From Cypionkella sp. (GTDB taxonomy: Bacteria > Pseudomonadota > Alphaproteobacteria > Rhodobacterales > Rhodobacteraceae), in contig JALOSF010000021.1 of assembly GCA_025458525.1 (NCBI GenBank), positions 25,751-89,750 on the forward strand: DNA of 64,000 nt, written 5' to 3'. The notes beneath the pieces were generated by a model. The model searched no databases. It saw nothing but the letters and a program-made list of their open reading frames with translations, and had not been told where the DNA came from. The translations under genes and the position numbers were made by a program. Shown one piece after another: positions 1-64,000 of the stretch (positions are counted from its first letter, which is position 1; every line of letters begins with the position of its first letter).

Positions 1-1004
1 CCGCGGAATCCGTGGCCGATCTGGCCGCTGTCACGGCGCGCATTCCGCGGCTGTTGGTGCACCTTGTGGCCGGGAACAACGCGCATGAGGTGGTCACGCG
101 CCTGATCACGGATATCGCCGACACCGTCACCCGCCGCCTGCTGGCGATGGCCGAGGCCGAGCTTGGCCCAAGCCCGGTGCCCTATCTTTGGTTGGCCTGC
201 GGCAGCCAAGGGCGGCAGGAACAGACGGGTGTGTCGGATCAGGACAATTGCCTGATGATCGATGACGCGGCGACGGATGCGGATATGGACTGGTTCCGCG
301 CGCTGGCACGCAAGGTCTGTGACGGGCTGGATGCCTGCGGCTATGTCTATTGCCCGGGCGACATGATGGCGACCAATCCACAGTGGTGCCAACCGATGCG
401 GGTCTGGCGCGACTATTTCCGCAAATGGGTGCAGGCCCCCGATCCGATGGCGCAGATGCTGGCCTCGGTGATGTTCGACCTGCGGCCGATCGGCGGGCAG
501 GCACGGCTGTTCAGCGACCTGCACCGCGAAACGCTGGATATGGCCGCGCGCAATTCGATCTTTGTCGCCCATATGATTGGCAACAGCCTGAAACATGCGC
601 CGCCCCTTGGCCTGTTGCGTGGATTTGCCACCATTCGGTCGGGCGAGCACAAGAACCACATCGACATGAAACTGAATGGTGTGGTGCCGGTCGTCGATCT
701 GGGCCGCATCTACGCGCTGATTGGCCAGCTGGAGCAGGTGAACACCCGTGCCCGGCTGGAAGCCGCCGAAGCCGCCGGCGTGATCAGCGTGGCAGGCGCG
801 CGCGATCTGATCGAGGCCTATGATCTGATCGCGCAGACCCGGCTTGAAAACCAGGCGCGGCTGGTCCGGTCTGGCCGGCGGCCCGATAACTTCCTTGCGC
901 CTTCCGACATGTCGGATTTCGAACGGAGTCACCTGCGCGACGCCTTTGTCGTCGTGCGCACCATGCAATCGGCCGTCGGGCAATCCCGCGGCACCCGGAG
1001 TTGA
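1..1004 (+). CDS. DUF294 nucleotidyltransferase-like protein with C-terminal substrate-binding domain (5'-truncated by window edge)
   Basis: Frame open to position 3 of the window. GlnD/NTase-like motif WLACGSQGRQEQTGVSDQDNCLMIDD; C-terminal DUF294_C-like region (GLLRGFATIRSGEHKNHIDMKLNGVVPVVDLGRIYAL). Confidence 0.8.
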   Translation, partial: AESVADLAAVTARIPRLLVHLVAGNNAHEVVTRLITDIADTVTRRLLAMAEAELGPSPVPYLWLACGSQGRQEQTGVSDQDNCLMIDDAATDADMDWFRALARKVCDGLDACGYVYCPGDMMATNPQWCQPMRVWRDYFRKWVQAPDPMAQMLASVMFDLRPIGGQARLFSDLHRETLDMAARNSIFVAHMIGNSLKHAPPLGLLRGFATIRSGEHKNHIDMKLNGVVPVVDLGRIYALIGQLEQVNTRARLEAAEAAGVISVAGARDLIEAYDLIAQTRLENQARLVRSGRRPDNFLAPSDMSDFERSHLRDAFVVVRTMQSAVGQSRGTRS

Positions 1005-1007
1005 CGA

Positions 1008-1529
1008 ATGGCCTTTGAACTTGTCGCTGCGATCATCGCCGCATTTGCCTTTGGGGGCATGGCGCATCTGCTGCGCCGCCTCGCGGGCCGTCGCCTTCCG
1101 GTCTGGACCGTGACGGCGGCCGCGGCGGTCGGGCTGATCGGCACCACGGTCTATCTTGAATACAACTGGTTCACCCGTGTCAGCGCCGAATTGCCCGAAG
1201 GGGTGAAGGTGGTTTGGCAGTCGGACGAAGTCTCGGCGCTGCGCCCATGGACGATGGTGGCCCCGATGACCACCCGCTTTGTGGCGATGGACACCCGCGA
1301 CATCGCGCAACACCCGAACAACGCCGCGCTGCGGATGGCAAAGCTGTTCAATTTCGCGCGGTGGCAGCCTGTGGGCGACACGCTGATGGTGTTCGATTGC
1401 GCGGGCCGGCGCCAAGTGCTTGTCACCGAAGGGATAGAGATCACCGAAGACGGAGAGCTCCGGGGCGGCACCTGGGTCGATGCCCCGGAAGGCGACGGAT
1501 TTCAGACAGCGGCTTGTGAGACGACCTGA
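1008..1529 (+). CDS. hypothetical membrane-anchored protein
   Basis: ORF 173 aa, 3 nt after the DUF294 gene, N-terminal hydrophobic segments; same operon. Confidence 0.7.
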   Translation: MAFELVAAIIAAFAFGGMAHLLRRLAGRRLPVWTVTAAAAVGLIGTTVYLEYNWFTRVSAELPEGVKVVWQSDEVSALRPWTMVAPMTTRFVAMDTRDIAQHPNNAALRMAKLFNFARWQPVGDTLMVFDCAGRRQVLVTEGIEITEDGELRGGTWVDAPEGDGFQTAACETT

Positions 1530-1543
1530 CAAGGGAGGCAGGG

Positions 1544-1942
1544 ATGACAACCCAAAAGGGAAGACGCCACCGCGTCCTGGTGGTCGAGGACGAGGACAAC
1601 ATCGCCCTTGCGCTGGATTATCTGATGACGCGCGAAGGCTATGACCATGACCGGATCGCCAACGGGGCCGACGCGCTTGCCCGCATCCGTGACACACGGC
1701 CTGACCTTGTCTTGCTGGATGTGATGCTGCCCGAAGTCTCTGGCTACGAGATCTGTCAGGGCGTGCGGATGGACCCGGCGCTGGCCGATGTGAAGATCCT
1801 GATGATGACGGCGCGCGGATCGTCCATCGAACGGCGCAAGGGTCTTGCGCTGGGGGCAGACGGGTTCATCTCGAAACCGTTCGAGCTGCGCGAACTGCGC
1901 GAGGAAGTGCGCAGGCTGCTCATCGCGGAGGGGCATGCGTGA
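1544..1942 (+). CDS. response regulator receiver-domain protein (stand-alone REC)
   Basis: VLVVEDEDNIALALDYLM, LVLLDVMLPEVSG, MMTARG, ADGFISKPF: canonical REC acidic, Asp, Thr and Lys motifs. Confidence 0.93.
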   Translation: MTTQKGRRHRVLVVEDEDNIALALDYLMTREGYDHDRIANGADALARIRDTRPDLVLLDVMLPEVSGYEICQGVRMDPALADVKILMMTARGSSIERRKGLALGADGFISKPFELRELREEVRRLLIAEGHA

Positions 1943-4014
1943 TCGACGCCCTGTCGCTGCGCCTTCGGATTTTTCTGATCTTTGCCGGTCTGGCCGCGGC
2001 CGCGCTTTTTGCGCTGGCCGTGGGGCTTTGGCTTGGCTATCGGCGGCTGGGGGTGCCGGATCAGGCAGAGGCCTTTGTGCAGGGCGGCATCATTGCCGCC
2101 TTTGTCATTCTTGGGGTGGTGGCTTGGGTCTGGTATCTGTTCGACCTGAACGTGGCCAAACCCATCGACACGCTGGCCGGGGCCTTGCGTGCCCGCGCCC
2201 ATGCTGACGTCACGGGCGAGATCGACGCCCGCATTGCGCAGTATCTGGGCGATCTTGCCCCCGCGGCGATGGCCGCAGCCAGCAGCCTTGCCCAGACACG
2301 CAATGCGCTGGCCGAGGTGGTCGCGCGCGAGACGACGCGGCTCTCGGCGGAAAAGGCGCGGCTGGAGGCGCTGCTTTCGGATGTGCCGGTGGGGGTGCTT
2401 TTGTGCTCGGGCGATCACGCATTGGCCTTTTACAACGCCCAGGCCGTGGATCTGATGGCCGCTGGTCCGCAAAGCCCAGGCCTTGACCGGAACCTGTTCG
2501 ATTACCTGCGCGAGGGGCCGATCCGGCTTGCGCATGAGCGCCTCAGGGCCACCGGCGACCCGGAGGCGGCGTCCGATCTGCTTTGTTCGACGTTGCAGGG
2601 GGCGCGGGTTTTGGCTGCGCGGATGCGGTTGATCGGGGGGGGCGAGGCGGCGGTGCCGGGCTATGTGCTGACCTTGCGGGATGTGACCGCCGATCTTGCC
2701 GCCCAGTCCCGGCGCGAGGCCTTGCTGAGCGATGTGTTCGACCGTCTGCGCAGGCCCGCGGCCAATCTGTCCACCATTCTGGCCGCGATCCCCGAAGGCG
2801 TTCCGGTCCCCGACCGGCTGAATACCGCGCTGCACGAGGAAGTTCGGGCGTTGACCGCGGCAATCACCGATCTGTCGCGCCGCCACGAAGACGGGCGCGG
2901 CGATGGCTGGCCACTTGCGATGACGCGAGCCTCGGACCTTCTTGACGGCTTGCGCGCCCGGATGGAGGCCGAGGGGCAGACCGCGCAGGTCGAGGCGGCG
3001 GAACTCTTGTTGCGGTGCAACGGGTTCGAGATGATCGCCCTTCTTGCCGGGTTGACCGAGGCCATGGCCCGCGAGGGCATGGCCCGCGACTTTCGGCTGC
3101 GGGTCGAGGAGGAAGGCGGTGGCGCGCTGATCCGGGTGCTGTGGGACGGCCCCCCGCTTGCCATGCGGCGGCTGGAGGCCTGGCTGGACCAGCCGCTGGA
3201 ACCGGGGCTGGCCGATGTGCGCCGTCGGTCGGTTCTGGCGACCCATGCGACGGAAATCTGGCCGGAACCGGCGGGGCCGGGGGGGAACTGTCTTTGCCTG
3301 CCCATTCCACAGGCGCGCCGGGTGGTCCGCCGCCCGACCCCCATCGCGCGCCCCGTGGTCTATGACTTTGACCTGCTGTCCAAAACCCGCAACGCCGCCG
3401 TGCAGGACGCGCGCCTTCAGGATCTGACCTATGTGGTGTTTGATACCGAAACCACCGGCCTGCTGCCCGCACAGGGTGACGAGATTGTGCAGATTGCTGC
3501 CGTTCGCATCGTCAATGGGCGCCGAATCGAAGGCGAGGTTTTTGACACCCTGGTCAATCCCCGCAGGCCCATCCCGCTGTCATCGACCGAGGTGCATGGC
3601 ATCACCGGCGCGATGGTGGCCGATGCGCCGATGATCGAGGAGGTGGCGGCGCGCTTTCACCGATTCGCGCAAGGCGCGGTTCTGGTGGCCCATAACGCGC
3701 CCTTCGACATGGAATTTCTGCGCCGCGTCGAACCCGCGCTTGGGCTGCGTTTTGACAATCCGATTCTGGACACTGTGTTGCTCTCGGCCGTGGTCTATGG
3801 GCAGCATGAGGTGCACAGTCTTGATGCCCTGACCCATCGTCTGGGCATCACCATTCCCGAAGAAGCCCGCCATACCGCGATCGGCGATACAATCGCCACC
3901 GCCGAAGCCTTTTTGAAGCTGATGCCGATGTTGCAGGGGCGCGGGCTGCCCACCTTTGGCGCCGTGCTGACCGAGGTGCGCCGTCATGGCCGGTTGCTCA
4001 GGGATCTGAACTGA
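1939..4014 (+). CDS. Membrane PAS/degenerate-kinase protein fused to DnaQ-type DEDDh 3'-5' exonuclease
   Basis: GTG start overlapping the REC stop (GTGA). Two N-terminal TM segments, PAS-like middle, C-terminal VVFDTETTG / HNAPFDMEF / HTAIGD (DEDDh motifs). Confidence 0.87.
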   Translation: MIDALSLRLRIFLIFAGLAAAALFALAVGLWLGYRRLGVPDQAEAFVQGGIIAAFVILGVVAWVWYLFDLNVAKPIDTLAGALRARAHADVTGEIDARIAQYLGDLAPAAMAAASSLAQTRNALAEVVARETTRLSAEKARLEALLSDVPVGVLLCSGDHALAFYNAQAVDLMAAGPQSPGLDRNLFDYLREGPIRLAHERLRATGDPEAASDLLCSTLQGARVLAARMRLIGGGEAAVPGYVLTLRDVTADLAAQSRREALLSDVFDRLRRPAANLSTILAAIPEGVPVPDRLNTALHEEVRALTAAITDLSRRHEDGRGDGWPLAMTRASDLLDGLRARMEAEGQTAQVEAAELLLRCNGFEMIALLAGLTEAMAREGMARDFRLRVEEEGGGALIRVLWDGPPLAMRRLEAWLDQPLEPGLADVRRRSVLATHATEIWPEPAGPGGNCLCLPIPQARRVVRRPTPIARPVVYDFDLLSKTRNAAVQDARLQDLTYVVFDTETTGLLPAQGDEIVQIAAVRIVNGRRIEGEVFDTLVNPRRPIPLSSTEVHGITGAMVADAPMIEEVAARFHRFAQGAVLVAHNAPFDMEFLRRVEPALGLRFDNPILDTVLLSAVVYGQHEVHSLDALTHRLGITIPEEARHTAIGDTIATAEAFLKLMPMLQGRGLPTFGAVLTEVRRHGRLLRDLN

Positions 4015-4037
4015 TCCAAAACCTTGTATCAAAAACA

Positions 4038-4067
4038 AAAAGGCCGCCCGAAGGCGGCCGTTTTTGT
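4038..4067. terminator. bidirectional rho-independent terminator
   Basis: aaaaGGCCGCC-cgaa-GGCGGCCgttttt, between the exonuclease gene (+) and tRNA-Ala (-). Confidence 0.85.
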
Positions 4068-4069
4068 AT

Positions 4070-4145
<76 letters not shown>

Positions 4146-4263
4146 ACCGGGTTTCGTCACGTTTCCGTTTCGATGGGCGGTATTTAGGCGAGGGCGTGGG
4201 GGGGTGCAAGTGGTATTTTGCGGCTTTTCCCACGCCCCGACAAAATCTCATGCCGGGTCGATG

Positions 4264-4596
4264 TCAGACTTCGTCGTCTTCGCCGGCGACATCTGCCAGT
4301 TCGTCAAGCGAGACGTTGTCATCCGCATCGTCTTCCAACAGATCATCGTCCAGTTCCGCATCATCGGGTGCGGTTTCCAGCAGATCATCATCGGCTTCCA
4401 GATCATCGACCAGCACCTCGTCGTCCTTTTCAGGGACGGCTCGGGCAATGACCGATGCTGCCATCTTGCGGCGAGCAGATTCGATATCCACGACCTCGCC
4501 CGTGTAGGGGCTGACGATCGGGCTGCGGTTCAGGTCATAAAAGCGTTTGCCGGTTGTCGGGCAAATACGCTTTGTACCCCATTCTTCCTTGGGCAT
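4264..4596 (-). CDS. TIGR02300 family protein (FYDLN acid domain)
   Basis: MPKEEWGTKRICPTTGKRFYDLNRSPIVSPYTGE followed by a very acidic tail; start moved from 4728 to ATG at 4596. Confidence 0.88.
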   Translation of the reverse strand: MPKEEWGTKRICPTTGKRFYDLNRSPIVSPYTGEVVDIESARRKMAASVIARAVPEKDDEVLVDDLEADDDLLETAPDDAELDDDLLEDDADDNVSLDELADVAGEDDEV

Positions 4597-4731
4597 GGTG
4601 GTTCCCTTAAGGCTGCGAAAAATCAGATCAGGCCGCGCTTGCCACATGGGCTGGCCTCTGTCAAAGGCTTTTGGCCCCATTGCAGCCTTTGTCAAGGTGG
4701 CTATGCTGGTTTCGCTGTTCAAGAGCAAAAG

Positions 4732-5454
4732 ATGCCCATTCTTCCCGGTTCTCCGCCTGTCGAAATCACCCTGCGCCGGTCTGCCCGGACGCGGCGGTTT
4801 TCGTTGCGCGTGTCGCGGCTTGACGGTCGGGTGACGCTGTCGATGCCGCAGCGCGCGCGTGAGTCGGAGGCCTTGCGCTTTGCGGCCGAGCAGGAGGGCT
4901 GGATCCGCCAGACGCTGGCCCAGATGCTCGCCCGTCGCGCGATCGGGCTGGGCGATGCCATCCCGGTCGAGGGCACGATGCGGCGTCTGGTGCCCGGCAG
5001 CGGGCGGGTGGTGCGGTTGGAGGCCGACACGCTGCTCGTTCCGGGCGATCCGGCACAGGCCGGGGCGCGCGTTGGCGCCTTTCTAAAGGTCATGGCCCGA
5101 GAGCGGCTTGCCGCTGCCTGCGACCATTACGCCGCCCGGCTTGGCCTGCCCTACAGCCGCCTGACCCTGCGTGACACCCGTTCGCGCTGGGGCTCTTGCG
5201 CGCAGGATGGCGCCTTGATGTTTTCGTGGCGGCTGGTCATGGCACCGCCTTCGGTGCTGGCCTATGTCGCCGCGCATGAGGTGGCCCATCTGGCCGAGAT
5301 GAACCATTCGCCTGACTTTTGGGCGGTGGTCGATCGGCTCTATCCACGCTGGCAAGCGCAACGCCGGTGGCTGCACGCCGAAGGCGCTGCGCTGCACGGC
5401 TATAGCTTTGGCGCCCAAGGGTGCGCCGACCGCCAAGATGCCGACAAGGATTGA
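4732..5454 (+). CDS. M48 / DUF45 (YgjP-type) metallopeptidase
   Basis: YVAAHEVAHLAEMNHSPDFWAVV (HExxH) and RDTRSRWGSC; start at MPILPGSPP. Confidence 0.88.
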   Translation: MPILPGSPPVEITLRRSARTRRFSLRVSRLDGRVTLSMPQRARESEALRFAAEQEGWIRQTLAQMLARRAIGLGDAIPVEGTMRRLVPGSGRVVRLEADTLLVPGDPAQAGARVGAFLKVMARERLAAACDHYAARLGLPYSRLTLRDTRSRWGSCAQDGALMFSWRLVMAPPSVLAYVAAHEVAHLAEMNHSPDFWAVVDRLYPRWQAQRRWLHAEGAALHGYSFGAQGCADRQDADKD

Positions 5455-5481
5455 CCGCAGCGCAAAAGCGGTGCTTGGCTG

Positions 5482-6138
5482 GTGATCATGCCGATCACGC
5501 CCCGCCCGACCGACCCGAACGCCGCCGCCCATGAGCGTCTCTATCGCAGCCTGCGCCAGCAGGTGATGCATGGCGAGGTGCCGCCCGGCCAGCCGCTGAC
5601 CTTGCGCGGTCTGGCCAAGGACCATGGCGTGTCGATGACCCCCGCGCGTGAGGCGATCCGCCGTCTGGTGGCCGAGGGCGCGTTGACCATTTCCAGCTCG
5701 GGTCGGGTGTCCACGCCCGAACTTACCCCGGAACGGATCGAGGAGCTGGCCGCGATCCGCGCCCTGCTGGAGCCAGAGATGGCCGCCCGTGCGCTGCCCC
5801 GCGCCCATTTCGCGCTGATCGAACGCTTGGCCGCGATCAACGCCCTGAACGCCGAAGCGGTGCTACGGCAAGATGCCGTCGCCTATGTGCGCACCAACCT
5901 TGAATTCCACCGCACGCTCTATCTTCGGGCGCAGGCCCCTGCGATGTTGGCGATGTGCGAGACGGTCTGGCTGCAACTGGGGCCGACGATGCGCGCGCTT
6001 TATTCGCGCCTGCGCCGCAAGGAACCGCCGCAACACCACCGCATGATCCTTGCCGCGCTCAAGGCGGGGGACGAGCCGGGGTTGCGGCTGGCGGTGCGCA
6101 CAGATGTGACACAGGGGCTGCGTCACCTTGCGGGATAG
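5482..6138 (+). CDS. GntR/FadR-family transcriptional regulator
   Basis: N-terminal wHTH (LYRSLRQQVMHGEVPPGQPLTLRGLAKDHGVSMTPAREAIRRLVAEGAL) and FCD-like C-terminal domain. Confidence 0.9.
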   Translation: MIMPITPRPTDPNAAAHERLYRSLRQQVMHGEVPPGQPLTLRGLAKDHGVSMTPAREAIRRLVAEGALTISSSGRVSTPELTPERIEELAAIRALLEPEMAARALPRAHFALIERLAAINALNAEAVLRQDAVAYVRTNLEFHRTLYLRAQAPAMLAMCETVWLQLGPTMRALYSRLRRKEPPQHHRMILAALKAGDEPGLRLAVRTDVTQGLRHLAG

Positions 6139-6180
6139 CCGCGAAACCGGTTGAGCTGTGGTAAGGATTAGGCGTTACTG

Positions 6181-7290
6181 TTGCGCATGACGAAACAATT
6201 GGCCACCATGCCCGCATATCGACATGCCTTTCTGCACCCGGGTGAGCGGATCGATCGCCGCACCACCAGCCTTGGCCTTTACGGGCCAGAGGGTGGCGTT
6301 CTGCCTGATACGGCCATCGTTACCTCGTCCTGGACCACGCGGCCACAGGGCCTTGTCGCTGTCCCGGGGGGGGTGCCGCTTCTCTTTGGTCCGGCCCTGT
6401 TTGCGGGCAGCGTGGACAAGCAATTCGGCTTTGTGCTGCTCAACTCCCTCGGTCGGCTTTGGGCGCTTGACGGCTTGCCCGTGCAGACGACGCTGGTGTT
6501 CGCGGCCAAGCCGCAGGCCAAACCGCCAGACCATGCGATTGTCGCGGCCATCCTGCGCGCCCTGGGCCTGCATCACCCGATCCTGATCACCGAAACGGCG
6601 ATGCGCTTTGAAAGCCTTCACACCGCAGAGGAGCGTTTCGGCGAATGTCGCGGCGGCACTGGAACGGCGCAATTCTATGACTGGATCGACAGCCGCTGGC
6701 CCGCGCCCACCAAGCCGGACCCGGAGCGCAAGATTTACGTCACCCGCACCGGGCTTGGCCCGCAGGCCGGACGCTATGCTTGCGAAGATCATCTGGAGGC
6801 GCTGTTGCAGGCCGAAGGATATACGATCTATCGCCCCGAGGCGCATGACATCCGCCATCAGGTGCAGACCTTTCAGACGGCGGGAAAACTGATCTTTGCC
6901 GAGGGTTCTGCGCTGCATCTCTTTGCGCTGATCCGCAGGCCAGGCCAGATATCTGCCGTGATCCAACGCCGGACGGCCGTGCCTGCTGTGATGAGCGCGC
7001 AAATGGCGGACCGGGCAGGGGCGGCCACGGTTGCGATCAATGTCGTAAGCGCCGAATGGTGGCCGCCGCGGCGGGGCGATCATCTTGGTCTGTCGGTGCT
7101 GGATTTCCCCCATCTGCGCGACCGGCTGGCCGATCTGGGCTTGATCCGCGGCACGAACTGGATCACGCCGACCGAGGCGCAGGTGCAGGCTTCGCTTGCT
7201 GCCGGGCTGGCACCGGGCGACACATTGATGACAACAGGCCAGCGGGCAAACTGGTTGAAGACACAGCGCGAGGCGCGTCGAAAGGGATGA
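6181..7290 (+). CDS. glycosyltransferase family 61-like protein
   Basis: C-terminal IYVTR... LIFAEGSALHLFALI pattern typical of GT61/DUF563. Confidence 0.65.
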   Translation: MRMTKQLATMPAYRHAFLHPGERIDRRTTSLGLYGPEGGVLPDTAIVTSSWTTRPQGLVAVPGGVPLLFGPALFAGSVDKQFGFVLLNSLGRLWALDGLPVQTTLVFAAKPQAKPPDHAIVAAILRALGLHHPILITETAMRFESLHTAEERFGECRGGTGTAQFYDWIDSRWPAPTKPDPERKIYVTRTGLGPQAGRYACEDHLEALLQAEGYTIYRPEAHDIRHQVQTFQTAGKLIFAEGSALHLFALIRRPGQISAVIQRRTAVPAVMSAQMADRAGAATVAINVVSAEWWPPRRGDHLGLSVLDFPHLRDRLADLGLIRGTNWITPTEAQVQASLAAGLAPGDTLMTTGQRANWLKTQREARRKG

Positions 7291-8042
7291 GTGCGATGTT
7301 CAAACAAGCCAAGGGCATGAAATATGTAACCTTCATGGCGGGGCTGCATCGAGAGAGGTTGTTCGACTGGTATCTGGAGGTCGGATGCCGCACCGGACGC
7401 ATCTTTGCCAATGCGCGCGGCAAGACAATTGCCGTCGATCCCTTTTTCCGGGCCGAGGCCAATATCATCGGCTCCAAGCCTGCCTTGCATGTGTTCCAGC
7501 AAACCAGCGACGATTTCTTTGCCAGCGATTTTCTCAAGGCAATGAAGGCGAAACTGTCCTTCAGCTTTCTGGACGGCATGCACCTGTTCGAATTCCTGCT
7601 GCGCGACTTTATCGCGGCGGAACGGGCAAGCGACCCAAAGGGCGTGATCGCCTTGCATGACTGCTGTCCGTTTGACCATCCGATGACCACACGCGACCTG
7701 AGCGCCATTCCAAAACAGGCCTGGACCGGGGATGTGTGGAAGCTCATTCCGATTCTGATGGAATATCGCCCCGATCTTCGCATCACCGTGCTTGATGCCG
7801 CGCCGACCGGCCTCGTGCTGGTCAGCGGCCTCGATCCGAAGTCGCGGGTTCTGGAAAAGAACTATGCCGACATCGTCGCGCTTTACACCGACATGACGCT
7901 GGAAGCCTTCGGGCTTGACGCGTTCAATGCCCTGTTCGATTACGAAGACACGGCCGCCTTTGCCGCAGCAGGCTATCCGCTGTTTGCGGGCGTGACCTTG
8001 GCCGAAACGGCCGCCTTGAAGCCCGAGAAGGTCACGCCCTGA
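7287..8042 (+). CDS. class I SAM-dependent methyltransferase-like protein
   Basis: ATGA overlap with upstream GT61; EVGCRTGRIF, LSFSFLDGMHLFEFLLRDF, GVIALHDC. Confidence 0.6.
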   Translation: MSAMFKQAKGMKYVTFMAGLHRERLFDWYLEVGCRTGRIFANARGKTIAVDPFFRAEANIIGSKPALHVFQQTSDDFFASDFLKAMKAKLSFSFLDGMHLFEFLLRDFIAAERASDPKGVIALHDCCPFDHPMTTRDLSAIPKQAWTGDVWKLIPILMEYRPDLRITVLDAAPTGLVLVSGLDPKSRVLEKNYADIVALYTDMTLEAFGLDAFNALFDYEDTAAFAAAGYPLFAGVTLAETAALKPEKVTP

Positions 8043-8053
8043 CAAGGCAAACG

Positions 8054-8076
8054 GGGGGCCGACCGGCCCCCCTTTG
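8054..8076. terminator. GC-rich hairpin between convergent genes
   Basis: GGGGGGCC-gacc-GGCCCCCCttt. Confidence 0.65.
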
Positions 8077-8083
8077 CCTCCGA

Positions 8084-9472
8084 TCAGGCGTGAATGGCAC
8101 CATCGCCGCAAGCCAGGGCGGCTTCGCGCACCGCCTCGCTATAGGTGGGGTGCGCGTGGCAGGTCAGCGCAAGGTCTTGCGCGCTTGCCCCGAATTCCAT
8201 TGCCACGCAGACCTCATGGATCAGATCGCCTGCGGCCGGGCCGATGATATGCGCGCCAAGGATGCGGTCGGTTTCCTTGTCGGCCAGGATTTTCACGAAG
8301 CCTTCGGCCTGGAACACGGCCTTGGCGCGTGCGTTGCCCATGAAGCTGAACTTGCCGACCTTGTAGGCGCGGCCCTGTTCCTTGAGCTGTTCTTCGGTCG
8401 CCCCGATATTGGCCACTTCCGGCGTTGTGTAGATCACGCCGGGGATGACGCCATAATTCACATGGCCATGCTTGCCCGCCATGATCTCGGCCAGCGCCAT
8501 GCCTTCGTCTTCGGCCTTGTGGGCCAGCATCGGGCCGGGGATCGCATCGCCGATGGCATAGATCCCCTTGACCGATGTGGAAAAGTGATCGTCGGTCTTG
8601 ATTTGGCCGCGCGGCAACATCTCGACCCCAAGCGCCTCCAGCCCAAGGCCGGCGGTATAGGGTTTGCGCCCGGTTGCCACCAGCACGACTTCGGCGTCGA
8701 TCGCATGGGCCGAGTCGTCCTTGCGCAGCTTGTAGCTGACCTTCGCCCCGGTTTTCGTCACTTCGGCCGCCTGAACCGCGGCACCCAACACGAATTTCAG
8801 CCCCTGCTTGGCAAGAATGCGCTGGAAGGCTTTTGCAACTTCGGCGTCCATGCCCGGCGTGATCGCATCAAGATATTCGACCACCGTCACCTGCGCACCC
8901 AGCCGCGCATAGACCGAGCCCATTTCCAGGCCGATCACACCGGCGCCGATCACCACCATCGATTTCGGGATTTTCCCCAGCGCCAGCGCGCCGGTCGAGG
9001 TGACGATGGTCGTTTCGTCCACCGTCACACCCGGCAGCGATGCGGGTTCAGACCCGGTCGCGATCACGATGTGCTTGGCGGTGTGAACCTCGTCCCCGAC
9101 CTTGACCTGCCCCGGTGCGGGGATGCTGCCCCAGCCCTTGAGCCATGTGACCTTGTTCTTCTTGAACAGAAACTCGATGCCCTTGGTATTGCCGGCGATC
9201 ACATCGTCCTTATAGGCCAGCATCTTGGCCCAATCGACGGTCGGATGCGCGCCCATGAGGCCCATCTTTTCAAAGTTTTCATGCACTTCATGCAATTGGT
9301 GCGTCGCATTCAGCAGTGCCTTTGACGGGATGCAGCCGACGTTCAGGCAAGTTCCGCCCAATGTTTCGCGCCCTTCGACACAGGCCACCTTAAGGCCGAG
9401 CTGGGCCGCGCGGATCGCGCAGACATAGCCACCGGGGCCACCGCCGATGATGATTGCATCAAATTCTGCCAT
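8084..9472 (-). CDS. lpdA: dihydrolipoyl dehydrogenase (E3)
   Basis: [24 protein letters not shown]...[16 protein letters not shown]; full length 462 aa. Confidence 0.96.
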
Positions 9473-9549
9473 GGTCGTCTCCTTGACTGGGGCGGCAAGG
9501 CGGGAGCATTGCCCCGGACCCCAGGATGGTTGTGATCAGATGAAGGCGG

Positions 9550-9945
9550 TCAGAGCAAGGCGGCCACAATCATCGTAAGGGTTGCAAGAAAGCCGATGCC
9601 CCAGATGACCGAACGCCAGGGACGCAAGCCAAGTGCATAAGCGGGTATATAGAGAACGCGCGCCACAAGGTAGGCCCAAGCGGCGGTCTGGGTCACGGCG
9701 GTGGATTGCTGGCCCAGCGTGACCACCACCACGGCAAGGGTGAACAGGATCAACCCTTCGAAATGGTTGTTCAGCGCCCGTTGCAGCCGCGCCGTGCGAA
9801 GGGACAGTTGCCGCGAGGGCGGTTTGTCGCGGGCCGAGGAGGTGTAGCCCACTCCCAGTTCGCGGTTGGCGGGAACGGCGAAAAGCACGAACTGGAGGGC
9901 TTGCAACAGCCCGGCAAGGGCGAGGGTGGTCAGTTCAGGGGTCAT
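9550..9945 (-). CDS. MAPEG family membrane protein
   Basis: MTPELTTLALAGLLQALQFV...RTARLQRALNNHFEGLILFTLAVV...YLVARVLYIPAYALG. Confidence 0.83.
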   Translation of the reverse strand: MTPELTTLALAGLLQALQFVLFAVPANRELGVGYTSSARDKPPSRQLSLRTARLQRALNNHFEGLILFTLAVVVVTLGQQSTAVTQTAAWAYLVARVLYIPAYALGLRPWRSVIWGIGFLATLTMIVAALL

Positions 9946-10070
9946 GGGGCGGACCTGCACAAAGGATTGCACCTGGCACAGCCGTGCCGGGGCCAGCATC
10001 CGCCAAGGCGCGCGCGGTGTGCCGGGCCCGTCAGGCCCGGCGCGGCAAGATGCGCCTTGGACGGCATGGA

Positions 10071-11306
10071 TTACAGATCCAGAAGCAACCGCTGCGGATC
10101 TTCCAGCGCCTCTTTCACCCGCACGAGGAAGGTCACGGCGCCCTTGCCGTCCACGATCCGGTGGTCATAGGACAGCGCAAGATACATCATCGGACGGATG
10201 ACGATCTGGCCGTTCACGACCACGGGGCGGTCCTGGATCTTGTGCATGCCAAGGATGCCCGATTGCGGCGGGTTCAGAATGGGCGAGGACATCAGCGAGC
10301 CATAGACACCGCCATTCGAGATGGTGAACGAGCCGCCCTGCATCTCTGCCATCGACAGCTTGCCGTCACGGGCGCGCAGGCCCAGTTCGGCGATCTTCTT
10401 CTCGATCTGGGCGAAACCCATCTGATCGGCGTCGCGCACCACCGGCACCACAAGACCGGAGGGCGTGCCGACCGCCACGCCCATATGGACGTAATGCTTG
10501 TAGATGATGTCACCGCCGTCGATTTCGGCGTTCACCTCGGGCACTTCCTTCAGCGCATGGGTGCAGGCCTTCACGAAGAAGGACATGAAACCCATCTTCA
10601 CGCCGTGCTTCTTTTCAAAGCTGTCCTTGTAGGTGTTGCGCAGCGCCATGATGCCGGACATATCCACCTCGTTATAGGTGGTCAGCATCGCCGCGGTGTT
10701 CTGCGCATCTTTCAGGCGGCGGGCGATGGTCGCGCGCAGGCGGGTCATCTTGACCCGTTCCTCGCGGCTGGCGTCATCGGCGCTGACCGGGCCACGCGGA
10801 ACTGCCGCCGGGGCAGGTGCCAGGGTGGGCATGGGCGCCGGGGCAGGGACGGCAGAGGCTGCGCGGGCCACGTCTTCCTTCATGATGCGGCCATCGCGGC
10901 CCGAGCCCTGAACCTGATCGCGCGACAGGCCGCTTTCGGCCAGCGCCTTCTTTGCTGCGGGTGCATCTTCCACGTCCTTGCGCGGCGTCACGGTTTCCGG
11001 CCCGGCACCGGGCGACGCAACCGCGGCGGCGGCTTCGGCCTTTGGTTCGTCCTTGCCGGCGGGCGCGGCAGCCGCTTCGGAAATGATCCCAAGGCGGGCA
11101 TTGGCGGCGACGGTCGCACCTTCGGGCGCAAGAATTTCGGCCAAGATGCCCGAGGCCGGGGCGGGCACTTCGACCGACACCTTGTCGGTTTCAAGTTCGC
11201 ACAACATCTCGTCCTGCTTGACCACATCGCCGACCTTCTTGAACCAGGTCGAGACAGTGGCTTCGGACACCGATTCACCAAGGGCGGGAACCATAACGTC
11301 GGTCAT
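10071..11306 (-). CDS. odhB: 2-oxoglutarate dehydrogenase E2, dihydrolipoyllysine succinyltransferase
   Basis: Lipoyl domain [14 protein letters not shown]; catalytic [17 protein letters not shown]; start set at [12 protein letters not shown]. Confidence 0.96.
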
Positions 11307-11374
11307 TTTTTCTTCCTCCACGCCCCTTTGGGCGGTTTAGACTTGGGGTGGCAGGGCCGCATGGCCCCGCGGGA

Positions 11375-14332
11375 TCAGAATGTCAGGGCTTCGGACACCA
11401 GCGCGTCCTGCTCCATCTTGTGCCGGCTGGCCAGACCCGTGGCGGGCGAGGCCGAGGCCGCCCGGCCCACATAGCGGGGGCGCGACTGCGCAGCGCCGAT
11501 CTTGGTCAGCACCCATTCGATGTTGGGTTCGACAAACGACCAGTAGCCTTGGTTTTTCGGCTCCTCCTGGCACCAGATGATTTCGGCGCCCTTGAACCGT
11601 TCCAGCTCCTGGCTCAGCGACTGCACCGGGAAGGGGTAGAACTGTTCCAGCCGCAGCAGATAGATGTCGTCCGCCCCGCGCTTGTCGCGCTCGGCCAGAA
11701 GGTCGTAATAGACCTTGCCCGAGCACAGCACGACGCGGCGGATCTGCGCGTCGGGTTTCAGCACCAGTTCTGAATGGCCCTTCTGCGCGTCATCCCACAG
11801 CACGCGGTGGAACTGGCTGCCGGTGGTGAAATCGGCCGCGTCCGAAACGCACATCGGATGGCGCAGCAGCGATTTCGGCGTCATCAGGATCAGCGGCTTG
11901 CGGAAGCTGCGATGAATCTGGCGGCGCAGGATGTGGAAATAGTTGGCGGGCGTCGAGACGTTCGCCACGATCCAGTTGTCATTTGCCGACATCTGCAAGA
12001 ACCGCTCGGGCCGGGCCGAGGAATGTTCCGGCCCCTGACCTTCATAGCCATGCGGCAGCAGGCACACGAGGCCCGACATCCGCAACCACTTGGACTCGCC
12101 CGAGTTGATGAACTGGTCGAACATGATCTGCGCACCGTTGGCGAAATCGCCGAACTGTGCTTCCCAAAGGGTCAGCGCGTTGGGTTCGGACAGCGAATAG
12201 CCGTATTCGAACCCAAGCACCGCATATTCCGACAGCATCGAGTCGATCACCTCATACCGCGCCTGACCGGCGCGGATGTGGTTGAGCGGGTAATAGCGAT
12301 CCTCGGTGGTCTGATCGACAAGGCCCGAATGGCGGTGGCTGAACGTGCCGCGGGTGCAGTCCTGCCCGGCCAGACGCACGGGCTTTCCTTCGGTCACAAG
12401 GCTGCCAAAGGCCAGTGCTTCGGCCGTGGCCCAGTCAAAGCCCTTGCCTTCGGCAAACATCTTGGACTTGTTTTCCAACAGGCGCGCAACCGTCTTGTGC
12501 AGATCAAAACCATCCGGCGCACGGCACAGCGCCGCGCCGACTTCGGCCATGGTTTCCGGTTTGATCGCGGTATCGCCCGGCTGATACTCCTCGCGCTCGC
12601 GCTCCAGCCCCGACCAGCGGCCATCCAGCCAGTCGGCCTTGTTCGGCTTGAACGCCTTGCCGGCCTCGAACTCCTCGTTCAGGCGGGCCTGGAACGCGGC
12701 CTTCATATCCTCGATCTCGCCTTCGGGGATCAGACCGTCCTTCACCAGACGCTCGGTGTAAAGCTGCAAGGTGGTCTTGTGCTTCTTGATCGCGGTATAC
12801 ATCGCCGGGTTGGTGAACATCGGCTCGTCGCCTTCGTTGTGACCGAAGCGGCGGTAGCAGAAGATGTCCAGAACCACGTCCTTGTGGAACTTCTGGCGGA
12901 ATTCGATGGCAACCTTGGCGGCATGCACCACCGCCTCGGGGTCGTCACCGTTGACGTGGAAGATCGGCGCCTCGACCATCAGCGCGATGTCGGTCGGATA
13001 GGGCGAGGACCGGCTGAACGACGGCGCGGTGGTGAACCCGATCTGGTTGTTGACCACGATGTGGATGGTGCCGCCGGTGCGATGACCCTTCAGCCCAGAC
13101 AGGCCAAAGCATTCCGCGACCACGCCCTGACCGGCAAAGGCCGCATCGCCGTGCAGCAGCACGGGCAGCACCATGGTGCGTTCGGTGTCGTTATACTGAT
13201 CCTGCTTGGCGCGGACCTTGCCAAGGACAACCGGGTTCACCGCTTCAAGGTGGCTGGGGTTGGCCGTCAGCGACAAGTGGACCCTGTTGCCGTCAAACTC
13301 GCGGTCGCTGGAGGCGCCAAGGTGATATTTCACGTCGCCCGACCCGTCCACATCCTCGGGCTTGTAGCTGCCGCCCTGGAATTCGTGGAAGATCGCGCGA
13401 TAGGGCTTGCCCATGACATTGGCCAGCACCGACAGACGCCCGCGGTGGGGCATGCCGATCACGATCTCTTTCAGGCCCAGCTGGCCGCCGCGCTTGATGA
13501 TCGCTTCCATGGCGGGGATCAGCGCCTCACCGCCGTCCAGCCCGAAGCGTTTGGTTCCCATGTATTTGACATGCAGGAACTTCTCAAAGCCCTCGGCCTC
13601 GACCAGCTTGTTCAGGATCGCCCGGCGCCCCTCGCGGGTGAAGGCGATTTCCTTGCCATAGCCTTCGATCCGCTCTTTCAGCCAGCTGGCCTGTTCCGGG
13701 TCCGAGATATGCATGTATTGCAGCGCGAATGTGCCGCAATAGGTGCGCTTTACGATATCCATGATCTGCCGCATCGAGGCGACTTCAAGACCCAGAACCT
13801 TGTCGATAAAGATCGGGCGGTCCATGTCGGCATCGGTGAAGCCGTAAGAGCGCGGGTCAAGCTCGGGGTGCGGGGTCTTGTCGCGCATGCCAAGCGGATC
13901 GACATCGGCGATCAGATGGCCGCGAATCCGGTAGGCGCGGATGATCATCAGCGCGCGGATGCTGTCCAGCACGGCGCGTTGCACCTGGGTGTCTGACAGC
14001 GACACGCCCTTTTCCTCGGCCTTGGCCGCGATCTTGGCGGCGGCGGCGCGCACTTCCTTGACCGGCGCCACGGGCCATTCGCCGGTCAGGGCGGCGGTCA
14101 GGTCATCTGCCGGCGCAAGCGGCCAGTCGGACCGCGCCCAGCTTGGCCCTTCGGCGGCGCGCTTGGCGGTGACTTCGCTTTCGCCAAGGCTGCGAAAGAA
14201 CTCGGCCCATTGCGCATCGACCGAGGCAGGATCAGCGGCAAAGCGGGCCTGAAGCTGATCAATATACTCGGCGTTGGCCCCATCAAGAAAAGAGCCTGCG
14301 CGGAATTGGCTGTTTGGGGATTGCTCGGTCAT
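11375..14332 (-). CDS. sucA: 2-oxoglutarate dehydrogenase E1
   Basis: Full-length E1 (MTEQSPNSQF...GMPHRGRLSVLANV...VNNQIGFTT...), about 985 aa. Confidence 0.96.
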   Translation of the reverse strand: MTEQSPNSQFRAGSFLDGANAEYIDQLQARFAADPASVDAQWAEFFRSLGESEVTAKRAAEGPSWARSDWPLAPADDLTAALTGEWPVAPVKEVRAAAAKIAAKAEEKGVSLSDTQVQRAVLDSIRALMIIRAYRIRGHLIADVDPLGMRDKTPHPELDPRSYGFTDADMDRPIFIDKVLGLEVASMRQIMDIVKRTYCGTFALQYMHISDPEQASWLKERIEGYGKEIAFTREGRRAILNKLVEAEGFEKFLHVKYMGTKRFGLDGGEALIPAMEAIIKRGGQLGLKEIVIGMPHRGRLSVLANVMGKPYRAIFHEFQGGSYKPEDVDGSGDVKYHLGASSDREFDGNRVHLSLTANPSHLEAVNPVVLGKVRAKQDQYNDTERTMVLPVLLHGDAAFAGQGVVAECFGLSGLKGHRTGGTIHIVVNNQIGFTTAPSFSRSSPYPTDIALMVEAPIFHVNGDDPEAVVHAAKVAIEFRQKFHKDVVLDIFCYRRFGHNEGDEPMFTNPAMYTAIKKHKTTLQLYTERLVKDGLIPEGEIEDMKAAFQARLNEEFEAGKAFKPNKADWLDGRWSGLEREREEYQPGDTAIKPETMAEVGAALCRAPDGFDLHKTVARLLENKSKMFAEGKGFDWATAEALAFGSLVTEGKPVRLAGQDCTRGTFSHRHSGLVDQTTEDRYYPLNHIRAGQARYEVIDSMLSEYAVLGFEYGYSLSEPNALTLWEAQFGDFANGAQIMFDQFINSGESKWLRMSGLVCLLPHGYEGQGPEHSSARPERFLQMSANDNWIVANVSTPANYFHILRRQIHRSFRKPLILMTPKSLLRHPMCVSDAADFTTGSQFHRVLWDDAQKGHSELVLKPDAQIRRVVLCSGKVYYDLLAERDKRGADDIYLLRLEQFYPFPVQSLSQELERFKGAEIIWCQEEPKNQGYWSFVEPNIEWVLTKIGAAQSRPRYVGRAASASPATGLASRHKMEQDALVSEALTF

Positions 14333-14413
14333 ATCTTGCACCTCTCCTCGGTGGCGCGAATGGCTTTGGGGGCGCGAATTTTCTGCGAAAATTCACCGCC
14401 CCCTTCGTGTGTT

Positions 14414-14575
14414 TCAGAACAGCAGGCGCAGGAGCGCCTGGGTCAAAGGGTCATTGGCCCGGGCATGCTGCACCGAAAACGGAACGGCTGCGGCCAAGAG
14501 CAGGGTCAGGGACGCAAAGCACAGCATGACCATTCGGGTCGGCTTTTCCAGCGCATGCTCGGCCCTCTGACGCAT
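14414..14575 (-). CDS. 53-aa predicted single-TM/exported microprotein between sucD and sucA
   Basis: Read directly: MRQRAEHALEKPTRMVMLCFASLTLLLAAAVPFSVQHARANDPLTQALLRLLF*; absent from the supplied ORF track, apparently below its length cutoff. Confidence 0.6.
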   Translation of the reverse strand: MRQRAEHALEKPTRMVMLCFASLTLLLAAAVPFSVQHARANDPLTQALLRLLF

Positions 14576-14578
14576 GTG

Positions 14579-15463
<885 letters not shown>

Positions 15464-15558
15464 CGGGGCCTCCTGAAAAAACAAAATTTCGGATCAGGCG
15501 GCGTGGACGCCGCCTTGCTGTGGGTGCCTGTCCCGGTTGCGGTGGCGAAACGACGGCC

Positions 15559-15762
15559 TTAGCGGCCGTAGTCGCCGATCCCGTGGTCGGGGCAGGAAAT
15601 CGCGATCTCGCCCGTGGGGACCTTGCCCAAACGCGCCAGGTCGGACTGCTCTTGGCAGACTTCGACGTGGTCGTCATCTCCGCGGACCTGGCTGCCCGCG
15701 CCACCGCCGCAGGCCGCAAGGACCGACAGGCTGACAAGGCCGAAGACGAGAGATATGCGCAT
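15559..15762 (-). CDS. small lipoprotein encoded between sucC and sucD
   Basis: [21 protein letters not shown]: signal peptide plus lipobox LAAC; 67 aa. Confidence 0.7.
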
Positions 15763-15767
15763 GAAGT

Positions 15768-16961
15768 TTACCCTTTCACCGCTTTGACAATTTTCTGCGC
15801 CGCATCCGACAGGTTGTCTGCTGCGATCACATTCAGGCCGGAGTTGCGGATGATGTCCTTCCCAAGCTCCACATTCGTTCCCTCAAGGCGCACCACCAGC
15901 GGCACCTTCAGCCCGACTTCCTTCACCGCTGCGATCACGCCTTCGGCGATGATGTCGCAGCGCATGATGCCGCCGAAGATGTTCACCAGGATGCCTTTGA
16001 CATTGGGGTCAGAGGTGATGATCTTGAACGCCTCTGTCACCTTTTCTTTCGTGGCGCCGCCGCCCACGTCCAGAAAGTTGGCAGGCTCTGCCCCATAAAG
16101 TTTGATGATGTCCATGGTGGCCATGGCAAGGCCCGCGCCGTTGACCATGCAGCCGATTTCACCATCCAGCGCGATGTAGTTCAGATCGAACTTCGACGCG
16201 GCCAGTTCCTTTGGGTCTTCTTCGGTTTCGTCGCGCAGCGCGGCAATATCGGGGTGGCGATACATCGCGTTGCCGTCAAAGCCCATCTTTGCATCGAGCA
16301 GCTTCATGTTGCCGTCCTTCATGACGACAAGCGGGTTTATTTCCAGCATGTCCATGTCCTTGTCCACGAACAGCCGATAGAGGTTTTTCACGATCGCACA
16401 GCACTGCTTGATCTGGTTGCCCTGCAAGCCAAGACCAAAGGCGACACGGCGGCCATGGTAATCGGAATAGCCCGCCGCCGGATCGATGGTGAAGGAAAGG
16501 ATCTTTTCTGGCGTGTCATGCGCCACATCCTCGATGCTCATCCCACCTTCGGTCGAGCAGACGATGGAAATCCGGCTGCTTGCGCGGTCGATGAGAAGGG
16601 CGAGATAGAGTTCACGCTCGATGTCGCTGCCGTCTTCGATGTAGATGCGGTTGACCTGCTTGCCCGCCTCGCCCGTCTGGACAGTGACCAGCGTGCGGCC
16701 CAGCATCTGGCGCGCAAACTCTGCCGCTTCCTCGACCGAACGGGCCAGACGCACGCCGCCCTTTTCGCCGGCTTCCGGTTCCTTGAAGCTACCCTTGCCG
16801 CGGCCGCCGGCATGGATCTGTGCCTTTACAACCCAAAGCGGGCCGTCCAGCTCTCCGGCTGCGGTCTTGGCGTCCTCGGCCTTCAGGACAACGCGTCCGT
16901 CTGACACAGGAACCCCGTAAGACCGCAAGAGAGCCTTGGCCTGATATTCGTGGATGTTCAT
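15768..16961 (-). CDS. sucC: succinate-CoA ligase beta subunit
   Basis: [19 protein letters not shown]...; 397 aa full length. Confidence 0.97.
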
Positions 16962-17069
16962 CGATCGCGTCCTCTGGGTCGTGAATTTTGGGCTTCATGC
17001 CATGAAAACGGGCAGTAACCAAACGAGTTTGTGCCTGTTAGCGCAAAAGCGCGGTAAAATCTGACCTTT

Positions 17070-17145
17070 GTGATCACGGCCTGAAAATCCGTGATCACGG
17101 CCGCAAATTTTGTGATCACGAGCCTGGATTTCTGGCTGTGATCAC
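17070..17145. promoter_or_regulatory. array of four GTGATCAC palindromes upstream of sucC
   Basis: GTGATCAC at 17070, 17091, 17112 and 17138 (start-to-start spacing 21, 21, 26 bp). Confidence 0.75.
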
Positions 17146-17186
17146 GGGTTGCGGGGCCTGCGTCGGCGATGATTCGGCGCGCTTGT

Positions 17187-17849
17187 TCAGGCCGGTGTGG
17201 CACGGATCAGCACCTGACCGCGCGGCAGCATCACATCGCAAAACTCGGGCTCCCATCCGTGATCCGTGCAGGCCAAATGCAGCTTGTGACGGTCGAAATG
17301 ATAGGGGGGGCGATCGGCATGGGTTACAACGCCATCGGCCTGTCGATAGGCGCCCGGCTGCGCAGGACCAAGGAACACCGTGAAGAACAGCTGCGTCACG
17401 CGGCCAAGACGCGGGCGCATCCGGCCAAGTGCCTGGACCAGCGTGACAAAGGGCAGATGGGTGAACACACCGAAGGCGATCGCATAGTCGATCGCCTCTG
17501 GCACACCGGGCAGGGAAAAATCGCTGTCCTCGATCAGTTGCGCCTCGGGCAGGCGCGCGGGATCTGGCACCTCCAGCTCGCGCCCGCGCAGCATCAGCGC
17601 CCGGCTGGCATCTGTCGCCCAATACTGGCCGGGATGCAGGTAGGGCACGGCCTTGCACCCCAGCCGCAGGCTGCCTGCCCCGATGTCAAGCAGGCGGTGA
17701 TGCGGCAACATGCCCGCGTCGCGCAGGATCTGCATCTGGATGCGCCCGGTTTCATCCCAGCGCCCGCCCACGATGTCGCGGTGACGCCCGTTGGCCAGTG
17801 CGCTGTCGTAAAACCCGGGCGCAAGATAGGGCGACACCGGGGCGGTCAT
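17187..17849 (-). CDS. class I SAM-dependent methyltransferase
   Basis: HHRLLDIGAGSLRLGCKAVPYL (motif I), start MTAPVSPYLAPGFYD. Confidence 0.82.
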   Translation of the reverse strand: MTAPVSPYLAPGFYDSALANGRHRDIVGGRWDETGRIQMQILRDAGMLPHHRLLDIGAGSLRLGCKAVPYLHPGQYWATDASRALMLRGRELEVPDPARLPEAQLIEDSDFSLPGVPEAIDYAIAFGVFTHLPFVTLVQALGRMRPRLGRVTQLFFTVFLGPAQPGAYRQADGVVTHADRPPYHFDRHKLHLACTDHGWEPEFCDVMLPRGQVLIRATPA

Positions 17850-19087
17850 GGGGTCGTCTCGACCGCTTCCTGCACCAGCGCGAGGCAAAGCTCTGTCGCC
17901 AGCGCCATGTCCTGCGCCGACACCCATTCCAGCGGGCCGTGGATGTTCTGCATGCCGGTGAACAGGTTGGGGCAGGGCACGCCCATTTCGGTCAGCCGCG
18001 ACCCGTCGGTGCCGCCCCGGATCGGCACGCTGATCGGCTCTACCCCGATCCGGGCACAGGCGCGGCGGGCCAGATCGACGGGGGTCATGTCCGTTTCCAG
18101 CCAATAGCGCATGTTGCGGTATTGCGGGGTGATGGTGCAGGTGATCTCGGCGCGCGGTTCGGTGGCTTGCACGGCCTCGCACACCCGGCGCAGGATCTCG
18201 CCCTTCTGCGCCAGCCCCTCGCGTTCGAAATCGCGCAGGATGAAATGGATCGTCATCTCGGACGAGCCGCCTGCCATGTCGGTGGCATGGATGAACCCGT
18301 CGCGGCCCGATGTGGTTTCAGGGGTCATCGTGGCTTGCGGCAGCGCCGCGATGATCCTGGAGGCGAGGGTGATGGCGTTCACCATCTTGCCGGTGGCATA
18401 GCCGGGGTGGATGCTGACGCCCTTCACCGTCACAACCGCGCCATCGGCCGAGAAACTTTCATATTCCACCTCGCCCACCGCGCCCCCGTCGAAGGTATAG
18501 GCGAAATCGGCGGCCAGATCGGCGGGCAGCCGCTTGTCCACGCCGCGCCCGATTTCCTCATCAGGGGTAAAGGCGATGCGGATGGGGCCATGGGGGATGG
18601 CGGGGTTGGCAAGCAGATGGCGGGCGGCGGTCATGATGATGGCGACGCCGGCCTTGTCATCGGCGCCCAGCAGGGTGGTGCCGGAGGCGGTGATGATGGT
18701 ATGGCCCTGCTTGGTCGCAAGATAGGGAAACTCGGCCGGCGAGAGCACGAGGCCGGGCGCGTCGGGAAAGGTGATGTCGCCCCCGTTATACCCGTCGATC
18801 ACCCGAGGCTTGACCCCGGTCGCGTTGAACTGGGGGGCGGTATCGACATGGGCGAGAAGGCCGATCGTGAGGCCCGGCGCGGTGCCGGGGATGGTGGCCA
18901 GCACCGTGCCATAGTCGGTCAGCCGCACATCGGCAGCGCCGATCTGGGTCAGCTCATCGGCCAGAAGGCGCAGGATTTGCCACTGCACCTGCGTCGAGGG
19001 GCCGGTTGGCGACGCGGGGTCGCTTTGACTGTCAAGGGCCGCATAGCGGGTCAGGCGGTCGGTCAACTCGGCGGTGAAGGGGGTCAT
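17846..19087 (-). CDS. pepT: peptidase T (tripeptide aminopeptidase)
   Basis: MTPFTAELTDRLTRYAALDSQSD...GLLAHVDTAP...FTPDEEIGRGVDK...GGTDGSRLTEMGVPCPNLFTG. Confidence 0.93.
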   Translation of the reverse strand: MTPFTAELTDRLTRYAALDSQSDPASPTGPSTQVQWQILRLLADELTQIGAADVRLTDYGTVLATIPGTAPGLTIGLLAHVDTAPQFNATGVKPRVIDGYNGGDITFPDAPGLVLSPAEFPYLATKQGHTIITASGTTLLGADDKAGVAIIMTAARHLLANPAIPHGPIRIAFTPDEEIGRGVDKRLPADLAADFAYTFDGGAVGEVEYESFSADGAVVTVKGVSIHPGYATGKMVNAITLASRIIAALPQATMTPETTSGRDGFIHATDMAGGSSEMTIHFILRDFEREGLAQKGEILRRVCEAVQATEPRAEITCTITPQYRNMRYWLETDMTPVDLARRACARIGVEPISVPIRGGTDGSRLTEMGVPCPNLFTGMQNIHGPLEWVSAQDMALATELCLALVQEAVETTP

Positions 19088-19251
19088 GGCGCGCATCCTC
19101 TGGCTGCCCCGAGGGTGGGCCTGTGCGGGCGGGAGAGTCAAGGGCGCGAGCAACACGCTTGCCGACAGAGCGGCAGATTTTGATAGCAAACCAAAGGCTT
19201 GATCGGGGATTTGCCGGGTGTTCCCATGCGCGACACAGCATCAGGCACAGC

Positions 19252-19282
19252 AAAACGCGCGCCCGGTTTGGGGCGCGCGCTT
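19252..19282 (-). terminator. mdh terminator hairpin
   Basis: aaaaCGCGCGCCCggtttGGGGCGCGCGctt; minus strand reads into TTTT. Confidence 0.75.
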
Positions 19283-19303
19283 GATCCGTCCGGGTCGGGG
19301 GCG

Positions 19304-21458
<2,155 letters not shown>

Positions 21459-21548
21459 GGGATGTTCCTTCCATAAGGTGACGTTGTATGCAGGAACAAC
21501 GTCAACCGGACTGCGAAGGTTCCTTGGGCCGACCGGTTTCTTTCGCGG

Positions 21549-21857
21549 TCAGATCTTTTCCCCCTTGGCGGGGAGTTCCTCGCTCATCGCTTCAAAGCCC
21601 TGACCCGAGGCGATGAGGCACATCATCCCGTCGGGCAGCGTGACGGTGATGGTCCAACTGCCGCTGGCAGAGGCATAAAGTTCCATCACCGCATTGTTGT
21701 TGGCGATGCCCATGCCACGGCGGGTTTCGCTGTAGCGTTCCGAGAGTTGCGACACCACCAGATCGCGCTTGCCGCATTGGGTTGCGGCCTCACCTGGGGT
21801 GATGGCAAGGATCAGTCCGGCAAAGCCGAGCGAAAGGGCGAACATCATCTGGGTCAT
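21549..21857 (-). CDS. hypothetical exported protein
   Basis: 102 aa with signal-peptide-like N-terminus (MTQMMFALSLGFAGLILAITPGEA). Confidence 0.6.
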   Translation of the reverse strand: MTQMMFALSLGFAGLILAITPGEAATQCGKRDLVVSQLSERYSETRRGMGIANNNAVMELYASASGSWTITVTLPDGMMCLIASGQGFEAMSEELPAKGEKI

Positions 21858-22010
21858 GGCGAGCCTTTCCGGGGCAGGGGCCCCCTATGGGTGAAACGGG
21901 TCGATCCTCCTGTCGGGGTGGGTGGGTGTTTGCCCTTGGCCTCTTGCGCAAAGACTGCGCCGCGAATCCCTAGAATCGGTTAAGGCGACGGACGCAAAAG
22001 CGCCGCATGC

Positions 22011-22022
22011 TGCGTTGCGGCA
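22011..22022 (+). promoter_or_regulatory. candidate EMC-pathway operator, TGCGTTGCGGCA (upstream of mcl2)
   Basis: Part of a 14-mer GCTGCGTTGCGGCA repeated exactly upstream of ecm (36596-36609). Confidence 0.5.
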
Positions 22023-22091
22023 AAAATGCCCTTGCGGTTTGTGGCAAAATCGGGGCTTCTGGCGCAAGAATATTGCTAAAGGTCGAATCAA

Positions 22092-22946
22092 ATGGCAAAG
22101 CCCGCACGGCCCTTCCGGTCTGTTCTTTATATTCCCGGGTCCAACGCGCGGGCCTTGGAAAAGGCGCAGGAGCTTGCGGCCGATGCGATCATCTTCGATC
22201 TGGAAGATGCTGTCGCGCCCGAAGAAAAGCCGCGGGCGCGCGGGCTTCTGGCCGAGGCTTTGCGCGCCGATTACGGACCGCGGGCGCGGATCGTGCGGAT
22301 CAACGGGTTGGACACCGACTGGGGGCGCGAGGATGCTGCCACCTTTGCCGGGCATCCGGGTGTCGATGCGATCCTGGTGCCGAAGGTCAGCACCGCCGCC
22401 GATCTGGACGCCGTGGCAAAGCTGGCACCCGACAAGCCGCTGTGGGCGATGATGGAAACCGCGCTGGGCATGTTGAATGCCGCGGCCATAGCGGCGCATC
22501 CCGCAATGCAAGGCATGGTGATGGGCACGAACGATCTTGCCAAAGAGCTTGGCAGTCGGTTTCGCGCCGATCGTCTGCCGATGATGGCGGGTCTTGGACT
22601 GTGCCTTCTGGCCGCGCGCGCGCGGGATCTTGTGATTGTTGACGGGGTGTTCAACGCGTTCAAGGACGAGAACGGCTTGCGCGCCGAATGTGAGCAAGGC
22701 CGCGACATGGGGTTCGACGGCAAGACGTTGATCCACCCGGCCCAGCTTGACGTGGCCAATACGGTCTTTGCCCCCAGTGCGGCCGAGATCGATCTTGCCC
22801 GTCGCCAGATCGAGGCGTTTGACGCGGCCCTTGCCGCGGGGCAGGCGGTGGCGGTGGTCGATGGCAAGATTGTCGAAAACCTGCACATCGTGACGGCAAG
22901 GGCCACTTTGGCGCGGGCAGAGGCGATTGCGGCCTGCGGCGTTTGA
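22092..22946 (+). CDS. mcl2: CoA ester lyase/thioesterase, HpcH/HpaI family; likely (3S)-malyl-CoA thioesterase
   Basis: FRSVLYIPGSNARALEKAQELAADAIIFDLEDAVAPEEK; GFDGKTLIHPAQ; Mcl2 rather than Mcl1 is inferred from its neighbourhood with mch and the TCA genes. Confidence 0.8.
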   Translation: MAKPARPFRSVLYIPGSNARALEKAQELAADAIIFDLEDAVAPEEKPRARGLLAEALRADYGPRARIVRINGLDTDWGREDAATFAGHPGVDAILVPKVSTAADLDAVAKLAPDKPLWAMMETALGMLNAAAIAAHPAMQGMVMGTNDLAKELGSRFRADRLPMMAGLGLCLLAARARDLVIVDGVFNAFKDENGLRAECEQGRDMGFDGKTLIHPAQLDVANTVFAPSAAEIDLARRQIEAFDAALAAGQAVAVVDGKIVENLHIVTARATLARAEAIAACGV

Positions 22947-22954
22947 GGCCATGG

Positions 22955-22966
22955 TGCCGCAAGGCA
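22955..22966 (-). promoter_or_regulatory. candidate EMC-pathway operator, minus strand TGCCTTGCGGCA (upstream of nnrU-like/DUF1737/mch)
   Basis: Plus strand TGCCGCAAGGCA, 9 nt after the mcl2 stop. Confidence 0.4.
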
Positions 22967-22982
22967 GCCAAAGGTGGGCACT

Positions 22983-23528
22983 ATGGTATATCTGATCCTG
23001 GGTGTGGGATTGTGGTGGGGCGCGCATGCGTTCAAGCGCATCGCCCCGGCGGCGCGCGCGCAGATGGGCAACGCGGGCAAGGGTCTTGTGACCGCCCTTC
23101 TGCTGATCGCGGTTGCGCTGATGTATTGGGGCTATGGTCAGGCGCAGGGGCCGGTCTGGTGGGGGCGGCATCCCGCGCTGGTCGGGATCAACAACCTGCT
23201 GATGCTGTTTGCCTTTTATCTTTACGCCGCTTCGGGGGCGAAAACCTGGATCACACGCAAGATCCGCCATCCGCAATTGACGGCGGTCAAGGTCTGGGCG
23301 CTGGCGCATCTTCTGGTCAATGGCGACTTGCGCAGTTTGATCCTGTTCGGTGGTTTGCTGGCCTGGGCCGTGGTGTCGGTGATTGTGATCAACCGCGCGC
23401 AGCCGGTCTGGGAACCCCCAAGCCCGCGCCCCGTGGCCAAGGAATTCGTCGCCATCGGCGCGACGCTGGGGGTAACGGTTGTGGTCATGGTGATCCACAA
23501 CTGGCTGGGCGTGCAGCCCTGGGGCTGA
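22983..23528 (+). CDS. NnrU family membrane protein
   Basis: MVYLILGVGLWWGAHAFKRIAP...PQLTAVKVWALAHLLVNGDL. Confidence 0.82.
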   Translation: MVYLILGVGLWWGAHAFKRIAPAARAQMGNAGKGLVTALLLIAVALMYWGYGQAQGPVWWGRHPALVGINNLLMLFAFYLYAASGAKTWITRKIRHPQLTAVKVWALAHLLVNGDLRSLILFGGLLAWAVVSVIVINRAQPVWEPPSPRPVAKEFVAIGATLGVTVVVMVIHNWLGVQPWG

Positions 23529-23542
23529 GAAAGGATCTGGCG

Positions 23543-23746
23543 ATGAAACTCTATCGCTTTCTGACCGAAGACGACACTTCGGCTTTTTGTCACAAGGTGA
23601 CGGCCGCGCTGAACAAGGGCTGGGTGTTGCAGGGGCCGCCCACCTATGCCTTTGACGGGGCGCGCGGCGTGATGCGCTGCGGTCAGGCCGTGACCAAGGA
23701 AGTGCTGGGCGAATATACGCCCGATACCAAGCTGGGTGATTACTGA
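23543..23746 (+). CDS. DUF1737 domain protein
   Basis: MKLYRFLTEDDTSAFCHKVTAALNKGWVLQGPPTYAF... Confidence 0.8.
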   Translation: MKLYRFLTEDDTSAFCHKVTAALNKGWVLQGPPTYAFDGARGVMRCGQAVTKEVLGEYTPDTKLGDY

Positions 23747-23773
23747 GCGCCGCAGCGGCAGGTGGGGGAAAGG

Positions 23774-24805
23774 ATGGCGATGAAAACCAATCCGGGGCGG
23801 TTCTTTGAGGAGTATCGGCTGGGCGAGACCATCGTCCACGCGGTGCCGCGCACGCTTTCGGGTGGCGAGCGGGCGCTTTATCATGCGCTCTATCCGGCGC
23901 GCCATGCGATCTATTCCTCTGATCCCTTCGCACAGGGCTGCGGCCTGCCCGGCGCGCCGCTGGATGATCTGGTGGCCTTTCATACCGTGTTCGGCAAGAC
24001 GGTCCCCGATGTGAGCCTGAACGCGGTGGCCAATCTTGGCTATGCCGAAGGCCGCTGGTTGCAGCCTGTCTATCCCGGCGACACGCTGCGGGCGGAAAGC
24101 ACGGTGATCGGTCTGCGCGAGACGTCGAACGGCGAGGCCGGGGTGGTCTATGTCCGCACGCGCGGGTTCAATCAGGATGACGAGCCGGTGTTGGAATATG
24201 TGCGCTGGGTCATGGTGCGCAAGAACCGGCGGGACGCGCCTGCGCCAGCGGCCGTTGTGCCACAACTCGCGCCGGTGGTGGTGCCAGAGGCGCTTGTCGT
24301 GCCCAAGCGGCTGGATTTCACCCGCTATGACTTTGCGCTTGCGGGGGATCGGCATCGCTGGGGTGATTATGCGATCGGCGAGCAGATCGACCACGTCGAT
24401 GGCGTCACGATCGAGGAAGCCGAGCATATGTTGGCAACCCGGCTGTGGCAGAACACGGCCAAGGTGCATTTCGATGCCAGTGCCCGCGCGGATGGGCGAC
24501 GGCTTATCTATGGCGGTCACGTCATCAGTCTGGCGCGGGCCTTGTCGTTCAATGGTCTGGCCAATGCGCAGATGATCGTGGCGCTGAACGCGGGCGCCCA
24601 TGCCAACCCTTGTTTCGCCGGCGATACCGTGCGGGCCTGGTCCGAAGTGCTGGACCGGGCCGAGACGGGGGCGCCCGGGGTGGGGGCGATCCGGCTGCGC
24701 CTGGTCGCGACCCGTGGCGCGGCGTTTGACTTGCGCGGCGCGGATGGCAAATACCTGCCCGAGGTTTTGCTGGATCTCGATTACTGGGCCTTGATGCCGA
24801 TCTGA
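23774..24805 (+). CDS. mch: mesaconyl-CoA hydratase (2-methylfumaryl-CoA hydratase), double MaoC-like
   Basis: MAMKTNPGRFFEEYRLGETIVHAVPRTLSGGERALYHALYPARHA...; position beside mcl2. Confidence 0.9.
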   Translation: MAMKTNPGRFFEEYRLGETIVHAVPRTLSGGERALYHALYPARHAIYSSDPFAQGCGLPGAPLDDLVAFHTVFGKTVPDVSLNAVANLGYAEGRWLQPVYPGDTLRAESTVIGLRETSNGEAGVVYVRTRGFNQDDEPVLEYVRWVMVRKNRRDAPAPAAVVPQLAPVVVPEALVVPKRLDFTRYDFALAGDRHRWGDYAIGEQIDHVDGVTIEEAEHMLATRLWQNTAKVHFDASARADGRRLIYGGHVISLARALSFNGLANAQMIVALNAGAHANPCFAGDTVRAWSEVLDRAETGAPGVGAIRLRLVATRGAAFDLRGADGKYLPEVLLDLDYWALMPI

Positions 24806-24811
24806 GGGGAC

Positions 24812-25576
24812 ATGATGCGTGCGGGTTTTGTGGGGTCTTTTCTGGCTGTTCTTGTGGCTGGCGGCAGCCCTGCGCTGGGCGAGGAGCTTTCGCCAGACGC
24901 TCAGCGATTTGTCGAAGGCAATCTGATCGGCACGTTCTATCACGAGCTGGGTCACGCGCTGATCGATGTGCTGCAACTGCCCGTGCTGGGGCAGGAGGAG
25001 GATGCAGCCGATACCTTGGCGGTCGTCCTCATCACCGATCTGTGGGAAAAGGATGACGCCGAGTGGCTGGGCCGGGCAACGGCGGATTACTACTATTACA
25101 CGGTGGACTGGTCGGGCGCGGCGGCGGATGAAACCGCCTGGTGGGGCGTGCACGGCCCCGACGAGCAGCGCTATTACAACCATGTCTGTCTGCTCTATGG
25201 CAGCGATCCCGAGGGCTTGGCGGATCTTGCGACCGAATATGAACTGCCCGAACAACGGGCCGCGGGCTGTCCGGAGGAATTTACCCTGGCGCAGCAATCC
25301 TGGGGGGTGTTTCTGGATGAGATCACGCTTCAGCCGGGGCAGCGGGCCGAACATGGCTTGATCCTGAAGGCGCCAAAGTCCGCACCCTATTACGACCTTC
25401 TGGCCGAGGAGGTGCGGGTCTGGAACGAGACCTTCACGCTGCCTCGTGACGTGACGGTGCACATCGACGCCTGCGGCGAGGCGAATGCCTACTACTATCC
25501 GGCCGAGTCTTCGATCACGATGTGCAGCGAATATGCCGAATGGCTGATCGCGGTTGCGCAGGCGGCCGAGTTGTGA
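24812..25576 (+). CDS. DUF4344-type exported metallopeptidase-like protein
   Basis: Signal peptide; GTFYHELGHALIDVLQLPVLGQEEDAADTLA (HExxH with downstream acidic residues). Confidence 0.82.
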   Translation: MMRAGFVGSFLAVLVAGGSPALGEELSPDAQRFVEGNLIGTFYHELGHALIDVLQLPVLGQEEDAADTLAVVLITDLWEKDDAEWLGRATADYYYYTVDWSGAAADETAWWGVHGPDEQRYYNHVCLLYGSDPEGLADLATEYELPEQRAAGCPEEFTLAQQSWGVFLDEITLQPGQRAEHGLILKAPKSAPYYDLLAEEVRVWNETFTLPRDVTVHIDACGEANAYYYPAESSITMCSEYAEWLIAVAQAAEL

Positions 25577-25601
25577 TCACGGGCCGAAAATTCGTGATCA
25601 C
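25573..25601. promoter_or_regulatory. two GTGATCAC palindromes upstream of sdhC
   Basis: GTGATCAC at 25573 and 25594 (21 bp apart), same spacing as upstream of sucC. Confidence 0.7.
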
Positions 25602-25767
25602 AAACCGGAAAATTCTGGAAAGTTAGCGGTAAAATGCTGCACCTGCGCCATTGCCGCAGGTGACAGGCCCAAAAAATGCGCTATTCAGAGATGCAATAAT
25701 CGAAGCGCGCCCCGCACTGGCCAACGGTTGACCTGGTCGGGACAAGCCAGCGACGAAGGGAACCGAA

Positions 25768-26154
25768 ATGGGACACGTCAAAAAGGTCGAACGGCCTTTG
25801 TCACCGCATTTGCAGATTTATCGCCCGCAACTGACCTCGATCACGTCGATCCTCACGCGGATCACCGGAAATGCTTTGATTGTCGGGGTGCTTCTGGCGG
25901 TGTGGTGGCTGTTGGCGGCCGCGACCTCGCCCGCGTATTTCGCAACAGCCAATACGGTCGCGACCAGCTGGTTTGGCGATCTGGTCTTTGCCGGATCGGC
26001 CTGGGCGGTGTGGTATCACTATCTTGCCGGGCTGCGGCATCTGTATTTCGACGCGGGCAAGGGTCTGGATGTGCCCACCGCCGAAAAGCTCGGCTGGGGC
26101 ATCATCGGCGGGTCGGTGATCCTGACCGTGATCACAATTCTTCTGGTGCAATAG
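25768..26154 (+). CDS. sdhC: succinate dehydrogenase cytochrome b556 subunit
   Basis: RPLSPHLQIYRPQLTSITSILTRITGN...HYLAGLRHLYFD. Confidence 0.95.
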   Translation: MGHVKKVERPLSPHLQIYRPQLTSITSILTRITGNALIVGVLLAVWWLLAAATSPAYFATANTVATSWFGDLVFAGSAWAVWYHYLAGLRHLYFDAGKGLDVPTAEKLGWGIIGGSVILTVITILLVQ

Positions 26155-26158
26155 GGGG

Positions 26159-26536
26159 ATGGCCATGCGGTATCTGACCGATCGTAAGCGCGCGGCGGGC
26201 AAAGGGGCATCCGGCACCGGAACCGAGCATCACTGGCACATGCAGCTGTCCTCGGTGGCACTGGCTTTCCTTGTGCCGGTCTGGCTTTACATCTTTGGCT
26301 CGGCACTGGGCAGCACGCAGGACGAGGTGGTCGCGATCTTTGGCCAGCCGTTTCCGGCGATCCTGACAGCGCTCTTGCTTGTGGTGGGGATGCGGCACTT
26401 TGCCAGCGGTGCCACGATGATGATCGAAGATTACGCCCGTGGCGGCACGCGCAAGGTGGCGGTCATTTTCGTGACCTGCCTGTCGTGGGTCATCGCGGCG
26501 ACCGGGCTGTTTGCCTTGGCGCGCATGGCGTTGTGA
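26159..26536 (+). CDS. sdhD: succinate dehydrogenase membrane anchor subunit
   Basis: MRYLTDRKRAAGKGASGTGTEHHWHMQLSSVAL...HFASGATMMIEDY. Confidence 0.93.
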   Translation: MAMRYLTDRKRAAGKGASGTGTEHHWHMQLSSVALAFLVPVWLYIFGSALGSTQDEVVAIFGQPFPAILTALLLVVGMRHFASGATMMIEDYARGGTRKVAVIFVTCLSWVIAATGLFALARMAL

Positions 26537-26546
26537 AGGAAAGAAC

Positions 26547-28258
26547 ATGAACGCTTATCCTTATGAAGTGCATGACTATGACGTGGTACCCGCAGCCACA
26601 CCGTGGCGGCCCAGGGCGGCATCGCGGCCAGCCTTGGCAACATGGGCCCCGACAGCTGGCAGTGGCATATGTATGACACCGTCAAGGGGTCCGACTGGCT
26701 GGGCGATACCGACGCGATGGAATACCTTGCGCGCGAGGCGCCCAAGGCGGTGTATGAGCTCGATCACTACGGCGTGCCCTTCAGCCGCACCGAGGAAGGC
26801 AAGATCTATCAGCGCCCCTTTGGCGGCCACACGACCGAATTTGGCGAAGGCCCGCCGGTGCAGCGCACCTGTGCCGCCGCCGACCGCACCGGGCATGCCA
26901 TCTTGCACACGCTTTACGGCCAAAGCCTGAAGAACAACGCGGAATTCTATATCGAGTATTTCGCGCTCGACCTGATAATCACCGATGGGGTCTGCACCGG
27001 GGTGGTGGCGTGGAAGCTGGATGACGGCACCCTGCATGTGTTCAACGCCAAGATGGTGGTGCTGGCCACGGGCGGCTATGGCCGTGCCTATTTCAGCGCG
27101 ACCTCGGCCCATACCTGCACCGGCGATGGTGGCGGCATGGTGGCGCGCGCCGGTCTTCCCCTTCAGGACATGGAATTCGTGCAGTTCCACCCGACCGGGA
27201 TTTACGGCTCTGGCTGCCTGATCACCGAAGGCGCGCGGGGCGAGGGCGGTTACCTCACCAACGCCAATGGCGAGCGGTTCATGGAGCGTTATGCGCCCCA
27301 TTACAAGGATCTGGCGCCGCGCGACTATGTCAGCCGCTGCATGACGATGGAAATCCGCGAAGGCCGCGGCGTGGGCGCCAATGGCGACCATATCCACCTG
27401 CACCTCAACCATCTGCCGAAAGAGACGCTCGACCTGCGCCTGCCGGGGATTTCGGAAAGCGCCCGCATCTTTGCCGGCGTCGACCTGACCAAAGAGCCGA
27501 TCCCGGTTCTGCCGACGGTGCATTACAACATGGGCGGCATTCCGACAAACTACTGGGGCGAAGTGCTTGCCCCCACGGCGGATGATCCCGACCGCGTCTT
27601 CCCCGGCTTGATGGCGGTGGGCGAGGCGGGCTGTGCCTCGGTGCATGGCGCGAACCGGCTTGGCTCCAACTCGTTGATCGACCTTGTGGTTTTCGGCCGC
27701 GCCGCCGCGATCCGCGCAGGCAAGGTGGTGGACCGCGACGCCGCGACCCCTGCCACCAACAAGGCCGAGGTGGACCGGGCGCTGGCACGGTTCGACGGGC
27801 TGCGCCATGCCAACGGGGCGATCCCGACCGCCGATCTGCGGCTTGAGATGCAAAAGACCATGCAGGCCGATGCTGCGGTGTTCCGCACCGAAAAGACGCT
27901 GGCCGAGGGCGAGCGCAAGATGACCGAAATCGCGGGCCGCGTGGCCGACCTGAAGGTCACCGATCGCAGCCTTGTCTGGAACAGCGACCTGATGGAAACG
28001 CTGGAACTGACCAACCTGATGCCCAATGCGCTGGCCACGATTTACGGGGCCCATGCCCGCACCGAGAGCCGTGGCGCCCACGCGCATGAGGATTATCCGA
28101 CCCGCGATGATGTCAACTGGCGCAAGCATTCGCTGGCCTATGTCGATGGGGCGTCGGTCACGCTGTCCTACCGGGCGGTGCATACCGAACCGCTGACGAC
28201 CGAGGCCGAGGGTGGCATCAGCCTGAAGAAAATCGCCCCCGCAGAGCGCAAGTTCTAA
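26547..28258 (+). pseudogene. sdhA: succinate dehydrogenase flavoprotein subunit, disrupted by N-terminal deletion/frameshift
   Basis: ATG 26547 [14 protein letters not shown] then a frame change at about 26587 directly into [24 protein letters not shown]-binding GxGxxG segment absent. Rest of SdhA intact in frame 26603-28258. Confidence 0.88.
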
Positions 28259-28263
28259 GGGGC

Positions 28264-29436
28264 ATGTCCTTCGAGGGGGCAGGGCCGCGCCTTGCCCCCT
28301 TCGAGCGGATCAAGGGTATCATGGAACAGGTCGCGCGCTTTCAAGATGTTCTGATCGAGCCATGGCTGGCGCGCGGTCAGCCTTGCGTGCATTGGCCGGA
28401 CTTTGACGCCCAAACCTTCGTTCGGTTCAGTCGGAACGGCAAACTGGTGGATCAGGCGCCAATCGAACGCCCCGGCCCGGTTGCAGAGCTTGATGCAGAC
28501 TGCGTCTGGATCGGCAGCTATGACCGCCATTACGGGCATTTCATCTCGGAAGCGGTCAGCCGTGTTCCGGTGGCTGCCGCGCGTTTTCCCCATCTGAAAC
28601 AGCTGTTCAATGTCTATGCCGGGTTCGGCGGCGCACAGTTGGAGCCGCATTTCCGGGCGATCCTTGACTGGTTTCGCGTGCCGCCGAACCATGTGCACCT
28701 CGTGACGCAAAAAACGCGCGTCAAAAGCCTGACCGCGTTTTCCGAACCCGAGCCGGTTGGCATGCGTGGGGTCAGTGCCGATTACCTTGATATTCTCGAT
28801 GCAAATGACGCCGCGCATGGCGTGCAGAAATCGGGCGGCGGGATTGTCTATGTTTCTCGCGGAAAGTTCGACCTGGCCCGCGGGCGGCATGCCGGGGAAA
28901 ACTACATGGTCAAGCTGTTGATGCAGCTTGGCGTCAAGGTCATCTGGCCCGAGTTGATGAGCGTCGAGGAGCAGATTCGCGAAATGACCAAGGCAGACAA
29001 TCTGGTCTTTGCCGAAGGCTCTGCGGTCTATTCGCGCCAGCTTGCAGGCCGGTCGGGCCAGCGCGCCTTTGTGCTGCGGCGCAGGCCCGGGTCCGGGATC
29101 GGGCACGCGCTGCTTGCGTCGCGCGTGGCGCATGTCCGTTTTATCGAAGCGGTAAGCACCAACATTGCCTTCCGGACCCTTGATGGCAACATCCTGCTGT
29201 CCGAAGGCATGGCGCTCTATGATCTTGACGAAGTGTTTGGCCTGTGGCGCGCTCTTGGGATACCCTTGGCCGATGTTTGGGATAACGAGGCTTATGTGGC
29301 AGAGCGCAACGCCGACATGACAGGCTGGCTTGCGGTGACGCACCGGGCTGGACAGCCGCGGTGGCGCGCGCCGGAACCATCGCGTGCCCATGTTCGTGAA
29401 CGCTTTGTCGAGGCCGGACTGGGGGATTTGCTGTGA
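28264..29436 (+). CDS. glycosyltransferase family 61 protein inserted in the sdh operon
   Basis: IGSYDRHYGHFISEAVSRV...GGGIVYVSRGKFDLARGRHAGEN...NLVFAEGSAVYSRQL. Confidence 0.8.
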   Translation: MSFEGAGPRLAPFERIKGIMEQVARFQDVLIEPWLARGQPCVHWPDFDAQTFVRFSRNGKLVDQAPIERPGPVAELDADCVWIGSYDRHYGHFISEAVSRVPVAAARFPHLKQLFNVYAGFGGAQLEPHFRAILDWFRVPPNHVHLVTQKTRVKSLTAFSEPEPVGMRGVSADYLDILDANDAAHGVQKSGGGIVYVSRGKFDLARGRHAGENYMVKLLMQLGVKVIWPELMSVEEQIREMTKADNLVFAEGSAVYSRQLAGRSGQRAFVLRRRPGSGIGHALLASRVAHVRFIEAVSTNIAFRTLDGNILLSEGMALYDLDEVFGLWRALGIPLADVWDNEAYVAERNADMTGWLAVTHRAGQPRWRAPEPSRAHVRERFVEAGLGDLL

Positions 29437-29798
29437 GGGTAAGAACGACGTTGATGGCGGGGAACGGGCTGACAAGACCAAAGCTAGCCGGTGGCGCGGT
29501 GCTGATGGTTCTTGCGCTTGCCGCCTGCGATCCGCAGCAGGTGGCGGATCAGGCGGGGCGTCGTGTTGCGGCCAGCGTGGTCTTGCCGGTCGTGCAGATC
29601 GACCTGCCGACACCGCTCGCGCAGAAGGCGACCGATTGCATCGTGCAGAACGCAACCGCGGCCGAGGTGCAGGCGCTGGCCCGTGATGTGGCCGTTGTGG
29701 CGGGATCGTCAACCAAGGCCACCATCCGGGGCATCGCCACGCGCCCAGAGGCGGCGGCCTGTTTTACCGCCAACGGCGTGCCACAGGTGCGGCCATGA
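29433..29798 (+). CDS. predicted lipoprotein
   Basis: GTGA overlap with upstream gene; lipobox-like LALAAC. Confidence 0.7.
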   Translation: MRVRTTLMAGNGLTRPKLAGGAVLMVLALAACDPQQVADQAGRRVAASVVLPVVQIDLPTPLAQKATDCIVQNATAAEVQALARDVAVVAGSSTKATIRGIATRPEAAACFTANGVPQVRP

Positions 29799-30091
29799 TG
29801 CGGTTTGTCGTGCTTGCCCTGCCGATGTTGCTTTTGGCTTGCGGTCCAATCCCACTGGCGCAGGCCGAGCGTCAGTGTTTCGAGCGCGCCCGTCTGGCGC
29901 AGCAACCGCGCGGCGAGATCGGCGTGGGTGTTGCGTCCGATGGTCGGGCGCGGTCCAGTCTCAAGCTGGAGGTCACGTCCGACTATATCATGGGGCGCGA
30001 TCCTTCGGCTGTTTACGATTCTTGCGTGTTACAGAAATCCGGGCAGGCCCCAAGCCGCCCACTGTATTCATTCCCGGAATGGAGGGGATAA
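29795..30091 (+). CDS. predicted lipoprotein/exported protein
   Basis: MMRFVVLALPMLLLACGPIP (lipobox LLAC); overlaps upstream stop; 3 nt before sdhB. Confidence 0.7.
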   Translation: MMRFVVLALPMLLLACGPIPLAQAERQCFERARLAQQPRGEIGVGVASDGRARSSLKLEVTSDYIMGRDPSAVYDSCVLQKSGQAPSRPLYSFPEWRG

Positions 30092-30094
30092 TCG

Positions 30095-30871
30095 ATGGTC
30101 CAGTTCACACTTCCCAAAAACAGCACCATCCGCACCGGCAAGACCTGGCCGAAACCGGATGGAAAGAATGTGCGCAAGTTCCAGATCTATCGCTGGAACC
30201 CCGATGACGGGAAGAACCCGCAGGTCGATACCTATTTCGTCGATATGGACAAATGCGGCCCGATGGTTCTGGACGCGCTGATCAAGATCAAGAACGAGAT
30301 CGACCCCACGCTGACCTTCCGCCGGTCCTGCCGCGAGGGGATTTGCGGATCTTGCGCCATGAACATCGACGGGATCAACACGCTGGCCTGCATCTACGGG
30401 CTGGACGAGGTGAAGGGCGATGTGAAGATCTACCCGCTGCCGCATATGCCGGTCATCAAGGATCTGATCCCGGATCTGACGCATTTCTACGCCCAGCACG
30501 CCAGCATCATGCCCTGGCTTGAGACAAAGACCAACCGCCCGGCCAAGGAATGGCGCCAGTCGATCGAGGACCGTGCCAAGCTGGACGGGCTTTATGAATG
30601 CGTGATGTGCGCGTCGTGCAGCACGTCTTGCCCAAGCTATTGGTGGAACGGCGACAAATATCTTGGGCCGGCCGCCTTGCTGCATGCCTATCGCTGGATC
30701 ATCGACAGCCGGGATGAGGCAACCGGCGAGCGGCTTGACGATCTGGAAGACCCGTTCAAGCTCTACCGTTGCCACACGATCATGAACTGCGCCAAGACCT
30801 GCCCCAAGGGGCTGAACCCGGCCAAGGCGATTGCCGAGATCAAGAAGATGATGGTCGAGCGCGTGGTCTGA
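30095..30871 (+). CDS. sdhB: succinate dehydrogenase iron-sulfur subunit
   Basis: [48 protein letters not shown]. Confidence 0.97.
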
Positions 30872-30894
30872 CATCGGATTGCGCCGCTTTGCAC

Positions 30895-30922
30895 AAGGCC
30901 CCGGGGCGACCCGGGGCCTTTT
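30895..30922 (+). terminator. sdh operon terminator
   Basis: aaGGCCCCGGGgcgaCCCGGGGCCtttt. Confidence 0.9.
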
Positions 30923-31019
30923 GCCATGGTGGCTGGTCATCCGGCACGGTTCAGCATAGGTTTCTTCGGCGTTCCCCGTGCCGCGCAGAACCCGGCCGGG
31001 ATCAATAAGGAACGGCCCC

Positions 31020-31427
31020 ATGTCCTTGCTGCAACTTGTCTATGCCTCGCGTCCCTTTGGCTTTGACGGGGCGATGCTGAACGCGATCCTGTTTGACGCC
31101 CGGCGCTGCAACACCCGCGACGGGATCACCGGGGCGCTGATCTGCCGCGACGATCTGTTCCTGCAATTGCTCGAAGGCCCCGAGGCAGCGGTGGAGGCGG
31201 CCTATGGGCGCATCCTGCGTGACGACCGGCATGTCGAGGTGCGCGCGCTGTCGCGGCGTGTGCTGCCCGATGACGGGCGGATGTTCGGCGCCTGGGCGAT
31301 GCGTGACGACCCGGCCGACAGCCTGATCTGGTCGCGCGAAGATGTGGCGGCGGGCGTGCCAGAGGCGGCGGGCGAGGCGGCGGTCCTTGCAATGTTCGAG
31401 CGCCTTGCCGCAACACCGGCAGGCTGA
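31020..31427 (+). CDS. BLUF-domain blue-light sensor protein
   Basis: LLQLVYASRPFG, NTRDGITGALICRDDLFLQLLEGPEAAVEAAYGRI: BLUF Tyr, Asn and Gln all present. Confidence 0.9.
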   Translation: MSLLQLVYASRPFGFDGAMLNAILFDARRCNTRDGITGALICRDDLFLQLLEGPEAAVEAAYGRILRDDRHVEVRALSRRVLPDDGRMFGAWAMRDDPADSLIWSREDVAAGVPEAAGEAAVLAMFERLAATPAG

Positions 31428-31618
31428 TGCCGGTTCTGCTTGCCCTGCTGTTGGTCTGCGTCCTGCTTTACATGTGGTTTGACAGGCGCGGCTCCACCTT
31501 GACGCGCGCCTGCATGTGGCGACAAGAGCGTGCCGCCGCCCAATGGCGCTGCGTCGCGTGCGGCGCGGTGCGGGCGGGTGGCGTTTCGCCCCGCGACTGT
31601 CTGCGCCCGCGCGATTGA
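31427..31618 (+). CDS. small single-TM protein coupled to the BLUF gene
   Basis: MPVLLALLLVCVLLYMWFDRR...; start overlaps the BLUF stop; CxxC in C-terminus. Confidence 0.5.
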   Translation: MPVLLALLLVCVLLYMWFDRRGSTLTRACMWRQERAAAQWRCVACGAVRAGGVSPRDCLRPRD

Positions 31619-31728
31619 AACAGGATCACAGGTCACTTCTGTGCGGTGGCGCAGAGGTCTTGATCGGAAACGGCGTGGTCGCGCGCCGGCGCAGGCATTA
31701 GCTTTGGGTCAATACAAAGGAGGGTCCG

Positions 31729-32703
31729 ATGGGACAACTGGTGGACGGCACCTGGCACGATGTCTGGTATGACACCGCATCGACCGGCGGCGCGTTCGAG
31801 CGCAAGGCGGCTCGGTTTCGCAACTGGGTGACGCGCGATGGCGCGGCGGGCCCGACGGGCCGTGGCGGCTACAAGGCGGAAAGCGGTCGCTACCACCTTT
31901 ATGTCTCCTACGCTTGCCCGTGGGCGCATCGCACGCTGATCTTTCGCGCGCTCAAGGGGCTTGCGGCCCATATCGACATTTCGGTGGTGCATCCCGACAT
32001 GTTGTCGGACGGCTGGACCTTTTCCACCGATTTTCCGGGCGCGACCGGGGATCTTCAGTTTGGCCTGCCGTTCCTGCGCGACCTCTATCTGTGCGACACG
32101 CCCGATATGTCGGGCCGGGTGACGGTGCCGGTCCTGTGGGACAAGGCCACCGGCACGATTGTCAGCAACGAATCTTCCGAAATCATCCGCATGTTCAATG
32201 CGGCCTTTGACGGGGTGACGGGCAACACCGATGACTATTGGCCCGAGGCGTTGCGCCCAGAGATCGAGGCATTCAACAGCCGGATTTATGACAGCGTGAA
32301 CAACGGGGTTTACAAGGCCGGCTTTGCCACAAGCCAGACGGCCTATGATGCGGCCGTCCTGGCGCTGTTTGACAGTCTGGACTGGCTGGAGGCGCATCTG
32401 GCCGACAATCGCTATCTGCTGGGTGCGCGCCTGACCGAAGCCGATTGGCGGCTGTTCCCGACGCTGATCCGCTTTGATCCGGTGTATCATCTGCATTTCA
32501 AATGCAATCGCCGCCGGATCGTCGATTACCCAAACCTCTGGGCCTATACCCGGGAGCTTTATCAATGGCCGGGTGTGGCCGAAACGGTGAAAGTCGATCA
32601 TTTCGTGCGCCATTATCACTATAGCCACGCAACGATTAACCCGCATCGCATCCTTCCGATCAATCCGGTGCTGGACTACACGGCCCCCCACGGGCGCGAT
32701 TGA
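31729..32703 (+). CDS. glutathione S-transferase, glutathionyl-hydroquinone reductase type
   Basis: YHLYVSYACPWAHRTLIFRALKGL (CPWA catalytic Cys); typical Xi-class length (324 aa). Confidence 0.9.
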   Translation: MGQLVDGTWHDVWYDTASTGGAFERKAARFRNWVTRDGAAGPTGRGGYKAESGRYHLYVSYACPWAHRTLIFRALKGLAAHIDISVVHPDMLSDGWTFSTDFPGATGDLQFGLPFLRDLYLCDTPDMSGRVTVPVLWDKATGTIVSNESSEIIRMFNAAFDGVTGNTDDYWPEALRPEIEAFNSRIYDSVNNGVYKAGFATSQTAYDAAVLALFDSLDWLEAHLADNRYLLGARLTEADWRLFPTLIRFDPVYHLHFKCNRRRIVDYPNLWAYTRELYQWPGVAETVKVDHFVRHYHYSHATINPHRILPINPVLDYTAPHGRD

Positions 32704-32725
32704 ACCTGGGCGAAACCGCGCCGGT

Positions 32726-33709
32726 TCAGCAGTAGCGCTCGACCGAGGCGGCCATGGCATCGTTATATCGATCACCAAAAGCCCAGCCCACCGGCAAGGC
32801 GGCCTCGATCTGTGCCAACGCCTCGGCCGACAGGCGGATTTCGGTGGCATTGGCCCAAGCCGCCAGATGCGCCGCGCTGCGGGTGCCCGGAATCGGGATC
32901 AGGTGATCGCCGCGGTGCAGGCACCAGGCAAGCGCAAGGGCCGCCGGGTGATGGCCCATCTCGGCCGCGAGCCGGTGATAGGCAAGCAGACGCGGCTTGT
33001 TATGACGCCAGTTTTCGGGCGAAAACCGCGGGATCTGCGCGCGAAACGGGCCAAGATCGTCGGTGTCGGGGTCAAGCATCGGCTGGCCAAAGATGCCACG
33101 CGCCAGCGGAGAGAAGGGCACGAAGGCGACGCCAAGCTCGGCACAGGTCTGGATCAGGCCAAGCTCTGGCTGGCGGCTGGCCAAAGAATATTCGTTCTGC
33201 ACCGCCGTGACGGGATGCACCGCATGGGCACGCCGCAGGGTTCCGGGCCCGATTTCTGACAGGCCATAGCCGCCGATCTTGCCTTCGGCCGTCAACTCGG
33301 CCATCAGCGCGGCCACGTCCTCGATCGGTTGGGCCGGGTCGTGGCGATGCAGATAGAACAGATCGACGTGGTCGCAGCGCAGCCGCCGCAGCGAGCCTTC
33401 AAGTTCGGCGCGCAGATAGGCCGCGTCATTGTTCACCCCGCGCGCGGCGCCCTGAACGATGCCGGCCTTGGTGGCGATCACCGGGCGGTGGCCGCGGCTG
33501 GCGCACCAGGCGCCGATCACCCGTTCCGACTGGCCGCTGCCATAGACATTGGCCACATCCAGAAAGCGGATGCCGTGATCCCATGCGGCATCGAGACAGG
33601 CCAGCGACGTGTTCTCGTCGGTTGCGCCGAACAAGCCGCCGAACGACAGGCAGCCAAGGCCAAGGGACGATACCTGTGGCCCGTGCGTTCCAAGGCGGCG
33701 GTGCTGCAT
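32726..33709 (-). CDS. aldo/keto reductase
   Basis: FLDVANVYGSGQSERVIGAW; YLHRHDPAQPIEDV. Confidence 0.92.
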   Translation of the reverse strand: MQHRRLGTHGPQVSSLGLGCLSFGGLFGATDENTSLACLDAAWDHGIRFLDVANVYGSGQSERVIGAWCASRGHRPVIATKAGIVQGAARGVNNDAAYLRAELEGSLRRLRCDHVDLFYLHRHDPAQPIEDVAALMAELTAEGKIGGYGLSEIGPGTLRRAHAVHPVTAVQNEYSLASRQPELGLIQTCAELGVAFVPFSPLARGIFGQPMLDPDTDDLGPFRAQIPRFSPENWRHNKPRLLAYHRLAAEMGHHPAALALAWCLHRGDHLIPIPGTRSAAHLAAWANATEIRLSAEALAQIEAALPVGWAFGDRYNDAMAASVERYC

Positions 33710-33719
33710 GGCGGCTCTC

Positions 33720-34415
33720 CTAGCTGAAGGCGGCGGCCAGCGCGACCTCGACCATCGCCGAGAAGCTGGTTTCGCGGTCGGCGGCGGGCAGGGACTCTTG
33801 CGTCAGGATATGGTCCGAAACGGTCAGCACCGAAAGGGCGCGAACCCCATAGCGGGCGGCGACTGTGTAAAGTTCTGCCGTTTCCATCTCGACCGCAAGG
33901 CAGCCATGGCGCCGCAATTGATCGGTCAAATCCTGCCGTTCGTCATAGAACGTGTCCGAGGTGAAGATGCCCCCGACATGGGCCTTTTGCCCGGAGGCCG
34001 CGTAGGCCCGCGACAAAAGGTTGAAATCGGCAATCGGAGCAAAGGAAACCTCGCGGAAGATGGCGGCAGAGGGCGAGCCGATGGTCGAGGCGGATTGCGC
34101 CAGAACCAGATCACGCAGGTTGATATCGGGTTGCAGCGCGCCGCAGGATCCGATGCGGATCAGGGTTTTGGCGCCGTAGTCGCGGATCAGTTCATTGGCA
34201 TAGATCGAGAGCGAGGGCATGCCCATCCCGGTGCCGTGAAACGTGACCGGATGGCCGTGCCATGTGCCGGTATAGGCCAACATGCCGCGCGTTTCACTGA
34301 CCAGTTCGGCGCCGGTCAAAAAGCGTTCGGCGGCCCAGCGGGCGCGATAGGGATCGCCGGGAAGCAGGCAAGTCGGCGCGATCTGGCCTGGTTGTGCGCC
34401 AATGTGAAATGTCAT
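33720..34415 (-). CDS. deoD: purine-nucleoside phosphorylase (DeoD type)
   Basis: [33 protein letters not shown]...RIGSCGALQ...[13 protein letters not shown]. Confidence 0.94.
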
Positions 34416-34540
34416 GTCCGGCCCCGTGCAAGTGTTTGCCGGAGTAGTGCGTGCTTCGCGCCGCAAGGACAAGTGCAATTCCGCAGCCCGCCCCATCGGC
34501 CCCTGCGCGCGCCCGGGTGATCCGCAGCGTGATCGGCGGC

Positions 34541-36511
34541 CTATTCGGCGGCAAGGGGCGACTGATCGACCAGCGCCACGATATCCATCATGATGCGGTT
34601 CAGCTCGAAATCCTTGGGCGTATAGACCGCGGCCACCCCCAGCGCGCGCAACTGTGCCGCGTCCGCCTCGGGGATGATGCCGCCCACCACCAGCGGGATG
34701 TGCCCCAGCCCGGCCTCGCGCATCAGCGTCAGGGTTTCGGTGATCAGCGGAATATGGCTGCCCGACAGGATCGACAGGCCGATGACATGGGCCTGCTGAT
34801 CGCTGGCTGCGGTCACGATCTCGGACGGGGTCAGGCGGATGCCTTCGTAATGGATGTCCATGCCGCAATCGCGGGCGCGGGCGGCGATCTGTTCGGCGCC
34901 GTTGGAATGGCCATCCAGCCCCGGCTTGCCCACCAGGAATTTCAGCGGCCGCCCCAGTTTCGACGACACGCTCGCCACCGCCTCGCGGATGGGGTCCAGC
35001 CCTTCGGTGCGGTTGGACGGGTTGCGCGACACGCCCGTGGGTGCGCGGTATTCGCCAAAGGCGCGGCGCACGACGGCGCCCCATTCGCCAGTGGTGACGC
35101 CAGCCCGCGCGCACAGGATCGAGGCCGGCATGACATTGCTGCCATCAGCGCAGGCCTGCGCAAGGGCACCCAGCGCCGCCTTGACCGCGCCCGCATCGCG
35201 CGCGGCGCGCCAGGCGGTCAGGCGGGCGATCTGGTCGGCCTCTGCCTCGGGGTCGGCCAGCATGATGCTACCCTCGCCGGTGGTCAGGGGCGAGGGTTCG
35301 GTGGTGGTGAAGCGGTTGACGCCGACGACGGTGGTTTCCTTCGTTTCGATCCGCGACAGGCGGTCGGCATTGGCCTCGACCAGACGGCCCTTCATGTAGT
35401 CGATGGCCGCCACGGCGCCGCCCATGGCGTCGATCTGCGCCAGTTCCGCCCGCGCGCCGTCCTTCAGCTGTGCCACCTTGCGCTCGATCGCCGGGTTGCC
35501 ATCGAACAGGTCGTCGTATTCCAGAAGGTCGGTCTCATAGGCCAGCACCTGCTGCATCCGCAGTGACCATTGCTGATCCCAGGGGCGCGGCAGGCCCAGC
35601 GCCTCGTTCCAGGCGGGAAGCTGCACGGCGCGGGCGCGGGCGTTTTTCGACAGCGTCACCGCCAGCATCTCGATCAGGATGCGATAGACGTTGTTTTCGG
35701 GCTGCTGTTCGGTCAGGCCGAGCGAGTTCACCTGCACCCCATAGCGGAAGCGGCGGTATTTCGCATCGGTGATGCCATAGCGGGTGGCGGTGATCTCGTC
35801 CCACAGATCGACAAAGGCGCGCATCTTGCACAGCTCGGTCACGAAGCGGATACCGGCATTGACGAAAAACGATATCCGTCCGACCATGTTGGGAAATTCG
35901 GCCGGGGAAACTTTCCCTTTCAGATCATCCAGCACCGCGCAGGCGGTGGCGAGCGCGAAGGCCAGTTCCTGTTCCGGCGTCGCCCCCGCCTCTTGCAGGT
36001 GGTAGGAACAGACGTTCATCGGGTTCCACTTGGGCAGGTGGCGCTGGGTATAGGCCGCGACATCGGTGATCATGCGCAAGCTGGGTTTGGGCGGGCAGAT
36101 ATAGGTGCCGCGGGACAGGTATTCCTTGATCAGGTCGTTCTGCACCGTGCCGTTGAGCTTTGACACATCGGCCCCCTGCTCCTCGGCCACCGCGATGTAA
36201 AGCGCGAGCAGCCACGGCGCGGTGGCGTTGATCGTCATCGAGGTGTTCATCTGTTCAAGCGGGATCTGGTCAAACAGGGCCCGCATGTCGCCCAGATGCG
36301 CGACCGGCACGCCGACCTTGCCCACCTCGCCGCGCGCCAGTTGGTGATCGCTGTCATAGCCGGTCTGGGTCGGCAGATCGAAGGCGACCGAAAGCCCGGT
36401 CTGCCCCTTGGACAGGTTGGTGCGATAAAGCGCGTTGGAGGCCGCGGCAGTAGAATGGCCAGCATAGGTGCGAAAGAGCCAAGGCGCGTCTTTTACGGGG
36501 GATGCGGACAT
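34541..36511 (-). CDS. ecm: ethylmalonyl-CoA mutase (B12-dependent)
   Basis: Methylmalonyl-CoA mutase fold, cobalamin motif [15 protein letters not shown]...; family assignment and nearby ccr indicate Ecm; start ATG 36511 with GGAGG RBS. Confidence 0.9.
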
Positions 36512-36562
36512 TTCAGCCTCCAGCCTGCGACTCGCGGTGCGCAAGATTGTTTCATTGATTGC

Positions 36563-36592
36563 CAGATAGACGTAACAATATGGCGTTGTCAA
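36563..36592 (-). promoter_or_regulatory. sigma70-like promoter of ecm
   Basis: Minus strand TTGACA (36592-36587), 18 bp, TATCTG (36568-36563). Confidence 0.5.
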
Positions 36593-36597
36593 TTCGC

Positions 36598-36609
36598 TGC
36601 GTTGCGGCA
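36598..36609 (+). promoter_or_regulatory. candidate EMC-pathway operator, TGCGTTGCGGCA (upstream of ecm)
   Basis: Exact 14-mer shared with the mcl2 upstream region; just upstream of the inferred -35. Confidence 0.5.
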
Positions 36610-36720
36610 TTTGTCGGACCTTGCACAAAGCCCGCCGCCCCTGCGCCACGCGCGCCACCCGGTTGACCGCGAAAAGGTGCAAATGGATTGCGAACGGGTC
36701 GGCTTTGGTTAGGGTGGGGC

Positions 36721-38052
36721 ATGTTTCAAACGGTCGAACTTCCGGTCTGGTTTGTGGTCCTGCTGTTTGCGCTGCCCGGAGTTGCGGCGCTTGACCGCAT
36801 CATCGGGCCGGGCGTGCGCTGGTTCTTTCGCAGGCGGTTGGAACGGGTGCTGGGGCGGGTCAATGCGCGGCTGGAGCGCAAGATCGAGCCGTTCAAACTG
36901 ATGCGGCGGCAGGATATGGTCGTGCGGCTTCTGTATGATCCGGCGGTGCTGGAGGCCGTGGCCGATCATGCCGCGACGACCGGCGTGCCCGGCGAGGTGG
37001 CGCTGGAGGAAGCGCGGGACTACGCGCGCGAGATCGTGCCAGCCTTTTCGGCGCTGTTCTATTTCGGGTTTGCGACCCGGGCGGCAAAGGCGCTGTCAGC
37101 GGTGTTCTTTCGCGTGCGGGTTGGCCTGGTGGCCGAGGAGTTGCGTCGCATCGACCCCAAGGCCACCGTGGTCTTTGTGATGAACCATCGCAGCAACATG
37201 GATTATGTGCTGGTCACATGGTTGGTGTCCGGGCGGGCCGCGATTTCCTATGCGGTCGGCGAATGGGCGCGCGTTTGGCCGCTGAGCCGGCTGATCCGCG
37301 CGATGGGCGCCTATTTCATCCGACGTGGCAGTCACAACCCGCTCTATCGGCGGGTTTTGTCGCGCTATGTGCAGATGGCCACCGCCGAAGGCACGACCCA
37401 GGCGGTCTTCCCCGAGGGCGGGTTGAGCCTTGATGGACGGGTGGGGACGGCCCGCATGGGCATTCTATCCTATATCTGGGCGGGGTTCGATCCGGCGGGG
37501 CGCGACGTGGTGTTCGTGCCGGTGGGTCTTGCCTATGACCGGGTGCTGGAAGACGGGTTGCTGGTCAAGGCGGCCCAAAGCGGCAACCGACGGTTCCGGG
37601 CACCGCTGTTGCGGGTGATGTGGGAGGCGATCCGGGTGGCGCTCAAACGGGCCGGGGGGCGGCGGCATCTGTTCGGCACGGCGGCAGCCGGGTTCGGAGC
37701 GCCGATCTCGCTGCGCGCCCATCACGCGGCGGGTGGCGATCTCGACGCTCTGGCCACTCGGGTGATGGGAGAGGTGGAGCGCGTGGTTCCGGTGCTTGCC
37801 GTGCCGCTTGTCGCGGCCTCGGTGGCGATGAACGTGCCGGTGGCCGATCTGGTCGCGCGGCTGGAGGCGGCGCGCGCGGTCATGAAGCTGCCGCCGCGCG
37901 GTCTTGCACAGGCCGAGGCCGAGGGACGCGCCATGCTGCGGGCGCGCGGTATTCTGGACGACACGGGTGCGGTGCGGCCAGAGATGCAGGATTTGCTGGC
38001 ATTTTACGCGGCCCCTGTGCGGCAAAGGCTGTCAGGATCTGCCATGGACTGA
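36721..38052 (+). CDS. 1-acyl-glycerol-3-phosphate/glycerol-3-phosphate acyltransferase (PlsB/PlsC superfamily)
   Basis: VFVMNHRSNMDYVLV (NHx4D-like) and AVFPEGGLSLDGR. Confidence 0.85.
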   Translation: MFQTVELPVWFVVLLFALPGVAALDRIIGPGVRWFFRRRLERVLGRVNARLERKIEPFKLMRRQDMVVRLLYDPAVLEAVADHAATTGVPGEVALEEARDYAREIVPAFSALFYFGFATRAAKALSAVFFRVRVGLVAEELRRIDPKATVVFVMNHRSNMDYVLVTWLVSGRAAISYAVGEWARVWPLSRLIRAMGAYFIRRGSHNPLYRRVLSRYVQMATAEGTTQAVFPEGGLSLDGRVGTARMGILSYIWAGFDPAGRDVVFVPVGLAYDRVLEDGLLVKAAQSGNRRFRAPLLRVMWEAIRVALKRAGGRRHLFGTAAAGFGAPISLRAHHAAGGDLDALATRVMGEVERVVPVLAVPLVAASVAMNVPVADLVARLEAARAVMKLPPRGLAQAEAEGRAMLRARGILDDTGAVRPEMQDLLAFYAAPVRQRLSGSAMD

Positions 38053-38059
38053 TTTTTTC

Positions 38060-38071
38060 TGCGGCGCGGCA
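38060..38071 (+). promoter_or_regulatory. candidate EMC-pathway operator copy 1 upstream of ccr, TGCGGCGCGGCA
   Basis: Within exact 15-nt direct repeat TTCTGCGGCGCGGCA (38057-38071). Confidence 0.45.
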
Positions 38072-38154
38072 GACATAAAATTACAAAATACAGCATTCTT
38101 CTATTGCATTATTGCGCGCCGATTCATAATCCTTGGGCTATTCCGCGCCGATTC

Positions 38155-38166
38155 TGCGGCGCGGCA
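38155..38166 (+). promoter_or_regulatory. candidate EMC-pathway operator copy 2 upstream of ccr, TGCGGCGCGGCA
   Basis: Within second copy of TTCTGCGGCGCGGCA (38152-38166), 95 bp from copy 1. Confidence 0.45.
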
Positions 38167-38193
38167 TCGTTTGACCCGAGGATGGAGGCCCAG

Positions 38194-39486
38194 ATGGCTC
38201 TGGACACGCAACTTGCGATCGCTGCCTATGACGCGCCGGTGAAGGACTTGTACGAGATTGGCGAGATGCCGCCCTTGGGGCATGTGCCAAAACAGATGTA
38301 TTCCTGGGCCATTCGGCGCGAGCGGCATGGCGAGCCGGAAGTGGCCATGCAGCAGGAGGTGGTGGACACCTGGACCATCGACAGCAACGAGGTGCTGGTG
38401 ATGGTGATGGCGGCGGGGGTCAATTACAATGGTGTCTGGGCGGCGCTGGGGCAGCCCATCAGCCCGTTTGACAATTGCAAGTCGCCCTATTTCATCGTGG
38501 GGTCCGATGCCGCCGGGATCGTCTGGGCGGTGGGCGACAAGGTGCGCCGTTGGAAGGTGGGCGACGAGGTCGTGATCCACTGCAACCAGGATGACGGCGA
38601 CGACGAGGAGTGCAATGGCGGCGATCCGATGTTCAGCCCGTCGCAGCGTATCTGGGGCTATGAAACGCCGGACGGGTCTTTTGCCCAATTCACCCGGGTG
38701 CAGGCACAGCAGCTGATGCCGCGGCCCAAGCACCTGACGTGGGAGGAGTCTGCCTGCTATACGCTGACGCTGGCCACCGCTTATCGGATGCTGTTCGGGC
38801 ATGAACCGCATGACCTCAAGCCCGGGCAGAACGTGCTGGTCTGGGGGGCGTCGGGGGGCCTTGGCTCTTATGCGATCCAGCTTATCAACACGGCGGGGGC
38901 CAATGCGATTGGCGTGATCAGCGACGAAAGCAAGCGCGACTTCGTGATGTCGATGGGCGCCAAGGGCGTGATCAATCGCAATGATTTCAAGTGCTGGGGC
39001 CAGTTGCCCAAAGTGAACACGCCTGAATATGCCGAATGGCTCAAGGAAGCGCGCAAGTTTGGCAAGGCGATCTGGGACATCACCGGCAAGGGCGTGAACG
39101 TTGACATGGTGTTCGAGCATCCGGGCGAGGCGACCTTTCCGGTCAGCAGCCTGGTGTGCAAGAAGGGCGGCATGGTGGTGATCTGCGCGGGCACCTCGGG
39201 CTTCAACTGCACCTTCGACGTGCGCTATATGTGGATGCATCAAAAGCGCCTTCAGGGCAGCCATTTCGCGCATCTCAAACAGGCCAGTGCCGCCAACAAG
39301 CTGATGGTGGAACGCCGTCTGGACCCGTGCATGTCAGAGGTGTTTCCATGGGCCGACATTCCCAAGGCGCATACCAAGATGCTGCGCAACCAGCACAAGC
39401 CGGGCAATATGGCGGTTCTGGTGCAAGCCCCCGTCAGCGGCCTGCGCACCTTTGACGATACGCTGGAGGCGAGCCAGCGGCGCTAA
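38194..39486 (+). CDS. ccr: crotonyl-CoA carboxylase/reductase
   Basis: MALDTQLAIAAYDAPVKDLYEIGEMPPLGHVPKQMYSWAIRRERHGEP...; 430 aa full length. Confidence 0.96.
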   Translation: MALDTQLAIAAYDAPVKDLYEIGEMPPLGHVPKQMYSWAIRRERHGEPEVAMQQEVVDTWTIDSNEVLVMVMAAGVNYNGVWAALGQPISPFDNCKSPYFIVGSDAAGIVWAVGDKVRRWKVGDEVVIHCNQDDGDDEECNGGDPMFSPSQRIWGYETPDGSFAQFTRVQAQQLMPRPKHLTWEESACYTLTLATAYRMLFGHEPHDLKPGQNVLVWGASGGLGSYAIQLINTAGANAIGVISDESKRDFVMSMGAKGVINRNDFKCWGQLPKVNTPEYAEWLKEARKFGKAIWDITGKGVNVDMVFEHPGEATFPVSSLVCKKGGMVVICAGTSGFNCTFDVRYMWMHQKRLQGSHFAHLKQASAANKLMVERRLDPCMSEVFPWADIPKAHTKMLRNQHKPGNMAVLVQAPVSGLRTFDDTLEASQRR

Positions 39487-39645
39487 GCGCTTCGGGCGCC
39501 TTGCCGGACTTCGGCAGATTGCCGCCGGAAGTGCAGACTTTCGGCGGCATTTCCATGCGGGGTCGATTCCGCTGATGACGCCTGCGCCGCAGAGGCGCAT
39601 ATAGTTTGTCAGGGCAGGCGCTTTGAGTCAGAGGGAATCGGTCGG

Positions 39646-39846
39646 ATTTCTGCGGATGGCATCATTCACCACGACTGGATCTTCGATGTGCTGGAAGATC
39701 TTCGGTCCTATGCGATCCAGAATGGGCTGCCGGCCACGGCCGCCCAGGCAGAGGAGGCTTTGCGCGTCGCCCGGGCGGAACTTGCGGCCGGCAACTCTGC
39801 GCTGAGCGTGACCGGCGTTTTCCCCGCGACGGGACGGCAGAACTAA
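39646..39846 (+). CDS. small conserved-looking protein with no canonical start codon (possible ATT start)
   Basis: Frame reads [ISA]DGIIHHDWIFDVLEDLRSYAIQNGLPATAAQAEEALRVARAELAAGNSALSVTGVFPATGRQN*; no in-frame ATG/GTG/TTG after the ccr stop. Confidence 0.4.
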   Translation: MSADGIIHHDWIFDVLEDLRSYAIQNGLPATAAQAEEALRVARAELAAGNSALSVTGVFPATGRQN

Positions 39847-39909
39847 AGGCGGCACCACGGGTCGGGCTTCACTCTGGTGCTGGCCGTGGCTTGGGCTTAT
39901 GGTCGCGCC

Positions 39910-41454
39910 ATGACCACACTTGCGCGCGCCACGGCTGTCTTGACCCTTTCCGACGATCAGGCCGAAGCGCATGACCGCGTGGCGGCCGACCTGCTGGCCG
40001 CGGGCATCGATCTCGACTCGGGCGGGCTTGGGCCGCCGGGCGAAGGAAAATCCACAGTTCTTGCGGTGATGGGCAAGGCAGGGTCGGGCAAGACCATGCT
40101 GCTGGCGCAATTGACCCGCGCCATGGTGGAGGCCGGGGTCGAAATCGTGTCGGGTGATTACGAGGGCAAGCGGCGCAAGGAACGGCGCACGCTTGCGGTT
40201 CTGGCGCCCACCAACAAGGCCGCTTCGGTGCTGCGGATGCGGGGTGTTCCGGCCACAACCATTCACCGCATCCTCTATACGCCGGTTTACGACCCGCAAT
40301 ATGAAAAGATCGCCGAATGGCTGACCGGCACAGGCGACCGCCCGGTGATCGATGATCTGCCCGATCTGGCGCTGGACCGGGCTTTCGCGTTTTTTCAGCA
40401 GGTGGCCTCGATCCCGGGCGCCCTTGCGGCGGCAGGGCTGCGCGGGTCGGATTTCATCAAGGGCTGGAAACGGCGCGAGGAGCCGCTGGATGTGGGGTTC
40501 ATTGACGAATCCTCGATGCTGGACGAACGACAGTTTGACGACCTGCGCGAGATTTTTCCAACGCTCGTGCTGTTTGGCGATCCGGCGCAATTGGCGCCGG
40601 TCGGACAATCGGGCAGCATGGTGTTTGACCGGCTGGGCGACAGCAAGAAGCTGATGCTGAGCCGCATCCACCGTCAGGCGCAGGACAACCCCATCCTCGA
40701 TCTGGCCCATGCGCTGGCCGACGACAGGCTTGGCTTTGACCAGTTCGAGCGGATGGTCGAAGACGCGGCGCGGCGCGACGACCGTGTGGTCTGGGCCGAG
40801 CGGGTGGATGCCGATCTGATGGCGCGCAGTCCGGCGCTGGTGTGGCGCAACGCAACGCGCATCCGGCTGATCACCGCGTTCCGGGCGGCGCATGGCGCGC
40901 CCGACGACGCGCTGTTGCCGGGCGAGCCGTTGATCTGCGACGGGATCGAACTGCCGTTGAAGCACCGAAAGAAGCGCATCGATCTGGAGGCGCGGGGCCT
41001 GATCAAGGGCGCGCAGGTGATCTACCTTGGCCCCGGCAACCGCGACGGCTTTGCCAAGCTGCATGTGGTGGGGGCCGAAGACCCGCAGGTTTCGGCCGCC
41101 AGCATCATCAAGATCGAAAAGCCGGATGAGGACGAGCCGTTCATCCCCTCGGCGGCCAAGATGGGGGCGGCCTTCCTGCACGGGGCGGCGGTGACGATCC
41201 ACAAGGCGCAAGGCAGCCAGTGGGAAAACGTGCAGGTCTTTGCCCCCGATCTGTTTGCCGCCGCGCAGGCGGGGCGGACCGAGGCGGGATTGCCGCTGTG
41301 GAAGCGGCTGGCCTATGTTGCGATCACGCGGGCGGAAAAGCGGCTGCTGTGGGTGGTGCGGGCGCGGCTTGCGCGGCCCAAGGGGGTGCTGGCGGTGGAT
41401 GATCTGAAGCCCACGACCGTGCCCCTGACCCTGAGCGCGCAGACCGAGGCGTGA
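39910..41454 (+). CDS. RecD-like superfamily I ATP-dependent helicase
   Basis: GKAGSGKTMLLAQL (Walker A), VGFIDESSML (Walker B), FGDPAQLAPVGQSG, VTIHKAQGSQWENV, LAYVAITRAEKRLLWV. Confidence 0.9.
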   Translation: MTTLARATAVLTLSDDQAEAHDRVAADLLAAGIDLDSGGLGPPGEGKSTVLAVMGKAGSGKTMLLAQLTRAMVEAGVEIVSGDYEGKRRKERRTLAVLAPTNKAASVLRMRGVPATTIHRILYTPVYDPQYEKIAEWLTGTGDRPVIDDLPDLALDRAFAFFQQVASIPGALAAAGLRGSDFIKGWKRREEPLDVGFIDESSMLDERQFDDLREIFPTLVLFGDPAQLAPVGQSGSMVFDRLGDSKKLMLSRIHRQAQDNPILDLAHALADDRLGFDQFERMVEDAARRDDRVVWAERVDADLMARSPALVWRNATRIRLITAFRAAHGAPDDALLPGEPLICDGIELPLKHRKKRIDLEARGLIKGAQVIYLGPGNRDGFAKLHVVGAEDPQVSAASIIKIEKPDEDEPFIPSAAKMGAAFLHGAAVTIHKAQGSQWENVQVFAPDLFAAAQAGRTEAGLPLWKRLAYVAITRAEKRLLWVVRARLARPKGVLAVDDLKPTTVPLTLSAQTEA

Positions 41455-41518
41455 AGCCAACCCTTTTCCCGCCGCGCCCTGCGGGTTAGGGTGCACCTCA
41501 AGGACAGGAGGCCCCCAG

Positions 41519-41755
41519 ATGCGCTGCGTTTTCGTTCAATTCCGCTGCACCCCCGGCAAGACCTATGAGGTGGCAAATGCCATCTGGGACCGTGAGGTGG
41601 TGTCAGAGATGTATTCCACCAGCGGCGAATATGATCTGATGGCCAAGGTCTATATCCCGGACGATCAGGATGTGGGGCAGTTCCTGAATGCGGCGCTGTT
41701 CGACATTCCCGGCATCAGCCGGACGCTGACGACGATGACCTTCCGCACCTTTTGA
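41519..41755 (+). CDS. Lrp/AsnC ligand-binding (RAM) domain protein without HTH
   Basis: 78 aa: FVQFRCTPGKTYEVANAIWDREVVSEMYSTSGEYDLMAKVYI. Confidence 0.85.
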   Translation: MRCVFVQFRCTPGKTYEVANAIWDREVVSEMYSTSGEYDLMAKVYIPDDQDVGQFLNAALFDIPGISRTLTTMTFRTF

Positions 41756-41809
41756 CCCGATTGCCCCGGCGCCGCGCGGCGCCGATCCGGGGCAGCACAG
41801 GAGTAAGAC

Positions 41810-42991
41810 TTGGACCGGATTTCCCTGCCCGAACGTCCCGATTGGCGCGCAAAGGCCGATGAGCTTGGCTTTACCTTTGCCGATATGCATGGCGCACCCT
41901 ATTGGGACGAAAGCTCGGCCTATGCCTTCACGCTGGCAGAGGTAGAGGGCCGGATCGAAGATCCTTGCACCGAACTTCACGCGATGTGCCGCGAGGCGGT
42001 GGCGCGCATTCTGGCCGATGAGGCGCTGATGCTGCGCATGGGTTTGCCGCGTCTGCGTTGGGACTTCATCCGCGACAGTTGGGCAGCGGCAGAGCCGGAG
42101 GTTTATGGTCGGTTCGACCTTGCCTATGATGGCAAGGGGCCGGCCAAGCTGTTGGAATATAACGCTGATACCCCCACGTCGCTTTATGAAAGCGCCTCGT
42201 TTCAATGGCTGTGGTATGAAGATCAGCTGGCGGCGCGGGTGCTGCCCGAAGGCAGCGACCAGTTCAACCGCATCCATGAGGCGCTGGTCGAACGGTTTGC
42301 CGAAATCTTTCCGCCCGACACCGATCTGCATTTTGCCGCCATCGCGGGCGCGCCCGAAGATTACGCGACGGTGGAAACCATGGCCTGGGCCGCGCGCGAG
42401 GCGGGGATGGGCGCGCATTACACCGATATCGAAAAGATCGGGATCAGCGACATGGGCCAGTTCACCGATGCCGAGGACCGGGTGATCGGAACGCTGTTCA
42501 AACTCTACCCATGGGAAGACCTGTTCGCCGATGACTTTTCGGCGCATCTGGCCACTTCGCAGTGCCGGTTCATCGAACCTGCGTGGAAGGCCTTGTTGTC
42601 GAACAAGGCGATCCTGCCGGTGTTGTGGCAGATGTATCCGGGCCACCCCAATCTGCTGCCCGCCTTCTTTGCCGATGACCAACAGGGCTTGGCCGATGCG
42701 GCCCATCTGATGCTGGCGGGCCATGTGACCAAGCCCCTGTTTTCGCGCGAGGGCGCCTCTGTCACGATCACGGCGCAGGGCCGCGTTCTGGAACGCGCGG
42801 CCAACCGCGACTACGACCGCCATCCGATGATCGTGCAAGCCTATCACCCTTTGCCCGTCATGGGCGGCATGCGCCCGGTGATCGGGGCTTGGGTGGTGGG
42901 GGAAACCTGTGTCGGCATGGGCGTGCGCGAAGACCGCGCGCTCATCACGCAAGACCTGTCGCGGTTCAAGCCGCATTTCATCGAAGGGTAA
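41810..42991 (+). CDS. glutathionylspermidine synthase-like (YgiC/YjfC) ATP-grasp protein
   Basis: PYWDESSAYAFTLAEVEGRIEDPCTELH...LLEYNADTPTSLYESASFQWLWYED; TTG start. Confidence 0.9.
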   Translation: MDRISLPERPDWRAKADELGFTFADMHGAPYWDESSAYAFTLAEVEGRIEDPCTELHAMCREAVARILADEALMLRMGLPRLRWDFIRDSWAAAEPEVYGRFDLAYDGKGPAKLLEYNADTPTSLYESASFQWLWYEDQLAARVLPEGSDQFNRIHEALVERFAEIFPPDTDLHFAAIAGAPEDYATVETMAWAAREAGMGAHYTDIEKIGISDMGQFTDAEDRVIGTLFKLYPWEDLFADDFSAHLATSQCRFIEPAWKALLSNKAILPVLWQMYPGHPNLLPAFFADDQQGLADAAHLMLAGHVTKPLFSREGASVTITAQGRVLERAANRDYDRHPMIVQAYHPLPVMGGMRPVIGAWVVGETCVGMGVREDRALITQDLSRFKPHFIEG

Positions 42992-42995
42992 CGCC

Positions 42996-43565
42996 ATGAA
43001 ACGATCGCGCGCTGTGTCGCTTGGTATTTTGGGGGCGGCTGCCTTTGGGCTTGCCGCTTGCCAACAGGAAGAACAGACCGAGGCGGCCGCCTTTCCAGAC
43101 GAGGCGTCCTGCGTCGCAGCGGCGGCGCAAAGCGGCTGGTTCACGCGCGAGGATTGCGCGGCCACCTTTGCCGAGGCACAGGCGCTGCACGCCGAAACCG
43201 CCCCGCGCTATGAAAGCCAGGAGCTGTGCGAGCAGGAGCATGGCGCGGGCAATTGTGGCGGCGATACCGTGGCCGGATCCGGCGGGGGCAGCATCTTCAT
43301 GCCACTTCTGGCCGGTTATCTGATCGGACAGGCGCTGGGCGGTGGGCGCGCGATGGCGCAGCCCGTCGTGCCAAAGGCGGGGGGCGGCTACGCCACGCCA
43401 TCGGGCGGCACGCAATTGTCGCGGCTGAACACGGGCGGCAAGATGGGAACGGCGGCCTTTGCCAAGGCCCCCACCACCGCGGGCCAGCCACCGATGACCC
43501 GGGCCGCCGTGCAAAGCCGGGGCGGATTTGGCACCTCGGCTGCCAGCCGGTCGGTCGGCGGCTAA
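42996..43565 (+). CDS. DUF1190 (YgiB-like) lipoprotein
   Basis: GLAACQQEEQTEAAAFPDEASCVAAAAQSGWFTREDCAATFAEAQALH... Confidence 0.85.
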   Translation: MKRSRAVSLGILGAAAFGLAACQQEEQTEAAAFPDEASCVAAAAQSGWFTREDCAATFAEAQALHAETAPRYESQELCEQEHGAGNCGGDTVAGSGGGSIFMPLLAGYLIGQALGGGRAMAQPVVPKAGGGYATPSGGTQLSRLNTGGKMGTAAFAKAPTTAGQPPMTRAAVQSRGGFGTSAASRSVGG

Positions 43566-43592
43566 AAAAGGGGACGCGCGCGCCCCTTTTTT
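43564..43592. terminator. bidirectional terminator
   Basis: AAAAAAGGGGacgcgcgcgCCCCTTTTTT between convergent genes. Confidence 0.88.
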
Positions 43593-43642
43593 CCCCATGC
43601 GATCCGCGCCGCAAACCTTGCGCAACGCGGATGGTCGGCCTG

Positions 43643-45121
43643 TCAGATCGACAGGCAGACGTATTTCATTTCCAGATAGTCTTCCATCCCGTGATGGCTG
43701 CCCTCGCGGCCAAGGCCGGATTGCTTGACCCCGCCAAAGGGGGCGACCTCGGTCGAGATGATGCCGGTGTTGACGCCGACGATGCCATATTCCAGCGCCT
43801 CTTGCACACGGGTGATGCGCCCGATGTCGCGGCTGTAGAAATAGCTGGCAAGACCGAAGATCGTGTTGTTGGCGGCGGCGACCACCTCTTGCTCTGTTTC
43901 GAACTTGAACAGCGGGGCAAGCGGGCCAAAGGTTTCCTCGGTCGTGACCAGCATCTGATCGGTCACGCCGGTCAGGATGGTGGGTTCAAAGAAATTGCCC
44001 CCCAAAGCGTGGCGCTTGCCGCCGGTTTCAACCTTGGCGCCCTTTGCCTTGGCGTCGGCGATGTGTTCTTCGACCTTCTCTAGCGCCGCCTCGTTGATCA
44101 GCGGGCCGAACTGCACATCTTCGGACAGGCCGTCCCCGACCCGGGTTTTCGCGACCGCGGCTTGCAGCTTTTCGGCAAACGCATCGTAAACGCCCGCTTG
44201 CACATAGATGCGGTTGGCACAGACGCAGGTCTGACCGTTGTTGCGGAACTTGCTCATCATCGCGCCGGCGACGGCTGCATCCAGATCGGCATCGTCAAAC
44301 ACGATGAACGGCGCATTGCCGCCCAGTTCCATCGAGCATTTCATCACCTGATCGGCAGCCTGACGCAGCAGGATGCGACCGACCTCGGTCGAGCCGGTAA
44401 AGGTCAGTTTGCGCACGATCGGATTTTCGCAGAACTCCTTGCCGATGTCCGAGGATTTCTTTGATGTGATCACCGACAAGATCCCCTTCGGCAGGCCGGC
44501 ACGTTCGCCAAGCACCGCCATGGCCAGGGCAGAGAGCGGGGTTTCCGCCGCGGGGCGGGCGACAAAGCCGCAACCAGCGGCCAAGGCAGGGCCGGCCTTG
44601 CGCGCGATCATCGCATTGGGAAAGTTCCAAGGCGTGATCGAACCCACAACCCCGATGGGTTGTTTCAGCACGGTGATGCGCTTGTCGCGCTGATGGCCCG
44701 GGATGGTTTCGCCGTAAACGCGCTTTGCCTCCTCGCCGAACCATTCGATGAAACTGGCGCCATAGGCGATTTCGCCCTTTGCCTCGGCCAGGGGCTTGCC
44801 CATTTCGGCCGTCAGGATTTTGCCAAGGTCATCCTGATGATCCATCATCAGCTCGAACCATTTGCGCATCACCTGGCTGCGTTCCTTGCCGGTGCGGGCG
44901 GCCCAATCCTTCATCGCGGTGTTCGCCGCCGCGATGGCGCGCGCGGTTTCAGCCCGGCCAAGGTTGGGCACACGGGCGATTTCGTCGCCACGGGCCGGGT
45001 TCACCACGGCAAATGTGTCGCCATCATCGGCATCGATCCACTCTCCCGCCACATAAGCGCGGGTCGCAAGCAGCAACGGGTCCTTGAGCAGCGACGCAAG
45101 ATCGGTCACGGAATCGAGCAT
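43643..45121 (-). CDS. gabD: NAD(P)-dependent succinate-semialdehyde dehydrogenase
   Basis: Aldehyde dehydrogenase family; TPWNFPNAMIARKAGPALAAGC, FTGSTEVG, ELGGNAPFIVF, NNGQTCVCANR. Confidence 0.9.
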   Translation of the reverse strand: MLDSVTDLASLLKDPLLLATRAYVAGEWIDADDGDTFAVVNPARGDEIARVPNLGRAETARAIAAANTAMKDWAARTGKERSQVMRKWFELMMDHQDDLGKILTAEMGKPLAEAKGEIAYGASFIEWFGEEAKRVYGETIPGHQRDKRITVLKQPIGVVGSITPWNFPNAMIARKAGPALAAGCGFVARPAAETPLSALAMAVLGERAGLPKGILSVITSKKSSDIGKEFCENPIVRKLTFTGSTEVGRILLRQAADQVMKCSMELGGNAPFIVFDDADLDAAVAGAMMSKFRNNGQTCVCANRIYVQAGVYDAFAEKLQAAVAKTRVGDGLSEDVQFGPLINEAALEKVEEHIADAKAKGAKVETGGKRHALGGNFFEPTILTGVTDQMLVTTEETFGPLAPLFKFETEQEVVAAANNTIFGLASYFYSRDIGRITRVQEALEYGIVGVNTGIISTEVAPFGGVKQSGLGREGSHHGMEDYLEMKYVCLSI

Positions 45122-45239
45122 TTGGGGCCTCCCATTTCGGTTTGGACCATGCAAAGCATGGGGCGGCCGGGCTGTCCAGTTCTGACGATGCGCTGCGGCG
45201 GGATAGTGCCAGATTTTTGATCAAATCAGGATCACGTGG

Positions 45240-46019
45240 ATGGATTTTGCAAGCGAGGCCGACCGCGCCTATGCCAATGGCGCCTTCATTCCGCAGGCGG
45301 ATGCCTTTGTGCCGAAATGGCGGGCGGCCGCGGCGGCCTATCGCGCCACGACCCTGGCAAGGCTGGGGGTGAGCTATGGCGCGACAGAGCGGCACAGGTT
45401 CGATCTGTTCCTGCCACCAGACACACCGCGCGGGGTGATGGTGTTTGTGCATGGCGGCTATTGGATGGCCTTCGACCGTCAGGATTGGTCGCATCTGGCC
45501 GCCGGGGCCGTGTCGCGGGGATGGGCTTTTGCGGTGCCGTCCTACAGGCTCGCGCCCGCCGCGCGGGTGCATCAGATCACCGAAGATATCGGTCTTGCGG
45601 TGCGTGCGGCGGCGGCGCAGGTTGCAGGGCCGGTGGTGGTGACGGGCCATTCGGCAGGCGGCCATCTGGCGGCGCGCATGGCCTGCGACGGCGGGCCGGA
45701 GGTGGCGCGGGTGGTGCCGATCTCGCCCTTGGCCGATCTGCGGCCGCTGATGGCGACCGAAATGAACACGACCCTGCGCCTTGATGCGACAGAGGCGGCG
45801 GCGGAAAGTCCTGCCCTGTTGCGCCCGCGCGCCGGAGTGGGCTGCCATGTCTGGGTGGGGGGGCAAGAACGGCCTGCGTTCTTGTGGCAAGCGCGGATGT
45901 TGTCCGAGGAATGGGCCTGCCCCTGGACGGTAGAGCCGGGGCGGCACCATTTTGATGTCATCGACGGGCTGACCGATCCGGCCAGCCCGTTGATGGCGGC
46001 CTGTCTTGACGGGCTGTAA
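45240..46019 (+). CDS. alpha/beta hydrolase (arylformamidase/esterase-like)
   Basis: VFVHGGYWMAFDR (oxyanion), VVVTGHSAGGHLAARMA (GxSxG). Confidence 0.87.
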   Translation: MDFASEADRAYANGAFIPQADAFVPKWRAAAAAYRATTLARLGVSYGATERHRFDLFLPPDTPRGVMVFVHGGYWMAFDRQDWSHLAAGAVSRGWAFAVPSYRLAPAARVHQITEDIGLAVRAAAAQVAGPVVVTGHSAGGHLAARMACDGGPEVARVVPISPLADLRPLMATEMNTTLRLDATEAAAESPALLRPRAGVGCHVWVGGQERPAFLWQARMLSEEWACPWTVEPGRHHFDVIDGLTDPASPLMAACLDGL

Positions 46020-46027
46020 CTGTCAGA

Positions 46028-46597
46028 TCAGGGTGCGGTGTCAAAAGCGGCGAGCTTTTCAAAGTCGATCTGTTCGACGAAAGGCATCATCTGATCGACC
46101 GGCAGGCCACTGATGTTGACCAGAATGCGCTGATCGACCAGCGTCATCAGGGTGTTGTCCTGTTCAAGCAATTTGGCGCCCGGCACCTCGATCAGCTTGC
46201 CCATCATGGCCAGCATCTGTTCGTTCATGAACATGCCCGCCATGCCGCCCGTCATCATGGGGCTGTCTGCGGTGATGGAAAGGGTCATGGTGTTGCCCGA
46301 GGCGTCGGAATAACTGGCCTCGGTCCCGGCGCCGCCGCCGACCATGGCAAGATTTGCGGTGTAGTCTTCGTTGACAGACAAGGTCCAGCCGTCGGGCGCA
46401 GGGGGCAGCATGGCGATGATGCGGGCCTGCTTTTGCTGGGCCAGCGCGCCGGAGGCCATGGCCATGTCAAGCGTGGTGGTCTTGAGATCGCCGCGCGCAT
46501 AGGCATCGAGTGCGGATTGCAGCTTGTCGCTGACGTCATCTGCAAGGGCGGCGAGGGGCAGGGCACAGAGGGAGAGAGACGCAAGGAACAGGCGCAT
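46028..46597 (-). CDS. hypothetical exported protein
   Basis: MRLFLASLSLCALPLAALADDVSDKLQ signal peptide; 189 aa. Confidence 0.75.
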   Translation of the reverse strand: MRLFLASLSLCALPLAALADDVSDKLQSALDAYARGDLKTTTLDMAMASGALAQQKQARIIAMLPPAPDGWTLSVNEDYTANLAMVGGGAGTEASYSDASGNTMTLSITADSPMMTGGMAGMFMNEQMLAMMGKLIEVPGAKLLEQDNTLMTLVDQRILVNISGLPVDQMMPFVEQIDFEKLAAFDTAP

Positions 46598-46678
46598 GGG
46601 AAGGCTCCAGGTTGAACTGGGCCGAGTATGGCGGGTTTTGACCTTGGGGCAAGCGCGCGGGCGGTATGGAATACCTGA

Positions 46679-47008
46679 TCAGGAATTGGCGTGCATACGC
46701 TCGATATAGGCGCGCATTTCCTCGGCTTCGTGCCGGGCGTCGCGCAGACCCCCCATGGCGGCACGCAGTTCCGCCTCGGTCTGGGCGATCTGGTTCATCA
46801 GTTCCGCTTCGCGCTGTTCCAGATAGATGATGGCCTGATCGCGGGTTTCCTCGGCCTCGTGCAACAAGGTGGAGAGCCGGTCCATCTCGCCCATGTCGCC
46901 CCCTGCGACGCGGGCGAAACGGTGCATGACCCAATGCGCGAACCATCCCATGGCAAAGGCAGCCATCAGGATGATTGCGGTCACGATGATGAATTCGGTG
47001 CGGTTCAT
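46679..47008 (-). CDS. hypothetical membrane-anchored coiled-coil protein
   Basis: One N-terminal TM then Glu/Ala-rich helix. Confidence 0.65.
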   Translation of the reverse strand: MNRTEFIIVTAIILMAAFAMGWFAHWVMHRFARVAGGDMGEMDRLSTLLHEAEETRDQAIIYLEQREAELMNQIAQTEAELRAAMGGLRDARHEAEEMRAYIERMHANS

Positions 47009-47037
47009 GAGGCCATCGGTTTGACGCTTGCCATGGC

Positions 47038-49047
47038 CTAGCCGTCACGCGCCGGGCGCGCAAGGGGGCGGCGGGTCTTTTCTGTCGGCGCGACCGAAGG
47101 GCTGGTGTCGCCCGAGAAGTCGGGGGCAGCGCCATCCTGGGCGGCTGTTTGCGTCGCGGTCGTGCCGGCGCCCGAGGCTTCGGCCTCTGCCGCGACAGCG
47201 GGTTGATCCAGCAGCACGAATTCGATGCGCCGATTCGCCTCACGCCCGTCCTCGGTGGCGTTGTCGGCGATCGGATTGGCCTCGCCATAGCCCGTGGCCT
47301 TAAGGGCGCCGACTTCGATACCGCGGCCTTGCAAGGCCAGAAGCACGGCATCCGCCCGCGCCTGGCTGAGCGCGCGATTGCCCGACTCCGACCCCTGGCT
47401 GTCGGTATAGCCTGCGATTTCCATGCGGACCGTGGGGCATTGCGCAAGGATTTCCGCCAGAGCATCCATGATCCCGACCGTCTGGCCGTCGATTTCGGCA
47501 GAGCCGGGGGGGAAGGTGATCTTGCGCTGGGCCAGAACCGCAGTCACGTCTGCCGCACATTCCTGCGGCGTCGGCATGGCGGCCAGCGGGTCCAGCTTTT
47601 CGTCATAGCGGACCGATACCTTGAAGGTCTGGCCCTGACCCAACTTGTCCGACAGGACCTGCGAAATCCGGTTGCGCGCGGTTTGCGATCCGGTGACGCC
47701 CTCGACCTCGACCGTATCGATGCGCACCAGCAGGCGACCTTCGGTCAACTCGCCCAGCGCCTCCAACCCGGCCAGAACCCGCACCGGCCAGCCATCGGGC
47801 AGATCGTCGTCAAGCCGGGTCGCGGAATAGACATTGCCCACACCAAACCGGGCCTTGGCAAAGCTGGAGGCCGCTTCGCGCAGCAATTCGTCGGTGACGC
47901 GGCCGCGCAATTCCACCTTGCCCTCGGCGGACAGCACGGCGGTAAATTCGGCGGGGCCTTGCGCGGCATCGGCCTTGCGCTCCAGCGTGGCGGTCAGCGA
48001 AAACACATCCGGCAAGGCGGCATCCAGTTCGCCCACCACACGGTCGAAATCAGCCTGCGAAACGCTGTCTGCGGCCACGAGCGAGACATCGGCATCGGAA
48101 AAGGTCACGGTGCCCGCGCCCAATGTCTTGACCGCCGCGATGGCCGAGGCAACGGCGTCCGCCCAGCTTGCGGTGGGAACCCCAAGGCCGACGATGCAAT
48201 TGGGCCGTCCGGCCACCCCGGCAGAGGCGCCTGCGGCAAGGATGCGGATGCGGGCGCGTTCGGTATCGGCGGCGCAGGCGTCAAAGCGCGCGCCTTGCGC
48301 GTCCAGCACGAAGCGCAGCGTGAACGGGGTCAGCACCGGGCGCGGGGCCGAGATATCGATGGCGACGGCAAGGCCTTCGGGTCTTGTGCTGTTCAATTCG
48401 GCCGTCAGGCGGCGCTGCTCTTCGGCGCTGGCGGCGATGGCCGTGATGGCCACCCGCCCTGCCGAGATCGATACCTTGGACCGGGGCAGGCGCTTGATCG
48501 CATCGACACCATAGGCAAAGGCGGCATCCCATCCTTCGGGGGCGGGGTAATCGGCGGTTTCCAGCATGTCGGAAATCGCGTTGTCGGTGCGCAGCGCCTG
48601 TGCTTCGGCCAGCAGCGCCTCGGCCGCTTCGCTGGCGGGAAGCAGCCCGATCAGCTGAATCCCGTCATCATTGCGCAACATCTCGACCGAGAATTTGGGC
48701 GCCTCGATCGCCTTGACCGGGGTCACATCCAGCATGTCGCGCACGCGCGAAGCGTCGATCACCGACCCGGCCAGATTGACGGCGCGAAACCGCGCGGCCT
48801 CATTCGGGGCGGTGCCCAGAAGATGGAGTTGCAAACCATCGGACTCGACCGTGGCCCAGGTGATGCCGGCATCCAGCAGCCGCGAGGTGACAGCCTGTTC
48901 CGAGCGCGATTCGATCACAAGGGCCGAGGCCCATGCAGCCAGCACCGCCACGACACCCGCCCCGGAAAACGCGGCCAGCGCCAGAACGCTGCGCGGCAAG
49001 CTGCCGCTTTGGAGCTTTGGAGCAAGGGAAAGCAAGCGTTTGGGCAA
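47038..49047 (-). CDS. OmpA family protein with BON-like repeats
   Basis: C-terminal OmpA peptidoglycan-binding domain (MEIAGYTDSQGSESGNRALSQARADAVLLALQGRGI...GEANPIADNATEDGREANRRIEF). Confidence 0.88.
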   Translation of the reverse strand: MPKRLLSLAPKLQSGSLPRSVLALAAFSGAGVVAVLAAWASALVIESRSEQAVTSRLLDAGITWATVESDGLQLHLLGTAPNEAARFRAVNLAGSVIDASRVRDMLDVTPVKAIEAPKFSVEMLRNDDGIQLIGLLPASEAAEALLAEAQALRTDNAISDMLETADYPAPEGWDAAFAYGVDAIKRLPRSKVSISAGRVAITAIAASAEEQRRLTAELNSTRPEGLAVAIDISAPRPVLTPFTLRFVLDAQGARFDACAADTERARIRILAAGASAGVAGRPNCIVGLGVPTASWADAVASAIAAVKTLGAGTVTFSDADVSLVAADSVSQADFDRVVGELDAALPDVFSLTATLERKADAAQGPAEFTAVLSAEGKVELRGRVTDELLREAASSFAKARFGVGNVYSATRLDDDLPDGWPVRVLAGLEALGELTEGRLLVRIDTVEVEGVTGSQTARNRISQVLSDKLGQGQTFKVSVRYDEKLDPLAAMPTPQECAADVTAVLAQRKITFPPGSAEIDGQTVGIMDALAEILAQCPTVRMEIAGYTDSQGSESGNRALSQARADAVLLALQGRGIEVGALKATGYGEANPIADNATEDGREANRRIEFVLLDQPAVAAEAEASGAGTTATQTAAQDGAAPDFSGDTSPSVAPTEKTRRPLARPARDG

Positions 49048-49147
49048 GGTGTGTTCCTGTCAAAGCCGGGCATGTGCGGCCCGCAAAAGGCGGCAGACGA
49101 GCCACCGACGTGAGCGAAGTCTTAAAAGCCCGAGCTGTCGGGATCAA

Positions 49148-50116
49148 TCAAAGCGATGCCGCACTGGCAAGAAACAGCGCAGCGATCAGGCCTGCATCGC
49201 GGTTGGACCGGAACACCAGAAGGCAAGAGGCAGGGTCATCCATATCCAACCGCGCGAGTTGCCGTGCCATGTGCAGACCAAAGGCCCAGACCCCGCCCAG
49301 CGCCACCGCCAGCTGCAAGGGGTCACGCGCGGGCAAAAGCGCAAGCAGCACCGCAAGCCCCATCAGGCCGGCGGCAGCGATCAGGAAGACGCGCAGCCAC
49401 AGACGGCTCTGTGCGCCAAACAGGCGGGCCGTGGATTTGACACCGATCATCGCATCATCCTCGCGGTCCTGATGGGCATAGATCGTGTCGTAAAACAGGG
49501 TCCAGGCGATCCCCGCGCCATAAAGCGCAACCGCTGCGGGCGGCACCGAGCCTGCATGTGCGGCCCAGGCCAGCAGCGCGCCCCAGTTGAAGGCAAGCCC
49601 AAGAAACATCTGCGGCCACCAGGTAAAGCGTTTGGCGAAAGGATAAATCGCCACCAGCGCAAGCGAGGCGATGCCCAAGCCGATCGCAAGCCAGTTATAG
49701 CTGAACAGGATCAGGGCGGCCGCCAGCGCCTGCACCGCCATCCAGGCCAGCGCCTGACGGACCGTCACCTGACCCGAAGGCAAAGGCCGCGAACGGGTGC
49801 GCGTGACTTGCGCGTCGATCTTGCGGTCGGTGATGTCGTTCCAGGTGCAGCCCGCGCCGCGCATCAGGAATGCCCCAAGCCCGCAACTTGCCGCAAGCCA
49901 CAGATCATGCAGGCGAAACCCATCCACCGCCGCGGCAAGGGCGATGGCCCACAGGCACGGGATCAGCAACAGCCAGGTGCCGATCGGCCGGTCGGCACGG
50001 CTGAGTCGCAGATAGGGACGGGTGGCGGCGGGGGCAAAGCGGTCCACCCAATTGCCCACGGGCGCATCCAGCACGCTGCCATGCGCAGGCTCTGGCATTT
50101 CCGGAATTTGGGTCAT
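49148..50116 (-). CDS. ubiA: 4-hydroxybenzoate octaprenyltransferase
   Basis: RADRPIGTWLLLIPCLW; RGAGCTWNDITDRKIDAQVTRTRSRPLPSG; YDTIYAHQDREDDAMIGVKSTA; start ATG 50116. Confidence 0.95.
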   Translation of the reverse strand: MTQIPEMPEPAHGSVLDAPVGNWVDRFAPAATRPYLRLSRADRPIGTWLLLIPCLWAIALAAAVDGFRLHDLWLAASCGLGAFLMRGAGCTWNDITDRKIDAQVTRTRSRPLPSGQVTVRQALAWMAVQALAAALILFSYNWLAIGLGIASLALVAIYPFAKRFTWWPQMFLGLAFNWGALLAWAAHAGSVPPAAVALYGAGIAWTLFYDTIYAHQDREDDAMIGVKSTARLFGAQSRLWLRVFLIAAAGLMGLAVLLALLPARDPLQLAVALGGVWAFGLHMARQLARLDMDDPASCLLVFRSNRDAGLIAALFLASAASL

Positions 50117-50128
50117 AGCGTGGCGCCT

Positions 50129-50857
50129 ATGGATACAAAGGTCAGACTCTATGTAGATCAGCCCTTGGGCGAGGGGCAAGCCGTGGCGCTGGGCCCGGAT
50201 CAGGCCAATTACCTGTTCGCGGTGATGCGTCAGGCGGTCGGCGCGGCGGTGTTGGTGTTCAACGGGCGCGATGGCGAATGGCGGGCATCGGTGCAAGATG
50301 CCGGCAAACGCCGTGGCCTGCTGTGCTGCGAGCAGCAGACAGCCCCGCAGCGCAGGCCCCCGGACCTGTGGCTGGTCTTTTCGCCGGTGCGCAAGGAACG
50401 GACCAATTTCATCGTGGAAAAGGCGGTGGAACTGGGCGTGGCGCGCGTCCTGCCCGTCACAACGCGCTTTACCCAGTCCGAGCGCTGGCGGCAGGACAAG
50501 CAACTGGCCCATGCCATCGAGGCGGCCGAGCAATGCGGTGCGACCTTTGTGCCAGAGTTGACAGAGGTGCAGCCGCTTGACCGTCTGCTGGCCGATTGGC
50601 CTTTGGATCGAACCTTGCTCTGGGCTGATGAGGCGTTGGCAGGGCAGGCCGCCGGGCTTGGGCACGGGGGGGCGCCTGCGGGCCCTTGCGCGATTCTGGT
50701 GGGCCCGGAAGGTGGCTTTTCTAACGAGGAAAAGACCCGCCTGCGCAGCCTTCCCTTCGTGCGTGCCTTCAGCCTTGGCCCGCGCATCCTGCGCGCCGAA
50801 ACGGCGGCGGTGGCGGCGATCGTGCTGTGGCAGGCTGCCGCCGGGGATTGGCGATGA
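50129..50857 (+). CDS. rsmE: 16S rRNA (uracil1498-N3)-methyltransferase
   Basis: KERTNFIVEKAVELGVARVLPVTTRFTQ; ILVGPEGGFSNEE; LGPRILRAETAAVAAI. Confidence 0.95.
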   Translation: MDTKVRLYVDQPLGEGQAVALGPDQANYLFAVMRQAVGAAVLVFNGRDGEWRASVQDAGKRRGLLCCEQQTAPQRRPPDLWLVFSPVRKERTNFIVEKAVELGVARVLPVTTRFTQSERWRQDKQLAHAIEAAEQCGATFVPELTEVQPLDRLLADWPLDRTLLWADEALAGQAAGLGHGGAPAGPCAILVGPEGGFSNEEKTRLRSLPFVRAFSLGPRILRAETAAVAAIVLWQAAAGDWR

Positions 50858-51402
50858 TCCGGCCCGAAGTCGCAGCCGCCCTTTGGCACTGGCGCGAGGT
50901 CGCGGCCGGTGGCGGCGTGCTGGCGGCCGGGCTGTGGCTGATCTGGCTGGGCGGCTATCTGTTGGTGCCGTTGGGCGTGCTTGTGGCACTTGGCGGCGCG
51001 GCGCTGGCACTTTTGGCCTGGCGCCGGTTGCGCTTTGCCCCCAAGGGCGAGGCGCCGGGCGTCGTGCAGATCGACGAGGGTCAGATTTCCTATATGGGGC
51101 CACAGCTTGGCGGCTTTATCAGCCTGCGGGATCTGGCCGAAGTGCGGCTGATCTCCTTACGCGGGCGCAGGCTTTGGCGGCTCAAGCAAACCGACGGTCA
51201 GGCCCTGCTGATTCCCATCGATGCCGCGGGGTCGGAACGTCTGTTCGATGCCTTTTCGGCCTTGCCGGGCCTGTCCAGCGCCGATCTGCTGGCTGCACTG
51301 GCCCCGCCCCGCGGTGCCGACAGCCGGGCGGTGATGGCAGGGGGCGAAAACCGGCTGGTCTGGCGGCGCGCGGGGCGGGGCATTCTGTCGGCGCAGGATT
51401 GA
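50854..51402 (+). CDS. hypothetical membrane protein
   Basis: ATGA overlap with rsmE; MIRPEVAAALWHWREVAAGGGVLAAGLWLIWLGGYLL. Confidence 0.75.
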   Translation: MIRPEVAAALWHWREVAAGGGVLAAGLWLIWLGGYLLVPLGVLVALGGAALALLAWRRLRFAPKGEAPGVVQIDEGQISYMGPQLGGFISLRDLAEVRLISLRGRRLWRLKQTDGQALLIPIDAAGSERLFDAFSALPGLSSADLLAALAPPRGADSRAVMAGGENRLVWRRAGRGILSAQD

Positions 51403-51517
51403 CCAATAACCTTTTGTGATATGTCCGCAGAACCGCATCGCGCCGTCTTGACTTGGCGCGCGGCGCAAGACACCTGTAGTCGCCCACGAAACCTGCCCAA
51501 GCCGGAGCTTGTCTGTC

Positions 51518-52864
51518 ATGTCCATCCCTCAGTCCGGCGGCGGTTTGATCGAGCATTTTGACGACCTCGCGGGGCTGATGGAATCGGGCAACAAGCCCAG
51601 ATCAGACTGGCGCATCGGCACCGAGCATGAAAAGTTCGGTTGGCTGGAGGGCAGCCACGCCCCGTTGCCCTATGCGGGCGAGCGGTCGATTTCGGCGCTG
51701 TTCGAGGGGCTTGAGGCCCGCTTTGGCTGGACCCCGGTGCGGGAAGGCGACAATGTCATCGGCCTGACCCGCAACGGCGCCAACATCAGTCTGGAACCCG
51801 GCGGGCAGTTCGAGCTGTCGGGCGGCATGATGGCGAACCTGCACCAGACGGCGGCAGAATTGCGCAGCCATCTGGAGGAGGTGGCCGCCATAGCCGATCC
51901 GATGGGCGTGCGATTCATGGGAATCGGTGCCGCACCCGAATGGCGGCACGACCAGATGCCGGTCATGCCAAAGGGTCGTTACCGGCTGATGACCGATTAC
52001 ATGGGGCGCGTCGGCACGCATGGCACCCAGATGATGTATCGCACCTGCACCGTGCAGGTGAACCTCGACTACGCGTCCGAGGCCGATATGGTCAAGAAAC
52101 TGCGAGTGGCCTTGGCCTTGCAACCCGTGGCCACGGCGCTTTTTGCCTCCAGCCCGTTCTTTGACGGCAAGCCCAATGGCCATCGGTCCTGGCGCAGCCG
52201 CATCTGGCGCGGGCTGGATGACAGCCGCACCGGCATGCTGCCCTTCGCGTTCGAGGGCGACTTCGGATTTCAGGCCTATGTCGATTGGGTTCTGGATGTG
52301 CCGATGTATTTTGTTTACCGCGACGGCAAATACATCAACGCCCTGGGCCAGTCCTTTCGCGATTTCCTCAAGGGTGAATTGCCCGCCCTGCCCGGTGAAA
52401 AGCCGACGCTGAGCGATTGGGCCGATCACATGACGACGGTGTTCCCCGAAGCGCGCGTGAAGAAATACATCGAAATGCGCGGCGCCGATTGTGGGGACGA
52501 AGCGCATATCAACGCGCTGCCGGCGTTTTGGGTTGGTCTGATGTATGATCAGGGCGCGCTGGATGCGGCCTGGGATCTGGTCAAGGATCTGGATGCCCAG
52601 ACCCGCGAAGGGCTTCGCGTGGCGGCCTCTGTCTCGGCGCTGAAGGCCGAAGTGCAGGGCGTGAAACTGGCCGATCTTGCCCGGGCCGCCGTGGAGTTGT
52701 CGCATGCCGGGCTGGCCGCGCGCGGCCTGGGCGAGGAGCGCTATCTTGCCCCGCTTGCCGTGGCGGTGGAAAGCGGCCAAGTGCAGGCGGATCGCTGGCT
52801 TCAGCTTTACGAGACGGAATGGGGCCATGATCTGACCCCGATCTATCGGGCGGCCAGCCTGTAA
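51518..52864 (+). CDS. gshA: glutamate-cysteine ligase (proteobacterial/plant type)
   Basis: RIGTEHEKFGW...ISLEPGGQFELSGG...MTDYMGRVGTHGTQMMYRTCTVQVNLDY. Confidence 0.95.
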   Translation: MSIPQSGGGLIEHFDDLAGLMESGNKPRSDWRIGTEHEKFGWLEGSHAPLPYAGERSISALFEGLEARFGWTPVREGDNVIGLTRNGANISLEPGGQFELSGGMMANLHQTAAELRSHLEEVAAIADPMGVRFMGIGAAPEWRHDQMPVMPKGRYRLMTDYMGRVGTHGTQMMYRTCTVQVNLDYASEADMVKKLRVALALQPVATALFASSPFFDGKPNGHRSWRSRIWRGLDDSRTGMLPFAFEGDFGFQAYVDWVLDVPMYFVYRDGKYINALGQSFRDFLKGELPALPGEKPTLSDWADHMTTVFPEARVKKYIEMRGADCGDEAHINALPAFWVGLMYDQGALDAAWDLVKDLDAQTREGLRVAASVSALKAEVQGVKLADLARAAVELSHAGLAARGLGEERYLAPLAVAVESGQVQADRWLQLYETEWGHDLTPIYRAASL

Positions 52865-52881
52865 GCGGGGGGCGCTGCCCC

Positions 52882-53406
52882 TTAGGGCTCTGTCGCGGGG
52901 GGCGTGTCCGCGACGCCTTCGGGCGCGTAGTGGATCAGGCGCTCGCCATCCCAGCTTAGCGCGACAAGGCAGGGCGCGGCGCCAAAGCTGTCGCAGAACG
53001 CGCCATGCAGGCCAAGCAGCAGAACGCGCCGCGACGGCAGGTCTTCGCCGTCCAGCCGCAAGACAAGGTCCTGCACGTGCCACGCGCCGCCCAGCCAACT
53101 GGAGACGGTGCTGCCGATCACGGCATGCAGCATCGCGCCGCCCGACCCGCCCAGATAGCCAAGGTCGGGGCCACAAAAGGCGCCGCTTTCGGAGATGATC
53201 CAGTCATCGGCACTGCCATCGCCGGTCAGGTCAACCGAAGTGGCGGGCGATTCGGGGCGGCGCAGGGTGCCGCCTTGATCGGCGCACCATTTGGTGCTTT
53301 CGGCAAAGGCCAGATCTGTCGCCGCGTCCTGCGGCAGCGCGCCTTCGGTGGCAACGGCCGGTGCGGCCAGACAGGACAGGAGTGCAGCAAAAGCAAGGCA
53401 GCGCAT
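52882..53406 (-). CDS. exported hypothetical protein, paralog A of a tandem pair
   Basis: Signal peptide MRCLAFAALLSCLAAPAVA; VDLTGDGSADDWIISESGAFCGP... similar to the adjacent ORF. Confidence 0.72.
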   Translation of the reverse strand: MRCLAFAALLSCLAAPAVATEGALPQDAATDLAFAESTKWCADQGGTLRRPESPATSVDLTGDGSADDWIISESGAFCGPDLGYLGGSGGAMLHAVIGSTVSSWLGGAWHVQDLVLRLDGEDLPSRRVLLLGLHGAFCDSFGAAPCLVALSWDGERLIHYAPEGVADTPPATEP

Positions 53407-53425
53407 GATCGGGCCTTTCCTGGTT

Positions 53426-53917
53426 TCAGGGTTCGTCAATCACTCGGGCCCCCTCGGGGCCGAATGTCACCGCCATGATGCAACGTTCGGCGCCACTGCC
53501 GCCGCAGGCTGTGCCGTGGCGCTGCAACAGCAGCACCGGCCCTTCGCCATGCTGCACCACCTGCCAGCCCCAGCCGGTCCAGGCATGGTCGGTGCCGCTG
53601 TCCGAGGCGTCCATCAGGGCGTGAACCGGGGCGCCGCCGGTGCCGTGCCACAGCGTGCCGCTGATCGAGCAATAGATTGCGTTGAAATCGACGATGGCGT
53701 CGTCGCGCGCCTCATCGCCATCAAGGTCCACCCAGCTGACTGCATCGGGCGCGATGTCGAGCCGCGCCGGAGCATCGGGATCAAGGGCTTTGCACTCTGC
53801 CTCGGCCTGTGCAAGCAGGCTTGCCGCGCGGCTGCCTTCGGGCACGCTTTGCGCATGGGTTGCAGGCGCAAAAAGCGCCAGCGCACAGGACAGGAGCGGA
53901 AGGAGGGCGCGAGTCAT
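53426..53917 (-). CDS. exported hypothetical protein, paralog B of a tandem pair
   Basis: Signal peptide; [41 protein letters not shown]... Confidence 0.72.
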
Positions 53918-54519
53918 TTCTTGCCGATCCGTGGTTCGGTGCCGGCACGCAGCCGTGCGATGTTTGCGCTGTGGCGGATAAAGATCAATGCGGCCAGGGC
54001 GATGGCCAGCACCGTCATTTGCGGATAGCCCAAAAGCCAGAGCCAGACCGGCGACAAGGCCGCCGCCACGAGGGCGGAGAGCGAGGAAATCCGGCTGAGT
54101 GCCGCGGTCACGGCCCAGGTCGCGCAGGCGGCAAGTCCGGCGGGCCAGGCGAGCGCCAAAAGCGTGCCCAGAAACGTCGCCACGCCCTTGCCGCCCTTGA
54201 ACCCAAGCCAGACCGGGAACAGATGGCCAAGAAAAGAAAACAGCGCCGCAACCTGGGCCGCATCGGGGCCAATCAGCGCCCGCGCGGCCAAAACGGCGAT
54301 CCCGCCCTTGCCCGCGTCAAGCAGCAGCGTGGCCAGTGCTGCGCCCTTGTTCCCGGTGCGCAGCACATTGGTGGCGCCGATATTGCCAGAGCCGATCTTG
54401 CGCAGATCGCCAAGGCCAAGCGCGCGGGTGATGACAATCCCGAACGGCACCGAGCCCAGCAGATAAGACAGCGCCGCAGTCAGCAGCAAAAGCAGGGGCG
54501 CAGACGTCACATCCGGCAT
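53914..54519 (-). CDS. plsY: glycerol-3-phosphate acyltransferase PlsY
   Basis: [54 protein letters not shown]. Confidence 0.95.
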
Positions 54520-55797
54520 TCAGTCAGCCTTTCCATAGACCTGACGGCCCGCCACGAAGGTGGCCATAACCTTACCTTCCATCCGCGCGCCGTCAAAGGG
54601 GGTGTTCTTGGATTTCGACCGCAGCGTGAAACGGTCCAGCACATGGGGCGTGTCGGGGTTGAACAGCACAAGGTCGGCTGGCGCGCCTTCGGCCATCCGG
54701 CCTTGCGGCAGGCCAAGGCGGCGGGCGGGGTTCAGTGACAGCGCGCGGAACAGTTGCGGCAGATCGAGCTGCCCGGCATGCACCAGCCGCAGCGCCGCCG
54801 GAAGCAGGGTTTCCACCCCGACCGCGCCACTGGCCGCATCTTCGAACGGCAGGCGTTTGCTTTCCTCATCGGCTGGCGTGTGAAAGCTGCCGATCACATC
54901 GATCAGCCCGCTTGCCACCGCCTCGATCATCGCAAGGCGGTCGTCCTCGGCGCGCAGGGGCGGGGTCAGCTTGAAAAAGGTCCGGTAATCCCCGACATCG
55001 AATTCGTTCAGCGTCAGATGGTGGATCGAGACGCCTGCGGTCACATCGAGCCCGTTCTTCTTGGCCCGTTCCAGCGCAGGCAGGCTGCGGGCCGTGGTGA
55101 TCTGGTCGGCGTGATAGCGGGCGCCGGTCATCTCGATCAGGCCAAGGTCGCGGTCAAGGCCAATGCGCTCGGCCATCGGATGCACCGCCGGAATGCCGCG
55201 CAGCGAGGCGAACTTGCCGCTGGTCGCCGCCGCGCCGCGCGACAGCCCCGGTTCCTGCGGATGGCCGATCACCAGCGCGTTCAGGCTGCGGGCATAGGTC
55301 AGCGCGCGGGCCAGCACCTTGGTATCGGTGGTCACATGATCGGCATCGGTAAAGGCGATGGCGCCGGCATCCAGCAGAAAGCCGATCTCGGTCATCTCGC
55401 GGCCCGCGCGGGCCTTGGTCAGCGCGGCCATGTGGCGGATGCGCACCGGGCAGGCCTCGGCGGCGCGGCGGGTGACGAATTCCAGCACCTCGGGCGTGTC
55501 GATGGCGGGGCTGGTGTCGGGGCGCGCGATCAGGGTGGTCACACCGCCCGCCGCCGCCGCCAACCCGATCGAGCGGAAGGATTCGCGGTGGCGCTCGCCC
55601 GGCTCGCCCACCTTGACCCCCCAGTCGATGATGCCGGGCGCAAGACAGGCGCCGCCACACTCCATGATCTGCGCGCCCTTGGGCGGCGATCCCGCGCCAA
55701 GGGCTGCGATCTGGCCGTCGTGCAAGATGACATTGCCGGGGGTGATCGTGCCTGCCTCGGGGTCGATGATGCGGGCGTTTTCCAGAAACAGGGTCAT
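54520..55797 (-). CDS. pyrC: dihydroorotase
   Basis: MTLFLENARIIDPEAGTITPGNVILHDGQIAALG...; alternative start at 55827 overlapping the upstream stop (ATGA). Confidence 0.93.
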   Translation of the reverse strand: MTLFLENARIIDPEAGTITPGNVILHDGQIAALGAGSPPKGAQIMECGGACLAPGIIDWGVKVGEPGERHRESFRSIGLAAAAGGVTTLIARPDTSPAIDTPEVLEFVTRRAAEACPVRIRHMAALTKARAGREMTEIGFLLDAGAIAFTDADHVTTDTKVLARALTYARSLNALVIGHPQEPGLSRGAAATSGKFASLRGIPAVHPMAERIGLDRDLGLIEMTGARYHADQITTARSLPALERAKKNGLDVTAGVSIHHLTLNEFDVGDYRTFFKLTPPLRAEDDRLAMIEAVASGLIDVIGSFHTPADEESKRLPFEDAASGAVGVETLLPAALRLVHAGQLDLPQLFRALSLNPARRLGLPQGRMAEGAPADLVLFNPDTPHVLDRFTLRSKSKNTPFDGARMEGKVMATFVAGRQVYGKAD

Positions 55798-55823
55798 CGC
55801 TTGGCCTTTGTAAAGCGTCAGGG

Positions 55824-56234
55824 TCATCGCGCGGCCGCAATACGGGCCGCATCGGCGGCGGGATCCGCAAGATATTTGATCAGGTGTCGGTCGCCCGTTG
55901 TGGTGGTGACTTGCACCGATCCGAGGAAGGGGCGCGCCGATCTGATCTGGGCGCGCGGCAGGGAAATCCCGCGTGGTCCGATCAGGCGACGGTCGGTCAG
56001 ATACCACAGGTCAGACAGCGCCTCGGACGCGACATACCCCGCACGCACCGCGATGGCGAGCGCGGCACCGATCGGCCCCATCACCGGATAGGGGTTGCCC
56101 TGCCACAGCAGGAAAAGCCCCACCGCCGCACCCAAGGCCACCGCCATGATGACATGCGCCCGCCAATAGGCGCCACGGTCCGGCGTGAAGGTGACATTCA
56201 CGCTTTCCCCTTCGGACAAGACCGGCGCGTTCAT
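55824..56234 (-). CDS. bacterial PH-like membrane protein
   Basis: Two TM segments then WYLTDRRLIGPRGISLPRAQIRSARPF. Confidence 0.65.
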   Translation of the reverse strand: MNAPVLSEGESVNVTFTPDRGAYWRAHVIMAVALGAAVGLFLLWQGNPYPVMGPIGAALAIAVRAGYVASEALSDLWYLTDRRLIGPRGISLPRAQIRSARPFLGSVQVTTTTGDRHLIKYLADPAADAARIAAAR

Positions 56235-56755
56235 GATGCGCCCCAGACAAACAGCGTGACAAAGATCGCAAGCAGGATCAGCACCACCATCGCCACCCGG
56301 CCCGACATCGCCGCATCCGAGGGGCGCTTTTTCTGCGGCACCGCGATGCGGTCTGCCTCGGCGTCATAGATCGGCATCCCGATATGCGGCGGGGACGGGG
56401 TTTCGTCATAGCGACCGATCAGGCGCAGCGGCGGCTGCGGCGACAGCCGTCCCTGGCCAAGGCCGGGCCGAAACACCAGAAGGACAGGACCGCGCAGCGC
56501 ATCGAGCCGGGCGCTGTCATCCGCGACGGAGGCCTCGGCCACCCCCTGACCTTCGGTCAGATAATTGGCAAAGCCGTAATCGGTGAACAGATCGGCATCC
56601 AGAAATTCGGTCTGCGCGGCATCAAGCCTCTCTACCCCCAGCGCTGGGGCCAGCGGCCCTTTGGCAAAGGCTTCGGCCCGATCCTTGGGCAGATCGATGG
56701 CAAAGACCCAGACCGTGCGTTCGGGCCCAAGCGGAATGTCCAGCGGATCGGTCAT
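56231..56755 (-). CDS. hypothetical protein with C-terminal TM
   Basis: 174 aa; overlaps both the pyrB stop and the next start (translationally coupled). Confidence 0.7.
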
Positions 56756-57711
56756 GCCATGACCCCCGCCGCCTTCATCCCCCGGTCCGCGCGCAGGTTG
56801 CGGGCGAGCAGGTCCATGCAGGCCATCCGCACCGCAACGCCCATTTCGACCTGTTCCTGGATCACGCTTCGGTTGATATCGTCGGCCAGATCGCCATCGA
56901 TTTCCACGCCGCGGTTCATCGGGCCGGGGTGCATGACGATGGCATCGGGCTTTGCATGGCTCAGCTTTTCGGCATCCAGCCCGTAGCGATGATAATATTC
57001 GCGCTCGGACGGGATGAAGCCGCCGTCCATGCGCTCCTTTTGCAGGCGCAGCATCATCACCACATCGGCGCCTTCCAGCCCCTTGCGCATGTCATCGAAC
57101 AGCTCGCAGCCGAATTCGCCCACGCCCGCCGGCATCAAGGTGGGCGGCGCGATCAGGCGGATGCGGTTTTCCATCTTGCCCAGCAAGATCAGGTTGCTGC
57201 GGGCGACGCGGGAATGGGCGATGTCGCCGCAAATCGCGATCGACAGCCGCTGGATCCGCCCCTTGGCGCGGCGGATGGTCAGCGCGTCGAGCAGCGCCTG
57301 TGTCGGGTGTTCATGCCGGCCGTCGCCCGCGTTCAGCACGGCGCAATTCACCTTTGACGCCAACAGGTTGACCGCCCCGGACGATCCGTGCCGCACCACC
57401 AGCAGATCGGGGTGCATGGCGTTCAGCGTCATCGCGGTGTCGATCAGGGTTTCGCCCTTTTTCACGCTTGATTGCGCGACCGACATGTTCATCACATCCG
57501 CGCCCAGCCGCTTGCCCGCCAATTCAAAGCTTGCTTGTGTGCGGGTGGAGTTTTCGAAAAACATGTTGATCTGGGTCAGCCCGGCCAAGGCATCAGATTG
57601 CTTGACCGTGCGTCGGTTCAGATCGACGTAGCGATCGGCCAGATCCAGAACGGTGACGATTTCCTGCGGCGACAGGTGTTCGATCCCAAGCAGATGGCGT
57701 GCGCGGAACAT
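56752..57711 (-). CDS. pyrB: aspartate carbamoyltransferase catalytic subunit
   Basis: [24 protein letters not shown]...[24 protein letters not shown]; start ATG 57711. Confidence 0.96.
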
Positions 57712-57819
57712 CGGGGCTGTCTCCTTCTGCGGGTTTGGCTGCTTATGCCAAAGGGGGGCGCGATGGGCAACGGTGATCGGTGCCTTGCGGGCGGGGTCGG
57801 CCGGGCCTACCTTTGCGCC

Positions 57820-58644
57820 ATGGGAATCGCCGCGCATCTTCTGGACGACTGGCATGCCGCAGAGGCGGCCCTGATGTGGCAGATTGACCTTGGGGTCGAA
57901 GAATGGGTGCTGGACGCCCCGATCAACCGCTATGACCTGCCCGAGGCGGTCAAGACCGCGCCCGTAGCCGCACCCGCGGTTGCGGCGCCGCGGGGCGCCA
58001 GACCGGTTCCGCCCGCCCCGCCGCCGGACGTGCCAAAGATCGATACTGTGGCCGAGGGCCAGCGGCTTGCACAAGCCGCGCAAAGCCTTTCGACGTTACG
58101 CGATGCCTTGGCGGGGTTCGAGCATTGCGAGTTGAAGCGTGGCGCGCGCAATCTTGTCTTTTCGGATGGCCTGCCCGGGGCGCGGGTGATGATCCTGGGC
58201 GAGGCGCCCGATGCGGATGAAGACCGTGACGGGCGCCCCTGTGTGGGCAAGTCAGGGGCCTTGCTGGACGAGATGTTTGCTGCCATCGGCCTGTCGCGTC
58301 GCGCCGCCGAGCGCGCGTCAGCACTTTACATCGCCCCGGCGGTGCCATGGCGTGCGGTGGGCAATGGCGGCGAGCCGCAGGCCGAGGATATTGCCATGCT
58401 GCGCCCCTTTGTGATGCGCCATATCGAACTGGCGCAGCCAGAGGTGGTGATCGCCATGGGCGCCACGCCGTTCGAGGCGCTGACCGGCACAACCGGCATC
58501 GGCCGCGCGCGCGGGCGATGGTCGCAGGTGATGGGCCGGCCCCTGCTTCCCATGCTGCACCCCAATTACCTGTTGCGCACCCCGGCCGCCAAGCGCGAGG
58601 CCTGGGCCGATCTTCTGGCGCTGGAGGCGCGGTTGACGACATGA
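57820..58644 (+). CDS. uracil-DNA glycosylase, family 4-like
   Basis: [56 protein letters not shown]. Confidence 0.92.
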
Positions 58645-59183
58645 GCCGTATCGACGAAACCAAGGACTTCATCCCCGTCCGCATTGCGGTGTTGACGGTC
58701 AGTGACACGCGAACCGCGGCCGATGACAGATCGGGCGACACGCTGGTCGAGCGGCTGACAGCAGCGGGGCATGTGCTTGCGGCGCGGGGGATCGTGCCCG
58801 ATGACCGCGCCACGATCGCATCCCAGCTTCGCCAATGGATCGCCGACGACCAGATCGATGTGATCCTGACCACGGGCGGCACGGGCCTTACGGGTCGCGA
58901 TGTCACGGTCGAGGCGCATCGCGATGTCTATGAAAAGGAAATCGAGGCGTTCGGAACGGTGTTCACCATCGTCTCGATGCAAAAGATCGGCACATCTGCG
59001 GTGCAAAGCCGGGCCTGCGGGGGGGTGGCGGGGGGAACCTACCTGTTCGCGCTGCCCGGAAGCCCCGGCGCCTGCCGCGATGCCTGGGACGAGATCTTGC
59101 GCTGGCAACTGGATTTCCGGCACCGACCCTGCAATTTCGTCGAGATTTTTCCGCGGCTGGATGAACATCGGCGCAGAAAATAG
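58641..59183 (+). CDS. moaB: molybdenum cofactor biosynthesis protein B
   Basis: IAVLTVSDTRTAADDRSGDTLVERL...ILTTGGTGLTGRDVTVEA...LFALPGSPGACRDAW. Confidence 0.95.
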   Translation: MSRIDETKDFIPVRIAVLTVSDTRTAADDRSGDTLVERLTAAGHVLAARGIVPDDRATIASQLRQWIADDQIDVILTTGGTGLTGRDVTVEAHRDVYEKEIEAFGTVFTIVSMQKIGTSAVQSRACGGVAGGTYLFALPGSPGACRDAWDEILRWQLDFRHRPCNFVEIFPRLDEHRRRK

Positions 59184-59279
59184 CGACGGTATCCGGGCCC
59201 GCGCGCGTAACAGGCTTGTGGTTGGACGCAGGCGCGGCCAGCCTTACCATCGCCACTTGTCGTCCTGACCGGAGCTTTC

Positions 59280-60749
59280 ATGCGTTTCATGGCACGATCC
59301 CTTGCGGGACTGTTTCTGGCAGCCGTCACATTGGCCCTTCTGGCCTTTGCCGGGCTGTTGGTGGCTGGCGCGGTCGCCGATCGGCTGTCAACCGAACGGC
59401 CCGCGCAGCCGGCGCGTGAACGGGTGTTTGCCGCAACCGTCCGTCCGCTCACGCCGGGCGTGCTGACGCCGCAAACCGTGGCCTTTGGCGAGATCCGGTC
59501 GCGCCGCACGCTGGAACTGCGCGCGCCCCAAGGCGGGCGTGTGCTGGAGCTTGGCGAAGGGGTCGAGGACGGTGCCGCGGTGACCGAAGGGCAGGTTCTG
59601 GTGCGGCTTGACCCGGCCGAGGCCGAATCGGCGCGGAATATCGCGCGGGCCGGGCTGGCAGAGGCCGAGGCCGAGGAACGTGATGCAGGCCGAGGGCTGG
59701 TTCTTGCGCGCGACGATTTGGTGGCGGCGCAGGCGCAAGTCACCCTGCGCCAGCAAGCCTTGACCCGGCAAGAGGATTTGCAAACCCGCGGTGTCGGGTC
59801 GGCGGCTGCGGTGGAAACGGCGCAGCTTGCGCTGTCAACCGCGGAACAGTCGGTCCTGTCGCGCCGCTCGGCCCTTGCGCAGGCCGAGGCGCGGGTGGAC
59901 AGGGCCGCGACGGGTCTGTCGCGTGCCAGGATCGCGCTGGCCGAGGCCGAACGGGTGCTGGCCGATACCGAAATCCGCGCCAGCTTTACCGGGCGGCTCA
60001 GCGATGTGACGGTTGTTGCCGGCGGGCTTGTGGGCGCGAACGAGCGTTTGGCCGATTTGATCGATCCCGATCGGCTGGAAGTGGCGTTTCGTCTGTCCAC
60101 CGCGCAATTCGCCAGATTGCAGGATGACAGCGGCAGTCTGATCGCGGCGCCGGTTTCTGTGACGCTGGACGTGCTGGGCGCCGATATCCGAGCCCTTGGG
60201 CGGGTGGAACGGGTGGGCGCCGCGGTGGGTGAAGGCGCGACCGGGCGCGTCGTCTATGCTGCGCTGGAAGGTGCGCGCGGCTTTCGTCCCGGCGATTTCG
60301 TGACGGTGGCAATTTCAGAGCCGCCGCTTGACGGTGTCGCGCTGCTGCCTGCCACAGCGGTGGACAGCGCGGGCGGGGTGCTGGTGCTGGGCGCCGAGGA
60401 CCGGCTGGAGGCCGCAACCCTGCGGGTCCTGCGGCGGCAGGGCGACGATGTGATCGTCGAGGCAGGCGCACTTGCCGGGCGCGAGGTGGTTGTCGAACGC
60501 TCGCCTCTGCTTGGGGCGGGGATCAAGGTCAATCCGGTGCGACCCGAGGCGGCCGTCGCACCGGCAGCCGCCCCCTCCGAGGACGAGACGGTGACCCTGA
60601 GCCCCGAGCGGCGGGCGGAACTGATTGCTTTCGTCGAAAAGAGCACCCGGATGCCCGAGGAGGCAAAGGCCCGCCTGCTGGATCACCTTTCGCAGGACAG
60701 GGTGCCCGCGCAGGTGATCGCGCGGATTGAAGACCGGATGGGGGGCTGA
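59280..60749 (+). CDS. RND efflux periplasmic adaptor (HlyD/MFP family)
   Basis: LRAPQGGRVLELGEGVEDGAAVTEGQVLVRLD; coiled-coil; IRASFTGRLSDVTVVAGGLVGANERLADLID. Confidence 0.92.
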   Translation: MRFMARSLAGLFLAAVTLALLAFAGLLVAGAVADRLSTERPAQPARERVFAATVRPLTPGVLTPQTVAFGEIRSRRTLELRAPQGGRVLELGEGVEDGAAVTEGQVLVRLDPAEAESARNIARAGLAEAEAEERDAGRGLVLARDDLVAAQAQVTLRQQALTRQEDLQTRGVGSAAAVETAQLALSTAEQSVLSRRSALAQAEARVDRAATGLSRARIALAEAERVLADTEIRASFTGRLSDVTVVAGGLVGANERLADLIDPDRLEVAFRLSTAQFARLQDDSGSLIAAPVSVTLDVLGADIRALGRVERVGAAVGEGATGRVVYAALEGARGFRPGDFVTVAISEPPLDGVALLPATAVDSAGGVLVLGAEDRLEAATLRVLRRQGDDVIVEAGALAGREVVVERSPLLGAGIKVNPVRPEAAVAPAAAPSEDETVTLSPERRAELIAFVEKSTRMPEEAKARLLDHLSQDRVPAQVIARIEDRMGG

Positions 60750-60752
60750 CCC

Positions 60753-63700
60753 ATGGCCGCGTCGCGCCGACTGGGCCGGGTTGATGGGCTGATTTCCTAT
60801 TTCACGCGGCATCGCACCGTCGCCAACCTGTTGCTGGTGGTGATGATCGTCGCCGGCATCGTCGCCGCGTCCCGCATTCGCGCCCAGTATTTTCCCGATG
60901 TGATCGTGTCCGAGGTGCAGGTATCCGTGGCATGGACCGGGGCAGGGGCCGAGGATGTGGACCGCGCCATCGTGCAGGTGCTGGAACCTGCGCTGCTTGC
61001 CATCGACGGGGTCGAGGAGGCCACCTCGCGTGCAAGCGAGGGCAGCGCGCGGATCACCCTTGAATTCGAACCGGGCACCGATCTGACCCGCGCGACCGAA
61101 GACGTGCAGGCGGCGGTGGAGAGTGTGTCCAACCTGCCCGAGGAGGCCGAGGCCCCCGAAATCCGCCGCAGCCAGTGGCGCGATCAGGTGACGGATGTGG
61201 TCATCACCGGGCCGGTTGGCATCGACCAGCTTGGTCGCTTTGCCGATGAATTCGTGGCGCGCCTGTTTCAGGAAGGCGTGACGCGCACCACCATTCGCGG
61301 TCTGGTGGCGCCGGAAACCGTGGTCGAGGTGCCCTCGGTCGCGCTGATCCGGCATGACATAACCCTGCGCGAGATTGCCACGGCCATCGGGGCGGCGGTG
61401 CAGTCAACCCCGGCCGGGACTGTGGGCGACGGGTCGGCGCGGGTGCGGACCGGCACCGAGCGGCGCAGTGCCGCGCAGATCGAGGGGGTGGTGCTGCGCA
61501 GCCTGCCCGATGGCACTCAGCTGACGGTGGGCGATATCGGCACCGTCACGGTGACGGCGGCGGATTCGGGGCGTGCCAGCTTTGTCGGCGAAAACCCGGC
61601 CATGACGATCCGGGTGGAGCGCAACGCCGAAGGCGACGCGATCCGCATGCAGGCCAGTGTCGAGGCGGTGGCCGAGCAGTTGCAACTGACCTTGCCGCCG
61701 GGGGTGACGGTCGATCTGGTGCGGGCGCGGGCCGAGGAGATCACGGACCGGCTGTTCCTGCTGCTCGACAATGCGATCAGCGGGCTGGCGCTGGTTGTGG
61801 TGCTTTTGTTCCTGTTTCTCAACGCGCGCACGGCGCTTTGGGTCGCTGCCGGCATTCCGGTTGCCATGTTTGCCGCGGTGGCGGTGATGTATGCGGCGGG
61901 CCTGACGCTGAACATGATTTCGCTTTTTGCGCTGATCATCATGCTGGGGATCGTGGTTGATGATGCCATCGTGGTGGGCGAGCATGCCGATTTTCGCGGG
62001 CGAAAGATGGGCGAAGACCCGGTCACGGCGGCCGAACAGGGCGCGCTGCGCATGGCACAGCCGGTCATCGCCTCGACCCTGACAACGGTGATCGCGTTTT
62101 TCGGGCTGGTGGCGATTGGCGGGCGCTTTGGCGATCTGATCCGCGATATCCCCTTCACCGTGATCGCGGTGCTGCTGGCCAGCCTGGTCGAATGTTTTCT
62201 GATCCTTCCCAACCACATGGCCCATGCCATCGCGGCCGCGCGGGAAAATCGCTGGTATGACTGGCCGTCGCGGCAGGTCAATCGCGGCATGGCCTGGCTG
62301 ACGCGCGCGGTCATCAAGCCGGTCATGCGGCTGGTGATCCTTGCGCGCTATCCGGTTCTGGCAGCGGGTGTTCTGTTGCTTGCCTCCTCGGCGGCGCTGT
62401 TCATCCGGGGCGATCTGCCGTTCCGGTTTTTCAACGCCCCGGAACAGGCCTCTGTCACCGGCAATTTCGCCATGCTTGCGGGCGCCGATCGCAGCGACAC
62501 GATGGAGATGATGCGCGAAGTGCAGCGCGCCGCCGATGCGGTCGCAGCCCGGCTGGCGGCAGAGCATGGCACCAACCCAATCACCTTTGCGATGGCCGAG
62601 ATCGGCGGGTCGGCCGGGCGCGGGCTTGCCAGTGCCGAGGGCAAGGAGGAGGATCTGCTGGGCAGCATCCAGATCGAACTGATCAGCCCCGATGCGCGCC
62701 CCTATTCCAGCAATGTCTTTGTCTCTGCCCTGCAAGAGGAGGTGCGCGGTCATCCCTTGCTTGAGGAATTGTCATTCCGCGGTGGAAGGTTCGGGCCGGG
62801 GGGGGATGCGCTTTCGGTCGATCTTTACGGCCCGTCGGCCGAGGTGCTGAAGGCGGCGGCCGAGGCGCTCAAGGCGCGGCTGGCGGTGTATCCGGAGGTG
62901 TCGGCGCTGGAAGACAGCCTTGCCTATGACAAGGAGGAGCTGATCCTGAACCTGACGCCGCTCGGGCAATCCTTGGGCTTTGTGATCGACGATCTGGGGC
63001 GCAGCTTGCGCGACCGGCTGAGTGGGATCGAAGCCGCGAGCTTTCCCGACGGGCCGCGGTCTGCCACGATCCGGCTGCAACTGCCAAAGGACGAGTTGAC
63101 GGCCGATTTCCTCGACTCAACGCTGATGCGGACGGCCGACGGGGGCTATGTGCCGCTGGCCGATATCGTGACGATCGAACGCAGGGCGGGGTTTTCCACC
63201 ATTCTGCGGGAAAACGGGCTGCGCGTGGTCACGGTGTCAGGCGATCTGGCAGAGGACAACCCGACGCGGGCCGCCGAAATCCAGGCCATCTTGCGCGAAA
63301 CGATCCTGCCCGAAGTGGAGCAGCAATTTGGTGTCGAAACGCGCCAAGGCGGGTTGGTGGCGCAGCAGAGCGCGTTCCTGAGCGATGCGGGAACCGGGGC
63401 GATCCTGTGCCTGTTGGGCATCTACATGTGCCTTGCCTGGATCTTTGCCAGCTGGTCGCGCCCGCTTGTCGTCATGTCGGTGATCCCCTTTGGCCTGATC
63501 GGGGCGATGTGGGGGCATTTCCACTGGGGCGTGCCGCTGTCGCTGTTTTCCATCGTCGGTTTGATCGGGATGTCGGGCATCATCATCAACGACTCCATCG
63601 TGCTTGTGTCCACGATCGATGACTATGCGCGCACGCGCGGGATGTTTGCGGCCATTGTGGATGGCGTCGCCGACCGCTTTCGCGCCGTGCTTCTGACCAC

Positions 63701-64000
63701 GATGACCACGGTTTTTGGTCTGTCGCCCCTGCTGTTTGAAACCAGCAGTCAGGCAGAGTTCCTGAAGCCGACGGTGATCACGCTGGTCTACGGGCTTGGC
63801 TTTGGGATGTTCCTTGTTCTGGTGATGGTGCCGGCGCTGATTGCCGTGCAAGGCGATCTTGGCCGGATGGTCCGCGCCATGTCGCGCGGGCTGCGTCAGC
63901 GTCGGCAGAAACGGCCGAGGGCCGCCTTGATCGGCGCGGCGGCGGCGATGGCGGTCTTGTTTGCCGGGCTGATCGGGCCGGTCCTGATCGGCCACAGATC
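60753..64000 (+). CDS. RND efflux permease (AcrB family), 3'-truncated by window edge
   Basis: MAASRRLGRVDGLISYFTRHRTVANLLLVVMIVAG...; open to 64000; NMISLFALIIMLGIVVDDAIVVGE; GMSGIIINDSIVLVSTI. Confidence 0.92.
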   Translation, partial: MAASRRLGRVDGLISYFTRHRTVANLLLVVMIVAGIVAASRIRAQYFPDVIVSEVQVSVAWTGAGAEDVDRAIVQVLEPALLAIDGVEEATSRASEGSARITLEFEPGTDLTRATEDVQAAVESVSNLPEEAEAPEIRRSQWRDQVTDVVITGPVGIDQLGRFADEFVARLFQEGVTRTTIRGLVAPETVVEVPSVALIRHDITLREIATAIGAAVQSTPAGTVGDGSARVRTGTERRSAAQIEGVVLRSLPDGTQLTVGDIGTVTVTAADSGRASFVGENPAMTIRVERNAEGDAIRMQASVEAVAEQLQLTLPPGVTVDLVRARAEEITDRLFLLLDNAISGLALVVVLLFLFLNARTALWVAAGIPVAMFAAVAVMYAAGLTLNMISLFALIIMLGIVVDDAIVVGEHADFRGRKMGEDPVTAAEQGALRMAQPVIASTLTTVIAFFGLVAIGGRFGDLIRDIPFTVIAVLLASLVECFLILPNHMAHAIAAARENRWYDWPSRQVNRGMAWLTRAVIKPVMRLVILARYPVLAAGVLLLASSAALFIRGDLPFRFFNAPEQASVTGNFAMLAGADRSDTMEMMREVQRAADAVAARLAAEHGTNPITFAMAEIGGSAGRGLASAEGKEEDLLGSIQIELISPDARPYSSNVFVSALQEEVRGHPLLEELSFRGGRFGPGGDALSVDLYGPSAEVLKAAAEALKARLAVYPEVSALEDSLAYDKEELILNLTPLGQSLGFVIDDLGRSLRDRLSGIEAASFPDGPRSATIRLQLPKDELTADFLDSTLMRTADGGYVPLADIVTIERRAGFSTILRENGLRVVTVSGDLAEDNPTRAAEIQAILRETILPEVEQQFGVETRQGGLVAQQSAFLSDAGTGAILCLLGIYMCLAWIFASWSRPLVVMSVIPFGLIGAMWGHFHWGVPLSLFSIVGLIGMSGIIINDSIVLVSTIDDYARTRGMFAAIVDGVADRFRAVLLTTMTTVFGLSPLLFETSSQAEFLKPTVITLVYGLGFGMFLVLVMVPALIAVQGDLGRMVRAMSRGLRQRRQKRPRAALIGAAAAMAVLFAGLIGPVLIGHR

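Follow-up and report, generated by a model that had tools for sequence, protein, structure and literature searches.

Two TCA operons in the window (the whole stretch of 64,000 nt analysed here), one headed by sucC and the other by sdhC, are each preceded by a cluster of the octamer GTGATCAC: four copies lie upstream of sucC and two upstream of sdhC (Table 1). All six clustered copies are found exactly where the initial annotation had placed them, and the steps of 21 bp that it described among the first three sucC copies are likewise present. Because sucC is encoded on the minus strand, with its ATG at 16961, the copy at 17070 is the gene-proximal site; of the 30 sucC upstream regions that were inspected, nearly all have a site in the same register. 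The fourth copy begins 26 bp beyond the third and thus falls outside the 21-bp register.

Nine copies of GTGATCAC occur in the window against an expectation of 1.01, a number reached in none of 100 shuffles. Three are solitary (26128, 44466 and 63774); earlier positions for the first two were correct, while the third had been misplaced at 63775. The copy at 26128-26135 falls within the sdhC coding sequence, and an octamer is found in a similar place in four relatives: its recurrence there is probably due to codon constraint. Paired copies are far more restricted. The whole assembly, which is 87% complete and comprises 3.43 Mb in 197 contigs, was scanned for exact pairs separated by 10-16 bp; they were found upstream of sucC and sdhC only, with roughly 0.006-0.05 such pairs expected by chance. 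The initial annotation had named a random genome-wide distribution of paired sites as the outcome that would count against it; the placement found is non-random.

Table 1. Predicted operators, promoter-like elements and genes discussed in the text (window coordinates).
Feature	Position	Strand	Remarks
akgR ortholog, GntR/FCD regulator	5482..6138	+	ATG possibly 5488
sucC, succinyl-CoA synthetase beta subunit	15768..16961	-	heads sucC-sucD-sucA...lpd
GTTT of conserved promoter-like block	17021..17024	-	53 bp downstream of proximal sucC operator start; putative promoter role
Gene-proximal predicted AkgR operator at sucC, GTGATCAC	17070..17077		start -116 from ATG
Second predicted sucC operator, GTGATCAC	17091..17098		-137; 21 bp from first
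Third predicted sucC operator, GTGATCAC	17112..17119		-158; extra copy common to Pseudotabrizicola relatives
Fourth sucC copy, GTGATCAC	17138..17145		-184; 26 bp off, out of 21-bp register
Distal predicted sdhC operator, GTGATCAC	25573..25580		-195 from sdhC ATG
Proximal predicted sdhC operator, GTGATCAC	25594..25601		-174 from sdhC ATG; 21 bp spacing
GTTAGCGGTAAA, possible degenerate CceR (LacI-type) operator	25622..25633		weak
GTGACA, conserved -35-like element	25660..25665	+	66 bp downstream of proximal sdhC operator start; putative promoter role
CTATTCA, -10-like sequence	25681..25687	+	putative
sdhC, succinate dehydrogenase cytochrome b556 subunit	25768..26154	+	start 25768

The tandem pair is a feature of the family as a whole. 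A survey of 298 family genomes, about one per genus, returned an exact GTGATCAC pair in 271, mostly exactly two per genome and, where both are listed, a few kilobases apart; a control pattern had zero matches in the same 298 genomes. Conservation of the paired sites, which the initial annotation had proposed to look for in sister species, therefore reaches far beyond them. Outside the family the pair is rare: a class-wide survey found it in 13 of 387 genomes, and since five of these 13 are family members, 8 of 382 remain. Location was inspected in 20 genera (at 20 kb) and in named relatives, among them Cereibacter, Gemmobacter and Pseudotabrizicola, and is the same throughout – one pair upstream of sucC, one upstream of sdhC – save for two loci: one in which no sucC was found and the pair is upstream of sucA, and another in which sdhC was unrecognised and the pair is upstream of sdhA. 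Spacing is equally constant: of 107 pairs of neighbouring copies, 97 are spaced at 21 bp and nine at 20 bp, the sole 26-bp spacing being that of the window's own fourth sucC copy. Directly after the proximal sucC site there is an A in all instances (53 of 53), which extends the conserved sequence to GTGATCACAAA.

A candidate for the protein that recognizes these sites is encoded 11 kb from the sucC array. The ORF at 5482-6138 matches PF00392 and PF07729 above cut-off, that is, a GntR HTH and an FCD domain, and the FCD gene located beside sdhB in Cereibacter johrii, C. azotoformans and C. changlensis is 82-88% identical to it. The R. sphaeroides regulator RSP_0981, which we take to be the one later named AkgR (Imam et al. 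2015), has a locus number that implies a place beside sdhB; as the Cereibacter ortholog sits there, the window ORF is the AkgR ortholog, an orthology that is assigned by gene neighbourhood in the three Cereibacter species. A network model of R. sphaeroides published in 2015 (PMC4344238) predicts that the GntR protein RSP_0981 regulates RSP_0967-6 (sucCD), RSP_0965-62 and RSP_0974-6 (sdh), with sucAB-lpd included among its targets, and in 2019 GTGATCAC was identified among the binding sites of AkgR, there termed a transcriptional activator (PMC6365646). The operons that carry the arrays here, suc and sdh, match the predicted targets of RSP_0981. Together these data make the GntR/FCD activator AkgR the very probable regulator of the arrays.

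The distribution of AkgR parallels that of the pair. An AkgR ortholog is present in 274 of the 298 family genomes: 267 genera have both regulator and pair, four the pair only, seven AkgR only and 20 neither (Fisher p 1e-21, odds ratio 191, with genera treated as independent and their relatedness ignored). More telling than such relatedness-blind statistics is direct inspection of the exceptions. The four pair-bearing genomes without a detected AkgR are all drafts, 77-93% complete. In two of the AkgR-bearing exceptions sucC is preceded by a pair that has one mismatch, and one of the two (G040) has a second one-mismatch pair at sdhC. In 15 of the 18 AkgR-less genomes inspected, the 400 bp upstream of sucC contain no octamer even when one mismatch is allowed; the other three have a single altered octamer there, at -138, -115 and -138. 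These positions are the canonical ones, which is what sites in decay should show. The upstream positions in AkgR-less genomes were computed with the true window SucC; a SucC-like protein was found in 24 of 27 genomes with a query that matched the window SucC over approximately its first 90 residues. Outside the family, two pairs adjoin genes for AkgR-like GntR proteins. One (L287, pair at 1501-1532, protein 38% identical) lies just upstream of an aldehyde dehydrogenase gene that neighbours the GntR gene; the other (L278, pair at 992-1020, protein 31% identical) lies just upstream of the GntR regulator gene itself, beside a TonB-receptor plug-domain gene.

A further near-constant is the position of the array relative to the promoter-like blocks. 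The -35/-10 and promoter assignments at sucC and sdhC are ones we infer from sequence, but the blocks, located with a leave-one-out weight matrix, keep a nearly fixed distance from the proximal operator: at sdhC it is 65-69 bp (42 of 49 genomes), at sucC 51-55 bp (45 of 53). Six exceptions scoring at least 4 bits are shifted by about +20, +21 and +21 bp (sdhC) and by -20, -10 and +22 bp (sucC), values near multiples of the 10.5-bp helical turn. A simple simulation gives p 0.0002 for these exceptions, which were chosen after the fact; a value with weaker hits added is selective and is given no weight. Shifts by whole turns fit an activator that has to face the polymerase from the same side of the helix.

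We therefore propose that the tandem array of GTGATCAC is the AkgR operator and activates sucCDAB-lpd and sdhCDAB, a reading to which we assign a probability of about 0.88. The octamer, extended to TGTGATCACA, would be the operator of the activator AkgR encoded at 5482-6138, and from what is known of the GntR family each palindrome most likely takes one AkgR dimer. A spacing of 21 bp, two turns of the helix, would place both dimers on one side of the double helix, where – judging from the spacing and from other GntR proteins – they probably bind cooperatively. The array would lie roughly 90-120 bp upstream of the putative transcription start, and activation of both operons may proceed via contact with RNA polymerase, always from the same side of the helix. 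Sites, spacing, conservation, ortholog, co-occurrence and promoter-block distance come from the present analysis; target assignment, octamer identity and activator role are taken from the literature. A broader formulation, for which we judge the odds only slightly better than even, is that an obligatory array of two AkgR dimers, with an invariant 21-bp spacing and tied to the core promoter in whole turns, is the family's ancestral control element for the TCA-cycle steps from succinyl-CoA to fumarate, and that it decays when AkgR is lost.

Control of both operons by one regulator had been suggested in the initial annotation, with CceR and AkgR named as candidates. The literature, gene neighbourhood, co-occurrence and conservation set out above speak for a single regulator and, of the two candidates, for AkgR. 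CceR (GapR, RSP_1663) likewise co-regulates central carbon metabolism in Rhodobacteraceae, with mdh and sdh among its predicted targets, but it belongs to the LacI family and its published motif, [AGT]GTT-N6-8-AAC[ACT], is unlike GTGATCAC: the repeated element does not contain the GTT-N6-8-AAC dyad. Where a GTT-N6-AAC-like dyad does occur it is separate from the octamers. In the window GTTAGCGGTAAA at 25622 fits the CceR motif with one mismatch and begins 28 bp from the start of the proximal sdhC operator; a few of the relatives, a minority, have a CceR-like dyad near sdhC at the same offset (∼+28 from the proximal site). It is conceivable that CceR could act as a second input at sdhC, but we regard binding of the octamers by CceR as extremely improbable.

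There is slightly more room, although still very little, for the octamers belonging to another GntR/FCD regulator, with AkgR acting elsewhere. An example is the L047-type protein, whose gene lies on contig C143: Cereibacter neighbourhoods excluded it as RSP_0981, and it was accordingly kept as a control. Its orthologs are present in 266 of the 298 genera, and their distribution too is associated with that of the pair (258 both, 13 pair only, eight L047 only, 19 neither), and a GT...AC form is common to many GntR operators. However, the odds ratio with the pair is 47 as opposed to 191 for AkgR, and where a genome has one of these regulators but lacks the other, the pair is present in 12 of 13 with AkgR but in four of nine with L047 (p 0.02, strict ortholog threshold). 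Furthermore, no suc or sdh gene lies within the fetched Cereibacter flanks of L047 orthologs, and the literature links GTGATCAC to AkgR. An equally slim chance attaches to the view that AkgR binds the pair mainly as a repressor, or that the operator is dual, rather than activating in a class I-like manner. Many GntR/FCD proteins are repressors, and an upstream position is by itself no proof of activation; the array, however, is situated well upstream of the promoter-like blocks, and AkgR is termed a transcriptional activator in the literature.

The identity of the octamers as the AkgR operator was largely known: AkgR in R. sphaeroides has the same target operons and the same octamer, and its ortholog is encoded in the window. 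The tandem 21-bp array, its family-wide conservation and the promoter phasing are absent from descriptions of AkgR as far as these were checked. What appears to be added here is the tandem architecture and how little it varies within the family, the joint loss of regulator and sites, the fixed distance to the promoter-like block and the whole-turn rule. An operator has also been predicted for PS417_07240, a GntR regulator of the deoxyribonate cluster of Pseudomonas simiae that is 32% identical to AkgR: it too is GTGATCAC, but a single copy is described, which spans -47 to -40 relative to the start codon, and the genes controlled form a catabolic cluster. By sequence the closest solved GntR/FCD structure is McbR (4p9f, E 1e-20), with which AkgR has the GntR-FCD architecture in common; the target genes of McbR differ from those of AkgR. 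A regulator described in one species thus becomes a family-wide rule, with exactly two tandem predicted AkgR arrays, one at sucC and one at sdhC, in nearly every genus. In Rhodobacteraceae from marine and freshwater habitats, AkgR control can be annotated reliably by the sequence of the array, and the combination of 21-bp spacing with whole-turn geometry permits a cheap, direct test of whether a GntR/FCD protein activates from one face of the helix.

A methyltransferase-domain gene (17187-18182) is situated between mdh and sucC; its relatives in the mdh-sucC interval are restricted to some Rhodobacter-clade genomes (five were found), and the same query had no match (E 1e-8) in that interval in 20 other fetched genera. 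At sdhC the stop codon of an upstream ORF encoding a DUF4344 protein (putative metallopeptidase) falls inside the distal operator, and in one relative (L244) the homologous DUF4344 reading frame likewise abuts the distal sdhC operator.
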